From an uncultured bacterium (lineage in GTDB: Bacteria > Cyanobacteriota > Vampirovibrionia > Gastranaerophilales > Gastranaerophilaceae), in contig CASDXV010000017.1 in assembly GCA_949285255.1 (NCBI GenBank), forward strand, positions 1 to 64,000: a stretch of 64,000 nt of DNA, in the 5' to 3' direction. A program made the translations under genes and the position numbers. Below the pieces are notes generated by a model. That model searched no databases and was not told where the DNA came from. It saw nothing but the letters and a program-made list of their open reading frames with translations. Positions 1 to 64,000 of this stretch are shown here, piece by piece. Position 1 is the first letter of the stretch. Each line of letters starts with the position of its first letter.

Positions 1-263
1 TGAACGGAGTCTTCCTTAGTACGAGAGGACCGGGAAGAGGGAACCTCCAGTGTACGGGTTATCGCGCCAGCGGTAAACGCCCGGTAGCTGTGTTCCAAGT
101 GGATAAGTGCTGAAAGCATATAAGTACGAAGCCCACCGTAAGATGAGTTCTCTTTTGACACAAGTCAGTAAGTCCCCTTGCAGACCACGAGGTTGATAGG
201 ACGCAGGTAGAAGAATGGCAACATTTGCAGCCGAGCGTTACTAATAGGACGAGGGCTTTTCCT
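1..263 (+). rRNA. 23S ribosomal RNA, 3' end (partial)
   Basis: The window opens inside the 3' part of a 23S rRNA gene. The sarcin-ricin loop core AGTACGAGAGGACC lies near positions 18-31 and is followed by the conserved domain VI and 3'-terminal helices. The 5' part is outside the window. The exact mature 3' end, placed near 263, is estimated from the last conserved block and is uncertain by about ten bases. The 90-base spacer to the 5S gene holds no tRNA. Reading frames on both strands here are rRNA shadows. Confidence 0.93.
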
Positions 264-356
264 GATAACCGTTTGGTTAAGGAAAAATACATCGGTTTTA
301 TATTATCTGTGCAACTTTCAGCGTGCAGGCTGAAAAAGCTGCATGACATCAGGTTT

Positions 357-471
357 TCTGGTGGCCAAGCGGTAGGACTCCACCCGTTCCCATCCCGAAC
401 ACGGTCGTAAAGACTACTCGCGCTGACAATACTCGGAGGGTAGCCTCCCGGGAAGATAAGTTGCTGCCAGA
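357..471 (+). rRNA. 5S ribosomal RNA
   Basis: A sequence of about 115 bases has the usual 5S start TCTGGTGGC, which pairs with the end GCTGCCAGA. The conserved loop motif CCCGTTCCCATCCCGAAC lies in between. It sits directly downstream of the 23S gene in the usual rRNA operon order and is followed by a strong hairpin terminator. Ends are set by the terminal helix and may be off by one or two bases. Confidence 0.93.
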
Positions 472-485
472 TCTTATATTTATAA

Positions 486-516
486 AAAGAACTCTCAAAT
501 CTGAGAGTTCTTTTTA
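486..516. terminator. Rho-independent terminator after the rRNA operon
   Basis: A 12-bp stem (AAAGAACTCTCA paired with TGAGAGTTCTTT) with a short loop is followed by a T-run. It lies 15 bases beyond the 5S gene. The opposite strand also ends in a T-run, so it may also stop the minus-strand TPR gene transcript that ends at 576. Confidence 0.85.
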
Positions 517-575
517 TTTGTAGTTTTTAATGGTTAAAAAAAGCCTGAATCTCATACAAATAAATTTTGGTATAG

Positions 576-1754
576 TTATTTTTTCTTTGAAAAAAAGCTT
601 ATAATCTTCTCAAGAAGCCCTTCATCCTCATACATTGCTTCTTTTTGTGATTTTTGTTCAATCACTTTGCCGTAGTATTGTGCAAGTTTTAAGTCACCTT
701 GTTCATAATAAAAATCGCCTAAAATCTGCCCTGCGCGTTTGTCGTTATCTATTTCATAAACTTTTTTCCAATATTCCATTGAGGCAAATTTTTCACCGTT
801 ATTTGCATAAAGGTTTGCAAGCTCAATTAGGGTATTTTTATCATTTGGGTTTGCATTGTGAGCGTGAGTAAATTCAACTATAGCTTCATCAAAGCGTTTT
901 CTTACTTTGTAACAGTATCCCCAGTTATAAGCGGACTTAAATTCATCTTCCATGCCCTCATAAATTAAAGCCTTCATTTGGAAAGAAAGAGCGTTTGGCA
1001 GGCTGATATCGGTGTATTTTTCAACAAAATTCAGCGCCTGTTCAAACTCTTGCTTATTGTAGTGATACTGCGCCTCAAGCAGATAATATGTTGCAAGCTG
1101 CTCTTTGTTTTGTTCTTTGTAGAGGTTTTTATCTTCCTTAATTTTATCTAAAATCTCTCTTGCCTTGTCATTTTGTTCATCTTGCAGAAGAATTTTGGTC
1201 TTTAAAAAATTATCCTCAACAACCTCAAGTGCGTTTTTATAATCATTCATTTTAAAATACAGGTTAGCAAGGATATTTTTAAATTCACTGTCATCGCTAA
1301 ACTGTGCAAGAGCCTTTTTTGCTATGCCAATGGCGCTCTCGGGGCTGTCTTCTTTTGAATACAGGTCAATAAGCTCAATATATGCGTCTTTTTGTGTTGC
1401 ATCAATATCGATTATTTTTAAAAACTCGTCTACTGCGCGCAGGTTTTTGCCTGTAACTTTATATAAGCGGCCGAGTTTTCTTAGTGCATCAACCGATTGA
1501 GATTCAAGGTTAAGCGCTTTTTTCACATCGTTTATGGCATGCTCGTATTTATTTTGAACGATATTTACATTTGCGCGTGTTAAATAGTACATGAATTTAT
1601 CGCGCTCAAGATATAAATCCATTAGCTGAGAAAGAGCAGTTTCATCGCCTGGGGCAAACTCTATGATTTTTGTATAGATTTCAATAGCTTTTTCTTCGTT
1701 ACCTTTTATAAGTTCATCGTTTGCTGCTTGGTGCAGATTATATACATCATTCAT
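576..1754 (-). CDS. Tetratricopeptide-repeat protein
   Basis: A 392-residue soluble protein built almost wholly of tetratricopeptide-type helical pairs. Repeats are visible near residues 15-50, 60-90, 95-125, 160-190, 230-260, 285-320 and 325-355, with the usual A/G at position 8 and P near position 32 (FAPGDET, NPNDKNT). There is no signal peptide or membrane segment; the last 20 residues are basic. TPR proteins are scaffolds, so no enzyme activity is expected and the partner cannot be told from sequence. The gene starts 4 bases after the phosphoesterase stop and its ribosome site (GGGGAG) lies inside that gene's end, so the two are co-transcribed. The family is clear; the role is unknown. 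Confidence 0.85.
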   Translation of the reverse strand: MNDVYNLHQAANDELIKGNEEKAIEIYTKIIEFAPGDETALSQLMDLYLERDKFMYYLTRANVNIVQNKYEHAINDVKKALNLESQSVDALRKLGRLYKVTGKNLRAVDEFLKIIDIDATQKDAYIELIDLYSKEDSPESAIGIAKKALAQFSDDSEFKNILANLYFKMNDYKNALEVVEDNFLKTKILLQDEQNDKAREILDKIKEDKNLYKEQNKEQLATYYLLEAQYHYNKQEFEQALNFVEKYTDISLPNALSFQMKALIYEGMEDEFKSAYNWGYCYKVRKRFDEAIVEFTHAHNANPNDKNTLIELANLYANNGEKFASMEYWKKVYEIDNDKRAGQILGDFYYEQGDLKLAQYYGKVIEQKSQKEAMYEDEGLLEKIISFFSKKK

Positions 1755-1758
1755 AAGA

Positions 1759-2484
1759 TTACTCTCCCCTTAGATACATCCTTGCAAGCTCGTCACTGTG
1801 CAGGAAACCTCTTTGTTTTATAAGATTGTTTACTTTTACGTTGTCATATTTTGCACTTTTGTGTTCAATTTGAAATGTAGCATCGTCGTTAATTTGAAGC
1901 AATGCCCAGTACGGCATTTTATCTTCTGTCATTGAGCGTCCTACAGAGCCTACATTTACTACGGTTTTTCCTGAATTTAGAGAATAGCCGCAGGGAATAT
2001 GCGTGTGCCCGCACAAAATAAGCTCTGCTTTTGAATCTGCAACCATCTGCTCTACATTTTCTAAGTCTAAATTAGGATAAATATTTTCATCCTGCGCTCT
2101 TGGTGAACCGTGCACAAGTTCAATTTTAAGACCGTTCGCTTCGATATATTTTTTCTCGGGCAGATTTTTTACAAAGTCTATATATTTTTTATCAACTATT
2201 TTTAAATCTTCTCTTAGAGCATAGCCCATACAGGGAAATTTGTTTTTTGCTTTTTCAAAAAGCTCTTCACTGTAGTGTGCAACCATTTTATCGGTATTAC
2301 CTTGGATTATTTCTAGGTTTTTAATATTTAAAATCTTCTGTGCCGTGCCGTTTGGGTCATAGCCTGCCATTAAAATATCGCCAAGACAAAAAACTCTATC
2401 AACACCGATTTTATCAATTTGCTTCAACACCGCATCAAGTGCCAGTGTGTTTGCGTGAATGTCTGAGATAACCGCTATTTTCAT
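1759..2484 (-). CDS. Calcineurin-like metallophosphoesterase (YfcE/MJ0936-type phosphodiesterase)
   Basis: A 241-residue protein carrying the full two-metal phosphoesterase set: D8 and H10 (SDIHAN), D36 (LGDILMAG), N63 (QGNTD), the VHGSPR histidine and the CGHTHIP pair, followed by VNVGSVGRS. Length and motif order match small cytosolic phosphodiesterases of the YfcE/MJ0936 type, which hydrolyse phosphodiester or phosphomonoester bonds with Mn2+ or similar metals. The natural substrate is unknown. It is the first gene of a two-gene operon with the TPR protein and is divergent from ispG, with only 34 bases between the two starts. Confidence 0.86.
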   Translation of the reverse strand: MKIAVISDIHANTLALDAVLKQIDKIGVDRVFCLGDILMAGYDPNGTAQKILNIKNLEIIQGNTDKMVAHYSEELFEKAKNKFPCMGYALREDLKIVDKKYIDFVKNLPEKKYIEANGLKIELVHGSPRAQDENIYPNLDLENVEQMVADSKAELILCGHTHIPCGYSLNSGKTVVNVGSVGRSMTEDKMPYWALLQINDDATFQIEHKSAKYDNVKVNNLIKQRGFLHSDELARMYLRGE

Positions 2485-2518
2485 GCTATGATTTTAACAT
2501 AAAAAAGGAATTAATGTT

Positions 2519-3583
2519 ATGGAAAAGATTCAAATTAAAATCGGTGATGTAAAAATAGGGGCAGGGGCGCCTGTTAGCGTGCAGTCTATGACAAATACCA
2601 AGACTGACGATGTAGAGGGCACATTAAGACAGATTAATGAATTAAAAGAGGCGGGATGCGAGATTGTGCGTCTTGCTGTTTTAAATAAAGATTGCGCTCA
2701 AAAAATTAAAGACATAAAAAACAAATCACCTCTGCCTATTGTGGCTGATATTCATTTTGATTATCGTCTTGCGCTTGAGTGTATGAACTCAGGCGTTGAC
2801 GCACTTAGACTTAACCCCGGTAATATAGGCGGTATAGAGCATGTAAGAAAAGTTGTCGATGTGGCAAAAAAAACACAAACCCCGATAAGAATAGGTGTAA
2901 ACGCAGGTTCGCTTGAGCGTGAGCTGCAAGCAGATAAAACACTAAAGCTTGAAGAAAAAATGGTTAAAAGCGCTATGTCGCATATAAAAATGCTTGAGGA
3001 TTGTGATTTTAACCTTATTAAAGTTTCGCTAAAGTCAAGTGACGTGATGACGACAATTAAAGCATACAGGTTAATTAACGATTTAATTCCCTATCCTTTA
3101 CATGTGGGTGTAACAGAAGCAGGTACTTTAAGAGGCGGGCTTATAAAATCTTCAATCGGCATAGGAACGCTTTTGGCAGAGGGCATAGGTGATACCATAA
3201 GAGTTTCGCTCACGGAAAACCCTGTTGAGGAGGTTTATGCCGCTTGGGATATTTTAAAAGCCCTTAAAATGCGCCAAAGAGGTGTGAATTTTGTTTCTTG
3301 TCCTACTTGCGGGCGCACTAAAATTGACCTTATAGGTTTGGCTAAAAAAGTTGAAGAGAGATTTAAAAACCTTGATGCACCAATTACAATAGCTACCATG
3401 GGATGCCCTGTTAACGGGCCAAATGAAGCTCGTGACGCTGATTTTGGTATAGCAGGTGCAATTGGCGAGGGGTATATATTTAAAAAAGGTGAACTTGTAA
3501 AAAAAGTTCCGCAGGAAGTTTTATTGGATGAATTTGAAAAGGTAATCAAAGAGGGACTTGGCGAGTTAAATTTTTTTAAGTAA
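2519..3583 (+). CDS. ispG: 4-hydroxy-3-methylbut-2-en-1-yl diphosphate synthase
   Basis: IspG/GcpE, the [4Fe-4S] enzyme of the penultimate step of the MEP isoprenoid pathway. It converts MEcPP to HMBPP in the cytosol. The 354-residue length fits the short bacterial form. The TIM-barrel part covers about residues 1-240 and the C-terminal cluster domain carries C261, C264 and C296 plus E303 (CPTCGRT; MGCPVNGPNEA). The ATG at 2519 follows an AAGGAA ribosome site with good spacing. The gene is divergent from the phosphoesterase; its promoter must overlap that gene's 5' end because the gap is only 34 bases. It confirms use of the MEP rather than the mevalonate route. Confidence 0.96.
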   Translation: MEKIQIKIGDVKIGAGAPVSVQSMTNTKTDDVEGTLRQINELKEAGCEIVRLAVLNKDCAQKIKDIKNKSPLPIVADIHFDYRLALECMNSGVDALRLNPGNIGGIEHVRKVVDVAKKTQTPIRIGVNAGSLERELQADKTLKLEEKMVKSAMSHIKMLEDCDFNLIKVSLKSSDVMTTIKAYRLINDLIPYPLHVGVTEAGTLRGGLIKSSIGIGTLLAEGIGDTIRVSLTENPVEEVYAAWDILKALKMRQRGVNFVSCPTCGRTKIDLIGLAKKVEERFKNLDAPITIATMGCPVNGPNEARDADFGIAGAIGEGYIFKKGELVKKVPQEVLLDEFEKVIKEGLGELNFFK

Positions 3584-3591
3584 AAATTACA

Positions 3592-3621
3592 TTAAACAGT
3601 TGGTCAAAAAACTGATATAAT
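3592..3621 (+). promoter_or_regulatory. Sigma-70-type promoter with extended -10
   Basis: TTAAAC at 3592-3597 and a perfect TATAAT at 3616-3621 are 18 bases apart, with the extended -10 signature TGATATAAT. Transcription would begin near 3628, giving a leader of about 27 bases for the small exported protein gene. Confidence 0.6.
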
Positions 3622-3654
3622 ATATAATAATGGTAGTGTAGTATGAGGTATATT

Positions 3655-4044
3655 ATGAAAAAAGTTATATTAGCATTAACGGTTACACTATTTACACAAG
3701 GCGCTTATGCGTATTTAGAAGCGGGTAACACTGCAGATATTGAAAGGCTTGATAAAGCAGGATACTCTCAAGCAGCTTTAAAAATTATAGACAGAGCCGT
3801 AAGTCAGTCGCAAGGACAGGGCAATTTAGATAATGAACACTATGTAAGATACTATAACGATTATAAACCGAAAAACGGTCTTGCAGCATTTTATACTAAG
3901 GCAAGAATCTATATCGACCCTACAACAGAGGATGATTTCTTTGGCCGTCATGAAATAGACTACAATAATGCTTGGTTTCCTGATATGCACGATAGCACAG
4001 TTAAGGTTAACACTAACAGAAATTCAACAATAGAAGACCTATAA
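3655..4044 (+). CDS. Small exported protein of unknown function
   Basis: About 129 residues, not recognised. The first 20 residues form a Sec signal peptide: two lysines, a hydrophobic core, then GAYA before the likely mature start YLEAGN. The mature part is hydrophilic, rich in Asp, Asn and Tyr, and has no cysteine. The start at 3655 is preferred over the in-frame ATG at 3643 because GAGG at 3645-3648 sits 6 bases before 3655. It has its own extended -10 promoter. Its 3' end overlaps the nuoN-like gene on the other strand by 6 bases. Likely periplasmic; function unknown. Confidence 0.7.
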   Translation: MKKVILALTVTLFTQGAYAYLEAGNTADIERLDKAGYSQAALKIIDRAVSQSQGQGNLDNEHYVRYYNDYKPKNGLAAFYTKARIYIDPTTEDDFFGRHEIDYNNAWFPDMHDSTVKVNTNRNSTIEDL

Positions 4045-5442
4045 TCCTAAAAACAGGCTGATTGAAATAACTATAAGTACAAAGAGGATTGAATAGTTTA
4101 AATTCGTCCTCTTTTTTAGTACTGTTTTTTGTGGTTCTTTTCTGTAATGCGGTTTTTTATAAATTATATTTACAAATTTGAGCACTGCATAAGCAAGAAT
4201 TATATAAGATAAAAACATCAAAATGTTTACCGTAATACTCCATAAACCTGTTTGAAAAAGAGCAAGAGAGATTTGATATCTTGCAGCAATAATGCCCGAG
4301 GGTATAAGCCCCGCGCTTATAAAAAGTGCTATGCTTAATAATGTTGCATAATATGGGTTTGTGTAATAAATGCCCTCAAAGTCTGTAAGTTTAGTTGAGT
4401 CTTTTTTATTTATATCAAAAATTGCAAATGCGCATAAGAGCGTAAGGGTTGATATCAATGTATTTGCGAGCAAAAACGCAGTTGCTTTGTTTAGAGCGGT
4501 TGTACCGACAAAAAATCCAAGAGCTATTGTGCAGAAATTTAGTGAATTTAGAGAAAATATAAAATCGTTATATGTCTTTGCTCTTAGTATTTTAATGGCA
4601 ATAAAAGGTAAGCTTAGAGCAAGAACAATTATAAAAAATGCCTTACAAAGAGGTGCTACAGGTATCATTGCAGCAAATATTTTTGTAAAAACAGCACAGT
4701 AAATTACAAATACCACGGTATTTAAAAATACAAAAGACGGGAAATTGTATTTTAAAAAACCCTGTCCGTCTTTAGTAAATACAAAGGCAAATGCGCCTTT
4801 GAATATAACAGATAGTAAAAACAGTACTGAAAATACGGTTAAAATAACATTGTTTGTCGGGTCTGATACAGTTAAAATCCCGTATGATATTATCATTAGT
4901 GCACTTGAAGCCAGTGAGAAAATGAGATATTTGTATGCACTGTAGAATATTTCTCTATTTTTAAATGCAAGAATTATAAAAAGCGTACAGGCTGATATTA
5001 CTTCAAGCGAGAGAACAAAAGGCAAAAACCCTTTTGATGCAAATAAAATATTTGTGCCAAGTGCGGTGCACAGGTAAAGAGTATTAAAGTAATGTTGTTT
5101 AAAACGAAGCTTTTTAAGATGTTTTAGCGATATTAAAAATGCCATAAGTATCGCTGTTTGAGAAAGTATACAAAGACTCATCTCAAGTGCTCCAAAAACA
5201 ATATTACCGTTTAAAATACTTATGGTGCTTACTCTATCTGTAGATAAAAAACCTATTAACATTGGAGTTTGCAGGATAATTGAAGATAATAGGGTAGAAA
5301 TAGTGATAATATTTGAGAATTTTTGGGAGTATTTGTTAAATAAACCCATAAAAGCAAAATTTATTACCGCCCCTAAAAATACTACAATAAAGCCTGTAAG
5401 AGGGTAAATTATATCTTGTGTAATTATAAAATTATCAAACAT
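4039..5442 (-). CDS. nuoN: NADH-quinone oxidoreductase subunit N-like protein
   Basis: A 467-residue polytopic membrane protein with about 13-14 hydrophobic segments, the last gene of a five-gene operon in canonical order J-K-L-M-N. It belongs to the antiporter-like subunit family of complex I. Residues expected in the proton path are partly kept: E147 (LSLEVIS), K171 (AYKYLIF) and K215 (VIFKGAF). The PFH motif that normally follows the last lysine and the next helix lysine (TVSKI) are missing. The C-terminus has a basic stretch before a final helix. GGAG precedes the ATG. Identification rests on gene order plus family features; overall similarity to well-known NuoN looks low. Confidence 0.72.
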   Translation of the reverse strand: MFDNFIITQDIIYPLTGFIVVFLGAVINFAFMGLFNKYSQKFSNIITISTLLSSIILQTPMLIGFLSTDRVSTISILNGNIVFGALEMSLCILSQTAILMAFLISLKHLKKLRFKQHYFNTLYLCTALGTNILFASKGFLPFVLSLEVISACTLFIILAFKNREIFYSAYKYLIFSLASSALMIISYGILTVSDPTNNVILTVFSVLFLLSVIFKGAFAFVFTKDGQGFLKYNFPSFVFLNTVVFVIYCAVFTKIFAAMIPVAPLCKAFFIIVLALSLPFIAIKILRAKTYNDFIFSLNSLNFCTIALGFFVGTTALNKATAFLLANTLISTLTLLCAFAIFDINKKDSTKLTDFEGIYYTNPYYATLLSIALFISAGLIPSGIIAARYQISLALFQTGLWSITVNILMFLSYIILAYAVLKFVNIIYKKPHYRKEPQKTVLKKRTNLNYSILFVLIVISISLFLGL

Positions 5443-5451
5443 CTCTACTCC

Positions 5452-6936
5452 TTAAAATGAAAACATTGAAACAATCATATCAGCATATCTGCTTAGAATT
5501 TCCCCTAAGTAATAAGGAAACGCTCCAAGTATAATTATTAAAGACACAATGGTTAAAAGTGCTATCCACCTGTGCCTTAAAAGGTCTGAGGCTTTAGATA
5601 CACTGCACTCACCTGCACCAAAAAATATATTTTGGAATGTTTTTATTGTATAAATCATTCCTAAGATAAATACGGGTATTATAAATAATGTGCACATCCA
5701 GATTGTATTTTGCGTATAAACTTCTGTTGAAAAGCCTCCTAATATAGAGAGAAATCTGCTGACAAATCCGCAAGTAAGCGGCAGATTTGCACCGGCAAGT
5801 GTGAGTACAAAGGTAAATGCGGCAAGTTTTGGAGTATAGCTTGCGAGCCCTCCCATAAAGGGAAGTTTTGTTGTTTTAAAGATTTGCACTACAAAGCAAT
5901 AACACAGGAACAGCCCTAAAAGTATAAGACTTTGAGAAATTATTTGATATATTGCTCCGCACACTCCGTTGATGTTGATTGATGCAAGAGAGGGAATGCT
6001 CAAAAGTACCTGAGAAAAACAAAAATATGCAAAAGATTTTTTTATGTCTTTTGAACCTATTGCAAGGAAAGCAAAATATATGACATTAACCATTGCAATA
6101 ATTGCAAGATAAGGGGCAATTAGTCCAAAGACGTAGCTTAGAGCGTACATATTAAATTTAATAAAGATAAAAAATCCTAAAATAAATTCTGTTAAAAATA
6201 TAAAACACAAAGGTGCACAGAGCCCCTCTATCGTACCTTGCAGTATTTTATGAAAAGGAAAAATCGGCAATTTGGCAAAAACCAAAAGAACTATGGCAAA
6301 AAATGCCAAAAACTGCACAACGGAAGAAAGCTCAGAGCTTACCTGTACAAGATTTTGGATGTTCGGGTAGATAGAATTTTTTATAAGCACAGCACTTATT
6401 AGAGTCATAGCCCCCATAAAGGCAAGAGAGCAGGAAAAGTTTAAAATAGCATACCTGTCAGCTATAATTTTGCCTTTTGGCATTGCAAAGTTTGAAATTA
6501 AGATATAAGCACAGAATATTTCAAAAAATAACGCCAAGCAAAACAGGTATAGATTTTGTACACAAAACATCAAAACTGCCGATGTTTCAAAAAACAGTGC
6601 AAATGAATAAAATAATTTTTGCTTGCTTATAAGAGTGCTTTTAGCAACTATCATACAAATGGTTATGATAAATATCACAAGGGTTGATAAAATCATGCTA
6701 AGCGCATCGAAACCAAAAAGTATGTTGTAGTTTTTTAAATTTACAACATATTGAAGCTCAGAGTTTGTATTGTAGTTAATTAAAAACCCTAAGGCGTAGA
6801 TAAGATAAGCTATATTAAAGTACTTTGCAAAACGTCTTATTACTACTGTGTTGTTCCTAAAAAATCCTATAAATATAAGAATTCCCGCCAAAAGAGGTAA
6901 AATTGCCAAGATAAATATATTTAAAATTTCTCCCAT
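5452..6936 (-). CDS. nuoM: NADH-quinone oxidoreductase subunit M-like protein
   Basis: A 494-residue antiporter-like membrane subunit with about 14 hydrophobic segments. It lies between nuoL- and nuoN-like genes and overlaps the nuoL stop by one base. Kept residues include E139 (FFEIFCAY, the equivalent of E. coli E144), K222 (FAKLPIF, the equivalent of K234) and H229 in FPFH. The lysine corresponding to E. coli K265 appears to be E250 (FLTEF), and the usual SHMGF and AHG motifs are changed to SQVLL and SQS. It probably forms one proton-pumping-type module of the membrane arm, but with an altered exit path. The alignment was done by eye. Confidence 0.75.
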   Translation of the reverse strand: MGEILNIFILAILPLLAGILIFIGFFRNNTVVIRRFAKYFNIAYLIYALGFLINYNTNSELQYVVNLKNYNILFGFDALSMILSTLVIFIITICMIVAKSTLISKQKLFYSFALFFETSAVLMFCVQNLYLFCLALFFEIFCAYILISNFAMPKGKIIADRYAILNFSCSLAFMGAMTLISAVLIKNSIYPNIQNLVQVSSELSSVVQFLAFFAIVLLVFAKLPIFPFHKILQGTIEGLCAPLCFIFLTEFILGFFIFIKFNMYALSYVFGLIAPYLAIIAMVNVIYFAFLAIGSKDIKKSFAYFCFSQVLLSIPSLASININGVCGAIYQIISQSLILLGLFLCYCFVVQIFKTTKLPFMGGLASYTPKLAAFTFVLTLAGANLPLTCGFVSRFLSILGGFSTEVYTQNTIWMCTLFIIPVFILGMIYTIKTFQNIFFGAGECSVSKASDLLRHRWIALLTIVSLIIILGAFPYYLGEILSRYADMIVSMFSF

Positions 6937-8840
6937 TAATTTATTACCCCCGTTTTAAAATACAAAATTACAAATACCAATGCTACTAAAAACATCCATA
7001 GCGCAAGCGTAAAAAACTCTGAGTTTATATTATTTGTCTCAAGTTTTTCTTTTACAAATGAAATTATTTTTATTTTTAATTTGGCAAGTGTGTATAAAAT
7101 TCCTATTACATATTTTTCAAAGAATAAGCAAATTTTTGCTACAAAGAGTGGTAATTTTTCAAAAAGAAAATCTATAAAATAATCGCACCAAAAGTGCTCT
7201 GCGGCAATTTTTCTTAAAGGACGAAAACGAAGAGAGCTGATTCTTTTTGCAAAGTATATGTTATAAGCAAGATAATAACCTGCTATACAGGCTATAAAAG
7301 CAAAAATATTTATAAAAAAGTCGGGCGTCATTGCTTTTTTTATAGTGGAAAAAGATAAAAAAGCACCTGAATATTTGTTAAAAATTAAGCCGAAAAATAC
7401 CACGGGAACACTCAAAAGCAAAATTGCAAATTTCATCAATCTGCTTGTTTTTTGAATTTCATAGCTTCCTCTGTAGCCCCCTTCAAAGACTCTAAAGTAA
7501 ACTCTAAAGAGGTAAAAAGCACTCATAAATAAAATAACAAGCAAGAGTAATGAATATACCAATGATTTTTCAAACACAAGATTATTTATAAACTCTGTTT
7601 TTGGATAAAAGCCGCTAAATAACACCCCGCAAAGTGAAAGCGCTCCTATAATATAAGTAAATGCCAAAAAGGGTGATTTTTCTCTTAAGCCGCCAAGAAA
7701 TCTTATGTTTTCTTGTGAGCCGCTGCAGTAGCTGACACAATCAAGACTATAGCAAATAAGTGCCGCCGCAAGTCCTGAACATATCAGGTAAAAAACACTT
7801 GTTTCATACATTTTAAAACCAAGCGCGCACATTACAATACCAACTTGAGAAACTGCCATCCAAGAGCAAATTTGTTTTAGACTGTTTTCTTTAAATGCTA
7901 TTGCACAGGCAATTAGAGCTGATGTTATTCCAATTATTTTAACTATTTCAAAAATCCCGTCAGCCAGATTTAAAAGCGGATAGAGTCTGTAGAGCAAAAA
8001 TACCCCCTGAGCAAGCACAACGGGACTTAAAATAACTGAAAACGCCGGATTTGGAGCGTCAGAGCATAAGGATATTTTTGATACAAAAGGAAACTGCGAG
8101 CTTTTAATAATTGCCCCTATTACAAAAAGAATGCAAATAAAAGCAAACATAAAAGGATTAAGGCTTGCAAAAGAATACAACCCCAGCGAGTTTATGTTAT
8201 TAAACCCAAGGGTCGGTATATTTATGGTATCGGGTACAAGAGTTGAGAAAAACAAAAATGCAACAGATGCGCTTATTAGTATAAAATCTCCTGTTAAATC
8301 GGCCATAAAAAGCTTTTTTGAGCTGTTTTGAGCGTGCGGTTTTTGAAAATAAAAATTTGCAAAAAGATAGCAGGCAAGGCTTGTTGCCATCATAAACACT
8401 ACACTTTGCATAAGATTTGAACTTAAAAAGAAACAAAACGAGAAAAACTGCAGCAGATTTAAGTATATATAAAACCTTGCGAATCCTTGTCTGTTTTGAC
8501 GAAGATATTTGTATGAAAAAATATTTGCAACAAGGAAAAACCCGCCGACAAGAAGTGCAAAAAGAGAAGTCAGGTTGTCTGCGTATATTCCAAAGTACAG
8601 GGGTATGTTTTGTATTACACAAATAGGGTAATTACTCTCAAGTGTGTAACCCTGATATGTTATTACATATTCAAAAAGCAGCACGGATGAAGATAGCGAG
8701 CAAAGTGAAAGAAAAGTACTTGACGCAAAATTTATGTAATCAGGTATGTTTTTGAAAATAAGTTTAAAAATTAATAACAAAACCGCACATATAAGTGGAG
8801 TGCATACCATAAGATAAACAAGACTTACAATGTCTATCAT
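6936..8840 (-). CDS. nuoL: NADH-quinone oxidoreductase subunit L-like protein, channel residues altered
   Basis: A 634-residue polytopic protein with the NuoL hallmark C-terminus: after about 14 helices comes a long lateral-helix region (about residues 545-605) and a final anchor helix. K246 (IKSSQFP) matches E. coli K229 and K414 (FYPKTEF) matches K399. However, the glutamate of GWEGVG is replaced (MATSLA, residues 151-156), ALIHAAT reads SVILSPV, and the histidines of FHLMTHAFFK read FYLICSGLAA. The core proton-path acid and histidines are therefore absent. The gene overlaps nuoK by 4 bases. It is still a NuoL by architecture and position, but may not pump in the usual way. Confidence 0.78.
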   Translation of the reverse strand: MIDIVSLVYLMVCTPLICAVLLLIFKLIFKNIPDYINFASSTFLSLCSLSSSVLLFEYVITYQGYTLESNYPICVIQNIPLYFGIYADNLTSLFALLVGGFFLVANIFSYKYLRQNRQGFARFYIYLNLLQFFSFCFFLSSNLMQSVVFMMATSLACYLFANFYFQKPHAQNSSKKLFMADLTGDFILISASVAFLFFSTLVPDTINIPTLGFNNINSLGLYSFASLNPFMFAFICILFVIGAIIKSSQFPFVSKISLCSDAPNPAFSVILSPVVLAQGVFLLYRLYPLLNLADGIFEIVKIIGITSALIACAIAFKENSLKQICSWMAVSQVGIVMCALGFKMYETSVFYLICSGLAAALICYSLDCVSYCSGSQENIRFLGGLREKSPFLAFTYIIGALSLCGVLFSGFYPKTEFINNLVFEKSLVYSLLLLVILFMSAFYLFRVYFRVFEGGYRGSYEIQKTSRLMKFAILLLSVPVVFFGLIFNKYSGAFLSFSTIKKAMTPDFFINIFAFIACIAGYYLAYNIYFAKRISSLRFRPLRKIAAEHFWCDYFIDFLFEKLPLFVAKICLFFEKYVIGILYTLAKLKIKIISFVKEKLETNNINSEFFTLALWMFLVALVFVILYFKTGVIN

Positions 8841-9139
8841 CTTTCCCCTTTCGCTGCCTGCTCAATTTTATCCATATCAAGAGTGTTAAATTTCTTGTAA
8901 ATTTTAATAATTATAAATGTCCCGATAAAGTAAATAATCGGAGCAAATACGCATAAAACAAGTGCTATAGCTTCATTCATCCTGCTTTGATTTACGCTTA
9001 GCGCTAAAATTGATGAATTGTACATTAAAATTACGCCCAAAAATACCTTTAAGATATTTTTGCTTGTGGCACATACAAATATCCCCATGCAAAAAAGTAT
9101 TATTGCTGCGATTAAAACTTTTAGGCAAAGCGCACTCAT
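8837..9139 (-). CDS. nuoK: NADH-quinone oxidoreductase subunit K-like protein
   Basis: A 100-residue protein with three transmembrane helices, the usual size for NuoK. It sits between nuoJ and nuoL with ATGA-type 4-base overlaps on both sides. NuoK normally carries two buried glutamates (E. coli E36 and E72) that are needed for activity. Here the matching places read GVILMYNS (residues 35-42) and VFAPIIY (64-70), so both acids are missing. In this respect it resembles MrpC/MnhC of Na+/H+ antiporters, which is related to NuoK. Operon order argues for a complex I-type subunit. Confidence 0.72.
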   Translation of the reverse strand: MSALCLKVLIAAIILFCMGIFVCATSKNILKVFLGVILMYNSSILALSVNQSRMNEAIALVLCVFAPIIYFIGTFIIIKIYKKFNTLDMDKIEQAAKGER

Positions 9140-9624
9140 TTTTTTCTCCAGAAAGCTATTGTGTAAAAACCGCTTAACAGCGCAAGTACAAGAATTGATA
9201 AAATTAAAATATTTATATCAACAAAAGAAACCAAACCGGGAATTATTTCATCAGTGTATAAATTGTTTATTTTTTGCATATTCATTTGCTTAGCCAGAAA
9301 AGGGGAAACAAGCAACACAAAAAAGCACAAAAGCGCAGGTGTAAAAAGTGTTTTCAAGTTCGCTGCGGTTTTTGTTGTTTTTTCTGCTTTAAAGTCAAAG
9401 CCTCCCCACAGAATAATTAAACCTATTCCAAGGGCGAAAAATACAATCTGCGCCACAAAAATAATGGGTGATTTTAAAAGCAGGTACAATCCGCCAATAC
9501 TGATAAAAGCTATAATTGCACTTGCAAGATATACTCTTGCCTCTCTTGAAACAAGAATAAAAACGGACGATGCGAAAGCTAAAAAAGTTAAAATAAAGAA
9601 AACCGCATTTGCAAATTTTTCCAT
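9136..9624 (-). CDS. nuoJ: NADH-quinone oxidoreductase subunit J-like protein
   Basis: About 162 residues with five hydrophobic segments, as in NuoJ, and the first gene of the nuoJKLMN operon. The segment IVFFALGIGLIILWGG (about residues 60-77) aligns with the conserved pi-bulge helix of NuoJ (EIIVYAGAIMVLF), with the usual tyrosine as phenylalanine. The ATG at 9624 is chosen because GGAG lies 8 bases upstream; the GTG at 9630 is too close to that site. Upstream is proS on the other strand, so nuoA-I are not adjacent. Together with the four genes after it, it would form the distal membrane arm. Confidence 0.72.
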   Translation of the reverse strand: MEKFANAVFFILTFLAFASSVFILVSREARVYLASAIIAFISIGGLYLLLKSPIIFVAQIVFFALGIGLIILWGGFDFKAEKTTKTAANLKTLFTPALLCFFVLLVSPFLAKQMNMQKINNLYTDEIIPGLVSFVDINILILSILVLALLSGFYTIAFWRKK

Positions 9625-9680
9625 AAACACAACTCCTTGAATAATAATAATCTAAAACTTCTGGTTATGGCAACGCGCTT

Positions 9681-9703
9681 AAAGTTTTTTGTTAAAAAAC
9701 TTT
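9681..9703. repeat. Perfect 10-bp inverted repeat between nuoJ and proS
   Basis: AAAGTTTTTT and AAAAAACTTT are separated by GTT. The sequence could be a weak hairpin or a regulator-binding dyad in the divergent nuoJ/proS control region. It lies just upstream of the proposed proS promoter. Confidence 0.5.
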
Positions 9704-9707
9704 ATTT

Positions 9708-9747
9708 TTGCGCTTTTTTACTTTGTTGCTATAATTGTTTATAGCAA
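9708..9747 (+). promoter_or_regulatory. proS promoter overlapped by a 9-bp palindromic operator-like dyad
   Basis: TTGCGC (9708-9713) and TATAAT (9730-9735), 16 bases apart with TGC before the -10 box, form a likely extended -10 promoter for proS. The -10 box lies inside an inverted repeat: TTGCTATAA at 9726-9734 and TTATAGCAA at 9739-9747, 4 bases apart. A repressor bound there would block RNA polymerase. The regulator is unknown. Confidence 0.5.
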
Positions 9748-9801
9748 AAATTATCATTTGCACATATACACCATTTAATACCTTGGAGGCTATTAATTAT
9801 T

Positions 9802-11514
9802 ATGAAAATGTCAAAACTCTTTGTTCAGACTTTAAGGGAATTTCCTAACGACGCTGAAGCTATAAGCCATAAATTACTTGTAAGAGCCGGATACATAAAA
9901 AAACTTACATCGGGTATCTACAGTTATTTGCCCCTTATGCAGAGAGTTTTGACCAAGATAAATAAAATTGTTCGAGAAGAAATGAACGCTGCAGGTGCTC
10001 AAGAGCTTTTAATGCCTTTTGTACAGCCTGCGGAATTGTGGTTAAAATCAGGCAGATGGGAAGTATACGGTAAAGAGCTTGCAAGGTTAAATGACAGGCA
10101 TGGTAATCAAATGTGCCTTGCACCAACTCATGAAGAAGTTGTTACATCGGTTGCATCGGGTATACTGTCTTCTTATAAGCAGCTGCCTGTTAATTTATAT
10201 CATATTCAAACAAAATTCAGAGATGAAATTCGCCCCAGATTTGGGCTTTTAAGAGGGCGCGAGTTTATAATGAAAGACGCCTACAGTTTTCACTCTTCTC
10301 AAGAGTCACTTGAGGAAGAATATGAAAATATGGCGCGCGCTTATACAAGAATTTTTAAAAGATGCGGTCTTGAAACAAAAATGGTGCAGTCTGATTCAGG
10401 CGCAATTGGCGGAAATGTAAGCCATGAGTTTATGGTTTTAACTTCTACCCAATCAGGTGAAGATGATGTTTTCTACTGCGAAAACTGTGACTATGCGGCA
10501 AATTCTAACCATGCCGTATCTAAGCTTCAAAAAGAATTTACAAATGGCGCTGAATTTGGCTATAGTGAAGAAAAAATTCTTGATACACCAAATGTTAAAA
10601 CAATTGACGAGCTTGCAAAATTCTTAAAAATTGAACCATATTGCATTTTAAAAGCTGTTTTATATATTGCCGATTCAAAACCCGTGCTTGTTATGATAAG
10701 GGGTGACAAGGAAGTTGAAGAAACAAAACTTTTAAATACGGTTAATGCTTTAGAGATAAGAAGCGCAACAAATGAAGAAGCACTTGAATATCTTGGCTGT
10801 GAAGTCGGGTACTTGAGCTATCTAAATGTTGATAGAAATAAAGTAAAAGTTATATTTGATAATTCCGCAAAAGGCATGAAAAACTTTGTACTCGGTGCAA
10901 ATGAACCTCACAAGCACATTGTCGGGTACAATTACAAAGAAGAAAACGACTTCTGTGATGTTTCTCTTGTAAAAGAGGGTGAACACTGCCCCTGCTGCGG
11001 CTCGCCCTTAAAAATTACAAGAGGTATTGAAGTAGGTAACATATTCCAGCTTGGTACAAAATACTCAAAACCAATGGGTGCAACTTATACTGATGAAAAA
11101 GGTGAAGATAAACCCTTTATTATGGGCTGCTACGGTATAGGTATCACCCGTACGGCTGCTGCGGCTATTGAAAAATACCATGACGACTTTGGTATAGTTT
11201 GGCCAAAAGAAATTGCACCTTACCATGTAGATATAGTTCCTGTTAATGCTGATGATAATGAGCAAATGGATGTTGCACTTAAGCTTTATGATACTTTAAA
11301 CAGCTTAGGCATTGAAACTGTTCTTGATGACAGAGCAGATAGGGCAGGTGTAAAATTCAAAGACTCGGAGCTTATAGGCTTCCCGTATAGAATTACTGTG
11401 GGTAAAACAATTAAAGAAGGTCTTGTAGAATTTAAACACAGAAAAACAGGCGAAGTAGAAAAACTCACTCCTGATGAGGCGGTTGAAAGATGCAAACAAC
11501 TCCTCTTAAATTAA
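9802..11514 (+). CDS. proS: Prolyl-tRNA synthetase
   Basis: Class II aminoacyl-tRNA synthetase that charges tRNA-Pro. At 570 residues it is the usual bacterial ProRS, with an editing (INS) domain of about residues 230-395 inserted between class II motifs 2 and 3. Motif 2 is seen as FRDEIRPRFGLLRGREF and motif 3 as MGCYGIGITRT. The C-terminal anticodon-binding domain starts at about residue 470. GGAGG at 9785-9789 is 12 bases before the ATG, a little far; the in-frame ATG at 9808 is the alternative start. gatD overlaps its 3' end by 25 bases, so the two are co-transcribed. Confidence 0.97.
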   Translation: MKMSKLFVQTLREFPNDAEAISHKLLVRAGYIKKLTSGIYSYLPLMQRVLTKINKIVREEMNAAGAQELLMPFVQPAELWLKSGRWEVYGKELARLNDRHGNQMCLAPTHEEVVTSVASGILSSYKQLPVNLYHIQTKFRDEIRPRFGLLRGREFIMKDAYSFHSSQESLEEEYENMARAYTRIFKRCGLETKMVQSDSGAIGGNVSHEFMVLTSTQSGEDDVFYCENCDYAANSNHAVSKLQKEFTNGAEFGYSEEKILDTPNVKTIDELAKFLKIEPYCILKAVLYIADSKPVLVMIRGDKEVEETKLLNTVNALEIRSATNEEALEYLGCEVGYLSYLNVDRNKVKVIFDNSAKGMKNFVLGANEPHKHIVGYNYKEENDFCDVSLVKEGEHCPCCGSPLKITRGIEVGNIFQLGTKYSKPMGATYTDEKGEDKPFIMGCYGIGITRTAAAAIEKYHDDFGIVWPKEIAPYHVDIVPVNADDNEQMDVALKLYDTLNSLGIETVLDDRADRAGVKFKDSELIGFPYRITVGKTIKEGLVEFKHRKTGEVEKLTPDEAVERCKQLLLN

Positions 11515-12230
11515 AAATAGCTCATTTATATCCTGACCTACTCAATATCTATGGCGATATGGGTAATGTTTTAGCACTCTATAATCGTGCAAAGTGGCGA
11601 GATATCGAAGTTGAGGTAGTTAAAATTAAATCAGGCGATAGTATAAACGCTGATGATTACGATTTATTTTTTGCAGGCGGCGGGCAGGATAATCAGCAGG
11701 TTTTAGCAGCTAATGAGTTAATTAAAAACGGAGTTGAGCTGATGAGAGCAGCGCAAATGGATAAACCCATGCTTGTAATTTGCGGCTCATATCAACTTTT
11801 TGGGAAGTATTATTTAACATCAGATAATCAAAAATTAAGAGGAATATCTTTACTTGATGTTCATACTCGTGCGGGTAGTAAAAGGTTTATCGGAAATGTT
11901 ACTGCAATTTGTGATTTTTTACCTATAAGAACAATTGTAGGTTTTGAAAACCACAGCGGCCTTACACACTTAGGCGAGGAAGCCGAACCCTTGTTTAAAA
12001 TAAAAACAGGTAACGGCAATAATGGTCTTGATAAAACAGAGGGCGCAAGGTATAAAAATGTATTCGGTACATATTTGCATGGGCCGCTTTTGCCTAAAAA
12101 TCCTCATTTTTGCGATTATTTGTTGCAGTTGGCACTTGATACCAAGTATAAATGTAAAATTCCTCTATTGCCCTTAAATGATGAGATAGAATACTATGCT
12201 CATGAGGCTAGAATTTGCGCTAAATACTAG
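11490..12230 (+). CDS. gatD: Lipid II isoglutaminyl synthase, glutamine amidotransferase subunit GatD
   Basis: A 246-residue CobB/CobQ-like class I glutamine amidotransferase. It begins with the GatD-typical LYPDLLNIYGDMGN, has the nucleophile C98 in the ICGSYQ elbow and H197 in TYLHGP. In known systems GatD supplies ammonia to MurT, which amidates the alpha-carboxyl of D-Glu in lipid II. No murT gene adjoins it here, unlike the usual murT-gatD pair, so the partner must be elsewhere or be different. It overlaps proS by 25 bases, with GAGG upstream inside proS. A role in cobyric acid amidation is less likely because the protein is short and lacks the synthase domain. Confidence 0.85.
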   Translation: MQTTPLKLKIAHLYPDLLNIYGDMGNVLALYNRAKWRDIEVEVVKIKSGDSINADDYDLFFAGGGQDNQQVLAANELIKNGVELMRAAQMDKPMLVICGSYQLFGKYYLTSDNQKLRGISLLDVHTRAGSKRFIGNVTAICDFLPIRTIVGFENHSGLTHLGEEAEPLFKIKTGNGNNGLDKTEGARYKNVFGTYLHGPLLPKNPHFCDYLLQLALDTKYKCKIPLLPLNDEIEYYAHEARICAKY

Positions 12231-12336
12231 TTTTTACCATTTTGTTAACTTTTGTAAACAAAAACTTTCTTTTTAGGCAATAATCAAAGACAAAAATACT
12301 TTATTAGAATGTAAGGTTAGTTTTAGATATTACTAA

Positions 12337-12364
12337 AAGGTTAAAGATTAAAGGTTAAAGGTTA
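12337..12364 (+). repeat. Four tandem AAGGTTA-type heptamers before a ribosome site
   Basis: AAGGTTA, AAGATTA, AAGGTTA and AAGGTTA follow each other without gap and run straight into the AGGAGG ribosome site at 12364-12369. A fifth isolated AAGGTTA lies at 12313-12319. The array could bind a regulator, form a translation standby site, or vary in copy number by slippage. Confidence 0.8.
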
Positions 12365-12375
12365 GGAGGCAGAGC

Positions 12376-12936
12376 ATGTCTTGGGTGTTCTTATCACTAA
12401 GGAAAATGCAGCTCAAGCAAAAACTTAGTGCTTATCAAAACAGGTTGATACAAATCAGCCAAAAATTAATGGATACACAGGAATTAGCAGCAGCAGTTGC
12501 TGATGGCAAAATTACTTATCAGGAAGCTTCAGGTGCACCATCTTCGGTGTTTGGTACACAGTTAAACTTTCTTGGTCAATCATCCAACATTGCTTATCAG
12601 TCTGCTCAAATCAAAACTAATGCCTACCTTCAACAAATGCAAGCCGTTAACCAAGCAACGGGCGGTCAATATCAATACTCACTTGACCCTAATTCAATGA
12701 CAGGTTACATACAAAACGGTCAAGTCCAACCGTATTTGATATTTAACAACATTTATCAAGAAGAGCTAAAAGCGTATGCCGACCAATATGCTCAAGAGCT
12801 TAATCGTCAGGAACAAGACCTTGAACAAGAGAAATTAACTCTTGAAACTCAAATTAAGGCAATTGAAGCTGAATATCAATCAGTAAGCGAACAAGAAGGT
12901 CAAAACATCGAAAATGACGCAATAAAATTATCTTAA
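12376..12936 (+). CDS. Glutamine-rich coiled-coil protein of unknown function
   Basis: 186 residues, not recognised. The protein is rich in Gln (repeated QQ and YQ pairs), Ala, Tyr and Ser. An N-terminal amphipathic helix (about residues 8-38) is followed by a Gln/Ser/Tyr-rich middle and a C-terminal coiled coil (about 135-175, heptads with Glu, Leu and Ile). There is no signal peptide, cysteine or membrane segment. An excellent AGGAGG lies 6 bases before the ATG, and a strong terminator follows, so it is a well-expressed single-gene unit. The layout resembles the protein at 50670 (N-terminal hydrophobic or amphipathic start, Q-rich middle, C-terminal coiled coil), though clear sequence identity is not seen. 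Confidence 0.72.
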   Translation: MSWVFLSLRKMQLKQKLSAYQNRLIQISQKLMDTQELAAAVADGKITYQEASGAPSSVFGTQLNFLGQSSNIAYQSAQIKTNAYLQQMQAVNQATGGQYQYSLDPNSMTGYIQNGQVQPYLIFNNIYQEELKAYADQYAQELNRQEQDLEQEKLTLETQIKAIEAEYQSVSEQEGQNIENDAIKLS

Positions 12937-12969
12937 CTTCCTAAACTTTAATCTTAAACCAATTATTAA

Positions 12970-13000
12970 GCCGGCCCCAAAAAGCCGGCATTTATTTTTT
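12970..13000 (+). terminator. Rho-independent terminator
   Basis: GCCGGC (12970-12975) and GCCGGC (12984-12989) form a GC-only stem with an 8-base loop, followed by a T-rich tract. It ends the single-gene unit at 12376-12936. Confidence 0.85.
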
Positions 13001-13119
13001 TAAAATATTTTTCTTTTAAAAAAAATTATTATATGTTAATATATGTTTAAGAAAATAAATATTTTGTAATAAAATATAAGTTAAGATTTTAGCAATAAGG
13101 AAGAAAAGGACACCGACAA

Positions 13120-13866
13120 ATGACCGAAGAAATCCAAAACGAAAGCGGCGACTCAAAACAAAGAGTCCTTGTAGTGGATGATGAAGCTAGTATTAGAAGA
13201 ATTCTTGAAACCCGTCTTAAGATGGTCGGATACGATGTAGTTACGGCTGAAGACGGTGAAGAAGCAGTTGAAGTTTATAATAAAACCGCACCTGACCTTG
13301 TAATTTTGGATGTTATGATGCCAAAGATGGACGGTTATGGTGTTACAAGAGAAATAAGACGTACATCGGATGTTCCGATTATCATTCTAACAGCTCTTGG
13401 TGATGTTTCAGAAAGAATAACAGGGCTTGAGCTTGGTGCTGATGATTATGTCATTAAACCTTTTAGCCCAAAAGAACTTGAAGCTCGCGTTAAAGCTGTT
13501 TTAAGAAGAACTACAACAAAAGAAGTTGCAGCACCTACGGGTAAAACTGCTAAAAATGTTATTACAACAGGTCAAATCAAAATTGACACTGCACGTCGTC
13601 AGGTTTATCGCAAAAATGAGAGAATACGCCTTACGGGCATGGAGTTTTCTCTTCTTGAACTTCTTGTTAATAACTCAGGACAAGCTTATTCAAGAAATGA
13701 AATCTTGCAGCATGTTTGGGCTTATCCTCCGGACCATCGTATAGACACGCGTGTTGTTGATGTTCATATTTCACGCTTGCGTTCAAAACTTGAGGCTGAC
13801 CCTGCTAATCCTGAGCTTATCTTGACTGCTCGCGGTATTGGTTATATGTTCCAGCGCATAAACTAA
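13120..13866 (+). CDS. rpaB: OmpR-family response regulator, RpaB/Ycf27 type
   Basis: A 248-residue two-domain regulator. The receiver (about residues 15-128) has the phospho-acceptor D64 (ILDVMMP), T91 and K113 (IKPFSP). The winged-helix DNA-binding domain covers about residues 148-246 and includes GMEFSLLELL and VDVHISRLRSKLE. Long blocks such as ASIRRILETRL, ITGLELGADDY and ELILTARG are those of cyanobacterial RpaB (plastid Ycf27), which controls high-light and cell-size genes under the kinase Hik33/NblS. No kinase gene is adjacent. In a non-photosynthetic relative the target set must differ. The best-supported link to the cyanobacterial lineage in the window. Confidence 0.88.
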   Translation: MTEEIQNESGDSKQRVLVVDDEASIRRILETRLKMVGYDVVTAEDGEEAVEVYNKTAPDLVILDVMMPKMDGYGVTREIRRTSDVPIIILTALGDVSERITGLELGADDYVIKPFSPKELEARVKAVLRRTTTKEVAAPTGKTAKNVITTGQIKIDTARRQVYRKNERIRLTGMEFSLLELLVNNSGQAYSRNEILQHVWAYPPDHRIDTRVVDVHISRLRSKLEADPANPELILTARGIGYMFQRIN

Positions 13867-13876
13867 GGGTTTTATT

Positions 13877-14467
13877 TTGACAATAGATTTAAAAATCATA
13901 AATAACTCCGGCTTAAAGAAAATTCTTATAGTCGGAGTTTTTCATGGAGATGAGCCGCAGGGTGAGTTTTTTATAAATGAATATTTAAAAAAAGATTATC
14001 AAAATTCTAAAAATGCTCTCTTTTTTATCCCTCGACTAAATTCAAACAACAAAAGAGTCAATAAAAACGGGGTAGATTTAAACAGAAATTTCCCTACAAA
14101 AAATTGGTGCCAAACCCAAAAAGATGATTACTTTGGTGGTAAAAACCCCGCAAGCGAAGAGGAAACGAAGTTTCTTGTAGATTTAATTGAGAAAAATAAA
14201 TTTGATGCAATATTAACGCTCCATGCCCCTTATAAAATAGTAAACTATGACGGGCCTGCGCTTGAGCTTGCTCAAGAAATATCCAAAATTACACGATACC
14301 CTGTGCAAGCTGATATCGGCTATCCTACAGCCGGAAGCTTTGGTACTTATTGCGGAGTAGAAAGAAATATTCCCACGATAACTTTAGAAGTGGATGAAAA
14401 CAAAGCACCCCAAGAGCTTTTAGGGTGCATTGTTAAAGTTTTTGATTACCTGAGGTGTAATTTCTAA
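13877..14467 (+). CDS. M14-type zinc carboxypeptidase / desuccinylase-like amidohydrolase
   Basis: 196 residues with the zinc-peptidase layout: HGDE (HxxE zinc ligands, about residues 23-26), NGVDLNRNFP (substrate carboxylate-binding Asn-Arg), LTLHAP (third zinc ligand) and a late ITLEVDE glutamate that fits the catalytic base. It is shorter than classic M14 enzymes and closest in layout to MpaA-like murein-peptide amidases or AstE/AspA-like deacylases. Start is a TTG with AAGGG 7 bases upstream, 10 bases after the rpaB stop, so it is probably co-transcribed with rpaB. A role in peptidoglycan-peptide recycling is possible but inferred. No signal peptide. Confidence 0.72.
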   Translation: MTIDLKIINNSGLKKILIVGVFHGDEPQGEFFINEYLKKDYQNSKNALFFIPRLNSNNKRVNKNGVDLNRNFPTKNWCQTQKDDYFGGKNPASEEETKFLVDLIEKNKFDAILTLHAPYKIVNYDGPALELAQEISKITRYPVQADIGYPTAGSFGTYCGVERNIPTITLEVDENKAPQELLGCIVKVFDYLRCNF

Positions 14468-15618
14468 GCGTTAAGGACTATTTCATAAGCGACTTCAGGT
14501 GTAATATTTCCTCTTTCGCCAAGGACAGTACCTCTTTTTTCGAAGCGTTTTTTAATCTCAACTGCTGCTTCTTTTGGGTTAATGCCGTATTCTTTTAGTT
14601 TTGTTTTTCTGCCGATTTTATTAAAGAATTTTTCGGTTCTTTTGATTGCAATATCTGCAAGCAGACTTTTTGGTAAAAATTCATTAGCCCCATAGACCTC
14701 AATTGCCATTTTTGCAAGTTTGTCCATTTTGTCTTTTTTCATAACATGCCACAGGCTTGGCATAATTATTGCAAGGGTTTCCCCATGGTCAAGTCCGTAT
14801 AGTGCCGTTAGTTCATGCCCTATCATATGTGTTGACCAGTCTTGCACAACACCTAAGCTTATCCAGTAGTTAAGTCCGCAAGTTGCGCACCAGAATACAT
14901 TTGCTCTTGCCTGATAATTTTCAGGCTCTTTTAGAACTTTTGGCCCTTCTTCAATAAGGGTTTTTGTAATTCCTAGCGCCCATTGGTCTTGAAGAGGTGT
15001 GTTTGCATCATATGTTGCATATTGTTCCATAACATGAACAAAAGTATCTACTATACCGTTTACAGTTTGTTTTTCAGGTAAAGTAAAGGTAACTTTTGGG
15101 TCGATTATGGAAAATTTTGGATAGACTTTCTCTGACATAAAGGCAAATTTTTCTTTTGTAGAAAGTCTTGAAATAACCGCCCCGCAGTTCATTTCTGAAC
15201 CTGTTGCAGGAAGTGTAATAACATCAGCAAGCTCAAGCGCATCATTAATTTGTGCTCCTTTTATTAAAATATCCCAAGGGTCGCCCTCAAATTTTGAAGC
15301 TGCTGCGATAAATTTTGTACCGTCTAAAACCGAACCTCCGCCAACGGCAAGCAGGAAGTTGTATTCCCCTTCTTTTACCATTTTTACCGCTTCCATAAGT
15401 GTTTCAAACTTTGGATTTGGCTCAATTCCTCCAAATTCACTGTAGTTAAACCCCTCAAGTGCTTCTTTTACCTGTTTTAGCACTCCGTTTTTTCTTATAG
15501 AGCCGCCGCCGTAGGTGATTAATATTTTTTTATCTTTGGGTATTTCGTTCTTTAGTTTTTGTATAGTGTCTGCTCCAAAGATAATTTTTGTCGGGCATTT
15601 GAATTCAAAATTTTCCAT
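14464..15618 (-). CDS. yqhD: Iron-containing alcohol/aldehyde dehydrogenase, YqhD type
   Basis: 384 residues, near-collinear with E. coli YqhD, an NADPH-dependent broad-range aldehyde reductase with a metal in the active site. Seen: the dinucleotide motif GGGSVLDGTKFIAAA (about residues 94-108), GSIRKNGV after the first beta unit, and the metal ligands in GIVDTFVH, HMIGHEL and GLDHGE. It would reduce aldehydes to alcohols and so dispose of reducing equivalents or detoxify reactive aldehydes during fermentation. It is a single gene, convergent with the peptidase gene and overlapping it by 4 bases. Confidence 0.9.
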   Translation of the reverse strand: MENFEFKCPTKIIFGADTIQKLKNEIPKDKKILITYGGGSIRKNGVLKQVKEALEGFNYSEFGGIEPNPKFETLMEAVKMVKEGEYNFLLAVGGGSVLDGTKFIAAASKFEGDPWDILIKGAQINDALELADVITLPATGSEMNCGAVISRLSTKEKFAFMSEKVYPKFSIIDPKVTFTLPEKQTVNGIVDTFVHVMEQYATYDANTPLQDQWALGITKTLIEEGPKVLKEPENYQARANVFWCATCGLNYWISLGVVQDWSTHMIGHELTALYGLDHGETLAIIMPSLWHVMKKDKMDKLAKMAIEVYGANEFLPKSLLADIAIKRTEKFFNKIGRKTKLKEYGINPKEAAVEIKKRFEKRGTVLGERGNITPEVAYEIVLNA

Positions 15619-15686
15619 TTTTACCTCTCATATTGTTAACTTCTGTTATCTTATCATATTTTTGTGGTAATGTTTTATTAAACTTG

Positions 15687-15715
15687 TAGACTTAAATTAA
15701 AAAATGCAATATAAT
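15687..15715 (+). promoter_or_regulatory. Promoter of the pseudopilin gene
   Basis: TAGACT (15687-15692) and a perfect TATAAT (15710-15715) with 17-base spacing. The leader is about 46 bases, ending in a GAAAGG ribosome site before the ATG at 15769. Confidence 0.55.
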
Positions 15716-15768
15716 AAAGAAAATTGTGAAAGTAGGATAGAAAAATATAAATAGAAAGGTTTACACAA

Positions 15769-16320
15769 ATGAAGAAAAGTTCAGCTTTTACGCTTGCAGA
15801 GGTGTTGATTACACTGGCTATTATCGGTGTAGTTGCAGCCATGACAATTCCCGGTGTTATTGTAAGAACTAATCAACAAGAATTTAAAACCGGTTACAAA
15901 AAAGCAGTTTCAGTATTGAACCAAGCAATTACAATGAATTTGGCTCTGGATAATGAATCTGCAGAAGATATAGATAACCATAATGATTTTATGGACTATC
16001 TGATGAGAAGAATGAATGTTATTCAGTCTGACATTACAGTAGGTTCTAACACTGCTTTTTATACCGCAGATGGTTTCAGATATGAAATTCCGACCGCTGT
16101 AGTAGGCGATTGTACTGCAGATGACCCCTGTGTTATAGCTGTTGACGTTAACGGTGACAGAGGTCCTATTAGCAAAGACGAAAGAACAAAAATTACATCA
16201 GGTTATCCGGATGGAAACGATACAAGCACAATCGATTTCCTTGCAATTATGGTTACTGATTCAGGCGCTCTTCCTTATGGTGCTGTTGCTCAAAGAACTA
16301 TGTATCAAGCTGAAAGATAG
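15769..16320 (+). CDS. Type IV pilin-like (pseudopilin) protein
   Basis: 183 residues with a class III signal peptide: a short basic leader (MKKSSA), then FTLAEVLITLAIIGVVAAM. Cleavage is expected between A6 and F7, with Glu at mature position +5. The hydrophobic helix (about residues 7-27) is followed by a small globular domain with Cys residues near 109 and 115 (GDCTADDPC), which may form a disulfide loop, and a calcium-loop-like DVNGDRG (about residues 121-127). It has its own promoter and terminator. No assembly ATPase, peptidase or secretin gene adjoins it, so it may be a minor pilin or part of a dispersed type II/IV system. Confidence 0.85.
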   Translation: MKKSSAFTLAEVLITLAIIGVVAAMTIPGVIVRTNQQEFKTGYKKAVSVLNQAITMNLALDNESAEDIDNHNDFMDYLMRRMNVIQSDITVGSNTAFYTADGFRYEIPTAVVGDCTADDPCVIAVDVNGDRGPISKDERTKITSGYPDGNDTSTIDFLAIMVTDSGALPYGAVAQRTMYQAER

Positions 16321-16338
16321 AAAGGTTAATTTTTTTAA

Positions 16339-16377
16339 AACCCGTTGCTTTTTGTTAAGAGCAGCGGGTTTTTTGTT
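16339..16377 (+). terminator. Rho-independent terminator
   Basis: An 11-bp stem (AACCCGTTGCT with AGCAGCGGGTT, one G-T pair), then TTTTTTGTTT. It closes the pseudopilin unit. Confidence 0.88.
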
Positions 16378-16479
16378 TGCAAAATAATTTTATTTGTTTT
16401 AAAATTCATAATGTCTTGAAGCGCTCTTTAGGTATAGCGCAAAAGCAATATTACACATTAACAAGAAATGGAGTAAAAA

Positions 16480-16689
16480 ATGCCTAAAATGAAAACACAC
16501 CGCTCTGCAGCAAAAAGATACAAAGTTACTGCATCGGGCAAAATTTTAAGACGTCAAGCAGGAAAAGGTCACCTTCTTGCACACAAAAGCACTGCCAGAA
16601 AAAAACGTCTGTCAGGAATGGTAGAAGTTTTTGAAGGTAATGTTGCTTTGATTTCAAAAGAGTTACCATACATGAAGTACTCAAGATAA
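16480..16689 (+). CDS. rpmI: 50S ribosomal protein L35
   Basis: 69 residues; starts MPKMKTHRSAAKRYKVT and continues with LLAHKST and KKRLSG, the standard L35 pattern at standard length. GGAG precedes the ATG. It is followed 12 bases later by rplT, the conserved rpmI-rplT pair. infC, usually just upstream, is not in the window; a terminator separates the preceding gene. A small hairpin, GCGCT (16421-16425) with AGCGC (16436-16440), lies in the leader, where L20 autoregulation acts in other bacteria; that role here is only a guess. Confidence 0.96.
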   Translation: MPKMKTHRSAAKRYKVTASGKILRRQAGKGHLLAHKSTARKKRLSGMVEVFEGNVALISKELPYMKYSR

Positions 16690-16701
16690 GGAAGGTGAAA
16701 A

Positions 16702-17052
16702 ATGAGAGTTAAACGCGGAAACGTTCTTAGAAAAAGACACAAAAAAATATTAAAATTAGCTAAAGGCTTTATTGGTGCACGTTCAAGAATTTTTAAAGTT
16801 GCAAACTGTGCAGTAATGAAAGCTCTTAAATACCAATACAGAGACAGACGTGTTCTAAAAAGAAACATGCGCTCACTTTGGATTGTACGTATCAACGCTG
16901 CAGTTCGCTCTATGGATTTAAGTTATTCAAAATTTATGAACTTGCTTAAAAAAGCTAATATCCAAGTAAACAGAAAAATGCTGGCTGAACTTGCAGTAAA
17001 TGAGCCTGAAGCTTTTGCGGTTCTTGTTGAAACTGCAAAAAAAGCTGTTTAA
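16702..17052 (+). CDS. rplT: 50S ribosomal protein L20
   Basis: 116 residues, standard length. The L20 pattern is clear: [45 protein letters not shown] and DLSYSKFM. L20 binds 23S rRNA early in 50S assembly and in several bacteria represses its own operon. It is preceded by an AAGGTG ribosome site and ends in a strong terminator at 17071-17101. Confidence 0.96.
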
Positions 17053-17070
17053 GCTACATTTTAACTTTTA

Positions 17071-17101
17071 AAAACCGCCTTTTAGCGAAGGCGGTTTTTT
17101 G
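17071..17101. terminator. Terminator shared by rplT and the convergent CpxP-like gene
   Basis: An 11-bp stem, AAAACCGCCTT with AAGGCGGTTTT, with T-runs on both strands. It can stop both converging transcripts. Confidence 0.9.
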
Positions 17102-17105
17102 TTGT

Positions 17106-17540
17106 TTATAGTTTTAAATATCCGTTTGCTATATCAAAAATAAGTTCATCCAGTTTTTGATTTTGCTCTTGGGTTAAAATCCCTCTATACCTTGAAATAT
17201 AGTAGCGTTTTTTTTGGCTTGCAAGTGCTTTTTGAAGTTCAATTGTATTGTATAGGGTTTTTATTTCTTCTTCGTTATCTTTTTTTGAATCTTGTATAAG
17301 TGCGGCAAGTTTTTCTTCATTTAGTTTAATTTCATTTAACAATGGTACAAGATTCATAGTTTCTTCGAGTTTTATACCAAAAGCTTTTCTTTGTTGATTT
17401 AGGCTTAGTTCAAGCCTGTCTGTAATTTTAAAATAAATATCAGCACCTTTTTGAATCTTTTGCATGGTGGTCTGTGCTGCAAGGCTTGATTGCATGGTCA
17501 AAAGTATAAAAGTAAAAAGTATTATATTTTTAATTTTCAT
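17106..17540 (-). CDS. Exported helical protein, CpxP/Spy-like
   Basis: 144 residues. Residues 1-22 form a signal peptide with an SLAA cleavage site before QTT. The mature part is all helical and highly charged, ending in RGILTQEQNQKLDELI. This resembles the LTxxQ motif of periplasmic CpxP/Spy/RcnB-type proteins, which act as ATP-independent chaperones or stress sensors. Only one such motif is seen and the rest is not diagnostic, so the family call is tentative. Its start overlaps the end of the upstream membrane-protein gene by 11 bases, so they form an operon. Confidence 0.68.
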   Translation of the reverse strand: MKIKNIILFTFILLTMQSSLAAQTTMQKIQKGADIYFKITDRLELSLNQQRKAFGIKLEETMNLVPLLNEIKLNEEKLAALIQDSKKDNEEEIKTLYNTIELQKALASQKKRYYISRYRGILTQEQNQKLDELIFDIANGYLKL

Positions 17541-19035
17541 TTTTTAAACTCCAGTTTATATTTGTGTCAAACTTTGTGTCACTGTAGTATTTTGCGCTGC
17601 CGCTCGGTGCTTTAAAATCTTCTCTTATCAGTTCTTTTCTTAAAAACAGTGCGTATTTTGGACTGTTTATCAAAAGTGCAAAGTCTTTATCTTTTTTTAG
17701 TTCTTCAAAGATTTTATAGCTTTTTGTTACTATGATTATATCTGTTTTGTACTTATTTATTTTCTCTCTAAAACCCTTGTTTGCAAGATTTATATCTTTT
17801 AGCATGTAAATCAGTTCATTCGGGTAAACTTCTTCGTATTTTCCATCCATAAAAATCAAATTATTCGGATAGAGTTTATACGCTGCATAGCTACCATCAT
17901 GAAACTCACATAGCAGATTGCCTTTGATTTTATTTGCCTTTAAAAAATCAATCTCCATAATGGGGTAGTCCCACATAACGCACTTTAGCCTTGTATTAGC
18001 TATTGCGCCAAGTGTAAAAAAACATATTAGTGCAAGGAAAAATATTTCCTTTAGGTTGTCAGTTCTTGCGGGCATTTTTTTTGGAAATAATTTATAAAAG
18101 TCGCTATAGCAAAATGCTGCAATACTAAAGATAAAAAACGGCTGCAGTCTTATTGATTTTAGTGCCATTAAAAACGTGACAAAAAGAATTAAGGCTTTTG
18201 TTTTATCCGTCTTTTTAAAATCAGGTTTGAATTTTATGATATATGCTGAAAATAAGAGCAAGAAAAATATTAAAAATAAAATAAATTTAAAATGATATTT
18301 TATGCCCAGCGCACTAAGTGTCGGCTGCCATTCGGTTATAAATTCCCTGTTAAGTGTTATTGCACTAAATAAAAACTTAAGATATTCAAGCCCGTAGGGG
18401 TTTATAAATAAAACCGCAAGACATAAAATAAGGGTTACTACATATTTTTTAACAGGTTTTTTGTTTAAAAATTCTCCTAAAATGTATAGGAAAATTAGTC
18501 CAAACCCTGCTGCACACCCGCCGTGCATATTTGCCCAGACTAACATTGTAGCGGGCAGAATCCACAGGAGCCTTGTTTCATCTTTCATTCTTACCCGCTC
18601 AAGAGTGTATAGCCACAGGGTAAAAAAGAAAAATGTAAAGCACTGACACCTGAGCGTTGTAAAAAGTATAGCAGGAATGATATTTATCAAAAACCAAAAG
18701 GGCAAAAAGTGCATTTTTTCTTCTTTGTTGTGAAGAAGTATGATTTTTGTAATAAAGAAAAATGTAAAAAAGTATATTATCGCTTTAAATACTAAAAGCC
18801 CCATATCGCCAAAGTGCGACTGCAAAAAGTAGAAAACAAGGCTTGAGCCCCATTCATGGTCTACAAATCTGTGAGTCGGAGTGTAGGATAGAAAATCCCA
18901 CTCAAGAAGGCCACCTGTTTGAAAAAAAGTTTTTCCCACAATCAGCCTAGCAAAAAAGTCGTTGTCTATGCCGTTAAAATACAATCCGTGGGCAAAAATA
19001 AATAAAAACAGGGTTATATAAAAAACAAATATCAT
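17530..19035 (-). CDS. Polytopic membrane protein, GT-C glycosyltransferase-like
   Basis: 501 residues with about 10 transmembrane helices and a C-terminal soluble domain of about 130 residues. The first large loop carries acidic pairs and aromatic residues (GIDNDFFARL at about 22-31; FVDHEWGSSL at about 57-66), the layout of GT-C enzymes that use polyprenyl-phosphate sugars. The MHGG turn in a later loop fits the same fold. Sugar and acceptor are unknown; it could modify the lipopolysaccharide, a glycan or an exported protein. It is the first gene of a two-gene operon with the CpxP-like protein and divergent from pheS (55 bases between starts). Confidence 0.68.
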   Translation of the reverse strand: MIFVFYITLFLFIFAHGLYFNGIDNDFFARLIVGKTFFQTGGLLEWDFLSYTPTHRFVDHEWGSSLVFYFLQSHFGDMGLLVFKAIIYFFTFFFITKIILLHNKEEKMHFLPFWFLINIIPAILFTTLRCQCFTFFFFTLWLYTLERVRMKDETRLLWILPATMLVWANMHGGCAAGFGLIFLYILGEFLNKKPVKKYVVTLILCLAVLFINPYGLEYLKFLFSAITLNREFITEWQPTLSALGIKYHFKFILFLIFFLLLFSAYIIKFKPDFKKTDKTKALILFVTFLMALKSIRLQPFFIFSIAAFCYSDFYKLFPKKMPARTDNLKEIFFLALICFFTLGAIANTRLKCVMWDYPIMEIDFLKANKIKGNLLCEFHDGSYAAYKLYPNNLIFMDGKYEEVYPNELIYMLKDINLANKGFREKINKYKTDIIIVTKSYKIFEELKKDKDFALLINSPKYALFLRKELIREDFKAPSGSAKYYSDTKFDTNINWSLKNEN

Positions 19036-19090
19036 AGAAAAATTTTACCACAAAGTTTGTTTTTGGTATTATTGTTTTTGGGAGTAAGCC

Positions 19091-20125
19091 ATGGAACAAA
19101 AAATATTACAAATTAAAGAATCTGCATTAAGTGAAATTGAAAAAGTCTCATCGTCAAAGGAACTTGAAGAGGTAAAAAATAAATACCTTTCTCGTTCATC
19201 TGAGCTAAATAACCTTAAAAAAGGACTAAAAGACTTAGATGTTTCGCTCCGTCCTAAAATCGGCGCTTTGACAAATGAAGTTTCTAAGTTATTGGAAGAA
19301 AAAATTCAGATAAAATACGATGAATTTTATAAAGAAGAATTAAATAAAAAGCTCGCAAGCGAAAAAATCGATGTCACGCTTGACGGTACGTTTAATCCAA
19401 GAGGCAAGGTTCACCCTATAACAGCTACGATTAATGAAATAGTAGAGATATTTGAGCACCTTGGTTTTTCACTTATTGAAAATAAATTATCGCCCGAGGT
19501 TGAAGTTGAAAAGTATAATTTTGACCTTTTAAATGTTCCAAAAGAGCACCCTGCGCGTGATGTTCAAGACACATACTACTGTAATGCTGCGCCAAATGTT
19601 GTTCTAAGGAGTCATACATCTAATGCTCAGGTAAGGCAAATGCTAAGCTCTCGCCCTCCCGTAAAAATTGTTTCTCCCGGAAGAGTTTACAGAAACGAAT
19701 CTGTTAGCGCCAGAAAAAATAACTTTTTCCATCAGGTAGAAGGCTTATATGTAGATAAGGGTGTGACTTTTGCTCACTTAAAAGGTGTTTTAAACGAGTT
19801 TATAAGACTATACTTTGGCTCTGCTCGTCCTACAAGATTTCGTAACAGTTTTTTCCCATTCACCGAGCCCTCGGCTGAAATTGACGTACAGTGTATAGTT
19901 TGCCACGGCAAGGGCTGCTCAACATGCTCAGGTACGGGCTGGCTTGAAATACTCGGTTCAGGCATGGTGGACCCTAATGTCTTAAGAGATGTCGGCATTG
20001 ACCCTGATGTGTATAGCGGTTTTGCTTTTGGCATGGGTGTTGAAAGACTCGCCATGCTAAAATATGCCATAGATGACATAAGGCTTTTCTTTAATAACGA
20101 TGAAAGGTTCTTAAAACAGTTCTAG
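19091..20125 (+). CDS. pheS: Phenylalanyl-tRNA synthetase alpha subunit
   Basis: 344 residues. An N-terminal coiled coil (about residues 1-85) is followed by the class II catalytic core: HPARDVQDTYY, LRSHTSNAQVRQM, RNESVSARKNNFFHQVEGL, FTEPSAEID and motif 3 FGMGVERLAML. A zinc-ribbon-like insert with four Cys (CIVC, then CSTC; about residues 273-285) precedes GWLEILGSGM, as in many Gram-positive PheS. pheT normally follows but does not here; the next gene is convergent. The enzyme needs PheT, so that gene must be elsewhere. Start ATG has GGAG 8 bases upstream. Confidence 0.96.
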   Translation: MEQKILQIKESALSEIEKVSSSKELEEVKNKYLSRSSELNNLKKGLKDLDVSLRPKIGALTNEVSKLLEEKIQIKYDEFYKEELNKKLASEKIDVTLDGTFNPRGKVHPITATINEIVEIFEHLGFSLIENKLSPEVEVEKYNFDLLNVPKEHPARDVQDTYYCNAAPNVVLRSHTSNAQVRQMLSSRPPVKIVSPGRVYRNESVSARKNNFFHQVEGLYVDKGVTFAHLKGVLNEFIRLYFGSARPTRFRNSFFPFTEPSAEIDVQCIVCHGKGCSTCSGTGWLEILGSGMVDPNVLRDVGIDPDVYSGFAFGMGVERLAMLKYAIDDIRLFFNNDERFLKQF

Positions 20126-20766
20126 TAAAAGCTTGATTTATCAAGCTCAAGCGTGTCGTAGAGATTTTTTTCTTCGATAATAAACTTTGAACCTGTGTCA
20201 ACTTTTGCACCGTGTTTAATAAGCTCGCGTGCTATTTCATACTGTCCTTTTTTAAGTGCCGTATACAGCAGCGTTCTGCCGCTTACAAAATCTTCCTCAT
20301 TTACCTTGGCGCCATAATCCATCAAAAGCTTTGCTATAGGGGCGTTTTTCTTGTTTATTGCTTCAATTAAGGGTGTATTAAAACCAAGATTCGGGTCTGC
20401 GCCGTGTTCAAGTAAAAACTTAACGGCCTCGTATTTTTGACCTTTTGCCGCATAGTATATGGGGTAGTCCGTGAAAAAGTCAGTATTTACATTAAACCCC
20501 GCGTCTGTAAAAATCTGCATTACCTCTATGTCATTTTTTTTGACATATTTAATGAAAGAATCGACACTTGCGGGGATTTTTCTTCTTTTTAATTCTTCTT
20601 TTGCCTCAAGCATTTTTTGAGTAGGCTTTTCTTTTTTCTTTAAAATATTAAAGAAATCATCGCTAAAACCGCTATTGTATGCGTATGCGCAGCCGTTTGT
20701 TAAAACAATAGCTGCGCATATAAAAGTTATTATTTTTTTAAAATTAAATAACAAGACCGCCGTCAA
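20122..20766 (-). CDS. Exported ankyrin-repeat protein
   Basis: About 210 residues. An N-terminal signal-type segment (two lysines, then a hydrophobic run ending NGCAYA) is followed by ankyrin repeats: AAKGQKYEAVKFLLEHGADPN, a second with KLLMDYGAKVN and a third with ALKKGQYEIARELIKHGAKVD. Ankyrin repeats bind proteins; the partner is unknown. The cysteine in the signal end could make it a lipoprotein, though the lipobox is poor. Starts are non-ATG: TTG at 20766 (AGGAG touching it) or TTG at 20754. It overlaps the end of fabG by 23 bases and is probably translationally coupled, occupying the place where acpP usually lies. Confidence 0.75.
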   Translation of the reverse strand: MTAVLLFNFKKIITFICAAIVLTNGCAYAYNSGFSDDFFNILKKKEKPTQKMLEAKEELKRRKIPASVDSFIKYVKKNDIEVMQIFTDAGFNVNTDFFTDYPIYYAAKGQKYEAVKFLLEHGADPNLGFNTPLIEAINKKNAPIAKLLMDYGAKVNEEDFVSGRTLLYTALKKGQYEIARELIKHGAKVDTGSKFIIEEKNLYDTLELDKSSFY

Positions 20767-21472
20767 CTCCTATTACTTGCCCTGTGATATAGGTTGCATC
20801 AAGCGCTAAGAATTTAACTGTCTTTGCAATATCTTCAGGCCCACCAAGTCTTTTAAGAGGAATTCTTTCAACGATTTGCTCCTGAGGCAAATCTTTTGTC
20901 ATATCGGTTTGAATGAAGCCGGGGGCAACTGCGTTTACTCTAATGTTTCTTGAAGCAAGTTCTTTTGCAAGTGCTTTTGTCATGCCGATAAGGCCTGCTT
21001 TAGCGGTTGAGTAGTTTGCTTGTCCTGCGTTACCGTAGATGCCTGAAATACTTGCCATATTAACAATAGCACCAGAGCGTTGCTTAATCATTATTTTTGC
21101 AACGGGGTTTGAAACGTAATATGCACTATTAAGGTTTGTGTTTATTACATCAAGCCAGTTTTGAGCGCTCATTCTCATAAATAAACCGTCACGAGTGATA
21201 CCTGCGTTATTTACAAGAACGTCAATTCTTTTGTATTCATCCAAGATGTTTTTTATTGCTTCTTCGACAAGTTCAGGATTTGAAACATCAAACTTCATAG
21301 CTTTAGCGTTTGAGCCAAGTGCTTTAAGTTCTTCAACGGTTTTATTCGCTGCTTCTTCATTTCCTGCGTAGTTAATAATTACATCGCAACCTGCCTTAGC
21401 TAGCTCCAGCGCGCAAGCTTTACCTATACCTCTTGAACCGCCCGTAACAAGTGCTACTTTTTTATCTTCCAT
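20744..21472 (-). CDS. fabG: 3-oxoacyl-[acyl-carrier-protein] reductase
   Basis: A 242-residue short-chain dehydrogenase that reduces 3-oxoacyl-ACP with NADPH in fatty-acid elongation. Seen: TGGSRGIG (residues 10-17), NNAG (88-91) and the catalytic residues S143, Y154 and K158 (YSTAKAG), then the C-terminal GQVIGVDGG. It is the last fatty-acid gene of rpmF-plsX-fabH-fabD-fabG, 9 bases after fabD with GGAG at the junction. Family members in other settings reduce other substrates, but the operon fixes the call. Confidence 0.95.
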   Translation of the reverse strand: MEDKKVALVTGGSRGIGKACALELAKAGCDVIINYAGNEEAANKTVEELKALGSNAKAMKFDVSNPELVEEAIKNILDEYKRIDVLVNNAGITRDGLFMRMSAQNWLDVINTNLNSAYYVSNPVAKIMIKQRSGAIVNMASISGIYGNAGQANYSTAKAGLIGMTKALAKELASRNIRVNAVAPGFIQTDMTKDLPQEQIVERIPLKRLGGPEDIAKTVKFLALDATYITGQVIGVDGGLVI

Positions 21473-21481
21473 TTTTTTCTC

Positions 21482-22435
21482 CTATACTAAATTTAAAATG
21501 CCGTTTACCGTATCGTTTAGTGATTGTGAGTCAAGTATGTTGTATGTTTTAACTTCAGGCGGGCACATTTTGCGATTTAGGCCTGCAAGCACTTTGCCGT
21601 TGCCAAGTTCAATAAATGTATCAACACCCTCTTTTAGCATTAGTTCAATCGTTTGAACCCAATAAACGCTTGAAGAGATTTGTTTTGGCATTTTTTCTCT
21701 AAAATCTTGAGTTTCTGTTGTAATTTTAGCATCTACATTTGTTACAACAGGAATTTTTGCGTCAGATAATTTTAAATCTTTTACAAAATCAACAAAACCA
21801 TCTGTCGCACTTTGCATAAGAGCACTGTGGAAACCGCCTGATACTGCAAGAGGAATGACTTTTCTTGCGCCTTTTTCTTTAATTAATTCGTTTGCTTTTT
21901 TAATAGCTTCTTCTTCACCTGTTATAACGGTTTGTGTCGGGTCATTGTAGTTTGCAATTTGTGCAACGCCAAGGTTTTGAACTTCATTTAAACATTCTTT
22001 TATTTTGTCAACATCAAGACCTAAAACTGCACTCATAGCGCCAACTTTAAGCTTTGTAGCAGCGTCCATAAGGTCAGACCTCTTCTGAATTGCCTTAAGT
22101 GTAGTTTCTAAGTCCATAACATTTGCACAATACATAGCACAATACTCGCCAAGTGAGTGCCCTGCAGCCATTGCTGCTTCTATTTTGCCTCCTGAAGCTT
22201 CTTTTAGTGCTTCAAGAGCTGCAATTGAAGTTGTAACAATAGCGCTTTGAGCATTGATTGTTTGTTTTAAAAGCTCATCAGGGCCTTCAAAACACATTTT
22301 TGAAATTTCTTTATTTAAGATTTTATCAGCTTCAAGATAAACTTTTTTAGCCGAGTCAAAATTGTTGAACAAATCAAGCCCCATGCCTGCAGCTTGTGAG
22401 CCTTGTCCGGGGAATATAAAAGCAATTTTTTTCAT
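21482..22435 (-). CDS. fabD: Malonyl-CoA:ACP transacylase
   Basis: A 317-residue transferase that moves malonyl from CoA to ACP. FPGQGSQ lies at residues 8-14, the nucleophile S94 in GHSLGEY, and H203 in SGGFHSALM. It overlaps the fabH stop by one base, typical of translational coupling. It gives the extender unit for the FabH and later FabF reactions. Confidence 0.95.
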   Translation of the reverse strand: MKKIAFIFPGQGSQAAGMGLDLFNNFDSAKKVYLEADKILNKEISKMCFEGPDELLKQTINAQSAIVTTSIAALEALKEASGGKIEAAMAAGHSLGEYCAMYCANVMDLETTLKAIQKRSDLMDAATKLKVGAMSAVLGLDVDKIKECLNEVQNLGVAQIANYNDPTQTVITGEEEAIKKANELIKEKGARKVIPLAVSGGFHSALMQSATDGFVDFVKDLKLSDAKIPVVTNVDAKITTETQDFREKMPKQISSSVYWVQTIELMLKEGVDTFIELGNGKVLAGLNRKMCPPEVKTYNILDSQSLNDTVNGILNLV

Positions 22436-23439
22436 TAGTAAATTCCTTCTCTGAGCTTAACTATTACCGTTCCCCAAGTCATACCTGCACCAAAAGCGCA
22501 AAGTATGGCAGTAGACGGGGTCTTAACTTTGCCTTCTTCAATCGCTTCACTTAGAGCAATACCGACTGAAGCAGCGGAAGTATTACCGTATTTATCGATA
22601 TTTGTGATTACTTTTTCATCAGTGTATTGAAGTCTTTGCTGAAGTGCATCAATGATTCTGAGGTTAGCTTGGTGAGGTATTAAATAATCAATATCCTCGG
22701 GTTTTAAACCGCAGTTTTCAATACAACTGTTAACAGACTCGGGCATTGTAGTTACAACAAATTTGTAAACTTCTCTGCCATTCATCATTACTCTTTCGTT
22801 TGAACCTTGAGCGGGTTCAACAAGCGGACAGTTGGTGCCGTTTAGATGCATAGTAATGTGTCTGCCTTGTTTGCCGTCAGCATTTATATCAATTGCTATA
22901 ATATCATCCACGCCGTCTTGAGATTTTTCTAAAATCATGGCGCTTGCGCCGTCGCCAAAAAGCACGCAGCTGCTCCTGTCTTCCCAGTTAACAAATTTTG
23001 ATACCGTATCTGTTGCAACAAGAAGAGCCCTGTTGTATTTGCCTGATGAAATCATAGAGCGAGCTATTTCCATAGCATAAATCATGCCTGTGCAAGCTGC
23101 CGTTATATCAAAAGCAACCGTTCCGCTCTTAGCGTCAATTGCCTCAGAAATTGAGCATGCGGTTGACGGGTAAATGTTGTAGGGGTTTGAAGTAGCAGCT
23201 ATTATAAGGTCAATGTCTTCGCCTTTTAAGTTTGCTTTATTAAGTGCATCCTGAGCTGCGTCAACACCTATTGTAAGAGAGTTCTCATCTCCTGATGCTA
23301 TATGGCGCTGCTTAATACCTGTTCTTGTTGTAATCCACTCATCTGACGTATCAAGAATTTTTGTTAAATCGTCATTTGTGATTACGGTTTTTGGCACCGC
23401 TTTTCCTAAAGACACTATCCTTATAGGTACACTACTCAT
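22435..23439 (-). CDS. fabH: 3-oxoacyl-[acyl-carrier-protein] synthase III
   Basis: A 334-residue condensing enzyme that starts fatty-acid synthesis from acetyl-CoA and malonyl-ACP. The catalytic triad is complete: C116 (TAACTGM), H256 (PHQANLRI) and N286 (YGNTSAAS). DEWITTRTGI near residue 33 is also typical. It lies between plsX and fabD in the classic order. GAGG lies in front of the ATG. Confidence 0.95.
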   Translation of the reverse strand: MSSVPIRIVSLGKAVPKTVITNDDLTKILDTSDEWITTRTGIKQRHIASGDENSLTIGVDAAQDALNKANLKGEDIDLIIAATSNPYNIYPSTACSISEAIDAKSGTVAFDITAACTGMIYAMEIARSMISSGKYNRALLVATDTVSKFVNWEDRSSCVLFGDGASAMILEKSQDGVDDIIAIDINADGKQGRHITMHLNGTNCPLVEPAQGSNERVMMNGREVYKFVVTTMPESVNSCIENCGLKPEDIDYLIPHQANLRIIDALQQRLQYTDEKVITNIDKYGNTSAASVGIALSEAIEEGKVKTPSTAILCAFGAGMTWGTVIVKLREGIY

Positions 23440-23467
23440 TTTTTCTCCTCACTAAAATGGAATGTTG

Positions 23468-24517
23468 TTATTGATATATTTCCATAATTTTCTTGTTTAC
23501 GCCTGATTCAACGGCTTCTTTTGCCACTCTTACAGCGTTTCTTATGGCATAAGCGGTACTTCTGCCGTGGGCTATTACTGTAATACCTTTGATACCTAAA
23601 AGCAGTGCTCCGCCGAATTCTTCATAGTTAATTCTCTTGTAAATTCTTTTCATGAAAGGTTTTGCAAGAAGACCTATTATTTTTGAAATGATATCAGTGT
23701 TAAACTCTTGCTGAATCATTTTAAAGAGCATTGAAGAAGACCCTTCAATGATTTTAAGAGCAACGTTACCGACAAAGCCGTCACAAATTATAACATCGCA
23801 AGTTCCTTGAAACATTTCTTTACCTTCAATGTTTCCAATGAAGTTTAAGCCATTTTGGTTTTCTTCAAGCATTTTGTATGTGTGCTGAACAAGCTCATTA
23901 CCTTTGCCTGCTTCTTCACCGATGTTTAGGACACCAACTTTGGCGTCTTTTCTGCCGTACACATTTTTAACAAATGTTGTGCCCATAACGGCAAATTGAT
24001 AGAGCATTTCAGGTGTACAAGAACTGTTAGCGCCGGCGTCTAAAAGCAAGAAGGGTTTTTTCATTGCAGGCAGCATAACGGCAATAGCAGGACGTTCAAT
24101 GCCCGGTAATCTGCCAAGACCAAACAGGGAGCTTGCCATAGCAGCACCTGTTGAGCCTGCTGCAACAACAGCGTCAGAGCTTCCTTTTGCAACTGCATCT
24201 ACCGCAAGAACAATTGAGGATTTTCTTTTTTTACGAATAGCTTGACCGGGGGCTTCGCCCATTTCGATAATTTCTTCTGCGTGGGTGATTTTTATATCAA
24301 GTTTTGATAAATCAACTTTTATATTTTGCGGAAAATAGCCGCCTCGTTTTGACCTGATACCGTATTTTGCAATATTATCAAGTTCAGCTTTGATGGCGTC
24401 TTCTTTTCCAACCAGCTCTATCGGTGTGTCGTAGTCAAGTGCAGCCCAAACTGCGCCTTTTACGATTTCTCTTGGAGCATGGTCTCCCCCCATTGCATCG
24501 ATTGCTATTCTCGTCAT
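23468..24517 (-). CDS. plsX: Phosphate acyltransferase PlsX
   Basis: 349 residues. PlsX makes acyl-phosphate from acyl-ACP, the first step of phospholipid synthesis with PlsY. Typical blocks: IAIDAMGGDHAP at the N-terminus, AVAAGSTGA-like VVAAGSTGAAM (about residues 119-129), MLPAMKKPFLLLDAGANS and CDGFVGNVALK. It follows rpmF by 22 bases, the common rpmF-plsX pairing that couples membrane synthesis to ribosome supply. Confidence 0.95.
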   Translation of the reverse strand: MTRIAIDAMGGDHAPREIVKGAVWAALDYDTPIELVGKEDAIKAELDNIAKYGIRSKRGGYFPQNIKVDLSKLDIKITHAEEIIEMGEAPGQAIRKKRKSSIVLAVDAVAKGSSDAVVAAGSTGAAMASSLFGLGRLPGIERPAIAVMLPAMKKPFLLLDAGANSSCTPEMLYQFAVMGTTFVKNVYGRKDAKVGVLNIGEEAGKGNELVQHTYKMLEENQNGLNFIGNIEGKEMFQGTCDVIICDGFVGNVALKIIEGSSSMLFKMIQQEFNTDIISKIIGLLAKPFMKRIYKRINYEEFGGALLLGIKGITVIAHGRSTAYAIRNAVRVAKEAVESGVNKKIMEIYQ

Positions 24518-24539
24518 ACTAATTTCCTCAAATATTTAT

Positions 24540-24860
24540 TTATTCTTCAGTTTTTTCTTCAGCAGCTTCTTCTTTAGCTTCTTCAACTACAGCTTCTTTA
24601 ACTTCTTCGGCTTTAGGTTCTGTTTTTGCTTTTTTAGCTCTTGTTTTTTTAGGTTTTTCTTCTTTTACTTCTTCAGCTGCTTTTTTATTTTTAATGCTGG
24701 CAAAATCATCTTTATAATAGCCGCAGTTAGGGCATACTGTATGAGCCGGTGCGATTTCTTTGCAGTTAAGGCAAGTTGTAGTTGCCGGAACTTCACCTTT
24801 CCAGTTTGCTCTTCTTGTTGCTTGTTTTGCTTTTCCTGTTCGTTTCTTTGGTACTGCCAT
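24540..24860 (-). CDS. rpmF: 50S ribosomal protein L32 with a long charged C-terminal tail
   Basis: The first 60 residues are a normal L32: MAVPKKRTGKAKQATRRANW, then the zinc pairs CLNC (34-37) and CPNC (43-46). L32 usually ends near residue 60. Here about 46 further residues are made of alternating Lys-rich and Glu/Ala-rich stretches (KPKKTRAKKAKTEPK, then EEVKEA repeats). The tail is in frame and uninterrupted up to the stop, so it is part of the protein. Its role is unknown; low-complexity tails on ribosomal proteins are known in other lineages. First gene of the fatty-acid operon. Confidence 0.92.
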   Translation of the reverse strand: MAVPKKRTGKAKQATRRANWKGEVPATTTCLNCKEIAPAHTVCPNCGYYKDDFASIKNKKAAEEVKEEKPKKTRAKKAKTEPKAEEVKEAVVEEAKEEAAEEKTEE

Positions 24861-24925
24861 TTTTTTATTTCCTTTATTAATGTATTCTTATGTCGTTATT
24901 TTAACATGGACAAACTTCATTGTCA

Positions 24926-24968
24926 TAAAAAAAGTTACCCTTGTCAATATTTGAGCAAGGGCAACTTT
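24926..24968 (-). terminator. Rho-independent terminator of the DUF2582 gene
   Basis: A 13-bp stem, AAAGTTGCCCTTG with CAAGGGTAACTTT on the minus strand (one mismatch), followed by a run of seven T. It separates the winged-helix gene from rpmF. Confidence 0.87.
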
Positions 24969-24988
24969 AAAATCTTTAACTAAAGTTA

Positions 24989-25186
24989 CTATCTTAGGCT
25001 AACTTTTGTGTAAGAACCTTTTTTAGAGTAGTTAACTTTGTCTTCACGAGATAACCAGCCAAGACCCATGTTGATGAAGTTGTCGTTAAGGTCTAGGTCT
25101 TTTTGTAATTTTTTTGTAGTTACTTCGCCGTTTTCATTTAAGTAGTTCCAGATTTTTCCTGCTGCTTCTACGATTGATTCTTGCAT
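24989..25186 (-). CDS. Small winged-helix protein (DUF2582 type)
   Basis: A 65-residue protein made of one winged helix-turn-helix unit. The layout AAGKIWNYLNENGEVTTKKL, then LGWLSREDKV, is that of the DUF2582 family (PF10771 as I recall it), tiny proteins found in many anaerobes. It is likely cytosolic and may bind nucleic acid or protein; no partner is known. GGAG lies 6 bases before the ATG, and it has its own terminator, so it is a monocistronic unit. It is divergent from leuD. Confidence 0.82.
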   Translation of the reverse strand: MQESIVEAAGKIWNYLNENGEVTTKKLQKDLDLNDNFINMGLGWLSREDKVNYSKKGSYTKVSLR

Positions 25187-25228
25187 TGTTTTCTCCTTCT
25201 TTAATACTTCCGTTAGTTTTGTATTTAT

Positions 25229-25257
25229 TTGTGGTTAACAAATTTCTTTGTTATTAT
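25229..25257 (+). promoter_or_regulatory. leuDB promoter
   Basis: TTGTGG (25229-25234) and TATTAT (25252-25257) are 17 bases apart, giving a leader of about 33 bases before the leuD ATG at 25297. No attenuator or leucine-rich leader peptide is seen. Confidence 0.5.
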
Positions 25258-25296
25258 ATTAAATATAAGTTAAAAGTTTGTAAATGGGGTAAATGG

Positions 25297-25800
25297 ATGA
25301 GAAATTTAATGAGTGGTCATACTTTTGTATATGGTGATGATGTTGATACAGATGTTATCATTCCTGCAAGATACTTAAATACTCCCTCTGCTCAAGAGCT
25401 TGCGACACATTGCATGGAAGATATTGATATAGATTTTGCACGTGATGTTAAAGAGGGCGATTTTATAGTTGCGGGAGAAAATTTTGGCTGCGGTTCGTCT
25501 CGTGAGCATGCTCCGCTTGCAATAAAAACCTGCAAGGTAAATGCTGTTATTGCAAAAAGCTTTGCTAGAATTTTCTTTAGAAATGCAATAAACATCGGGC
25601 TTGTAATCATTGAAAACGATAAATTGCCTGATGAAACAAAAAAAGGCGACAAGCTTGAACTTGACTTAGATAACGGTGTTGTTAAAAATTTAACAACAGG
25701 AAAAGAATATACCTTCGCACCTTACCCGAAAGAAATTCAAGAGCTTGTAAAAGCAGGCGGGCTTGTTAACTACACAAGAGAGAAAATGGGAGTTAAGTAA
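25297..25800 (+). CDS. leuD: 3-isopropylmalate dehydratase small subunit
   Basis: About 167 residues. The swivel domain of the aconitase family: [13 protein letters not shown] near the start, [16 protein letters not shown] (about residues 64-79) and [17 protein letters not shown]. It isomerises 2- to 3-isopropylmalate together with LeuC. The frame is open far upstream, but ATG 25297 has GGGGT 6 bases before it and gives the normal family length. leuC, the catalytic large subunit, is not in the window. leuB follows after 2 bases. Homoaconitase or citraconate-type small subunits look alike, but leuB next door supports leucine synthesis. Confidence 0.9.
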
Positions 25801-25802
25801 AT

Positions 25803-26900
25803 ATGTATAAAATTGCTCTTTTAAAAGGGGATGGTATAGGCCCCGAGATAGTTTCTGAAGCTAAGAAAGTTTTAGAAACAATAGCAAATGTTCTTGATGT
25901 AAAATTTGAATTTAGCGACGCTTTAATAGGCGGCTGCGCGTATGAAAAGTACAAAAAACCTCTGCCCGATGAAACAATAAAAATAGCGCATGACTCTGAT
26001 GCGGTTTTACTAGGTGCAGTTGGTGATTGGAAATATGACACTCTGCCCCCTGAGCTTCGACCCGAGAAAGCACTTTTAGGGATAAGAAAAGAGCTTAATT
26101 TATACGCAAATTTGCGCCCTGTTGTGATTTTTGATGAGCTTATTTCATCATCCGCACTAAAACCTGAGGTTATAAAAGGTGTGGATGTTGTCATAGTTAG
26201 AGAATTAACAGGTGATGTGTATTTTGGCACACCAAAAGGTATTGAAGTTAGGGTTGACAAGGACGGTAACGGCGTAAGATACGGCTATAACAACATGATT
26301 TATTCTGAAAAAGAGATAGAAAGAATAGCTCATGTTGCTTTTAGAACTGCTGCAAGCAGAAATAAAAAACTATGTTCGGTGGATAAAGCAAATGTGCTTG
26401 ATGTGTCACGTTTGTGGCGTGAGATTATGATTGATGTATCAAAAAGCTACGGTGATGTTGAGTTAACTCATATGTATGTGGATAATGCTGCAATGCAGCT
26501 TATTGCTAATCCAAGACAATTTGATACAATTGTTACGGGTAATATTTTTGGTGATATTTTATCAGATGAAGCGTCTATGATTTCAGGTTCGCTTGGACTT
26601 TTACCCAGTGCAAGCATGTCAGATGATGGTTCTGTTGCTCTGTATGAGCCAATTCACGGTTCTGCCCCCGACCTTAAGGGTTTAAATGTCGCTAACCCTA
26701 TTGCAACAATACTTTCTGCCGCAATGATGATGAAATACAGTTTTAAAAACGAGCAGGCTTATGAAATTATCTTTAATGCGGTAAAATCAACTCTTAAAGA
26801 CGGCTATCGCACAAAAGATATTTTTAAAAACGGCGATAAACTTGTAACAACAGTGCAGATGGGTGATGTTATTTGTCAAAAGATTTTAGAGGCTCGATAA
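25803..26900 (+). CDS. leuB: 3-isopropylmalate dehydrogenase
   Basis: A 365-residue NAD+-dependent decarboxylating dehydrogenase of the leucine pathway. Seen: [20 protein letters not shown], the substrate-binding arginines in [14 protein letters not shown] and [19 protein letters not shown] and the metal-binding [12 protein letters not shown], followed by [12 protein letters not shown]. The length is normal. It follows leuD by 2 bases. Its last 32 bases overlap the 3' end of the DUF5672 gene on the other strand. Confidence 0.96.
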
Positions 26901-27651
26901 AATCTACCCAAAAATCTTTGTTATGGCGCATAAACCCGTGGCAGGCAAAAGGTAGAGTTTTGTCATTCAGTTTGTATAAAATTTCAGGATTAACCTCAAA
27001 AGAGAATTTGAGGTTAATTTCATTTGGTGCGATTTTAAAGTTTTTATCTATACAGGGGAAAAAATTCACAACAACATAGTCTTCATTAGGCACTTTAGCG
27101 GGCATTTTTGGCAGTGCGAATTTTATATAGTTAAAAATGTTGTAGGCAAGCTTTTTGTCTTTTTTGATTGAAAAAATTGCCGATAATTTTTTGTTTTTTA
27201 AAATTGAAATAAATGTATTTATTTTTCTGAGGCTTACTCCGCCATTACCAGAGGGCGAGAGCATTTGGCTTGTATCTTTCATAAACCAAGGGGCACCTAT
27301 GTAGTCATAGTCTTTATTGCACCAGATATCAAGTTCATCTCTAAAAATCCATCCGTCAAGCTGAAATAAAAACATAAAATCAAAATTTTTAAATCTTTCA
27401 TAAAAATCAACATCAAGGAGAAGTTTTGAATAACTTTGAATTGAGATAAAGTTTTTATTGTCAAAAAATTCGAAATCTGTGTTTATGTTGTTTTCTTGTG
27501 CAAGGTTTTTATAAAAAGTCACATCAAGTGATTTTGGCGCTATAAAACAAAAGTTTTTAGAGCTTAATGTGCTAAAACAATTCAGCAAAGAGGCAGTTTC
27601 TATTTTGTCAGGGATTTTTTTATATATCGGTATTGTTATAACTGTTTTCAT
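26869..27651 (-). CDS. DUF5672-type protein, glycosyltransferase-like
   Basis: 260 residues. Blocks such as [23 protein letters not shown] and GNGGVSLR (about residues 98-155) are typical of DUF5672 proteins, which sit in surface-polysaccharide clusters and have a glycosyltransferase-A-like look. No signal peptide or membrane helix, so it is probably cytosolic. Sugar donor and acceptor cannot be told. It is a single gene behind the tRNA-Val terminator, and its 3' end overlaps leuB by 32 bases. No other polysaccharide gene is next to it. Confidence 0.75.
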
Positions 27652-27687
27652 TTTGTTTTGAAATAGAACCCTTTTAATTAATACAGT

Positions 27688-27716
27688 AAAAAACCACTCC
27701 TAAAGAGTGGTTTTTT
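27688..27716 (-). terminator. Terminator after tRNA-Val
   Basis: A 12-bp stem, AAAAAACCACTC with GAGTGGTTTTTT and a 5-base loop, starts right beyond the encoded CCA of the tRNA on the minus strand. Confidence 0.88.
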
Positions 27717-27717
27717 A

Positions 27718-27793
27718 TGGTGGGCGTTGAGAGGCTCGAACTCCCGACATCTTCCTTGTAAGGGAAGCGCTCTACCAACTGAGCTAAACGCCC
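27718..27793 (-). tRNA. tRNA-Val (anticodon UAC)
   Basis: A 76-base tRNA including an encoded CCA. Acceptor GGGCGTT pairs with AACGCCC, discriminator A. D-arm GCTC/GAGC with AGTTGGTA loop; anticodon stem CTTCC/GGAAG with loop CTTACAA, so anticodon TAC, reading GUA and other Val codons; T-arm GGGAG/CTCTC with loop TTCGAGC. It is followed by a terminator and preceded by tRNA-derived tandem repeats. Confidence 0.96.
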
Positions 27794-27996
27794 TAAAATA
27801 TTTAATTGTCACTTTACTTTGTTTAGCTCAGTTGGTATATCATGTGCATCCGCACATCGGCTTCGCCGAGTGAGCTAAACGCCCTAAAATATTTAATTGT
27901 CATTTTACTTTGTTTAGCTCAGTTGGTATATCATGTGCATCCGCACATCGGCTTCGCCGAGTGAGCTAAACGCCCTAAAATATTTAATTGTCATTT
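27781..27996 (-). repeat. 91-bp tandem repeats built from inverted pieces of tRNA-Val
   Basis: About 2.4 copies of a 91-bp unit; matching points are 27781, 27872 and 27963. The first copy includes the first 13 bases of the tRNA. Each unit holds a perfect 10-bp inverted repeat, GTTTAGCTCA (27821-27830, 27912-27921) and TGAGCTAAAC (27871-27880, 27962-27971). Inside are two hairpins, ATGTGC/GCACAT and CGGC/GCCG, so an RNA could fold as a three-way junction. One arm repeats tRNA-Val bases 1-14; the other is an inverted copy of bases 5-21 (GTTTAGCTCAGTTGGTA). Copies differ at very few positions, so the amplification is recent or is being homogenised. Confidence 0.92.
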
Positions 27997-28035
27997 AGAT
28001 ATCTGTCAGGCGTATAACGCCCTTAGGGTATTATT

Positions 28036-28063
28036 ATAATACTTGCTCAAAAACTAAAGTCAA
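28036..28063 (-). promoter_or_regulatory. Promoter for the repeat-tRNA-Val transcript
   Basis: On the minus strand TTGACT (28063-28058) and TATTAT (28041-28036) are 16 bases apart. Transcription would start near 28029 and run through the 91-bp repeats into tRNA-Val. A second possible weak start lies in each repeat (TGACAATTAAATATTTTA just before GGGCG). Confidence 0.5.
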
Positions 28064-28068
28064 GTACT

Positions 28069-29880
28069 TTATACTTCTACTTCATTTCTTGCAAACTGCA
28101 TTTCATAGAGATACTTATACTGCCCGTTTGGAATTTGCATAAGTTCGTTATGCGTACCAAGTTCTACCAACTGTCCGTCGTTAATTACGGCGATTTTATC
28201 CGCATTTTTAATCGTAGATAATCTGTGAGCTATAACAAATACTGTTCTGCCTTTAATTAAGTTTTCAAGTGCCTTTTGTACTATTGCTTCAGATTTGTTA
28301 TCAAGCGCTGATGTTGCTTCATCTAAAATTAATATAGGTGCGTTTTTAATCATGGCTCGAGCAATCGCTACACGCTGTCTTTGACCGCCGGATAGCGTTG
28401 TTCCCCTTTCGCCAATAACTGTATTAATACCGTCTTTAAGTGTGTCAATAAAATCATCCAAATGAGCCGCACGCACTACTTCCATTATTTCTTCTTCCGT
28501 AGCATCTTTTTTGCCCATTAAAATATTGTCTTTTATGGTTCCGGAGAATAAGAAGTTATCCTGAAAAACTTCACTAACGTGATTTCTTAGTGATTTTAGA
28601 GAAAAGTCTCTTATATCTTCGCCATCAATTTTTATACTGCCTGATTTAATATCATAAAATCTCGGTATTAAGTTTACTATGGTGGATTTTCCGCCGCCGG
28701 AGTTACCCACAAGCGCCAGCATTTCACCTTTTTTGACTTCAAAAGAAACCCCTTTGAGCACAGGTTTATTTTCTATGTATTCAAAAAATACGTTTTCAAA
28801 TGTCAGGTTATTTTCTATTCCTTTTAACTCTTTTGCATTTTCCTTATCTCTAATTTCAGGCTGCAAGTCAAAAAGTTCAAATACTCTGTTCATTGAAACA
28901 AAAATATTTTGCATACTTGTTAATGTTGACCCAAGTGTTTTTACGGGTTTGTACAAAAGCAAAAGTGAAGTTATAAAACTTGCAAGCGAGCCTGTAGACA
29001 TTTCGCCAGTTATGATAAGGTGATTACCAACCATCATAACAATAGCTATACCGATACTTGCGATAAAATACATAATCGGAGAAAGCCAGCCTGCTCGCTT
29101 TGTAAGTGACATAGAAAGCGTAAAGAGCTCCCTTATCTGAGTTGTAAATTTTGTATAAATGTCTTCCTGCAGACAATATCCGCTTATTATTTTGTTGCCG
29201 TGATATGTTTCGTTCACATTTGTCGTCATGCCGCTGCCTACAACCATAGAGGCGTTAGAAACTTTTTTAACTCTTTTTCTGATTAAGGAAACAGGAATAA
29301 AAGCACAAACAAGAACTATAACGCCTACAAAAGCCAGCTTCCAAGAGTTATAAAGAAGTACTGCTACAAGTCCGAGTGAGCCTGTAAATGCGGTAATTAA
29401 TGTTTTAATTGATTCAACGACATTTTTTGATGCTGTATCAGGGTCGGATAAAAATCTTGAAATAACAAGCCCTGACGTGTTTTCATCGTAAAATTTTGAA
29501 TCAAGATAAATAAGTTTTTTAAATAAATCCTCTTTAACCGAGTTTGATATTTTAATGCTAATCCAATCTGTAAGGTAAGAGTTTGCGTATTTAAGAACAC
29601 CTTGAATAACGGCAAATAGCATAATCGCCCAAGGTATAACAACAACAAGCAAGTCCCTTGTAAGTTCAAATGTTTTAAAAACATAAGGTTTATTGTTTAT
29701 TACAACATCAATATACGGTTTGAGCGCAAAAGCTGTTGCACCGTCAAGCAAGCCAAGAGGTATTGCAAGGGCAAAACCTATAATAATTCTAAACATTACG
29801 GGTCTTATATAGGGCCAAATTCTTTTAAGAAGATACCCGTAGTCAAATGCTCTGTCTGTGTTTATAACATTAAGTTTCAT
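28069..29880 (-). CDS. msbA: ABC transporter, MsbA-like exporter (fused permease-ATPase)
   Basis: 603 residues. Six transmembrane helices over about residues 25-330, then an ATPase domain: Walker A GNSGGGKST (near 393), Q-loop region VFQDNFLF, signature LSGGQRQRVAIARA, Walker B ILILDEATSALD and the switch histidine in IAHRLST. The half-transporter works as a homodimer. MsbA-type exporters flip lipid A-core across the inner membrane, which fits the presence of waaA in the window; drug or peptide exporters of the same family cannot be excluded. It ends just before the tRNA-Val promoter. Confidence 0.82.
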   Translation of the reverse strand: MKLNVINTDRAFDYGYLLKRIWPYIRPVMFRIIIGFALAIPLGLLDGATAFALKPYIDVVINNKPYVFKTFELTRDLLVVVIPWAIMLFAVIQGVLKYANSYLTDWISIKISNSVKEDLFKKLIYLDSKFYDENTSGLVISRFLSDPDTASKNVVESIKTLITAFTGSLGLVAVLLYNSWKLAFVGVIVLVCAFIPVSLIRKRVKKVSNASMVVGSGMTTNVNETYHGNKIISGYCLQEDIYTKFTTQIRELFTLSMSLTKRAGWLSPIMYFIASIGIAIVMMVGNHLIITGEMSTGSLASFITSLLLLYKPVKTLGSTLTSMQNIFVSMNRVFELFDLQPEIRDKENAKELKGIENNLTFENVFFEYIENKPVLKGVSFEVKKGEMLALVGNSGGGKSTIVNLIPRFYDIKSGSIKIDGEDIRDFSLKSLRNHVSEVFQDNFLFSGTIKDNILMGKKDATEEEIMEVVRAAHLDDFIDTLKDGINTVIGERGTTLSGGQRQRVAIARAMIKNAPILILDEATSALDNKSEAIVQKALENLIKGRTVFVIAHRLSTIKNADKIAVINDGQLVELGTHNELMQIPNGQYKYLYEMQFARNEVEV

Positions 29881-29931
29881 TAATATACTATCCTTATTTT
29901 CCTCTTTTATAGATTATTGCATAAAAATAAA

Positions 29932-30498
29932 TTATTTATCAAAAAGATAGAAAAACAGCCCGCTAAGCGTTTGTGCACCTATAGCGTTACCTTGCTTTTC
30001 AAAGTTTTTTATAAAATCTAAAATATCATCTTTTTTTACTAATTTTCTCTCAACAATTACTCCGCCATCATCGTCGCTTGGTTTATTGTACGCTTTATTT
30101 CCGTCAATATAAGCAATAGCTACGGTGGAGGTTTCAGATGTCATGCCCGCAGAGCTTGAAATATTTCTTGAGACGATTTTTATCTCTTGCGCTTCATAAC
30201 CGCTTTCTTCTTTTAGCTCTCTTTTAAGGGCAGATAAAATGTCTTCATCCTCGTTTATATCTCCAACAAGTCCCGCAGGCATTTCAAGACAAAATTTTGC
30301 CCTGTTTTCGCTTATTAGGGGCGGCCTTTTTGTTATCAAAAAAAGTACAAACTCTTCATTGTCTTTTTTTACAACAGGCACAATGACCGCTATATCTTTA
30401 GCGTTTGGCCTGTGCGCATAGACCCATTTTGAGCCGTTTTGCCTGATGCAGGCTTTAAGTTCAAGAAATTTTTCACTGTATAGAGTTTGATTTTGCAT
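29932..30498 (-). CDS. Nudix hydrolase, ADP-ribose pyrophosphatase-like
   Basis: About 188 residues with a full Nudix box, G then E, RELKEESG (about residues 78-100), which binds the catalytic metals. Length and the ESGYEAQEIKIV start of the following strand fit the ADP-ribose/nucleoside-diphosphate-sugar pyrophosphatases. It would hydrolyse NDP-linked compounds in the cytosol. ATG at 30498 is chosen over GTG at 30504 because GAGG lies 5-6 bases before it. The gene is divergent from the purine operon; the pairing may be chance. Confidence 0.83.
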   Translation of the reverse strand: MQNQTLYSEKFLELKACIRQNGSKWVYAHRPNAKDIAVIVPVVKKDNEEFVLFLITKRPPLISENRAKFCLEMPAGLVGDINEDEDILSALKRELKEESGYEAQEIKIVSRNISSSAGMTSETSTVAIAYIDGNKAYNKPSDDDGGVIVERKLVKKDDILDFIKNFEKQGNAIGAQTLSGLFFYLFDK

Positions 30499-30570
30499 AT
30501 TCACCTCACAATAAAATGATATTATAAATTTTTAAGCAGGGCACTTGTTTTTGTGATAATTTTAAAAAGT

Positions 30571-30831
30571 ATGAAAAACTATGCGGCAAAAGTTATCGTA
30601 AGTCTTAGAGATGATGTAAAAGACACCCAAGGCCTCAGTGTGGATAAAATGTTAAAGCGTCTTAATATTGAAGAAAACGCAAACTTTAGGACGGGGAAGT
30701 TTTACTCTTTTAAAATAAGCGCTCAAAATTTAGACAGTGCAAAAGAAAAACTGAATTTTATATGCAGTGAAATTTTATCAAATAAGGTTGTAGAAAAGTA
30801 TGAAATAATTGACCTTAAGGAGCTAAAATGA
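30571..30831 (+). CDS. purS: Phosphoribosylformylglycinamidine synthase subunit PurS
   Basis: About 86 residues: the small third subunit of the PurS-PurQ-PurL form of FGAM synthase (fourth step of purine synthesis). AAKVIVSLRDDVKDTQG and SVDKMLKRL match the family. No strong ribosome site is visible; a GTG at 30553 would add six residues. The stop overlaps the purQ ATG by 4 bases (ATGA). A likely promoter, TTCACC (30500-30505) and TATAAA (30523-30528), lies in the gap to the Nudix gene. Confidence 0.88.
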   Translation: MKNYAAKVIVSLRDDVKDTQGLSVDKMLKRLNIEENANFRTGKFYSFKISAQNLDSAKEKLNFICSEILSNKVVEKYEIIDLKELK

Positions 30832-31454
30832 AAGCCGCGGTTGTTGTATTTTTAGGTACAAACTGTCAGGTTGAAACAAAAGCAGCGCTTGAGGCATATG
30901 GTTTTGAGACAAAATATGTTGATTCAAACACAAAAAATCTCGATGAATTTGATTGTATTTTTTTAAGCGGCGGATTTTCCTATGGAGATTACTTGCGCTC
31001 GGGTAGAATTGCAAAGTTTACCCCTTTGGTTGAGTCGCTTTATAGTTATGTTGAAAAACAAAGAGGGGTGATAGCAGGTATTTGTAACGGTTTTCAGATA
31101 CTATGCGAAGCGCATTTGCTCCCCGGTGCGCTTATAGAAAATGACTGTTTAAAATTTGTCTGCAAAAACACCCCCCTTGAGCTTGATTTTAACGGTACAA
31201 AAAAGAAAATTAATCTGCCTGTAGCACACAGAGAGGGTAAGTATTTTTACAGGGGTGATGTCAGCGAGTTTGTTTTTTTAAGATATCTAAAAAACCCTAA
31301 CGGCTCAAAAGACAATATTGCAGGATTATATGACAATAAAAAGCGCATTATGGGGCTTATGCCGCACCCTGAGCGGGCGTTTTTTAATGAAAATTTTGGA
31401 TTTGACGGAAGAGAGATTTTTAAAATTATAAAGGATGAGCTCAAGCGTGGATGA
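30828..31454 (+). CDS. purQ: Phosphoribosylformylglycinamidine synthase subunit PurQ (glutaminase)
   Basis: 208 residues. A class I glutamine amidotransferase giving ammonia to PurL. The nucleophile Cys lies in GICNGFQIL (about residue 84), and the His-Glu pair is seen as MPHPERAF (about residues 184-191). FLSGGFSYGDYLRSG is typical of PurQ. It overlaps purS by 4 and purL by 20 bases, so the subunits are made together. Confidence 0.95.
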   Translation: MKAAVVVFLGTNCQVETKAALEAYGFETKYVDSNTKNLDEFDCIFLSGGFSYGDYLRSGRIAKFTPLVESLYSYVEKQRGVIAGICNGFQILCEAHLLPGALIENDCLKFVCKNTPLELDFNGTKKKINLPVAHREGKYFYRGDVSEFVFLRYLKNPNGSKDNIAGLYDNKKRIMGLMPHPERAFFNENFGFDGREIFKIIKDELKRG

Positions 31455-33597
31455 AAATTTAAAAAAAGAGATAGAAAAAAGATTAAAAAGAACTCCAAAC
31501 GAGCTTGAAAATCATTTGTTTGAGGCTCTTTGGAGCGAGCACTGCGGATATTTGCACTCAAAAAAACAGCTTAAAAAATTAAATTTTAAGGGCTCTCTTC
31601 TGCCTGATGAAAACTCGGGCGGTGTAAAAATAGGCAACCACGGCGTGTTTTTTAAAGTTGAATCTCACAATCACCCATGTGCAATCGAGCCCTATCAGGG
31701 TGCTGCAACGGGAATTGGCGGTATCATAAGAGATATTCTGGCACTTAACGCAAGACCTGTAGCACTTTTAAACTCGCTAAAGTTTGCTTATCCCGATACA
31801 AAAGAAACAAAGCATATAATAAACGGTGTTACAAAAGGTATAAGCGATTACGGTAACTCTTGCGGTATATCTGACATTGCAGGAGAAGTGATTTTTGATG
31901 AATGTTATAAAGATTTACCTCTTGTAAATGTTATGGCAGCAGGGTTAGCACCTCTTGATAAGGTTAAATTATCAGCATTTAGGGAAGACTTAGAAGTGGT
32001 GCTTTTAGGCTCTGCAACAGGGCTTGACGGTGTTGGGGGCGCAGCTTTTGCTTCAAAAAAACTTGCAAAAAATAAAAACGAAGAAAAAATCCACGTTCAA
32101 ATAGGCGATCCTTTTGTAAAAAAACTTTTAATTGAAGCTACACTTGAGATTTTAGACCTAGATGGTGTTGTATCTTGTCAAGACTGCGGTGCAGCAGGAC
32201 TTTTAAGTTCAACTTCAGAAATGGCATACAAGGGCAAATGCTCTTTTGAGCTTGAACTTGATAAGGTGCATCTTGCGCAAAAAAACATTGAACCTTGGCA
32301 GATAATGTTGAGTGAAACTCAAGAGAGAATGGTCTTTGCGCTTAAAAAAGAGGCATTGCCCGAGGTATTTAAAATAGCACAAAAATACGAGCTTGAGGCT
32401 TCTTGTATAGGCAGAACCTTTAAGGGTAGTAATTATATTATTAAAAAAGATTCAAAAATACTCTCATCAACCCCGCTTGATGTTTTGTGTAATCCTTATT
32501 GTTATGACTTAGAGCCTGTTTTTGAGTCTGATGAAATTAAATATTTAAAAGATAAAAAATGCGAACTGTTTATGGATATAGAAACTGCCGTTGAAAAAAT
32601 GGCATCTTCGTATAATCTTGTTTCAAGAAAGTGGTTTTATGAGCAGTGGGACTATCTTGTAGGCGGACGCTCATATGTTGCGCCCGAGAGCACGGGTGTG
32701 GGGGTATTAAAATTTGAAGAAGAAAATTGCTTTGTAGCTTTTTGTATGGATACAAATCCTTTAATGTGCGCGCTTGACCCTTACTTAGGCTCTCAAAATA
32801 CGCTTCTTGAAAGTTATAGAAATCTTGTTTCATCAGGCTTTGAGCCGCTTGGCTTTACAAATTGTCTGAATTTTGCAAGTCCAAAAGGTGATGATACAAA
32901 ATATTCTTTTGTAAAATCAATAGAAGGGCTCAGGGATTGCTCGCTAAAGCTCAATACGCCCGTGGTTTCGGGTAACGTTTCTTTTTATAATGAGGCAAAA
33001 GATAAAAAAATATACCCCTCTGTAACTGTTGGTATGTGCGGATTTTTAGATATTAATAAGCCTGTAATCAAATCTGGTTTTGCCATGCAGGATGAAATTT
33101 ATCTTATAGGAAAAATGATAAATAAAAATTCAAATGTCGGAGGGTCTTTATATCAAAAAGAATTGCTTGATTTTTTAGGCGGCAGTGTTGATGAGCCTGA
33201 TTTTGAGCTGGAGGATATCCTTAAAAAAACAATATTTTCCCTAAGGGATAAAAAAATTCTAAAAAGTGCAGTTGATGTTTCAAAGGGTGGGATTTTAGGC
33301 ACGCTATTTAGGGTCTTGTGCGCTTCAAATATTGGGTTTGTCGGAAAATTAATCAATGAAGAAAACGCGGACGATAAGCTTAAGTTAAAGTTATTGTTCG
33401 GGGAGATTCAAACAAGGTATATAATATCAACTCAAAACAAAAAAGAGCTTGAGAGTTATTTTGTAGAGAATAATATTCCATATTTGTATCTTGGTAAGTG
33501 TATTGGTGATAAAATAAAATTTGACGGCTATGAATTTGAATTGGCCAAGTTAAGAGAAAAATACTTAAATTTATTACAAAATGCACTTGAAGATTGA
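31435..33597 (+). CDS. purL: Phosphoribosylformylglycinamidine synthase subunit PurL
   Basis: 720 residues, the small PurL type that works with PurQ and PurS. It uses ATP and ammonia to turn FGAR into FGAM. Seen: EALWSEHCGYLHSKK near the N-terminus, KVESHNHPCAIEPYQGAATG, the metal/ATP site DILALNARPVALL, and CQDCGAAGLLSSTSEMA. The ATG at 31435 lies inside purQ with AAGGATG-like bases upstream. It overlaps purF by 17 bases. Confidence 0.95.
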   Translation: MSSSVDENLKKEIEKRLKRTPNELENHLFEALWSEHCGYLHSKKQLKKLNFKGSLLPDENSGGVKIGNHGVFFKVESHNHPCAIEPYQGAATGIGGIIRDILALNARPVALLNSLKFAYPDTKETKHIINGVTKGISDYGNSCGISDIAGEVIFDECYKDLPLVNVMAAGLAPLDKVKLSAFREDLEVVLLGSATGLDGVGGAAFASKKLAKNKNEEKIHVQIGDPFVKKLLIEATLEILDLDGVVSCQDCGAAGLLSSTSEMAYKGKCSFELELDKVHLAQKNIEPWQIMLSETQERMVFALKKEALPEVFKIAQKYELEASCIGRTFKGSNYIIKKDSKILSSTPLDVLCNPYCYDLEPVFESDEIKYLKDKKCELFMDIETAVEKMASSYNLVSRKWFYEQWDYLVGGRSYVAPESTGVGVLKFEEENCFVAFCMDTNPLMCALDPYLGSQNTLLESYRNLVSSGFEPLGFTNCLNFASPKGDDTKYSFVKSIEGLRDCSLKLNTPVVSGNVSFYNEAKDKKIYPSVTVGMCGFLDINKPVIKSGFAMQDEIYLIGKMINKNSNVGGSLYQKELLDFLGGSVDEPDFELEDILKKTIFSLRDKKILKSAVDVSKGGILGTLFRVLCASNIGFVGKLINEENADDKLKLKLLFGEIQTRYIISTQNKKELESYFVENNIPYLYLGKCIGDKIKFDGYEFELAKLREKYLNLLQNALED

Positions 33598-34963
33598 ATA
33601 TAAAAAAATACAGGAAGAATGCGGTATATTTGGCGGTTATGCCTTTTGCGGGCATATTGCCCCGTATATAAAATGCGCACTTTTAAAACTTCAACACAGA
33701 GGGCAAGAATCAGCAGGTGTATGCTGCGGCGATGAGGTGCAGAATTTATATAAAGATTTTGGGCTTGTGAATAGTGTTTTTAAAGATTATGAGATTTCAA
33801 ATCTAAAAGGCGCTTTTGGTATAGGCCACGTTAGGTATTCAACCTTTAGAGATGACAGAAAAGAAAACATTCAGCCCCTAAAAATTCGCTACATGGGAGA
33901 AGATGTATCGCTTGCACACAACGGAAATGTCTCTCAGGCAGTGCAAATTAGGGAAAAATTTGAAAAAATAGGAGAGGTATTTTTAAGTGCTTCTGATTCT
34001 GAGGTAATTTTAAAACGTATAGTTTTTTCTCTTAAAAAAAAGCCTTCAGAGTGGACATACGATGAAGTTGCAAAATGCCTAAATGACAATTTTTCTCTTG
34101 GCTCATACTGTATTGTAATTTTTACAAAAAACAGAATTATGGCTTTTAGAGACCCGTGGGGATATAGACCGCTAATGCTTGCTAAGAGTGCTCAGGGGTA
34201 CTTTGTGGCGTCAGAAGATGTTGCATTCTGGGGCTTAGATGTTGAAGATATTGTTGAAATTCAACCCGGATGCGGCGTTGAGATAACATCAGGCGGGGTT
34301 GAGTATAAAACTTTTGATACAACAAAAAAACATAAAAAATGCGTCTTTGAGCAGATTTATTTTGCCTCTGCGGCATCAAACATATTCTCAAAAAATGTTT
34401 ATCAGACAAGAGTGTGTTTAGGTGAACTTTTGGCGCAATGTGAGGATAGTGATTTTTGTGCTGATGTTGTAGTTCCTGTTATGGATAGCGGTTTAGGCTG
34501 CGCCATAGGTTACGCGCAAAAGTCAGGCATGCCTTTTCATCTGGGCTTAGTTAGAAATTCCTGGGCTGAGCGCTCGTTTATTCAACCGGAGCAAAAAAAC
34601 AGAAAAAATAATGTCTTACAAAAATTTATGCCGATAAAATCTGTTGTCGAAGGAAAAAGTGTAGTTCTTGTAGATGACTCTCTTGTCAGGGGTACAACGT
34701 CATCTCATATTATAAAAATCCTTAAAAACGCAGGCGCAAGAGAGGTTCATATGCGCTCTGTTTCCCCTAAAATTTTAAATACCTGTATTTGGGGTGTAGA
34801 TATACCAACTAAACAAGAGCTTATCTGCCATGGTATTTCTGATAGTCAAATAGCTAAAAAAATCGGCGCTGATAGTGTAAAATTTTTACCTCTTGATATG
34901 ATAAAAGAGGTTTTTGAGGGTGAGAGTTGGTGTCTTGAATGTTTTTTGGAGGATAAAAAGTGA
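33581..34963 (+). CDS. purF: Amidophosphoribosyltransferase
   Basis: 460 residues, the committing step of purine synthesis (PRPP + Gln to phosphoribosylamine). C14 in EECGIFGG would be the N-terminal nucleophile after removal of a 13-residue propeptide. LQHRGQESAGV and the PRPP loop VVLVDDSLVRGTTS (about residues 361-374) are clear. Four cysteines placed like the [4Fe-4S] ligands of Bacillus PurF are kept: in KKCVFE, NTCIWG and the C-terminal WCLECF. It should thus be an oxygen-sensitive Fe-S enzyme. It ends a few residues after the last Cys, shorter than Bacillus PurF. Overlaps purL by 17 and purM by 4 bases. Confidence 0.95.
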   Translation: MHLKIEYKKIQEECGIFGGYAFCGHIAPYIKCALLKLQHRGQESAGVCCGDEVQNLYKDFGLVNSVFKDYEISNLKGAFGIGHVRYSTFRDDRKENIQPLKIRYMGEDVSLAHNGNVSQAVQIREKFEKIGEVFLSASDSEVILKRIVFSLKKKPSEWTYDEVAKCLNDNFSLGSYCIVIFTKNRIMAFRDPWGYRPLMLAKSAQGYFVASEDVAFWGLDVEDIVEIQPGCGVEITSGGVEYKTFDTTKKHKKCVFEQIYFASAASNIFSKNVYQTRVCLGELLAQCEDSDFCADVVVPVMDSGLGCAIGYAQKSGMPFHLGLVRNSWAERSFIQPEQKNRKNNVLQKFMPIKSVVEGKSVVLVDDSLVRGTTSSHIIKILKNAGAREVHMRSVSPKILNTCIWGVDIPTKQELICHGISDSQIAKKIGADSVKFLPLDMIKEVFEGESWCLECFLEDKK

Positions 34964-35892
34964 AATACACTTATCTAAATAGCGGCGTAGATGTCTTTGG
35001 CGCTGATATGCTTGTAAAAAATATTAAAGGCATTGTAAAAAAGCAAGCAATTGGTGACTTTGCAGGTCTTTTTGAACATCCGATTTTTGAGGATTATTAC
35101 CTTGCAGCCTGCACTGACGGCGTTGGGACAAAAATTATCCCTTTAATTAAAAAAAAGGATACAAAAACTATAGCAAATGACCTTTTTGCAATGAATATAA
35201 ATGACCTTGTTTGCTGCGGGGCAAAACCGTTATTTTTTCTTGACTACATTGCACTAAACAAGCTTGATGTTGATTTGGTTTCAAATCTTATCAGTGAGTT
35301 AAATAAGGTTTTAGAAAAATATTCTTGCGCACTTTTGGGCGGCGAGACATCTGAGCTTGGAGATTTGATATTAAAAAACAACTTTGATATCTCGGGTTTT
35401 CTTGTGGGTGCGGTTAAAAAAGATAAATTAATTGATAAAAATAATGTAAAAAAGGGCGATTTGGTTGTTGCCCTTGAATCAAGCGGAGCGCATTCAAACG
35501 GCTTTAGTTTGATTAGAAAACTATATAAAGACGGGCTTTTAAGTGATGATTTGTTTGAAAAATCTCTTGCGCCTGTAAGGATTTATTATGATACGGTTCA
35601 AAAATTAAACGATAAAAAACTTGTTAAATCCTGCGCAAATATAACAGGCGGAGGGATTTTAGCTAATTTAGCAAGGAGTATTCCAAAGGGTTTAGATTTA
35701 AAAATTAACTACGATAAAATCAAACTCTCTCCTTTGTTTAAAAGGCTTTTAGAACTTGTGGGAGAAAAAGAAGCATATTCAACTTTTAACATGGGGGTAG
35801 GGTTCTGCGTTATTTGCTCTCCTTGTGATTTAGATGAAGTAATTAAAATATGTGCCGATTACAATCCTTTTATTTTGGGTGAAGTTGTATGA
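34960..35892 (+). CDS. purM: Phosphoribosylformylglycinamidine cyclo-ligase
   Basis: 310 residues, somewhat shorter than the usual 340-350. AIR synthetase closes the imidazole ring with ATP. Seen: SGVDVFGADMLV, CTDGVGTK, the FAMNINDLVCCGAKPLFFLDY block, LLGGETSELG and SSGAHSNGFSLIRK. The C-terminus stops soon after the TFNMGVGFC region; the missing residues are peripheral in known structures. ATGA overlap with purF and with purN. Confidence 0.95.
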   Translation: MKYTYLNSGVDVFGADMLVKNIKGIVKKQAIGDFAGLFEHPIFEDYYLAACTDGVGTKIIPLIKKKDTKTIANDLFAMNINDLVCCGAKPLFFLDYIALNKLDVDLVSNLISELNKVLEKYSCALLGGETSELGDLILKNNFDISGFLVGAVKKDKLIDKNNVKKGDLVVALESSGAHSNGFSLIRKLYKDGLLSDDLFEKSLAPVRIYYDTVQKLNDKKLVKSCANITGGGILANLARSIPKGLDLKINYDKIKLSPLFKRLLELVGEKEAYSTFNMGVGFCVICSPCDLDEVIKICADYNPFILGEVV

Positions 35893-36404
35893 AAAAAATC
35901 CTTGTAATGGCTTCGGGCAATGGTTCAAATTTTGAAGCTATTGTTGAATATTTTAAAAATAAAGATGTTGAAATTGAGCTTTTGTGTAACATTGAGGGCG
36001 CAAATGTCATAAACAGGGCAAAAAGGCTTAATATAAAGCATTATAGAGTAGGTTTTTGCGATACTTATGAATTTTTAAAAGAGAAAAAATACGACCTTTA
36101 TGTGCTTGCAGGCTATATGCGAATATTGCCGCATAATATCCTTACTCTTGGCAGATTTGTAAATATTCACCCCTCGCTTTTACCCCAGTTTAAAGGAATT
36201 GACGCGATTAAAAGAGCATACTTGTCAAACGCTAAAGAAACAGGCGTAACAGTTCACTATGTCGATGACGAGGTGGATTCAGGTGAAATTATTGCAAGTG
36301 AAAGGTGTAAAATTGAACCTGATATGACACTTAAAGACTTGGAAGAAAAAATCCACTCAATAGAACATAAACTCTACCCAAGAGTCATTGAGGAGATATT
36401 ATGA
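35889..36404 (+). CDS. purN: Phosphoribosylglycinamide formyltransferase
   Basis: 171 residues. It formylates GAR using 10-formyltetrahydrofolate. The catalytic Asn-His-Asp set is present: NIHPSLLPQFKG (N and H) and VDDEVDSG (D). MASGNGSNFEAI is the phosphate-binding N-terminus. ATGA overlaps with both neighbours. The formate-dependent PurT route is not needed. Confidence 0.94.
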   Translation: MKKILVMASGNGSNFEAIVEYFKNKDVEIELLCNIEGANVINRAKRLNIKHYRVGFCDTYEFLKEKKYDLYVLAGYMRILPHNILTLGRFVNIHPSLLPQFKGIDAIKRAYLSNAKETGVTVHYVDDEVDSGEIIASERCKIEPDMTLKDLEEKIHSIEHKLYPRVIEEIL

Positions 36405-37627
36405 GGGTTCTTTTGTACGGCTCGGGCGCGCGTGAGCACTCACTTGCAAAAAAAATACTTGAATCGGCGCATTTAGAAAAATTGTATCTTGCAAATACGG
36501 GGGCTTTTTTTGGACTTGGTGAGGTGGTTGAGTCCAGTGACTTTAAGGATTTAGCGCAAAAAGCAAAAAAACTTGCCATTGATATGCTTGTTGTAGGGCC
36601 TGAAGAGCCTCTGGTTAAGGGCATTTGTGATGAATTTAGAAAAGAGGGGATTTTTTCGCTCGGGCCTGATATAAAATGGGCAAAGCTTGAGGGGTCAAAG
36701 GTTTTTGCCAAAGAATTCATGGTAAAACACTCTATAAATACGGCGCCCTACATAGTAATTGAGGATAAAAATAAGATAGATAAAGCAATAGGAAAGTTTT
36801 TAAATCCGCCTGTTATAAAGGCTGACGGGCTTGCTGCGGGCAAAGGGGTTTTTGTGCCTGATAATTTTGATGAGGCAAAAGCTGTGGCACATGATTTTTT
36901 AGAGGGCAAATTTAATGACTCGTCAAAGAAAATTATCCTTGAAGAAAGGCTTTTTGGACGCGAGATTTCAGTATTTTCCATTTGGGACGGTAAAAATTTA
37001 TTGAGTTTTCCTCCCGCTATTGATTTTAAAAAGCTAAATTCATCTCCTGATGCGCCAAATACAGGCGGTATGGGTTCAATTTTTCCTTTTATTTTAGAAA
37101 AGCAAGAGCAAAAGCTTTTAGATGATTATCTTGAAAAATTAAAAGAGGCTCTAAAAGAGGAGGGGGCGGATTTTTGCGGTGTTATATACTCGGGGCTTAT
37201 GCTAAGCTGCGGCAAGTTGTATGTTCTTGAATACAATATGAGATTTGGCGACCCTGAGGTGCAATCAGTTATGTCATCTTGCAAAAATGACATTTTAGAG
37301 GTTTTCTCAAAGGCAAAAGAAAAGAGGCTGGATGAAATTGAGCTAAAATTTGCTGATGCGCCCAGCTATTGTGTGGTTTTAGCTTCTTGCGGTTATCCTT
37401 TTAACCCGCTAAAGGGTAAAAAAATTCAAAACCTTGATGCTGCTAAAAAATACGGAGTTGATGTATTTTTTGCTGGTGTGAAAAAAATGGATGATGGTTT
37501 TTATACAAACGGTGGCAGGGTTTTAAGTCTTGTAAAAAACGGTTATGGGGCGTTAGATGATATTTATCGTGTTGCAGATGAAATAAAGTTTGAGGGAAAA
37601 ATTTTTAGGGAAGATATAAGGATATAA
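36401..37627 (+). CDS. purD: Phosphoribosylamine-glycine ligase
   Basis: 408 residues. An ATP-grasp enzyme joining phosphoribosylamine and glycine. Seen: the N-terminal LLYGSGAREHSLA, VVGPEEPLVKGI, PPVIKADGLAAGKGVF (ATP-grasp), PNTGGMGS and LEYNMRFGDPEVQ. It is the last gene of the purS-Q-L-F-M-N-D run, overlaps purN by 4 bases and is closed by a strong terminator. Length is slightly below the usual 425. Confidence 0.95.
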   Translation: MRVLLYGSGAREHSLAKKILESAHLEKLYLANTGAFFGLGEVVESSDFKDLAQKAKKLAIDMLVVGPEEPLVKGICDEFRKEGIFSLGPDIKWAKLEGSKVFAKEFMVKHSINTAPYIVIEDKNKIDKAIGKFLNPPVIKADGLAAGKGVFVPDNFDEAKAVAHDFLEGKFNDSSKKIILEERLFGREISVFSIWDGKNLLSFPPAIDFKKLNSSPDAPNTGGMGSIFPFILEKQEQKLLDDYLEKLKEALKEEGADFCGVIYSGLMLSCGKLYVLEYNMRFGDPEVQSVMSSCKNDILEVFSKAKEKRLDEIELKFADAPSYCVVLASCGYPFNPLKGKKIQNLDAAKKYGVDVFFAGVKKMDDGFYTNGGRVLSLVKNGYGALDDIYRVADEIKFEGKIFREDIRI

Positions 37628-37653
37628 AAAAACCGCCCTTTTGGGCGGTTTTT
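37626..37653. terminator. Bidirectional terminator between purD and rpsR
   Basis: An 11-bp stem, AAAAACCGCCC with GGGCGGTTTTT and a TTTT loop, has T-runs on both strands. It ends the purine operon (plus) and the rpsF-ssb-rpsR operon (minus). Confidence 0.92.
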
Positions 37654-37658
37654 AAAGC

Positions 37659-37895
37659 TTAGTTTTCAAATACATAACCTATAAGAGCTGCTTCTCTTGA
37701 GCGTTTAACCGCTTTAGCAAGCATTCTTTGGTGGTATGCACAGTTGCCTGTGATTCTTCTTGGAAGAATTTTACCTGCTTCGGATAAAAATCTTTTTAAT
37801 TTAGAAGTATCTTTGTAGTCAAGAGCTTCTACCTTATCGGCACAGAAGCTGCAATTTTTTCTTTTTTTGCTGTCTTTTAGTGATTCTTTTGCCAT
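37659..37895 (-). CDS. rpsR: 30S ribosomal protein S18
   Basis: 78 residues, the usual S18 length. [25 protein letters not shown]-type block is present (about residues 46-70). Cys residues in NCSFC (14-18) and NCAYH suggest the zinc-binding (C+) form of S18. The frame is open further upstream, but the ATG at 37895 has AAGGA at good spacing and gives the standard start MAKESLKD. It follows ssb by 25 bases. rplI, often next in this operon, is absent. Confidence 0.95.
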
Positions 37896-37920
37896 TTTTA
37901 TTTCCTTTTCTTTATTTTTC

Positions 37921-38319
37921 TTAGAATGGTATTTCATCTTCGTCAATTAAATCTTCGGAAATTTCTTCCGTAGCAAATTGAACAAGATTAGTATCTTTTG
38001 CAGGTGTGCTTTGTGTTTGAGCGCCGCCTGATATTTTTTCAACCGTTGAAGCGTTGATTTCAAAAATCTTTTTGTCTTTGCCGCTTGTTGTTTTTAGGGT
38101 ATTTGTTTGAAGTCTGCCCTCAACAAGTACGCTATCGCCCATTTTTACCGTTTGCTCAACGGTTTCTGCGGCATTACCCATAATAAAAACTCTTACAAGA
38201 CTTTCATCCTGCGGGTTAACATCCACTGTAAAGCTTGTTATGGGCAGGTCATTTTGTGTAAACCTTTTTTCCGGGTTTTTAACAACTTTTCCTGTGATAA
38301 AGATTTTTGCTAATGTCAT
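37921..38319 (-). CDS. ssb: Single-stranded DNA-binding protein
   Basis: 132 residues. An N-terminal OB fold (about residues 1-100, with [13 protein letters not shown] and [10 protein letters not shown]) is followed by a Gln/Ser/Thr linker and the acidic tip DEDEIPF, which recruits replication and repair proteins. It lies between rpsF and rpsR as in most bacteria, 4 bases after rpsF. The protein is shorter than E. coli SSB because the linker is short. Confidence 0.95.
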
Positions 38320-38323
38320 TTTC

Positions 38324-38620
38324 TTACGCTTTCACGGCAGCTTGTTCTATAAACATTGTTCTTATAACATTTTCGTTAAGTTTTAGTTGTCTTTTGAACT
38401 CAACAACTTTGTCAGGGTCGAGATTTATTTTTAATACAGCAATAAAGCCGTCTCTAAAACCTTTAACGTCGTATGCTAATTTTTTTCTGCCCATTTTGTC
38501 AGTGTCTACAACGCTTCCGCCTAATGAGCTAACTGATTCTTCGATTTTGGCAATAACTTTATCTGCTTCATCATTATCTAAATTTGGTTTAATTGTTGCA
38601 AGCAGTTCGTATTTTTTCAT
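38324..38620 (-). CDS. rpsF: 30S ribosomal protein S6
   Basis: 98 residues; MKKYELLATIKPNLDND, KMGRKKLAYDVKGF and VIRTMFIEQ are standard S6 blocks. S6 pairs with S18 in the 30S platform. The start region (ribosome site, ATG and first codons) is duplicated as a 35-bp tandem repeat, giving a second initiation site 35 bases upstream in another frame. The known S6:S18 leader motif was not seen in the short leader. Confidence 0.95.
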   Translation of the reverse strand: MKKYELLATIKPNLDNDEADKVIAKIEESVSSLGGSVVDTDKMGRKKLAYDVKGFRDGFIAVLKINLDPDKVVEFKRQLKLNENVIRTMFIEQAAVKA

Positions 38621-38676
38621 GATTTCTCCTTATTGTACTTATCGTATTTTTTCATGATTTCTCCTTATTGTACTTA
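38607..38676 (-). repeat. 35-bp tandem duplication of the rpsF translation start
   Basis: Two identical 35-bp units, 38607-38641 and 38642-38676. Each has AAGGAG, the ATG and codons for MKKY. The copy nearer the gene starts rpsF; the upstream copy starts a 12-codon reading frame. Perfect identity points to a recent event or to selection. Confidence 0.95.
38617..38655 (-). CDS. Possible 12-residue leader peptide upstream of rpsF
   Basis: The upstream start copy encodes MKKYDKYNKEKS and stops at TGA (38619-38617), which overlaps the rpsF ATG (38620-38618). It has the same AAGGAG site as rpsF. Ribosomes ending here could re-start at rpsF, so the peptide may tune rpsF-ssb-rpsR translation. It is too short for family assignment and may be only a by-product of the duplication. 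Confidence 0.4.
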   Translation of the reverse strand: MKKYDKYNKEKS

Positions 38677-38679
38677 TGT

Positions 38680-38718
38680 TTGTTTCAAAATGCTAGCACA
38701 AACATATTTTTGAAACAA
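38680..38718 (-). promoter_or_regulatory. rpsF promoter enclosed in an inverted repeat
   Basis: On the minus strand TTGTTT (38718-38713) and TAGCAT (38695-38690) are 17 bases apart, with TGC before the -10 box. The same stretch is bounded by an 11-bp inverted repeat, TTGTTTCAAAA (38680-38690) and TTTTGAAACAA (38708-38718). The arms cover the -35 box and the edge of the -10 box, so a dimeric regulator is plausible. Confidence 0.45.
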
Positions 38719-38744
38719 CAAAAAACTTAACATATTGAAATATT

Positions 38745-39542
38745 TTATTTTTGAAAATAAACACCCTCAAAGACTTTTTTGGCAGGGCCTGTCATATAGA
38801 CGTTTTCGCCTTTGTATTCAATGGTAAGCTTACCGCCGGGCAACTCAACCGTCACGGTGTCATCCAAAAGCCCTTTTAAGATCCCTGCAACAGTTGCGGC
38901 ACATGCGCCCGTTCCGCAGGCAAGAGTTATCCCGCAGCCTCTTTCGTAGACATCAAGCTGCATTTTGTTTCGTGATTTGATTTTTACAAATTCAACATTT
39001 GTTTTTTGCGGGAAAAGCTTGTGTGATTCGATTTTTGGCCCGTATTCGCGAGCAAGTTTTGCACTGTCGTGCTCCGTAAAAATTATACAGTGGGGGTTGC
39101 CCATACTAACGGCGCTTGCGCTAAACCCTTCTACAATAAAATCTTGCGGAGTTTGTGAGTCAACGGGGATTTTTTGCGCTTCAAGAATGGGTTTACCCAT
39201 ATCAACCCTCACTCTGCCATCAGGCAAGACCTCGGGTATGATAGTGCCCGCAAGGGTTTTGACGGAGAATTTATCTTTATTAACCAGATTATGCGAGCGG
39301 ACAAATTTTGCAAAGCAGCGAATGCCGTTCCCGCACATTTGTGCAATTGACCCGTCAGAGTTGAAAAACTCCCAGCCGATATCCGTATCATCTGTTTTAA
39401 CGGGTGAAAATATACCATCTGCGCCTACGCCAAAATTTCTGTCGCACATAAGTTTAGCAAGTTCCGAGGTTGCTTTTTCTTCATTTAAAATTACAAAATC
39501 GTTGCCAAGCCCCTGCCATTTTTCAAATTTAATTTCTTTCAT
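38745..39542 (-). CDS. dapF: Diaminopimelate epimerase
   Basis: 265 residues. It converts LL- to meso-diaminopimelate for lysine and peptidoglycan. The two catalytic cysteines are C70 (QMCGNGIRC) and C209 (LACGTGACA). GLGNDFVIL is the typical N-terminus. It is the last gene of the DUF4127-waaA-dapF operon and overlaps waaA by 14 bases, with AAGGAG inside waaA. It shows that the wall uses meso-DAP. Confidence 0.95.
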   Translation of the reverse strand: MKEIKFEKWQGLGNDFVILNEEKATSELAKLMCDRNFGVGADGIFSPVKTDDTDIGWEFFNSDGSIAQMCGNGIRCFAKFVRSHNLVNKDKFSVKTLAGTIIPEVLPDGRVRVDMGKPILEAQKIPVDSQTPQDFIVEGFSASAVSMGNPHCIIFTEHDSAKLAREYGPKIESHKLFPQKTNVEFVKIKSRNKMQLDVYERGCGITLACGTGACAATVAGILKGLLDDTVTVELPGGKLTIEYKGENVYMTGPAKKVFEGVYFQK

Positions 39543-40788
39543 ATTGCTCCTTGTTGTATTCTTCTATATATTTTACGGTAAAATCCGTTGCACCTTTGTT
39601 TTTTTCTACTGCATATTTACAATTTGATTTTATTTTTTCCATATAATTTCTGTCACTAAAGAGTTCAAATATTTTTTCTTTGAGTTCTTTGGTGTCTTTA
39701 ACTACAAAAGCACAATCAAGTTCGCACAGACTTTTGTAGATGTAGCGAAAGTTTTTAATATTGGCGCCTGTTATTGTCGGCTTGCCCCAAATAGTTGCTT
39801 CAAGCGGATTGTGTCCGCCTGTTTTATTAAAACTGCCGCATATAACACACACATCTGCTGCTGAGTAGACCTTGCCCAGCTCCCCTGTTGTATCAAGGAT
39901 TATAGCGTCTTTATCATCAAAACTGTCCTCAAGACTTCTTTTGCCCCATTTAATTGCTCTTGAAATGAAGAGTTTTTCTATTTGCTCAACTTTTTCAAGG
40001 TGTCTTGGTGCTATAATGAGCTTCAAATCAGGTATTATATTTGTCAGTTCTTTGTATGTATCAATTAGCAGCTGATTTTCATCCCCATGGGTTGAAGCAA
40101 AAATTAAAACATTTTTATTAAAAGTTTTAAACAGTAGTTGATATTTGTGTTTTATGTACTCATCAGGTTCTTCAAGGTCAAATTTAATATTGCCTGATGT
40201 ATGGACTTTATTTCTATCTGCTCCGATTGAAACAAATCTTTTTGCGTCGTCTTCAGTTTGAGTGAGTATTGCAGCATAGTTATCAAGAACCTTTTTAAAG
40301 AAGAATGAGAGTTTTTTGTAGCTTTTGTATGTTCTTTCAGAAATTCTTCCGTTCACTATAAAAAGCGGTATTGCAAGCTCTCTCATTTTTTTGGCAAAAT
40401 TGGGCCAGATTTCTGTTTCCATAACTATAACCATTTTTGGATTTATGGCGTCAATTGCTTTTTTAATGGCATAATTTGTGTCGTATGGGAAATATGTTAT
40501 AACTTTGCACTTATCAGAGAGCTTATTTTTTGCAAGTTCTTGCCCTTGAGGAGTTGAGGTTGTAAGAACTATATCGCATTTTGGATTCATTTTATTTATA
40601 AGGGTTATTGCAAGCATAACTTCACCCACGGAAACCGCATGAATCCAGATTGTGCGGCTGAAGAATTTAAAATTGTACCCGCCAAATTTTTCTTTTTTGC
40701 CGGCGTTTATTTTCTTTAAAAACAGTCCCAGTATGCAAATAACAGGGATTACAAAAAAGTTGTATATAAAATTATAAACCGTGTACAT
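39529..40788 (-). CDS. waaA: 3-deoxy-D-manno-octulosonic-acid (Kdo) transferase
   Basis: A 419-residue GT-B glycosyltransferase with an N-terminal membrane anchor (about residues 5-25). It adds Kdo from CMP-Kdo to lipid IVA on the inner face of the membrane. Seen: WIHAVSVGEVMLA, TTSTPQGQELA, ETEIWPNF, VNGRISERTYKSY and the later GGHNPLEAT. It shows a lipid A-based outer membrane. It overlaps the DUF4127 gene by 17 bases. Confidence 0.93.
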   Translation of the reverse strand: MYTVYNFIYNFFVIPVICILGLFLKKINAGKKEKFGGYNFKFFSRTIWIHAVSVGEVMLAITLINKMNPKCDIVLTTSTPQGQELAKNKLSDKCKVITYFPYDTNYAIKKAIDAINPKMVIVMETEIWPNFAKKMRELAIPLFIVNGRISERTYKSYKKLSFFFKKVLDNYAAILTQTEDDAKRFVSIGADRNKVHTSGNIKFDLEEPDEYIKHKYQLLFKTFNKNVLIFASTHGDENQLLIDTYKELTNIIPDLKLIIAPRHLEKVEQIEKLFISRAIKWGKRSLEDSFDDKDAIILDTTGELGKVYSAADVCVICGSFNKTGGHNPLEATIWGKPTITGANIKNFRYIYKSLCELDCAFVVKDTKELKEKIFELFSDRNYMEKIKSNCKYAVEKNKGATDFTVKYIEEYNKEQYERN

Positions 40789-42178
40789 TAATTTCTACCT
40801 CAAAGCTCCTGTTCCAGGGAAGTGAATAGCAAGTGTCATTATAATCAAAATCTAAATAATTGGCGATTTTATTTTCGTATTCTTTTAAGTTTTGTGTTTT
40901 TTCATTTAGTGCTTCTAAAAAATCAGGAGCACTTTCTCTTACATATTTTCTAATATTTGCCTGATAAGCCCAATCGTCCATAAGCCTTATAAACATAAGC
41001 TTTTTAAACGCTATGTCGTTGTAGGTGTTATTTTTTTTCGCAAGAAATTTTGTAACAGCGCTAAAAATCGCACATCCAAGGGTATTTGCACTTGTGTTGT
41101 AAGCACAAAAACCATACAAATTAGAGTCGAGCTTTTGTTTTGTAAGTTCATTAACTAGCCCTAAATCCGCTCCGTTTGCATTTGCTATATCAGCTATAAA
41201 ATATCCTTTATCAGGCAGATTTAGAGGCTTTTTAAGACAGTTTATATGTTCACCTAAAACATAATCTCCCTGTTCAATTTCAAAATTATTAACAATAAGT
41301 TCAAGGTCGCATTTGTCTGAAATTTCACATCCTGCAAGACTCAACTGCCCCTCTGTGCATTCTTTAACGCTTATATCTTCATAGCGCGATATTTTATCTG
41401 TTTGCTCAGGGTAGATATAATTAGGTTTTATTTTTATGTTTTCATTTTTGCAAAGTGCTCTTGTAATAAGGGTTAAGGGGATTTCATCCGCCCCTGTTTT
41501 TACAAAAGCGTTAACATTTCTTTTTTTAATTTCATCGGCTAAAAACTCTGCCTCTTCGACATTTAGCCCGTACTGACCCGTGTCATCTTTTGAAAACACA
41601 AGTGTATCAAGGGTTTTATCCTCAAGCCAGTCAAGATAGAGTTTGTTTATTTCAAAATTTCTTTTTCTTGTATCAAGGTAATCGTTTAAAATGTCCTCAG
41701 GGATTTGATTGTAAACGCAGTTATAGGTTTTTTCTTTTCTTGATTTGTGTTGGTAATATGAAAACTCAAATATTCTCTTGCCCCACTGTGACCAGTAGTC
41801 TTTTTCTTCTTCGTTTATATTGTTGTTTGATATTCTCATAATGCTTGAAAAAGCGTAAACACAAGAGGCTTTTTGGGAGATTATATTTTTGAATTTTAAA
41901 ATTCTATTTTTAATTGTTGAAAAATCCTCAGAGCATCTTCTTGAGCTTACAAGGCCTCCGTAGGCAATTGTATCAAGTGATATGACTAAAATATCTACCT
42001 TGGGCAGATTTTGCAGAAAATCATAAATGCCGTTAATATCAGCGCTTAGCGTAAGCCCTCCAAGGAGATTTCTCTTTGGTAAAAAAAGTTTTATATCATT
42101 ATCCTGAGCTAAAATATCCTCTATGAGGTTATAGCATATAGGGCGGTTGTCTATCGGTATAACGGCTATTTTTTTCAT
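40772..42178 (-). CDS. DUF4127 family protein
   Basis: 468 residues. The N-terminal PIDNRPICYNLIEDI, then LPKRNLLGGL and ISLDTIAYGGLVSSRR, is the signature of DUF4127. The family's biochemical function is not known to me; its members are cytosolic with an alpha/beta look. Later it has KTGADEIPL and YFIADIANANGADLGL. It is the first gene of an operon with waaA and dapF, so a link to envelope synthesis or sugar metabolism is possible, but this is context only. Confidence 0.8.
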   Translation of the reverse strand: MKKIAVIPIDNRPICYNLIEDILAQDNDIKLFLPKRNLLGGLTLSADINGIYDFLQNLPKVDILVISLDTIAYGGLVSSRRCSEDFSTIKNRILKFKNIISQKASCVYAFSSIMRISNNNINEEEKDYWSQWGKRIFEFSYYQHKSRKEKTYNCVYNQIPEDILNDYLDTRKRNFEINKLYLDWLEDKTLDTLVFSKDDTGQYGLNVEEAEFLADEIKKRNVNAFVKTGADEIPLTLITRALCKNENIKIKPNYIYPEQTDKISRYEDISVKECTEGQLSLAGCEISDKCDLELIVNNFEIEQGDYVLGEHINCLKKPLNLPDKGYFIADIANANGADLGLVNELTKQKLDSNLYGFCAYNTSANTLGCAIFSAVTKFLAKKNNTYNDIAFKKLMFIRLMDDWAYQANIRKYVRESAPDFLEALNEKTQNLKEYENKIANYLDFDYNDTCYSLPWNRSFEVEINVHGL

Positions 42179-42249
42179 AAAATTTATTTTACATCATTTT
42201 CTGTTTGATTTACAATTGTTTTAAAATTTTAGTTGTTTTGGAGAATAAC

Positions 42250-43569
42250 TTGAAGTTCACATTTGATGAGATTATAAAGTGTACGGATGCTAAGGTTCTT
42301 TATCAAAAAGATACCTCCGGTTTGTTTGAAATATCTACCGATACGAGAAAATTGCAAAAAGGCAATATTTACCTGCCTCTTCGCGGGGAAAACTATGACG
42401 GGCATAATTTTATAAACAAAGCTCTTGAGGTCGGTGCAAAGGGATACTTTACCCAAGATAAGTTTAAAGTAAATAAAGACGCCGATTTTGTGCTTTATGT
42501 AGAAAATTCTCTTGTGGCGTATTTAAAACTTGCAAATTATATAAGAAATAAGATTAATCCAAAAGTTATAGCTATAACAGGCTCTTCAGGAAAAACAACC
42601 ACAAAAGAGATGCTATACAGTGTTTTTTCAACAAAATATAAAACTCACAAAACATATCTGAATCACAACAATGAAATAGGACTTTGCGAGACTATGTTTG
42701 CAATGGATGATGATTGTGAAGTCGCAATTGTTGAGATGGGCATGAGAAATCTTGGAGAAATAGAGCTCCTTTCGACCTATTGTGAGCCTGATATCGGCAT
42801 AATAACAAACATCGGCTCAGCCCATGTAGAACGTTTGGGCAATTTAAAAAATATAGCCCTTGCAAAGTGCGAGATTGCTTGCGGACTTAAAAAAGAGGGT
42901 ACTTTCATAAGTCCTGATTCATCAAGAATAAAGGAAAACCTTAAGTTTGACGGTGAGAAAATCTTCACTGATTACACTAAAGTAAAAAATGTAAAAATAT
43001 CTGTTTCTCACAGTGAATTTACCTACGAGAACACGGATTTTGAACTAAATGTCGAGGGCGATTATAACATTGAAAACTCTCTTTTGGTAATTGAAGCGGC
43101 TAAAAAGCTCGATATTCCTATGGATAAGATAAAGCAGGGGCTTTTAAACTATAAACCTATTGAAAAACGCTGGGAAGTCAGCGAAATTAAGGGTTTAACT
43201 TTTATAAACGACAGTTACAACGCTAACCCTGAGTCTATGAAAGCTGTTTTAAAGACATTTTTATCCGTGTATAAGCCTCCACTGGTGCTTGTTTTGGGCA
43301 ATATGGGCGAGCTTGGAAAAGATGAGATAATGTATCATAAAGAAATTGGCGAATTTCTTTATGCGTATAAGGGTATAAAGCTCCTTACGGTTGGAAATTT
43401 GGCTAAATATATTTTAAGAAATTCGACCCTTGAGGGTGTTGAATTTGAAACAAATTTTGAATGCGCAAAATATATTATTGATAACATTGAAAAAGGTTCT
43501 ACGATTTTACTTAAAGCATCTCGTGCTATGAAATTTGAAGAAATTATTGAAATGGTAGGCAGATTATGA
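42250..43569 (+). CDS. murF: UDP-N-acetylmuramoyl-tripeptide-D-alanyl-D-alanine ligase
   Basis: About 439 residues. It adds D-Ala-D-Ala to the UDP-MurNAc tripeptide in the cytosol. The P-loop is ITGSSGKTTTKEM, followed by the HNNEIGL block, EMGMRNLGEIELL and NDSYNANPESM. Start is a TTG at 42250 with GGAG 6 bases upstream; the open frame further upstream lacks a ribosome site. First gene of a six-gene plus-strand wall cluster; overlaps mraY by 4 bases. Confidence 0.94.
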   Translation: MKFTFDEIIKCTDAKVLYQKDTSGLFEISTDTRKLQKGNIYLPLRGENYDGHNFINKALEVGAKGYFTQDKFKVNKDADFVLYVENSLVAYLKLANYIRNKINPKVIAITGSSGKTTTKEMLYSVFSTKYKTHKTYLNHNNEIGLCETMFAMDDDCEVAIVEMGMRNLGEIELLSTYCEPDIGIITNIGSAHVERLGNLKNIALAKCEIACGLKKEGTFISPDSSRIKENLKFDGEKIFTDYTKVKNVKISVSHSEFTYENTDFELNVEGDYNIENSLLVIEAAKKLDIPMDKIKQGLLNYKPIEKRWEVSEIKGLTFINDSYNANPESMKAVLKTFLSVYKPPLVLVLGNMGELGKDEIMYHKEIGEFLYAYKGIKLLTVGNLAKYILRNSTLEGVEFETNFECAKYIIDNIEKGSTILLKASRAMKFEEIIEMVGRL

Positions 43570-44543
43570 TTATGATGAGTGTTTCAGCATTAATTGCCTT
43601 GGTTTTGGCTCTTTTGCTGGGTGTACCGTACCTTGCTTTTATGAAAAAGAAAATGTATGGGCAATACATAAGAGAAGAAGTGGCACAGCTGCATGCTCAA
43701 AAAAATAAAACCCCCACAACAGGCGGTGTTTTTCTTGTTTTATCAATTCTTGCTGCGTCTTTAATTACTCTTTTTATGGCGCAAGAAACTACAACAGGTG
43801 CGCTCATTGTCCTTATGACGCTTATATTTTACGCCTTTACGGGCTTTGAAGATGATATAAAAAAAATCAAAGCTCACCAAAACCTTGGATTATCCGCAAG
43901 AGGTAAGTTGCTTTTACAAATAGCAGTATCGATGCTTCCGGCGTTTTACTTGATTTTTTCGGGCAGAACAGAGATAAGCTTTCTTAATTTTTCAGTTGAT
44001 TTAGGTTGGTTTTACCCTCTTTTTGCAGTGTTTATGATTGTAGGTTCATCAAATGCGCTTAATCTCACAGATGGGCTTGACGGTCTTGCCGCGGGTTGTT
44101 CGGTCTTTGCTTTTGGCGCTTGTGCAATAATTTCAAAACTAAACGGATACACTGACCTTGCTATAATCTCTGCTGCAACGTCTGCTGCTTGTCTTGGATT
44201 TTTATATTTTAATAAAAACCCTGCCAAGATATTTATGGGTGATACAGGCTCTTTGGCCCTTGGCGGATTACTTGCAACAATAGCTATTATGGGCAAGTTT
44301 GAACTTTGGTTGATACCGATTGGAATTTTATTTATATGTGAAACTTTATCTGTAATGATACAGGTTACAAGTTTTCGCCTAACAGGCAAAAGAGTATTTA
44401 AAATGAGCCCTATACATCATCACTTCGAGCTTTGCGGCTGGAGGGAGAAAAAAATAGTCCTTGTTTTTGCTCTTGTAAGTGCTATAGGCGGCACACTTGC
44501 GATAATCGGTTTTTATGTTCAAAAGATAATATTTGGGAATTAA
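43566..44543 (+). CDS. mraY: Phospho-N-acetylmuramoyl-pentapeptide-transferase
   Basis: 325 residues, about ten transmembrane helices. It makes lipid I from undecaprenyl phosphate and UDP-MurNAc-pentapeptide. Seen: the FEDDIKKIKAHQNLGL aspartates, NALNLTDGLDGLAAG, IFMGDTGSLALGG and the MraY-specific PIHHHFELCGW, which separates it from other polyprenyl-phosphate transferases. Lies 3 bases before murD. Confidence 0.95.
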   Translation: MIMMSVSALIALVLALLLGVPYLAFMKKKMYGQYIREEVAQLHAQKNKTPTTGGVFLVLSILAASLITLFMAQETTTGALIVLMTLIFYAFTGFEDDIKKIKAHQNLGLSARGKLLLQIAVSMLPAFYLIFSGRTEISFLNFSVDLGWFYPLFAVFMIVGSSNALNLTDGLDGLAAGCSVFAFGACAIISKLNGYTDLAIISAATSAACLGFLYFNKNPAKIFMGDTGSLALGGLLATIAIMGKFELWLIPIGILFICETLSVMIQVTSFRLTGKRVFKMSPIHHHFELCGWREKKIVLVFALVSAIGGTLAIIGFYVQKIIFGN

Positions 44544-44546
44544 ACA

Positions 44547-45908
44547 ATGAGTGAAAAGGTACTTGTAGTAGGGCTTTCTGTAACAGGCAGCGCGTGTGCG
44601 AAATATTTAAGCAAGAGTTATGATGTTTATCTTACAGATTCAAAGGCAGAATCAGAACAAGATAAGGAATTATTGGACAAACTTCGCTCATTGGGTGTTA
44701 CTTTTGAGTTTGGCTCGCACAGTGAAGATTTTATAAAGGGTGCAAAATTTGCAATAATAAGCCCCTCGATACCACAAGATGCCGATATTTTAAAACTTCT
44801 TGAGAAAAACTCTATCGAATATTTCTCAGACATTGAGTTTGTTTTTAGAGAAACAAAAAAATCCGATAAACCGCAGATTTACCTTGTAACGGGGACTAAC
44901 GGAAAAACCACCACAACGCTTTTAATGTCACATATTTTATCGGAAAAATTCGCTGCGCCTGCTTGCGGTAATGTCGGCGTGTCGCCTGTTGAGCACTTAG
45001 AGTCAAACAGTGATTTTCTTGTAATTGAGGCAAGTTCGTATCAACTCAACTATTCAAAACAGCTTGCTCCAAGGGTTGTGGTGTTTACAAATTTAACTCC
45101 CGACCACCTTTCTTGGCATGGCGGGTTAGATGGGTATTTTGAGGCAAAAGCGTCAGTTTTTAGGCGCATGGGTGAAGATTCCCATGCGATATTAAATTTT
45201 GATGATGAAATGGTTAGAAAATTATCAAATGAACTAAAATCAAAAGTTCACTTTTTTGCTCTAAGTAAAGCTGAGTTAGCTGATATTCAAGATAATTGCT
45301 ATATAGATTGTGATGCGATTTTTTACGGTGAAGAAAAAATTATTGATGTTAAAGATGTGCCTATTGTTGGTAATCATAACCTGCAAAATGTTATGTGCTG
45401 CGTGATTGCAGCAAAAATAGCGGGGTTAGAAAATGATGTTATAAAAAATGCTGTTAAATCATTTAAAGCCCCTGCTCACAGGTGCGAATTTATAAGAACG
45501 CTCGATGATACGGCTTATTATAACGACTCAAAAGCAACCAATCCTGAGGCTTCAATTGTAGCCATTAACTCCTTTGAGGGTAAAAAAGTGGTGCTTATTG
45601 CAGGCGGCAGAGATAAAAACACTTCGCTTGATGAGTTTATAAAATCAATAAAAGACAGAATTTCAAAAGTTGTTCTAATCGGTGAAGCAACAGAGCGTTT
45701 TATGAATGAGATTTATGCAAGCGGTTATACAAATATTGTCCATGCGCAGTCGCTTGAGGAGGCAATTGACCTTGCAAGTCTGGATAAGCCTGATGTTGTG
45801 TTATTGTCCCCTGCTTGTGCCAGCTTTGATATGTTTAAAAATTACGAGGAAAGAGGGGAGGCTTTTAGGCGCTATGTCCTATCAAAAAAGCAACTCGTAT
45901 CACGATAG
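44547..45908 (+). CDS. murD: UDP-N-acetylmuramoylalanine-D-glutamate ligase
   Basis: 453 residues. It adds D-Glu to UDP-MurNAc-L-Ala. The P-loop VTGTNGKTTTTLL is followed by SSYQLNYSKQL, FTNLTPDHLSWHGG, and YYNDSKATNPEA, all normal for MurD. The Rossmann-like N-terminus begins VLVVGLSVTGSACAKYL. ftsW starts inside its 3' end, 35 bases before the stop. Confidence 0.94.
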   Translation: MSEKVLVVGLSVTGSACAKYLSKSYDVYLTDSKAESEQDKELLDKLRSLGVTFEFGSHSEDFIKGAKFAIISPSIPQDADILKLLEKNSIEYFSDIEFVFRETKKSDKPQIYLVTGTNGKTTTTLLMSHILSEKFAAPACGNVGVSPVEHLESNSDFLVIEASSYQLNYSKQLAPRVVVFTNLTPDHLSWHGGLDGYFEAKASVFRRMGEDSHAILNFDDEMVRKLSNELKSKVHFFALSKAELADIQDNCYIDCDAIFYGEEKIIDVKDVPIVGNHNLQNVMCCVIAAKIAGLENDVIKNAVKSFKAPAHRCEFIRTLDDTAYYNDSKATNPEASIVAINSFEGKKVVLIAGGRDKNTSLDEFIKSIKDRISKVVLIGEATERFMNEIYASGYTNIVHAQSLEEAIDLASLDKPDVVLLSPACASFDMFKNYEERGEAFRRYVLSKKQLVSR

Positions 45909-47028
45909 AGATTCAGGAAGCAATTATATAATTTCTCAGCCTGATAATACCCTTGTAACAGTTGTAATTTTTCTTGTTGTAATAGGTATTATGGCAATAT
46001 TTTCCGCAGGTTCTCCGCGAGCTATTGCAAGCGGGGATAATCCGCTTATTTTTACGATAAAGCAGCTTGCTTGGCTTGTAGCAGGTGTTGTTACCGCCTC
46101 GTTTTTATCTAAATACGACTACAAAAATCTTAAAGTATGGGCTATGCCTTCTTGTGTTTTTGTCCTTATTTTGTTGCTCTTGGTGCAGTTTTCACCATTA
46201 GGGTTAATGGTAAATGAGGCAAAAAGATGGCTTGCCATAGGCCCTTTGCAGTTTCAGCCCTCGGAGCTTGCTAAACCTGCCGTGGTACTTGCTTTTGCAA
46301 CTCTTTTCTCAGGCAATATTAACATATTTGATGAAAAGAAATTTCCGTTTTACTTTCTTTTTGCAGCTATGTTGTTTTTAATATTTAAGCAGCCTAACCT
46401 TTCTATGGTAATTTTGCTTTGCATGACAAGTGTTGTCATGTATTTTGTTGCAGGGGGCAGAATAAAAACAATTTTGGCTGCTTTTGCGGTGGCTGTGCCT
46501 GTTTTGCCTTTTTTGATACTTGGGTATCAAAAGCAGAGGATTTTAGTTTGGCTCGACCCGCAAAAAGACCCGCATAACGCAGGGTATAATATTATACAAT
46601 CCCTTGTAGCCTTTGCTGGTGGCGGCTTTTTTGGTGTAGGTTTTGGTAACTCAAAACAAAAGCTCTCTTGGCTGCCTGAAGGGCATACGGACTTTATTTT
46701 TGCCGTAATTGCAGAAGAATTTGGTTTTTTGGGGTGCTTTTTTATAATTTGCCTTTTTGCCATGTTTGCATACAGGGGCTTTATTGTTGCAAAAAGATGT
46801 CCTGATATGTTTGGCAAATTGCTTGCCGTGGGTATTACTTTTTCAATATGTTTCCAAGCTTTAATGAATATATCGGTTGCAAGTTCGTTTTTGCCGGCTA
46901 CAGGTATTCCTCTTCCATTTATAAGCTATGGCGGTTCATCTTTATTTGTTTCTCTTTGTATGTTTGGTGTATTGTTAAATATATCTAAAAAGAGAGTTCA
47001 GAGGATAAAACCATATGCACCGTACTAG
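45874..47028 (+). CDS. ftsW: Lipid II polymerase FtsW (SEDS family)
   Basis: About 384 residues with ten transmembrane helices and a 25-residue cytosolic N-terminus. Seen: NEAKRWLAIGPLQFQPSELAK, HTDFIFAVIAEEFGF and the late PFISYGGSSL, all SEDS hallmarks. SEDS proteins polymerise glycan strands; FtsW does so at the septum with a class B PBP. The murD-ftsW-murG position argues for FtsW over RodA. The ATG at 45874 follows GGAGG by 12 bases and AGG by 4, inside murD; the 35-base overlap is unusual. Confidence 0.92.
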   Translation: MSYQKSNSYHDRDSGSNYIISQPDNTLVTVVIFLVVIGIMAIFSAGSPRAIASGDNPLIFTIKQLAWLVAGVVTASFLSKYDYKNLKVWAMPSCVFVLILLLLVQFSPLGLMVNEAKRWLAIGPLQFQPSELAKPAVVLAFATLFSGNINIFDEKKFPFYFLFAAMLFLIFKQPNLSMVILLCMTSVVMYFVAGGRIKTILAAFAVAVPVLPFLILGYQKQRILVWLDPQKDPHNAGYNIIQSLVAFAGGGFFGVGFGNSKQKLSWLPEGHTDFIFAVIAEEFGFLGCFFIICLFAMFAYRGFIVAKRCPDMFGKLLAVGITFSICFQALMNISVASSFLPATGIPLPFISYGGSSLFVSLCMFGVLLNISKKRVQRIKPYAPY

Positions 47029-48127
47029 ATATTTTGTGACAGGCGGAGGAACGGGCGGACACATTTACCCTGCGCTTGCCGTTATAAGAGAGTTGACAAA
47101 ACAGGGTGTTAATAAGGAAGATATTTTCTACCTTGGTAACAAAAATAACCTTGAATACACGATTATGAAAGATGAGGGGCTGAAGTTTCTCTCGTATGAC
47201 GTTAAAGGAATGCCAAGAAAGGTGTCATTTAAGCTTTTTGTGTTTATATATAAGCTTATTATCGCTTCTTTTATAGCACTATATTATGCACTAAGATACA
47301 GACCCGACGTGGTTTTTGCAACAGGGGGATATGTTTGTGCGCCTATTTTAATTGTCGCTAAAATACTATCTATCCCATATGTTCTTCATGACTGCGATGC
47401 TCACCCCGGGGTTGTTTCAAGGTTGTTTTCCCACGACGCTCAAGCTCTCTCATTGGCTTTTGACGGGGCTAGAGAATACACGAGGTGCAAAAATGTTCAC
47501 ATTACGGGCAACCCTATAAGAGATGACTTTAAAACTCTTGATAAAAATAAAGCAAGAGAGTTGCTTGATATAAAATCGAACTTTGTGGTGCTTATTATGG
47601 GCGGCTCATCGGGTGCTAAAAAAATCAATGAGGCTGCAGTTTCTATTGTAAGAAAGTATAAAGACGATACAAATACCGCCGTTATCTGGCAGACGGGTAA
47701 GAAAAATTATGACGATGTAAAAAATAATCTTGAAAAAGAGTTTTCTTCTCTGCCTCAAAATCTCATTTTAAGGTCTTATTTTGAAAATATGGCAATACCC
47801 CTTGTGGCATCTGACGTTGCAATATCTCGCTCGGGCTCACTTTCTCTATCCGAGTTAAGCGCTGCTTCTTTGCCTGCGGTTCTTATTCCATATCCTTATG
47901 CTGCAGCAGACCATCAGAGAGTGAACGCTAAAAATGTATGTAAAAGCGGTGCTGCGGTGTATCTTGATGATAATGACTGCAACAAAGACAGTCTGCTTAA
48001 AGTGTTTGAGGAATTTGTAAGTGATAAAGACAAGCTAAAAATCGCTTCTGATTGTGCCAAAAATAATGCAAAATATGACGCTGCACAAAAGATAGTTGCA
48101 CTTATAAATGAGGCGGCCAAAAAATGA
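47015..48127 (+). CDS. murG: UDP-GlcNAc:undecaprenyl-pyrophosphoryl-MurNAc-pentapeptide transferase
   Basis: A 370-residue GT-B enzyme that makes lipid II from lipid I at the inner face of the membrane. Seen: FVTGGGTGGHIYPALAV, FATGGYVCAPI, MGGSSGAKKIN and SGSLSLSELSAASLPAVLIPYPYAAADHQ. It overlaps ftsW by 14 and folC by 4 bases. murC and murB, which often follow, are absent; folC is in that place. Confidence 0.95.
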   Translation: MHRTRYFVTGGGTGGHIYPALAVIRELTKQGVNKEDIFYLGNKNNLEYTIMKDEGLKFLSYDVKGMPRKVSFKLFVFIYKLIIASFIALYYALRYRPDVVFATGGYVCAPILIVAKILSIPYVLHDCDAHPGVVSRLFSHDAQALSLAFDGAREYTRCKNVHITGNPIRDDFKTLDKNKARELLDIKSNFVVLIMGGSSGAKKINEAAVSIVRKYKDDTNTAVIWQTGKKNYDDVKNNLEKEFSSLPQNLILRSYFENMAIPLVASDVAISRSGSLSLSELSAASLPAVLIPYPYAAADHQRVNAKNVCKSGAAVYLDDNDCNKDSLLKVFEEFVSDKDKLKIASDCAKNNAKYDAAQKIVALINEAAKK

Positions 48128-49326
48128 AAAGCGCTGAGAGTATTTTAACTTCTGCGGGTAAATTTCATATAAAACTAGGGCTTGAGAGGGTTCAAGATGC
48201 ACTAGATAAACTTAATAACCCTCAAGATAATATGGAATTTATCCATGTAGCGGGGACTAATGGCAAAGGTTCGATTTGCGCTATATTAAATGAAATTTTA
48301 TGTGAGAATTTTAAGGGAAAAGATGTCAATATCGGACTTTTTACAAGTCCTCACCTTTTTTCATATTGCGAGAGAATAAAAGTAAATAACATCTGCATTT
48401 GCCAAAACGAGCTTGACAGTTATGTTAAAAAAATATCTGATTTATTTTGCGAGCTTACGGAATTTGAGATTTTAACCGTTGCGGCGTTTTTGTATTTTAA
48501 AGAAAGAAATGTTAAATACGCCATTATGGAAGTGGGTCTTGGGGGTATGTTTGACTCTACAAATGTTATAAAAGCCCCTTTGTGCTCTGTTATCTCAACT
48601 ATTGATTTTGACCATACCGCACGTTTAGGTAATACAATTGATGAAATAGCGTATCAAAAAGCAGGCATCATAAAGAAAAATTGTCCCGTTGTTGTCGGGT
48701 GCGATAACAAGGGTTATGAAGTTATTAAAAAATATGCGGATGATTTTAAATCCCCTCTTTTTACGGTTGATGACAATATAAAAACGGAATTTGACGGAAA
48801 AAATAATTTTGCGTATATAAATAATGAAAAATATGAGTTTTCTCTGCTTGGCAAACATCAGCAAAAAAACCTCTCCTGCGTGCTTGAAGCGCTTGAACAT
48901 CTGCCATTTAAGATAGATAAAGATGTGATAAAAACTGCTCTTAAAAATGTCAGGTGGAAATTCAGGCTTGAATATGACGCTGATAAAAAACTTCTTATTG
49001 ACGGGGCGCATAACCCCTCGGGCATTAAGGTTTTAAGAGAGTTTTTGGATGAGAATTTTAAGGATGAAAAAAAGGCGTTTGTTTTCGGATGTCTTAATAA
49101 TAAAGATTATGAAACTATGCTTAATACTTTGGTTGCAGAGGGTGATGAGCTTTATTTTTACGAGTTCAATTATCCTTGTGCGCTAAAATTTAGCGAATTA
49201 CCGCAAAATATAAGGAAAATTGCAAAACAAACACAAAACCCTCTTGAGATAATTAACTCGACTAAAAATCTAAAAATAGTTTGCGGTTCACTTTATATGC
49301 TTGGGAATTTATTTAATCCCCGTTGA
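48124..49326 (+). CDS. folC: Folylpolyglutamate synthase / dihydrofolate synthase
   Basis: 400 residues of the Mur-ligase superfamily. The P-loop VAGTNGKGSICAIL, then LFTSPHLFSYCERI, GLGGMFDSTN, and the C-terminal IDGAHNPSGI mark FolC rather than a peptidoglycan ligase. It adds glutamates to folates, linking to the formyl-THF need of purN. It is the last gene of the mur cluster and overlaps dut at the 3' ends by 18 bases. Whether it has both activities cannot be told here. Confidence 0.92.
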   Translation: MKSAESILTSAGKFHIKLGLERVQDALDKLNNPQDNMEFIHVAGTNGKGSICAILNEILCENFKGKDVNIGLFTSPHLFSYCERIKVNNICICQNELDSYVKKISDLFCELTEFEILTVAAFLYFKERNVKYAIMEVGLGGMFDSTNVIKAPLCSVISTIDFDHTARLGNTIDEIAYQKAGIIKKNCPVVVGCDNKGYEVIKKYADDFKSPLFTVDDNIKTEFDGKNNFAYINNEKYEFSLLGKHQQKNLSCVLEALEHLPFKIDKDVIKTALKNVRWKFRLEYDADKKLLIDGAHNPSGIKVLREFLDENFKDEKKAFVFGCLNNKDYETMLNTLVAEGDELYFYEFNYPCALKFSELPQNIRKIAKQTQNPLEIINSTKNLKIVCGSLYMLGNLFNPR

Positions 49327-49758
49327 GCCAAAGCCGCCCTCTTGTCTTGTTGTTTGAGATAATTCTTCAACAACGCTTATTTGAGCTTTTGTCACGGGCG
49401 CTATAAGCATCTGAGCAATTCTGTCGCCTCTGTGAATTGTAAATTCTTCATTTGAAAAGTTTATAAGCCCTACACAAACCTCGCCCCTGTAGTCTTCATC
49501 AATTGTTCCGACACAATTAGACAGGCTTATGCCGCTTTTAATAGCAAGGCCGCTCCTTGGGCGAACTTGTGCTTCGTAGTTTTCGGGTAACTCTATTTTA
49601 ATGCCCGTAGGAACAAGTGCTCTCTCAAGCGGTTTAAGAGTAATTGAACTCTCAATTGCTGCGTATAAATCCATTGCAGCAGCTCCTGAGGTTTGGTATT
49701 TTGGAAGCTCAAAGCAATGCGGCAGTTTTTGTACTTTTAGTGTTATTTTGTTTGTCAT
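49309..49758 (-). CDS. dut: Deoxyuridine 5'-triphosphate nucleotidohydrolase
   Basis: About 149 residues, a homotrimeric dUTPase. All five motifs are present: AMDLYA, RSGLA, GTIDEDYRGE, GDRIAQM and the C-terminal GGFGSTG. It keeps dUTP low and makes dUMP for thymidylate. ATG at 49758 is chosen over GTG 49773, since GGAG lies just upstream. The start lies inside the end of coaX, a 50-base overlap. Confidence 0.95.
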   Translation of the reverse strand: MTNKITLKVQKLPHCFELPKYQTSGAAAMDLYAAIESSITLKPLERALVPTGIKIELPENYEAQVRPRSGLAIKSGISLSNCVGTIDEDYRGEVCVGLINFSNEEFTIHRGDRIAQMLIAPVTKAQISVVEELSQTTRQEGGFGSTGIK

Positions 49759-50536
49759 CTCTATTTTCTCCACAGTTTAGATTGTATAAGTATCTGAGCC
49801 CTTCAAGTGTTAAAGAAGGGTTAATATAGTCAAAGCCTCTTTTCATATTGTCAAAAAGTACGGACGAGTATCCGCCTGTTGCAATTACTGTTGCCCTTTG
49901 ACCGAGTTCCTTTTCGCACTGTTCAATCATCCCCTCAATCATAGCGGCATGACCTCTTACAATGCCTGATAACATAGCGCTTATGGTGTCTTTACCTATT
50001 GCATTTTGAGGTGCTTCGATTTTTAGTTTTGGCAACTTAGATGTAAACTGACTGAGTGATTTTGCCTGTATTTTAAGTCCGGGGGCTATTATGCCGCCTA
50101 TAAAGTTTTTGTTTTCATCAACTATATCAAAACTTGTTGCCGTTCCAAGGTCTATAACTATAGCGGGCAGTTTGTATAAAACAGCAGCAGCACTCGCGTT
50201 TGCAATTCTATCGGCGCCTGCTTCTTTTGGCTGTTTTAAATCAATTTTAACGGGCAATTTTGCCTTATGAGTGAGTATAAAGGGGCTTATGTTTAAATAC
50301 TTTTCAAGTGCTATTTTGTATGTTTCACATAAGGGTGCAACAACGCTTGAAATAATAGCGCCATCTATGTGTTCAATAATATTGGAATTTTGCAAAAGGG
50401 ACAGTATAAGCATGCCGTATTCATCTTCAAAGCGCTTAATGTCAGAAGCTATATTCCAGCTTTTGCAGAGTATTCCCTCGTTTGAGAATACGCCGAGGTT
50501 TGTATTTGTATTTCCGATATCTATAACTAACAGCAT
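49709..50536 (-). CDS. coaX: Type III pantothenate kinase
   Basis: 275 residues. It phosphorylates pantothenate, the first step of CoA synthesis. The ASKHA-fold phosphate loop is DIGNTNTNLGVF at the N-terminus; PKEAGADRIANA, DLGTATSFDIV and GGIIAPGL follow. The last 20 or so residues are polar (Asn, Asp, Lys, Thr) and extend past the fold into the dut start region. First gene of a coaX-dut pair. Confidence 0.94.
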   Translation of the reverse strand: MLLVIDIGNTNTNLGVFSNEGILCKSWNIASDIKRFEDEYGMLILSLLQNSNIIEHIDGAIISSVVAPLCETYKIALEKYLNISPFILTHKAKLPVKIDLKQPKEAGADRIANASAAAVLYKLPAIVIDLGTATSFDIVDENKNFIGGIIAPGLKIQAKSLSQFTSKLPKLKIEAPQNAIGKDTISAMLSGIVRGHAAMIEGMIEQCEKELGQRATVIATGGYSSVLFDNMKRGFDYINPSLTLEGLRYLYNLNCGENRDDKQNNTKSTKTAALL

Positions 50537-50669
50537 ATTTCAAATTTAGCACAAACAGAAATCTTGAAAAATAAATTTGTCTTAATATTTCTTAATATAG
50601 TATATACTTTTAGGCAATTTTATATACAAAGTATTTTTTATATATATAAGTTTGAAATAAAGGATAAAA

Positions 50670-51089
50670 ATGTTAAATTTATTAATGACAATTTTAAAAT
50701 ATGCAGACTTAAGAAGCATTTGGCAGGCTGACGCTATGCAAGACAGTCAAATGCTTAAAGATACTCAGCTTCAAAGTTCAAACGAACAAACTCAGATAAT
50801 GCAGCAGCAAACAAACGAAGAAGCCCTTGTTCAGCTTGAGTTGGGCGAGTCTGAAGATGTTTCAACAGAAGCTTATACTGCAGTATTAAAGAAAATGAGT
50901 GACATAGCTTCAAAATATGAGTCTAAACTGCAAAATCTTATGGCAAAAACTCAGGCAAAAGAAAGAGAAATTCAACAAAGAATAACTGCTCGTGAGCCCA
51001 AAATCAAAGCGGTTGATGCCGATATTGAAAGTTTACAGGAAACACTTGATAAAAGAACAGAAGAACAATTTGGATATATGAATACATAA
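50670..51089 (+). CDS. Glutamine-rich coiled-coil protein of unknown function
   Basis: 139 residues, not recognised. A hydrophobic/amphipathic N-terminus (about 1-20) leads to a Gln/Asp/Ser-rich segment (residues 20-65) and a C-terminal coiled coil (about 75-130, with AKEREIQQRI and VDADIESLQETLDK). No signal peptide, Cys or membrane helix is clear. AAGGAT precedes the ATG and a neat terminator follows, so it is a single-gene unit. Its layout is like the protein at 12376: both look like secreted or structural helical proteins peculiar to this lineage. Confidence 0.7.
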   Translation: MLNLLMTILKYADLRSIWQADAMQDSQMLKDTQLQSSNEQTQIMQQQTNEEALVQLELGESEDVSTEAYTAVLKKMSDIASKYESKLQNLMAKTQAKEREIQQRITAREPKIKAVDADIESLQETLDKRTEEQFGYMNT

Positions 51090-51118
51090 AGCCGTTTAAA
51101 TTACAAACGGCTTTTTTA
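51090..51118 (+). terminator. Rho-independent terminator
   Basis: An 8-bp stem, AGCCGTTT with AAACGGCT and a 7-base loop, followed by six T. It starts right after the stop codon of the preceding gene. Confidence 0.88.
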
Positions 51119-51218
51119 GTGTAAAATATTGTAACAATAGTACTTTAATTACAGTATATTTTGGCATTAAAATTTATTTAAATGCATTATACCAATGTGT
51201 GAACATTAAAGGGGTTTT

Positions 51219-51731
51219 ATGAATATAAATGCTATAAAAAAGACAGGTGTTAGCGCATATAAGGCGGCAAAAAAAACAGGTAAGGCAGCCTATAATACGG
51301 TTAAAGGTGCATTTAAAAACCCCTCCGCAAGAAAAAATGCTAAAGCTTCGCTTCCTGCAGCACTTGCTTGTACGGGCGGCTTTAGTTTGTTTGCATTTTT
51401 AAAAAACAGAAAAAAAGACGGCAAACAAACCGCACTTGAAAAAAGCAGCGGCACATTGGCTCAAATTGCTTTTGCTGTTGCTTCCTTTAAACACTTTTTT
51501 AAGAATACCGACGGTAAACAGTTAAAAAATGCCTTTGAAAAAATGACAAAACTGAATTTTAGCGAAGCGCTTGATATAATTAAAACAAATAAGTCAAATG
51601 CAATACTATACGCTGCTTCGGTTATAGGGGTTAAAATTGCAACTGATGTAGTGACAAAAGTTTTGGATGTGGGAATAAATAAGGCAAACGGAAATCCTAA
51701 ATTGGGTAATCAAAATATTGCCAATTCATAA
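51219..51731 (+). CDS. Lysine/alanine-rich basic protein of unknown function
   Basis: 170 residues, not recognised. The N-terminus has near-repeats of K-A-A-K-K-T-G and K-A-A-Y-N-T-V-K (residues 8-32), giving an amphipathic or DNA-like-binding basic helix. Two moderately hydrophobic segments follow at about 45-60 and 128-150. The sequence is very basic overall and has one Cys. GGGG lies before the ATG. It may bind membranes or nucleic acid; nothing more can be said. It precedes the HD-GYP regulator by 80 bases on the same strand. Confidence 0.65.
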   Translation: MNINAIKKTGVSAYKAAKKTGKAAYNTVKGAFKNPSARKNAKASLPAALACTGGFSLFAFLKNRKKDGKQTALEKSSGTLAQIAFAVASFKHFFKNTDGKQLKNAFEKMTKLNFSEALDIIKTNKSNAILYAASVIGVKIATDVVTKVLDVGINKANGNPKLGNQNIANS

Positions 51732-51810
51732 AATTTAATCTATTTTGCTTATTTAATTAAAGAAAAATTATATTGTGCCGATAAATCTCTTGTATGTTTT
51801 GAGGTTTATT

Positions 51811-52929
51811 ATGTCCTTAAATACGGAGAACAATCTTTTTTTAAATAATATAGATGATATGCTGCAAACTTCCCCATCAAAAGCGGCTCATACGGTGCTT
51901 TTGGTAGATGATGAAATAAATAATCTACAGCTTTTAAAAAGAACCTTGCGCGGCAAGTACAATATTTTAACCGCACAAAACGGTAAAGAGGGTCTTGAAG
52001 TGTTAGAAAATAATGCAGACAGGATTTCTCTTATTGTTTCTGACCATAAAATGCCTGTTATGGAAGGAACAGAATTTTTAGAAAAGGCAAATAAAATTTC
52101 CCCTGATATTATAAAAATTCTTTTAACAGGTTTTAGTGATATAGAAATACTTACCGATGCGGTAAATAAGTGTAATCTTTTTCAGTACATGCTAAAACCC
52201 TTTGACCCTCAAGAACTAGAGCAGGTCATAGAAAATGGTATAGATAAATTTGACCTTGCAAGTTCAAAGTCATCAATACTAAATGACTTAAGGGAACTTT
52301 TTTATAAAACCATTAAGTCAATATCTTCTGCGCTTGACGCTAAAGACCCCTACACTCACGGTCATTCGCTTAGGGTTACTTTGTATTCTTTGATTTTAGC
52401 AAAAGAATTGGGACTAAGTGATAAAAATTTAGAAGAAATCGAGCTTGCAGGACTCTTGCACGATATAGGAAAAATAGCTATTCCTCAAAGCATACTCTGC
52501 AAACCCGGTAAACTGACCGATGAAGAGTTTGCCATAATGAAGTCGCACCCTGAAAACTCTGAAAAATTAATCTCGAGTATTAAAAAACTTCAGGGAATAA
52601 CAAACTGGCTTAAGGCTCACCATGAAAAATGGGACGGTACAGGATACCCGGAGCATTTAAAGGGTGAAGAAATTCCCGTGTCTGCTCGTATTATTGCACT
52701 GGCAGATACTTATGATGCTATGACATCTACTCGCTCATACAGAAAAGCACTTGAGCATGAAGTTGCAATTGAAGAGATAAAAAGATGCTCGGGAACTCAG
52801 TTTGACCCTAATTTAGCGGCTTTGTTTATACAATTGGGCGATACAATTAAGGCTGCTAAGGAAAACCCTGAAGAATATTACTCTAAATACAGCTATCTTC
52901 AAAAAGAAATTAACTCAACTATTGTTTAA
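51811..52929 (+). CDS. Response regulator with HD-GYP phosphodiesterase domain
   Basis: About 372 residues. A CheY-like receiver (about residues 28-150, acceptor Asp in VSDHKMP, Lys in LKPFDP) is joined to an HD-GYP domain with LLHDIGK, then HHEKWDGTGYP and ALADTYDAMT. HD-GYP enzymes degrade cyclic di-GMP, so it may act in motility or attachment; the flagellar genes lie 4 kb away. The full metal-ligand set appears present. ATG 51811 has GAGG 6 bases upstream; the upstream GTG frame start is not supported. Its cognate kinase is not in the window. Confidence 0.9.
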   Translation: MSLNTENNLFLNNIDDMLQTSPSKAAHTVLLVDDEINNLQLLKRTLRGKYNILTAQNGKEGLEVLENNADRISLIVSDHKMPVMEGTEFLEKANKISPDIIKILLTGFSDIEILTDAVNKCNLFQYMLKPFDPQELEQVIENGIDKFDLASSKSSILNDLRELFYKTIKSISSALDAKDPYTHGHSLRVTLYSLILAKELGLSDKNLEEIELAGLLHDIGKIAIPQSILCKPGKLTDEEFAIMKSHPENSEKLISSIKKLQGITNWLKAHHEKWDGTGYPEHLKGEEIPVSARIIALADTYDAMTSTRSYRKALEHEVAIEEIKRCSGTQFDPNLAALFIQLGDTIKAAKENPEEYYSKYSYLQKEINSTIV

Positions 52930-53554
52930 TTAAAGACCTGTGCTCATCTGTTCCGCCTGTAATTATTAAGTCGTACTTGTCTGCAAGCGCTTTTATATTG
53001 TGGCGGGAATGGAATTTAATAATGCCCCTGTGTCTTTTGTAGGGGTAATACACCTCTATGCCGTCAAGCCCCATATCTTTTAATTCTTTTGTATATTTAT
53101 CAAGATTTAGCACCCAGCAGCAGCAAGGGTGAGCAAAGACCGCTATTCCGCCTGATAGATGAATAGCGTCAATTACTTTTTTTGGGTGTCTTGATTTAAA
53201 AAGCCTTATAATATCATACTTTGTTTCTTTTTCGCTTTTGGCACAAATCTTTTCTAGTTCAGTATTATTTGGGTCTATGCCGTAACCTAAAATATGCAGC
53301 AGTGTACCTTTATAAAAACAGTCAAATTCAACTGCAGGTATTAAAAAATCATACTTTTGCCACTCAAAATTTTTCCAACCACTAAGCGTGTTGTGGTCAG
53401 ATATTGCCATATGTTTAATATTTAGTTTTTTCCCTTGTTCAACAAGCTCGCTAAATGATAATTCCCCATCTGAGCAATTAGAGTGTATATGCAGGTTTGC
53501 CTGTTTAAAATATTGGCTTTTTTCTATAGATTTTATTCTATCTTTAATATTCAT
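52919..53554 (-). CDS. PHP-domain phosphoesterase
   Basis: About 211 residues of the polymerase and histidinol phosphatase type. Metal-binding motifs: ANLHIHSNCSDGELS, ISDHNTL, IPAVEFDC, AVFAHPCCC and GGTDEHRS. Stand-alone PHP proteins hydrolyse phosphates such as 3',5'-nucleotide bisphosphates; the substrate is unknown. The frame could start at 53602, but that start overlaps a promoter-like TATACT and lacks a ribosome site; ATG 53554 gives the usual family start. The 3' end overlaps the HD-GYP gene by 11 bases. Confidence 0.82.
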   Translation of the reverse strand: MNIKDRIKSIEKSQYFKQANLHIHSNCSDGELSFSELVEQGKKLNIKHMAISDHNTLSGWKNFEWQKYDFLIPAVEFDCFYKGTLLHILGYGIDPNNTELEKICAKSEKETKYDIIRLFKSRHPKKVIDAIHLSGGIAVFAHPCCCWVLNLDKYTKELKDMGLDGIEVYYPYKRHRGIIKFHSRHNIKALADKYDLIITGGTDEHRSLIKQ

Positions 53555-53618
53555 TAAGTTGTTTGCGCTATACCTTTTCAATCTGCTAGTATATAATAGC
53601 ATAAAATAAGGAGTTGAT

Positions 53619-54452
53619 ATGGATAATCATAAGTACGGTTTTTGGGAGATTTTTAATAAATCTTTTGCTTTTATGGTTAAAAATTTTCCCTTAATTGTAA
53701 AAGAGCTTTCATTGCCACTTTTGGCGCAGATTTTTGGTATAATTTTATCTCTTGTACCGCTTACATATCTTACAAAAAACCTTGGTCTTAAAGGTGATGA
53801 GCTTGTACCTTATATTACACCTGTTTTGATACTCCTTGTTATAGGTTTATTTTTTTATGCTTGGGGCTTTTGGAGATGCCTTTTAATATCTTGTCATATG
53901 GTTTTGGCGTCTTGTGATTATTTTTCTTCAAAAGAGCTTGATTTTAATTCCTATAAGGCTGATATATTACAAAGACAGGGTAATTATGTAAAAATGCTGC
54001 TGTGGTACAGTTTGTTTATTTTTATCATTTGTATTGTAGGAATTTTAGCAGTTGTTTTAACTCTTTCTCAAAAAAGCTCAACAGGCGCTGTGCTTGCAAT
54101 ATTTTGCATTATTGTAATGACGCTTGCGATTATTTTTTACTCGCTTAAGGTTTCTCTTGTTTTGCCTGTTTTTGTTTTGGAAAGAGATGTAAAGCCTCTT
54201 GATGTTATTAAAAGGTCTTTTGAAATAACAAACAAATCGCTTTTATTGGTTTTTGGTGTTCAGTTGGTCTATGGTCTGATATTAGGTGCTTTTAACATCG
54301 CACTTCCGCTTATAACTTTCCCTATAAAGTTATTGTGTATAACAAACGAGGCGCTTTTGATGGTATATAACATTGTAATTGGCTTTGCAGCTTTAATATT
54401 TATACCGTTTTTCTCGTCTGTCAGTTATTTACTCTATAAAAGACTTAACTAA
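53619..54452 (+). CDS. Polytopic membrane protein of unknown function
   Basis: 277 residues with about six transmembrane helices (near 22-50, 65-90, 127-150, 158-180, 208-235 and 245-270) and an N-terminal amphipathic start. The layout, with a DVIKRSFEITNKS segment between helices 4 and 5, recalls the DUF975/YciC-like or glycerophosphodiester phosphodiesterase membrane-domain proteins, but no catalytic motif is seen. AAGGAG lies 5 bases before the ATG. A bidirectional terminator follows. Confidence 0.72.
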   Translation: MDNHKYGFWEIFNKSFAFMVKNFPLIVKELSLPLLAQIFGIILSLVPLTYLTKNLGLKGDELVPYITPVLILLVIGLFFYAWGFWRCLLISCHMVLASCDYFSSKELDFNSYKADILQRQGNYVKMLLWYSLFIFIICIVGILAVVLTLSQKSSTGAVLAIFCIIVMTLAIIFYSLKVSLVLPVFVLERDVKPLDVIKRSFEITNKSLLLVFGVQLVYGLILGAFNIALPLITFPIKLLCITNEALLMVYNIVIGFAALIFIPFFSSVSYLLYKRLN

Positions 54453-54455
54453 AAG

Positions 54456-54487
54456 ATAACCGCCCTATTTTGGGCGGTTATTCTTTT
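54456..54487. terminator. Bidirectional terminator
   Basis: A 10-bp stem, ATAACCGCCC with GGGCGGTTAT, has T-rich tails on both strands. It lies between two converging genes, and the minus-strand gene's stop falls inside it. Confidence 0.88.
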
Positions 54488-54807
54488 TGTGATTCATCTT
54501 CAGATAATGATAAATCTTTTTTATTTTTCTTTTTTTCAAGTTTTGGTTTAATTTTTCTTTTGCCAATGCTTGCTGCATTAAGTGTAGCTAAGGAATCAAG
54601 AGAGGCGCGAAGAACTGCAGAGCGGTCGACGTAGGGCTCTTTTCTGAAGCTTTCGTCTTCTTCGGGTTCTTGCCCTTGAGCAAAGTACTCGCCGCCTTGT
54701 CCGTTTTTTTCATCGGATGTTCTTGCTGCTGTTCCCGAGATGTCGCCTGATTTAAAATTAAAACTGCCGCCAATCCCGAAGAATCCAGCCGAACGGTTAT
54801 CTACCAT
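54478..54807 (-). CDS. Small low-complexity protein of unknown function
   Basis: 109 residues, not recognised. A Gly/Phe-rich N-terminus (FFGIGGSFNF) is followed by acidic Gln/Glu/Asp-rich and Ser/Ala-rich parts and a Lys-rich C-terminus (residues 82-98). No Cys, signal or membrane segment. AAGGAAG lies 6 bases before the ATG, and the stop sits in a shared terminator, which argues that it is a real gene. Probably disordered. Confidence 0.6.
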   Translation of the reverse strand: MVDNRSAGFFGIGGSFNFKSGDISGTAARTSDEKNGQGGEYFAQGQEPEEDESFRKEPYVDRSAVLRASLDSLATLNAASIGKRKIKPKLEKKKNKKDLSLSEDESQKE

Positions 54808-54953
54808 GGCTTATCTTCCTTTTACCTCGTTTTTGCGATTATATCATTTTTAAAAAAATGGTTCAACGATACAACACTTTTTCATACAAAACATGTAGAA
54901 AAAATTTTTTGCGCAAAAATTTATATTATTTTGTTTTTATGTGTATAATATTT

Positions 54954-56411
54954 ATGCAAATGGAAAACAGAAGTTATAAAAGTTTAATAAGTTTTAAAGA
55001 TGCTCAAGCTTCCTCCGATGTCTATGCACCGCTGGTTGAGGCTATGAGTGCATATAAAGCTAACCCTTGTGTCGGTTTCCATATCCCCGGGCACAACAGA
55101 GGTAAGGGAGTTTTAAAAAACTTTTCTTCACTTGTTGGTGAAGATGCACTTAATCTTGATACAACGGATGAATTTGATAATCTTGGAACATTATTTCCTT
55201 CATCAGGTGCTATAGATGAAGCTCAAAAGCTTGCTTCAAGTATTTTTGGTTCAAAAAGAACATTCTTTTTAACCGGCGGTTCAACCATTGCAAACTTAGC
55301 GCTTGCTTTTGGTCTGACTTGTCCTCAGGATAAAATAATTATCGGCAGAAACTGCCACCGCTCCGTGTTGTCAGGCATGATTATCTCAGGCGCTAACCCC
55401 AGCTGGTTAATGCCAAAAAAACTTGATAACTGGGCAATTTACGGTGCGCTTGACCCTGTTGATTTAAGAGAACAGTTAGAAAAAAATCCAGATACTTCGC
55501 TTGTCTGGGTTACAAACCCGACGTATGAGGGTGTTGTATCTGATATTGAAGCAATAGCAAGAGTTTGTCATGAATTTGACGTGGCTTTAATAGTTGATGA
55601 AGCGCATGGCTGTTTGTGGAATTTTTCTGATGTTCTTCCTAAACCCGCTCTTAAGTGCGGCGCAGATGCGGTTGTGCATTCGCTGCATAAAACAGGCGGC
55701 TCTATGACACAAAGCTCCATGCTTCATATTTCTAAAAATTCAAGATTTGATGTGCATAAAGTTGAGCATGCTCTAAAACTTCTTCATACTACAAGTCCGT
55801 CGTTGTTACTTTTAACAAGTCTTGATGCGGCAAGAGCCTACCTATCTTCTGATACGGGTAAAGCCGCTATAGAAAATGCTATCGATAACGCTTTGTACTT
55901 TAGAGAAGAAGCATCAAAAATAAAAGGCGTTAGAGTGCTTAACTCTATGAATAATGTTGCTTTTGATGTCACAAAGATTTTCTTAAAAGTTGACGGTCTG
56001 AGCGGTAAAAGACTAGAAAGTATATTAGAACTTGACTTTTCAATAGAAATTGAGAGTGCTTCTGATGAGGGTATTTTGATATTATCTAACATCGGAAATA
56101 CGCAGGGGGAATTTGATGTTTTGCTAAATGCGCTAAGAAAAATATCAATCAGTAATTACCCTGATTTAGCTTACCTTGAGGGTATAAAGTTTATGCCCTT
56201 AACTGCACCTAAGGTTGTAATGACGCCAAGGGAAGCGTATTTTTCAAAAAAAGAAAGAATTAAAAAAGAGGACGCTATAGGCAGAATAGCAGCTGAAGTT
56301 ATAGCACTATGCCCCCCGGGGATTTCTGTATTATTGCCGGGAGAGCTTATTGCAGCTGAGCATATGCCATATTTAAGTGACTTTAGCGAGATTGACGTTT
56401 TAGTTAAATAA
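54954..56411 (+). CDS. Short Orn/Lys/Arg decarboxylase-family PLP enzyme (SpeA-like)
   Basis: About 485 residues of fold-type I PLP enzyme. GFHIPGHNRGKG, FLTGGSTIANLAL, VDEAHG and the PLP lysine K246 (HSLHKTGGSMTQSS) follow the layout of Bacillus SpeA and cyanobacterial short arginine decarboxylases, which lack the N-terminal wing domain of E. coli LdcC. It likely decarboxylates arginine or lysine to a polyamine precursor. The frame is open to 54858, but TATAAT at 54944-54949 lies just before the ATGs at 54954 and 54960, and neither has a ribosome site; a leaderless message is possible. Confidence 0.86.
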   Translation: MQMENRSYKSLISFKDAQASSDVYAPLVEAMSAYKANPCVGFHIPGHNRGKGVLKNFSSLVGEDALNLDTTDEFDNLGTLFPSSGAIDEAQKLASSIFGSKRTFFLTGGSTIANLALAFGLTCPQDKIIIGRNCHRSVLSGMIISGANPSWLMPKKLDNWAIYGALDPVDLREQLEKNPDTSLVWVTNPTYEGVVSDIEAIARVCHEFDVALIVDEAHGCLWNFSDVLPKPALKCGADAVVHSLHKTGGSMTQSSMLHISKNSRFDVHKVEHALKLLHTTSPSLLLLTSLDAARAYLSSDTGKAAIENAIDNALYFREEASKIKGVRVLNSMNNVAFDVTKIFLKVDGLSGKRLESILELDFSIEIESASDEGILILSNIGNTQGEFDVLLNALRKISISNYPDLAYLEGIKFMPLTAPKVVMTPREAYFSKKERIKKEDAIGRIAAEVIALCPPGISVLLPGELIAAEHMPYLSDFSEIDVLVK

Positions 56412-56413
56412 AA

Positions 56414-56438
56414 AGTCCGGATAGGTTTTATCCGGACT
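56414..56438 (-). terminator. Terminator of the flagellar operon
   Basis: On the minus strand, AGTCCGGAT pairs with ATCCGGACT and a T-run follows. It lies about 28 bases after the flgE stop. Confidence 0.85.
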
Positions 56439-56466
56439 GATTTAAAAAGTTGGAATGTGAAATTTA

Positions 56467-57822
56467 TTAACCGCGACCAAGGTATACAAGGGTTTGTAAA
56501 ATACTGTTTGCTGTGTCAAACACTCTTGAGTTAGCCTCAATACCTCTTTGTGCCATAATCATATTGGAAAACTGACGCGACAAGTCTACGTTTGACGCTT
56601 CAAGACCGCCGCTTACAACGGCACCTACACCGTTATCATTACCGCAAGAGTAGATAACATCACCTGTATCGGGGCCTGTACTGTATAGGTTGTTACCTTG
56701 GCCTACAAGACCTTCGTAGTTACGAACGGTTGCACATTGAATTTGAAGATTTTCTGGAACAAGTACCGCAGGGTGTGCCGTAACATCATTTGGGCCGAGT
56801 ATTTCAACACCTGAGGCGGTTGTGTATTTAAACAGTCTTGAACCATCATCGGGGTCTTCCCAAACGGTTATTGAGTCCCCGTTATCATATGTTGCAGTTA
56901 TAATACCATTGCTGCCAACTGACATGCTCTTAAATATCATAGCATCTTTACTGCCATCACCGGGGTTAATGTCAACTTTGTAGTCGATTGTTTTAGACGT
57001 ATATTCGCCAGTTCCGTCCGGCTGAAGGGCAATATCTGTCTGGTCAACAAAGTTTGATGTGCCTGATGTAAATCTTATTTTTTCAACATTACCTTGTGTT
57101 GTAAATGATATGGCACCATCAACAAGCTCACAAGTAATATTTTGTCCTGCAAGGCTTGTGTTAATTTCATTTATCATATTTTGTACGGTACCTGCGCCTG
57201 AAATTGTAACCTCAATTGGTGCTTGTTCGACCCCGCCGACTGTTGGAGTTATTGTAAATGTACCTGCGGTTATTGCGCCATCTGTACCATTAAGCTGTGA
57301 TACATCTTTGTTGGCCAAGATACCTTGGGGTTGTGCGTATGCGCCCGCACGTATGGTTTGCGGGATATAAATTGGAACTTCGGTTGCACTCATTGAATAG
57401 TCTGAATTTGTACCAAGAACTTTATAACCCATTGATGTAACAAGGTTTCCGTTTGCATCAAGGTCAAAGCTGCCGTCACGAGTGAAATATATACTGCCTT
57501 CTGCATCCATTACGGTAAAGAACCCGTTTCCTTGCAGCGCTAAATCGGTATCTCTTCCTGTTGTATTAATGTTGTTTGCTGCCCAGTTTCTTGAAATACC
57601 TGCAACAGTTGTGCCAACACCTATTTGAAAAGGATTTGTACCACCTAAATTACCGGTTGGTGCTGAGCCTGTTGTACGAGTTTGATACCATACATCTTTA
57701 AAGGTCATTTGCGACTCTTTAAATGCTGTGGTATTTAAGTTTGCAATATTATCGGCAACTACATTAATGTGTAATTGGTTTGCGTTGATACCTGACATTG
57801 CAGTGTACATTGCTTGTGACAT
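56467..57822 (-). CDS. flgE: Flagellar hook protein FlgE
   Basis: 451 residues. The N-terminal flagellar-rod segment is clear (MYTAMSGINANQ, then NVVADNIANLNTTAFK), followed by GNGFFTVMD and the FTRDGSFDLDANGNLV block, and at the C-terminus GLEASNVDLSRQFSNMI and the heptad end. The variable middle (about 170-370) is hook domain D2-like. Hook subunits are exported by the flagellar type III system and form the universal joint. Last gene of fliJ-fliK-flgD-flgE. Confidence 0.94.
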   Translation of the reverse strand: MSQAMYTAMSGINANQLHINVVADNIANLNTTAFKESQMTFKDVWYQTRTTGSAPTGNLGGTNPFQIGVGTTVAGISRNWAANNINTTGRDTDLALQGNGFFTVMDAEGSIYFTRDGSFDLDANGNLVTSMGYKVLGTNSDYSMSATEVPIYIPQTIRAGAYAQPQGILANKDVSQLNGTDGAITAGTFTITPTVGGVEQAPIEVTISGAGTVQNMINEINTSLAGQNITCELVDGAISFTTQGNVEKIRFTSGTSNFVDQTDIALQPDGTGEYTSKTIDYKVDINPGDGSKDAMIFKSMSVGSNGIITATYDNGDSITVWEDPDDGSRLFKYTTASGVEILGPNDVTAHPAVLVPENLQIQCATVRNYEGLVGQGNNLYSTGPDTGDVIYSCGNDNGVGAVVSGGLEASNVDLSRQFSNMIMAQRGIEANSRVFDTANSILQTLVYLGRG

Positions 57823-57844
57823 TTATTGTCTCCTCCCTTGATTG

Positions 57845-58462
57845 TTATTCTTTATTGGTTAATTGGCCAAACAGATTTCCTAAATATGAAAATGCTGCTG
57901 CTGTTTTTGATACTGTTGCTGCGTTAGAAAACACACTTTTTGCAGTTTCAGCTACCGAATTATTTTCTTCATTACTTGTGTTATTCTCTGTAGTATTATC
58001 CCCGCCTGATGGCGTTTCAGGTGTTGTGGCGGATGGTTCTTTTGCACTTAGTATAAGACCTGCCGGGTATTCCTTGCCATTTACCTTAACAGCACAACCG
58101 TTTTGGTAGAATACTGCCTCTTCAACAACACCTGTTATTGTTTTTTGCGGGTCGTCAGGGTCCATAAGTGTTACTTCTTTGCCAATCAAATCCATACCTT
58201 GAGTTAATCCGCTGTTTGCTTCAATAGTTTCGTTTAACTGTTGAAGTTGTTCAAGTTGTGTAAACTGCGCTTGTTGAGCTAAGAAATCTTGGTTGCTCAT
58301 TGGGTTTAGCGGGTCTTGATACTTTAGCTGCTCAAGCATAAGTTTTAAGAACATATCTTGGTCCAGGGTATTATCTGTACCTTCTGTTTTGGACTTCAGT
58401 GCTTCTTGTTGTGCGGTCCAGTTTTGCATATTGTTAATTTCATTTATAATGTTCGACGACAT
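57845..58462 (-). CDS. flgD: Flagellar hook capping/assembly protein FlgD
   Basis: 205 residues. The conserved N-terminal block DQDMFLKLMLEQLKYQDPLNPMSNQDFLAQ (in short pieces around residues 34-64) is that of FlgD, the scaffold needed for hook assembly. A small beta domain follows (about 85-145), then a Thr/Asn/Ser-rich tail. It lies between fliK and flgE, as in many flagellar operons. Confidence 0.93.
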   Translation of the reverse strand: MSSNIINEINNMQNWTAQQEALKSKTEGTDNTLDQDMFLKLMLEQLKYQDPLNPMSNQDFLAQQAQFTQLEQLQQLNETIEANSGLTQGMDLIGKEVTLMDPDDPQKTITGVVEEAVFYQNGCAVKVNGKEYPAGLILSAKEPSATTPETPSGGDNTTENNTSNEENNSVAETAKSVFSNAATVSKTAAAFSYLGNLFGQLTNKE

Positions 58463-58479
58463 TATTGTCTCCTTGAAAT

Positions 58480-60150
58480 TTATAGATTGTAACTAATTTT
58501 GCCTCTGAGAGTATTTATGCTTGCTGTAGTTCTCTCTGAAGTGTTTTCAAAATCAATATTTTCTATAATATTGTTTTGATTGAATTTGTAACTTTCCTGT
58601 CTTTGTCTTGGATTGTTGTTTTGATTGTTGTTTTGGTTTTGATTGTTATTATTTTGTTCGTTTTGTTCTCTGTTGTTAAAACTGTTATTTAGACCTGTTT
58701 GAGAGTTTTGTTCAACAGTTTTAACCTGTACGTTTTGTACGTTAATTCCTTGTTGAGCAAGTTGTTGTTTTAATATATCTATGTTTTTATCCAAAAGCTC
58801 TTTTACTTGAGAATTTTGTGCAATTATGTTTGTTGTTATGCCGTTGGCATTTGATAATAGTTCAATTGTCACTCTGCCAAGGTCGTTTGGTCTTAGAGTC
58901 ATTGTGATTTTTGTGCTTGCTCCATCCTTTAATTGTTCAAACTTTGAGCCTATTTGATTTAAAATGTCATTTGCATTTAGTTCTTTGGTTACACCTTCCG
59001 GCTTGAGTTGTTTATTTGCTGCATTTATATTTTGTATGTTTTTATCAAGTGCAAAAGTTTGAGCCGATGCATCTGCGTCAGTGTTTTGAATTTGAAGTTT
59101 AATTACTTCGTCTTGTGCTGTAGTGTAGCTTTGTCCTTGAGAATTTGTATTTGTTGAAGAATCACTTACTTCTTCGATTTTAACATCCATTTCATCAAGG
59201 ATTTCTTGCTCTATATCTATTTTATCTGTCGCATTATCAGTATTTTGAACTTCTTTTGTATTTTGTGAAACCTGAATTGTACTTTGATTATCTTTTGTTT
59301 TAAGCGTTGTTTTCTCTTCGTTAGTGGTCTTTTTTTCTACTTTTTCACTGATTTGTGGCGTTTCAACATTTACTTCAAGTGCTTTTGTAGGGTTAGAATT
59401 CTCTTCTTCAAGTTTTACTTGAGAATCTGTTTTAAATGTGTTTGCTTGAATATCTTGCATCAATTGCTTAAAGTCTTTTAAAAGAGCATCTGCTTCAAAG
59501 TCTTGAGGGTTTTGAGTTAAGAGTCTGTTTAGAATGTTTTTAAGCTCTTGTTTTGTGTTTTCATTGACTATAATTTCATTGTTGTCAATTTTGTCTTTAA
59601 TTTGATTTAGTGTATCTTTAAGTGCTTGAACATCATCAGCGTTAAGTTGCCCGTCCAGTGCGTTTTCAATAAGGTTATTGATTTTTTCAATTGCATCGGT
59701 TATTACTTCATCAGCGCTTAAGACCTGACTTGAAGTATTATTGGCTGCTTCTTGTGTTTCTTTTATTACAGGTTTTGTTTCAACCGTGTCAACGGTTTTA
59801 TTGTTGTCTTTTTTTGAGTCTGTATCTTTAATTTCTTCTCTATTTTGTGTTTTGTCGTCGCTAATAGTATTTTTGTCTTGCGTTTTTATATCTTCTGAGT
59901 CATTCTGTGTGTTTTCTTTTTCAATTGGTGTTTTTTTATATTGTTCGATATTTTGATTATATCTTGTATCTTGGGCGTTTTTGTAATTATTTTTTTCAAT
60001 GAAATTTTTATCGTTATTCTTTTTGTTCAGTCCCAATATTTCAGCAAAATCTCTCCCCTTTTCATTTGTGCTTTGCATATTTTGAGCACTTGAGTTCATA
60101 AAATTGTCGAAGTTTATAACTTTTGTGTTCTCTGCTATGAAATTTTGCAT
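58480..60150 (-). CDS. fliK: Flagellar hook-length control protein FliK
   Basis: 556 residues. Only the C-terminal domain is conserved: LRPNDLGRVTIELL (about residues 415-428) followed by an LDKNIDILKQQLAQQGINVQ helix, the Flg_hook/FliK domain that switches export specificity. The long N-terminal part (about residues 1-380) is a Lys/Asn/Asp/Thr/Gln-rich ruler, and the C-terminal end has an Asn/Gln run. It overlaps the fliJ stop by one base. FliK lengths vary widely and set hook length. Confidence 0.88.
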   Translation of the reverse strand: MQNFIAENTKVINFDNFMNSSAQNMQSTNEKGRDFAEILGLNKKNNDKNFIEKNNYKNAQDTRYNQNIEQYKKTPIEKENTQNDSEDIKTQDKNTISDDKTQNREEIKDTDSKKDNNKTVDTVETKPVIKETQEAANNTSSQVLSADEVITDAIEKINNLIENALDGQLNADDVQALKDTLNQIKDKIDNNEIIVNENTKQELKNILNRLLTQNPQDFEADALLKDFKQLMQDIQANTFKTDSQVKLEEENSNPTKALEVNVETPQISEKVEKKTTNEEKTTLKTKDNQSTIQVSQNTKEVQNTDNATDKIDIEQEILDEMDVKIEEVSDSSTNTNSQGQSYTTAQDEVIKLQIQNTDADASAQTFALDKNIQNINAANKQLKPEGVTKELNANDILNQIGSKFEQLKDGASTKITMTLRPNDLGRVTIELLSNANGITTNIIAQNSQVKELLDKNIDILKQQLAQQGINVQNVQVKTVEQNSQTGLNNSFNNREQNEQNNNNQNQNNNQNNNPRQRQESYKFNQNNIIENIDFENTSERTTASINTLRGKISYNL

Positions 60151-60599
60151 TATCTGCTCACCCTTTTTTGTCTTGAAATTGTAATATCGTCAAGTTCTTT
60201 GGTTTGTGCTTGCTCAAACTCGAATAAGAAACTTTTGTACTGTTTTTCTTTTAGTTTTTCAAGAACTTTGACTTCTTTATAGGCTTCATTTACTTTTTGT
60301 TGTTGCTCATCAAGTTCAAATTGCGTTTTTTTAATGATTTCAAACTGCATTTTAATGTCTTGGTCTATTTGTATAAGATAGTTTTTGTAGCCTACAACTG
60401 TTTGAATATCTAATATTGATGAGTTTGTAATTGTCTCCAGTTGTGTTTGCAGGTACTCTTTTTTGTCATTCATTTCAAGAAGTACATCTTTTTGTGATTC
60501 AAGAGTTGATATTATTCCCGCAAGCCTCAGTCTCTCATCTTCAAGTCTTTTTTCCTTGAGATTTAAGAAACTTTGGAGTCTAAAGTTGAACCTCCTCAA
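60150..60599 (-). CDS. fliJ: Flagellar export protein FliJ
   Basis: 149 residues, all helical coiled coil. The N-terminus MRRFNFRLQSFLNLKEK is typical of FliJ, the central stalk-like protein of the export ATPase FliI-FliH. Start is a TTG at 60599 with AGAGGA 8 bases upstream. fliI, usually directly before it, is not in the window; mlaE lies upstream instead. Confidence 0.85.
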   Translation of the reverse strand: MRRFNFRLQSFLNLKEKRLEDERLRLAGIISTLESQKDVLLEMNDKKEYLQTQLETITNSSILDIQTVVGYKNYLIQIDQDIKMQFEIIKKTQFELDEQQQKVNEAYKEVKVLEKLKEKQYKSFLFEFEQAQTKELDDITISRQKRVSR

Positions 60600-60713
60600 G
60601 TCAAATTTCCTCTTATACCAAGTTTGTTAATAAAAGGATACCCCATGGGGAATTTTGCTTCATCGTCTAAAATATGGAAAAGATTTAGTGGAATTGAAAA
60701 AAAATACACCAAA

Positions 60714-61466
60714 TTAATGATTGCTGGCGTAAAATAAAAATCCAATAAGTAAATCTGCCATCAAAAGATAAATTGTGCACAAAATGGCTGATTTTGTGGT
60801 TGATTCACCAACGTTTTTTGCTCCGCCTTTGGTGTTGTATCCAACTGTAGCGCAAACGGTTGCAATAATTGCGCCAAATAGAAAACCTTTAAAAATGCTT
60901 ACATAAATGTCTTTTGTGTTTAGCATAAGCCAGACAGAGTTAAAATATCTGTTAGGGTGCAGACCGACAGAAAAATACGACACAATCATACCGCCTAAAA
61001 TGCCGACAAACTCTGCAAGTATTACGACACACATTACTCCAAAAGCGCCCGCTATAATTCTTGGAGCAAAGTAATAACCTATCGGGTCGACTTTTAAAAC
61101 TTGCATAGCATCAACTTGAGAGGTTACTTTCATATTAGCTATTTGTGCGGTTATTGCAGTTCCGGCGCGTGCTCCAATTGCAAGGGCGGCAAAGCCGGGG
61201 GCAATTTCTCTAATTAATGCTATTGCCAGAAATCCGCCAATATAAGTGTCTGCTCCGCTCATAAGGAATTGATTTGAAACCTGAAGAGCTATAACTGACG
61301 CTGCTATAAAAACTATCATTAAGGATATACCTAGCGAGTCAAAGCCAATTCTTGCGGCTTGAGAAATGACGCTTTTAAAGGCAACATTGCCTAAAAAAGC
61401 GTATTTCATAGCTCTTATAAAATTCTCGACACATTGCCCGAGAAAATTTATGCCCAAATTATTCAT
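60714..61466 (-). CDS. mlaE: MlaE/YrbE-family ABC transporter permease
   Basis: About 250 residues with five or six transmembrane helices. The MlaE block is clear: REIAPGFAALAIGARAGTAI, then IANMKVTSQVDAMQVLKVDPIGYY. Such permeases move phospholipids between inner and outer membrane with an ATPase (MlaF) and an MCE protein (MlaD). Neither partner is adjacent. Its ATG at 61466 overlaps the ilvE stop by 8 bases, so it is co-transcribed with an unrelated enzyme. Confidence 0.9.
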   Translation of the reverse strand: MNNLGINFLGQCVENFIRAMKYAFLGNVAFKSVISQAARIGFDSLGISLMIVFIAASVIALQVSNQFLMSGADTYIGGFLAIALIREIAPGFAALAIGARAGTAITAQIANMKVTSQVDAMQVLKVDPIGYYFAPRIIAGAFGVMCVVILAEFVGILGGMIVSYFSVGLHPNRYFNSVWLMLNTKDIYVSIFKGFLFGAIIATVCATVGYNTKGGAKNVGESTTKSAILCTIYLLMADLLIGFLFYASNH

Positions 61467-62379
61467 AAATAGGTGTGCACCATTTTTTGTATTTTTCGTT
61501 TTTGCCGCGAACGATGTCAAAATAGAGTTTTGATATTGCCGCAGTTTTTTCGCCTACTTTGCCAGTGCCTATTGTTCTGTGGTCAATTGAGCCGATTGGA
61601 GCAACTTGAGCGCCTGTTCCGCAGAAGAATGCTTCATCTGCAGTGTAGAGCTCTGTTCTGTCTATTTCTCTTTCGCAGACTTTCATACCGAGCTCTTCTT
61701 TTGCTATTTCAAGAATTGTGTTTCTTGTTACACCGACTAATATGTTGCTCGTTGTTTGAGTTGTAACAAGTGTGTCGCCTTCAACTATAAAGAAGTTCAT
61801 GGCAGAACCTTCAGCAACGTGACCTGAGGCAGATAATGATATACAATCATCAAAGCCTGCAAGCTTGGCATCTGTAATCATAAGAGCAGTGTTGGCGTAA
61901 GCACCCGAAACTTTTGCCCTTGGAGGAATAGTGTTATCTTCAAGACGTGCCCAGTTTGAAACGCAAATGTTGAGCATTTTTTCTCCGCCAAAATAATTAC
62001 CCAGTTTAATTGTAAAAATTAAAACGGAATCAGGGTTGTCAAGCAGGCTTGGACCTATTTTAAGAGCGTTTTTGTATACTTCAGGACGAACATAACAGTC
62101 TTCTCTGTAGTTATTTTTCTTTAATAAGTCTTTTGTAATTTGCATATATTCTTCCACAGTGTGTTTTGGGTCCATATGCATAATTTTGCAGCTGTTTAAA
62201 AGGCGTTCAAAGTGTTCTTTCATACGAAATGCGTATATTTGGTCTTCTTCTTTGTTGTAGTATCCTCTGATACCTTCAAACACTGATGTGCCATATAAAA
62301 AAGCGTGGGTTCTGACAGGAATCATTGCTTCATTTGATGGTACATATTTGCCGTCCATGTAGTAATACTCTTGGCCCAT
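61459..62379 (-). CDS. ilvE: Branched-chain amino acid aminotransferase
   Basis: About 306 residues, fold-type IV PLP enzyme, making valine, leucine and isoleucine from their keto acids. Seen: FLYGTSVFEGIRGY, YVRPEVYKN, the PLP lysine in AKVSGAYANTALM and the ISLSASGHVAEGSAMNFF block. ATG 62379 follows GGAGG by 5 bases; the TTG at 62391 would put the ribosome site inside the gene. Complements leuDB in the same window. Confidence 0.93.
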   Translation of the reverse strand: MGQEYYYMDGKYVPSNEAMIPVRTHAFLYGTSVFEGIRGYYNKEEDQIYAFRMKEHFERLLNSCKIMHMDPKHTVEEYMQITKDLLKKNNYREDCYVRPEVYKNALKIGPSLLDNPDSVLIFTIKLGNYFGGEKMLNICVSNWARLEDNTIPPRAKVSGAYANTALMITDAKLAGFDDCISLSASGHVAEGSAMNFFIVEGDTLVTTQTTSNILVGVTRNTILEIAKEELGMKVCEREIDRTELYTADEAFFCGTGAQVAPIGSIDHRTIGTGKVGEKTAAISKLYFDIVRGKNEKYKKWCTPIYE

Positions 62380-62473
62380 TTGTTCCTCCAAAATTTTCTG
62401 TGTACCAGTTAATTATCGCAAAATATTGTAAAAAAAGCTAGATTTTTACAATATTTTTATATAGAATGTAGCA

Positions 62474-64000
62474 ATGCTGATAATAAATTTAATTTTATTC
62501 TTTTTATTTGTATATATAATTACTTATTCAATATACACTTTAACACTTAATATTAAAGCGTTTAGCGCCAAGGAGTTCGTGTCTGATACAAAGATGCTTC
62601 TTGAATCGGGTGCAACACTTAATAACCTCTGTGTTATTGTTTGGGCAGATTCTTCAAATAAACACTTGTATGATTTGCTTAAAGTATTGGATAATCAGAC
62701 TTTTCCAAATCAAAATTACGAAGTACATGTAATTTTCAAAAAAGATAAAGAAAATATCTCAATTCCTGAGTTTGTTTACGGTGCAAATGTGCATGTTATT
62801 GAAAATCCCGAGTATTTTTCAAAAGATAAAGCGGTTTCCCTTTTTGTTGAAAAAATAGTTTCCGAGGATAAATTCAGCGCATTTGTATTTTTAGGTGCAG
62901 ACAGAATGATTGATGAAAATTATCTTTCATCCGTTAATAAGTCAATTCATAAATCTTGCGTCATAACGGGCAAATTAAGTGTTGTATCTTCAAGTAATGA
63001 TTTCTTTAAACAACTAAAGTGCCAAGTTTTGCGCTCTTATTTAAAATATCAAAACAAAGTGCAAAATATCGTTCGCACAATGTTTGAACTGCCTGTTTTA
63101 ATAGATGGTTCAAACTGTGTCATAAGTTCTGACATATTAGAAAAAACAGGAAGGGTTTGTTTTGAAACAAAAAACGATGAGTTAAAATTTTCTTTGTTTC
63201 TTGCTTCAAATTCAATTTATCCTACATTTTCCCCCTTTATTTCAACAACAGTTGATGTTGAAAACTATGACGCCTCAACGCCTTCTATTTTGCAAAGGTT
63301 GAATATGTTTAAATACTATTTCCCGAGGTCATTTTCAAAACCATGGACTTTTAAGGAATTTGTATTTTATATTTTAAAACCCGACACTCTTGGTGTAATG
63401 ATATCCTACTGCGTGTTATTTTTCTGCGCATTCAGGTACTATACCTCATTTGAATTTAAGTTCACTTTGCATCTTGGTTTGCTTTTGATTTTAAACTTTA
63501 TTCTAGGAACATTTGCGGCAAGGCTTAATCTGAAAGAAAGACTCTATATAGTTTTTTATCCTGCCTGTATTTTCTGGCAAAGAGCAAAAATATTTACCAA
63601 GAAAATATCTCTTGTCTGGATTGAAAATAAAATCCATGAAGAAGATAACGTAAACTCGGCAACGGTAAATGCTATAGTTTCTGACGGCAAAAGAGATACC
63701 TTATGCAAACTTACCCTTGTATCTGAAGACGGTATGAGAAAAGTGGTTTTTGATTGCGGAAAAAGGCATATTGCCTCAGATTCTTTCATAAGAATGTATG
63801 ATGCCATGAATGACATAACAAAGAAAGTAAAAGCAAAAGGCTTTACATTAAAAATTTGTCAGACTTGCGGCAATTTTTGCTCTGTCCCTGACGGCACGGT
63901 AGATGTTCTAAAAGGTGAGTGCAGAGCAGCCTCGCCTGATGAAACAACACTGCCGCAAACACTTATTTGGAACAGTTGTCCAAATTACCTTAGCTGTGAA
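62474..64000 (+). CDS. Glycosyltransferase-2-like membrane protein, 3' end outside window (partial)
   Basis: Open for 509 codons up to the window edge. An N-terminal membrane helix (about residues 1-25) is followed by a GT2-like domain (about 45-300; VIVWADSSN, then FLGADRMIDENYL near 133-145 as a DxD-like site), two to three membrane helices (about 305-395) and a C-terminal soluble part. This part has an unusual cysteine set at about 462, 465, 469, 483, 502 and 508 that looks like a zinc or disulfide module. No strong ribosome site is seen before the ATG. It may build a surface glycan; donor and acceptor are unknown. The protein's length is unknown because the stop lies beyond 64000. Confidence 0.72.
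   Translation, partial: MLIINLILFFLFVYIITYSIYTLTLNIKAFSAKEFVSDTKMLLESGATLNNLCVIVWADSSNKHLYDLLKVLDNQTFPNQNYEVHVIFKKDKENISIPEFVYGANVHVIENPEYFSKDKAVSLFVEKIVSEDKFSAFVFLGADRMIDENYLSSVNKSIHKSCVITGKLSVVSSSNDFFKQLKCQVLRSYLKYQNKVQNIVRTMFELPVLIDGSNCVISSDILEKTGRVCFETKNDELKFSLFLASNSIYPTFSPFISTTVDVENYDASTPSILQRLNMFKYYFPRSFSKPWTFKEFVFYILKPDTLGVMISYCVLFFCAFRYYTSFEFKFTLHLGLLLILNFILGTFAARLNLKERLYIVFYPACIFWQRAKIFTKKISLVWIENKIHEEDNVNSATVNAIVSDGKRDTLCKLTLVSEDGMRKVVFDCGKRHIASDSFIRMYDAMNDITKKVKAKGFTLKICQTCGNFCSVPDGTVDVLKGECRAASPDETTLPQTLIWNSCPNYLSCE

Follow-up and report, generated by a model that had tools for sequence, protein, structure and literature searches.

Bacterial tRNA leaders are usually regarded as short sequences that are discarded by RNase P. 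The window, that is, the whole stretch of 64,000 nucleotides that was analyzed, belongs to a metagenome-assembled genome (MAG) of Candidatus Gastranaerophilales (non-photosynthetic Cyanobacteriota) of 1.6 Mb in 43 contigs, referred to as G000. An initial reading of the sequence alone had described direct and inverted tRNA-Val pieces arranged as a 91-bp tandem array upstream of tRNA-Val, and this description is accurate. The best explanation is that the array represents one case of a lineage-specific class of tRNA-leader elements in the Gastranaerophilales. There is a roughly 50% chance that it acts in cis as a leader able to adopt either of two folds that exclude each other, one in which the tRNA is freed and one in which its D-arm is trapped.

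On the minus strand, a putative promoter is followed by unit 1, unit 2, tRNA-Val(UAC), and a terminator-like hairpin (Table 1). The two units are 99% alike (TRF), and unit 2 directly abuts the tRNA. The interval originally delimited, 27781-28063, begins 13 bp within the tRNA gene, and the array proper spans 27794-27975. Each unit opens with the exact bases 1-14 of the tRNA (GGGCGTTTAGCTCA), continues with the hairpins TCGGC-GAA-GCCGA and TGTGC-GGAT-GCACA and the stretch TGATA, carries the antisense TACCAACTGAGCTAAAC, which is the exact reverse complement of tRNA bases 5-21, and ends in AAAGTAAARTGACAATTAAATATTTTA, an AT-rich 27-nt spacer whose end is the tRNA's own leader. In the minimum free energy (MFE) fold, a 10-bp stem encloses the two hairpins (-25.2 kcal/mol, z -4.5, matched by 0/200 shuffles); sequence and fold both agree with the direct copy, the inverted copy, and the stem that had been proposed at the outset.

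Table 1. Features of the tRNA-Val locus, listed in minus-strand order.
Feature	Position	Strand	Details
Putative promoter	28036..28063	-	-35 TTGACT 28063-28058, -10 TATTAT 28041-28036, 16-nt gap; 10/12 consensus positions
TTGAMAATTNAATA-like motif (ATGACAATTAAATA) 5' of unit 1	27981..27994	-	
Unit 1, 91 bp, promoter-proximal	27885..27975	-	
Unit 1 strand 1, exact copy of tRNA-Val bases 1-14	27962..27975	-	
Unit 1 hairpins	27934..27960	-	P2 27960-27948, P3 27947-27934; fold and pair counts
Unit 1 strand 2, antisense of tRNA-Val bases 5-21	27912..27928	-	
Motif ATGACAATTAAATA, interval between unit 1 antisense and unit 2	27890..27903	-	
Unit 2, 91 bp, adjoins tRNA	27794..27884	-	
Unit 2 strand 1, exact copy of tRNA-Val bases 1-14	27871..27884	-	
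Unit 2 hairpins	27843..27869	-	P2 27869-27857, P3 27856-27843; fold and pair counts
Unit 2 strand 2, antisense of tRNA-Val bases 5-21	27821..27837	-	
Motif GTGACAATTAAATA, interval between unit 2 antisense and tRNA	27799..27812	-	Predicted in loop of antisense:tRNA duplex
tRNA-Val(UAC), anticodon TAC, encoded CCA	27718..27793	-	ARAGORN; Rfam RF00005 71.5 bits
Terminator-like hairpin 3' of tRNA, AAAAAACCACTC-TTTAG-GAGTGGTTTTTT	27688..27716	-	Read from sequence; unflagged by terminator scan

No Rfam family passes the threshold on the Val unit (cmscan of 27500-28300, with only sub-threshold chance hits), in keeping with the earlier statement that it matches no standard feature type. In the same interval the tRNA family RF00005 matches only 27721-27793, and ARAGORN calls only the real tRNA-Val in the window, which argues against the idea of a tRNA mimic. 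Because the acceptor 3' strand and the T-arm are missing, RNase P is unlikely to act on the unit alone, and the suggested RNase P decoy was rejected on these grounds. The promoter-like site noted previously was recovered as the sole sigma-70-like site detected on the minus strand (scan of 27500-28300), a TTGAC[AT]-N16-18-TAT[TC]AT site lies 5' of the array in 12 of 13 congeneric Val loci, and no minus-strand terminator-like site was found in the scan between the promoter and tRNA-Val. The position of the promoter suggests that the array is co-transcribed with the tRNA. Between promoter and unit 1 lies a palindrome with a tRNA-like start, GGGCGTTATACGCC (28008-28021), which may be a decayed older copy and, when the full length is folded, is base-paired to the 3' end of the tRNA. 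Elsewhere in the window, positions 38607-38677 hold a perfect tandem duplication of 35 bp containing a TTCTCCTTATTG stretch.

The neighboring MsbA-like gene places the close relatives in Candidatus Gastranaerophilales, including Ca. Galligastranaerophilus intestinavium. The search of related genomes that had been recommended for the 91-bp unit recovered it in 13 of the 15 genomes in the genus, with identities of 82-96%, always in the interval between the ABC gene and tRNA-Val, and in one to three copies, the exact copy numbers being uncertain as they derive from MAG assemblies. An assembly artefact could be suspected in a MAG of short-read-like data, all the more as several contigs end within arrays, and this doubt had been voiced from the start. 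Its probability is practically negligible, given that the unit recurs in the separately assembled MAGs of these 13 congeneric species and that units with species-specific differences are found in many separate MAGs and on many tRNAs. In the sister lineages L050-L058, the gene order is unchanged, but the leader is short and lacks a unit; L043, also from a sister lineage, holds a decayed Val unit only. Plasmid and viral-contig searches returned no match to the unit. An exact-match scan of GTDB contigs likewise returned none, as expected because the unit evolves fast.

Several variants of the Val leader were observed along the way. In a goat-gut relative from a sister lineage (L059, 4804-4954), tRNA-Val has a different leader element, in which tRNA bases 1-18 come first, followed by a GTTAGC-GATA-GCTAAC hairpin, a shortened anticodon-arm-like hairpin, and then a variant of the leader motif described below. 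In L020 (G014, 1501-1650), the unit has lost an internal segment, and a second antisense copy, itself truncated, lies beside the tRNA, showing units caught being lost or rearranged. Another short partial copy, GGGCGTTTAGCTCAGGGGTAAAT, lies 5' of tRNA-Val in L146, L147, and L148 (G196, G332, and G290; genus g15). The encoded CCA end of tRNA-Val is absent in two species of the genus (L015, L016) and present in the others.

The architecture is not restricted to valine. The absence of related arrays elsewhere had been named as grounds for dismissing the feature; in fact, related arrays are widespread in the order. Within G000, 17 of the 30 tRNA genes have a direct (at least 10 nt) or inverted (at least 9 nt) copy of their own 5' end within 300 bp upstream, and 12 of the 30 carry both, so that the sequence-only reading had overlooked the same device on about half of the tRNA genes of the genome. 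Examples besides Val include Trp, Phe, Asn, Ala-UGC, Gly-UCC, Arg-CCG, Arg-CCU, Arg-UCU, Pro, Leu-CAA, Leu-GAG, Lys-UUU, and His, often with tandem units. The parts follow a shared order (5'-end copy, hairpins, D-arm antisense, motif TTGAAAATTNAATA, tRNA); the hairpin cores vary between tRNAs of one genome, and each antisense fits its own tRNA. Half of the G000 tRNAs (50%) match their own upstream region over at least 10 nt, direct or inverted, compared with 2% for tRNAs of other amino acids, which speaks against chance matches.

In a survey of eight genomes, tRNAs with both features amounted to 8/21 and 4/22 in the same genus, 5/23 in genus g15, and 5/20 in another family (f6), and none were seen in genus g2 (0/27 tRNAs), genus g7, or family f2. 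Trp units persist in at least 12 of the 15 species of the genus, and that of G012 is decayed. The D-arm pattern CCAACTGAGC-N25-55-GCTCAGTTGG, an inverted D-arm followed by a D-arm, was found in 41 of 382 genomes of the class and 11 of 97 genera, all belonging to this order, an undercount because only tRNAs with this D-arm sequence are covered; the reversed control pattern occurred in 0/382. In other orders of the class, comparable upstream copies precede 3 of 50 sampled tRNAs, in one family only. That the elements are real, tRNA-matched, and order-wide can be held with near certainty. In another order (L310, L297, and L309, from G342 and G347), tandem or single partial tRNA copies lie 5' of Gly-GCC, Thr, and Ala, and at two of these loci the inverted pieces stem from the anticodon-stem region, not the D-arm.

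The units might alternatively be small mobile palindromes that enter the 5' portion of tRNA genes, or enter other structured RNAs, and rebuild the disrupted gene through duplication of the leader together with the tRNA 5' end. Direct repeats (leader end plus tRNA bases 1-14/19) do flank each insert, the rnpB inserts of G003 and G011 resemble parts of Pro/Tyr leaders, and a tmRNA has a comparable unit. Rickettsia palindromic elements, whose lifestyle would be comparable, are short hairpin-rich inserts in genes. However, a mobile element would carry a common core, and this origin is therefore disfavored and improbable: no core is shared between sites or between the different tRNAs of G000, the sequence follows the host tRNA with an antisense that tracks each one, and the 91-bp query, searched against its own genome, rises above chance only at this locus and otherwise recovers tRNA scraps. 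The tmRNA unit (L318 of G098, upstream of tmRNA at 1501) comprises an exact 22-nt 5'-end copy, GGGGATGTACTGGTTTTGACGC, and hairpins, with TACATCC complementary to the copy and TTGACTATTGAATA preceding. The hairpin-rich rnpB inserts (L284 and L285, of G011 and G003) contain GTGTGTGAAG and GTAACCGTACC as the leader-like parts.

A further constant of the class is the motif TTGAAAATTNAATA. With up to two mismatches, it lies between the antisense and tRNA arms in 49 of 50 hits from 11 genera (shuffles 1.2%), and it occurs within 50 nt upstream of the tRNA in 50/58 unit-bearing and 26/128 (about 20%) unit-free tRNAs (shuffles 1.1%). Six unit-free tmRNA genes (L312-L317) begin 1 nt past a motif variant, which in the five congeneric ones is GAACTTTGAAATTTTAATA, a sequence near the tRNA-leader motif and reminiscent of boxA. 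A leader peptide was considered and rejected: the ATG frame through the Val unit is not general, and the motif of other units holds a stop (for instance TTG AAA ATT TAA). TTGAAAATTNAATA resembles the boxA-type signals of Gram-positive rRNA leaders; a printed Gram-positive boxA form was not found in the open literature, and no rRNA genes in which the motif could be sought were found in the genomes searched.

The resemblance invites another explanation: the units would count as structured, motif-bearing spacers within a device for transcription or processing, and their likeness to tRNA sequence would be incidental. Spacers of this kind could act as boxA-like Nus loading sites or RNase cleavage sites, or be released as sponges or as small RNAs that are stable; in E. 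coli, stable RNAs can arise from tRNA spacers. The boxA-like motif, found also in unit-free leaders and directly before tmRNA, would fit such a device, but the antisense to the D-loop of the own tRNA, its stronger pairing with that tRNA, and its conservation are left unexplained, and we consider it quite improbable. In E. coli, the boxA/Nus/SuhB complex has been implicated in rRNA maturation (PMC4807359), and a role of such a complex in leader folding is therefore conceivable.

The pairing properties of the antisense were computed for 31 strict units, with thermodynamics that ignore modifications, tertiary contacts, and kinetics. The antisense covers chiefly tRNA positions 11-22, with a peak at 16-20 in nearly all units. 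Its duplex with the tRNA has a mean of -28.6 kcal/mol versus -16.3 kcal/mol for the duplex of copy and antisense, and is the stronger of the two in 30/31. The computed pairings of the 31 units are mutually exclusive and of comparable stability, as sought in attenuation-type leaders. For unit 2 of the Val locus, pairing of the antisense inside the unit comprises 10 bp, and the alternative pairing with tRNA-Val comprises 17 bp; this longer, downstream pairing had escaped the sequence-only reading. Joint folding of unit and tRNA gains 10.0 kcal/mol with units versus 1.0 kcal/mol for unit-free tRNAs (58 vs 128 tRNAs). Computed capture is specific as well, with -12.3 kcal/mol for the own tRNA versus -1.7 kcal/mol for within-genome swaps, of which 1.6% are equally strong. 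In 28 of 31 cases the MFE fold is rearranged: the antisense occupies the D-arm of the tRNA proper, whose 3' acceptor strand is paired with the acceptor strand of the copy. For Val, this predicted fold leaves the anticodon and T arms intact, pairs GCUC of the copy with GAGC of the tRNA, and amounts to a cloverleaf whose D-loop carries about 90 inserted nt. When growing Val transcripts are folded sequentially, capture beats the closed unit after about 11 nt of tRNA.

In the proposed leader switch, each unit would be transcribed ahead of the tRNA from that tRNA's own promoter. Strand 1 would be the copy of the first 10-19 bases of the tRNA, strand 2 the D-arm antisense after the hairpins, and strand 3 the real tRNA. 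With strand 2 on strand 1, the unit would be closed, and the tRNA could form its cloverleaf and be cut by RNase P; with strand 2 on strand 3, the D-arm would be caught in a duplex of 13-19 bp with TTGAAAATTNAATA in the loop. In the captured state, the copied acceptor strand could substitute for that of the tRNA, giving a tRNA-like RNA with a large D-loop insert. The D-loop antisense is single-stranded in the closed unit and can therefore serve as a toehold on the nascent tRNA. Because the motif lies in the capture loop, a binding factor is suggested, possibly a boxA/Nus-like complex, which would tip the balance. The outcome would most likely be the share of each transcript that matures to functional tRNA, under whatever regulatory input may act on it. 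Among the points against the switch, the minimum-energy fold keeps the tRNA trapped, and whole genera such as g2, as well as some species, are without units. A lack of RNase P as the cause of the odd leaders was rejected, RNase P RNA having been found in 7/7 genomes tried. Leader pairing is known to inhibit RNase P (PMC9433436). Those leaders share with the present ones a pairing to the tRNA that can slow RNase P, but only a few of their nucleotides pair with the 3' RCCA, whereas here a tailor-made D-arm antisense of 13-19 nt is present.

Conservation was measured as mean pairwise identity in Val and Trp units (n = 12 each, one per species for Val). The D-loop antisense of the Val units, TACCAAC, has no stem partner in the unit and is 97.6% identical; the stems reach 92.5%, the leader 70%, the loops 69%, and the adjacent spacers 48-50%. 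In the Trp units, the antisense extension GTTCTAC reaches 95%, the spacer 81%, the 3' part 64%, and the acceptor copy 60%. According to RNAalifold, the Trp spacer may form three weak pairs with the antisense region, so the absence of a partner holds for the main stem only. Compensatory stem changes, as looked for in a conserved structured RNA, were found: in Trp hairpin P2, double changes occur at three pairs (covariation 0.182 vs 0.103 in shuffles, 0/500), and the Val units have one pair with a compensatory change (5 cells). The Val P1 stem shows little covariation because tRNA-Val is invariant. The acceptor copy (bases 1-8) is unconserved in single-unit Trp loci, and therefore only D-arm capture, which withstands this comparison, is claimed as general, not the acceptor swap. 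For the full alternative cloverleaf, rejected as the selected state, the same Trp loci stand against its prevalence among the computed folds.

The strongest rival is template switching at the D-stem palindrome combined with slippage, in which the tRNA as donor keeps the pieces perfect and the RNA structures are passengers. Slippage at a tRNA palindrome had been suggested early on, and as a plausible origin it stands; on its own it fails to account for a fixed architecture and a conserved motif in 11 genera. The D-stem is a natural inverted repeat, copy number varies among near-identical tandem units as slippage predicts, decayed units exist (L043; Trp of G012), and a tRNA donor could hold the antisense perfect with no need for selection. 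Template switching is a known source of RNA hairpins, which it also preserves, and it can fix compensatory changes even in the absence of selection (PMC8794818); the perfect inverted copies beside a structured RNA are alike in both cases. What was described there is a mutation process, whereas here a conserved, motif-bearing architecture is confined to one order. Template switching does not predict a motif kept at one place in nearly all hits, nor a common order of parts on many tRNAs. Nor does it explain why, among 382 genomes, the pattern is confined to one order when D-stem palindromes occur universally. Each unit is flanked by perfect direct repeats of about 30 bp; such repeats are deletion-prone and should purge passengers fast, yet the units are kept across the genus, both for Val and for Trp. 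As a full account, template switching is thus unlikely; it could be the origin of the units even if function came later.

Several known systems invite comparison. The 178-bp tyrT repeats of E. coli (rtT RNA) are tandem repeats downstream of a tRNA that copy its 3' end. They likewise lie in the transcription unit of a tRNA and each hold a piece of it, but the units described here are upstream, consist of the 5' end and D-arm antisense, and occur on many tRNAs across an order; downstream of the Val gene of G000, no direct match above 6 nt was found. In trp-type attenuation, 1:2 and 2:3 pairings compete in the leader. In both, three strands whose pairings exclude one another lie upstream of the product that is regulated, but here the alternatives include neither a leader peptide nor a terminator, and the third strand is the tRNA itself, so that folding and maturation, not read-through, would be controlled. 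T-boxes, which control mRNAs, recognize mature tRNA in trans by means of a specifier and an antiterminator; they too are leader RNAs specific for one tRNA, whereas the present units act, if at all, in cis before the tRNA gene, and RF00230 gave no match at E up to 5 (cmscan of 27500-28300). Membership in attenuators, T-boxes, or tyrT repeats therefore fails on defining features. Searches of the open literature returned nothing on tRNA leaders of this order and nothing combining a pre-tRNA leader with inverted and tandem repeats. The leader class looks previously undescribed, in the sense that open papers yielded no description, which is not proof of absence.

A whole order thus has leaders written in each tRNA's own sequence, for many isoacceptors and possibly for tmRNA. 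If they form a folding switch, translation capacity would be subject to a further, new level of control, and the leaders would be a natural device of toehold strand displacement. A more far-reaching, tentative reading is global self-control by each tRNA: every unit-bearing transcript would encode matched sense and antisense, and toehold displacement, tuned by the motif-binding factor and the unit copy number, would pick between a functional tRNA and a trapped, D-loop-extended one. If true, small-genome gut bacteria could set their tRNA pool without transcription factors. If instead template switching maintains the units, they would be a striking natural record of that mutation process on essential genes.
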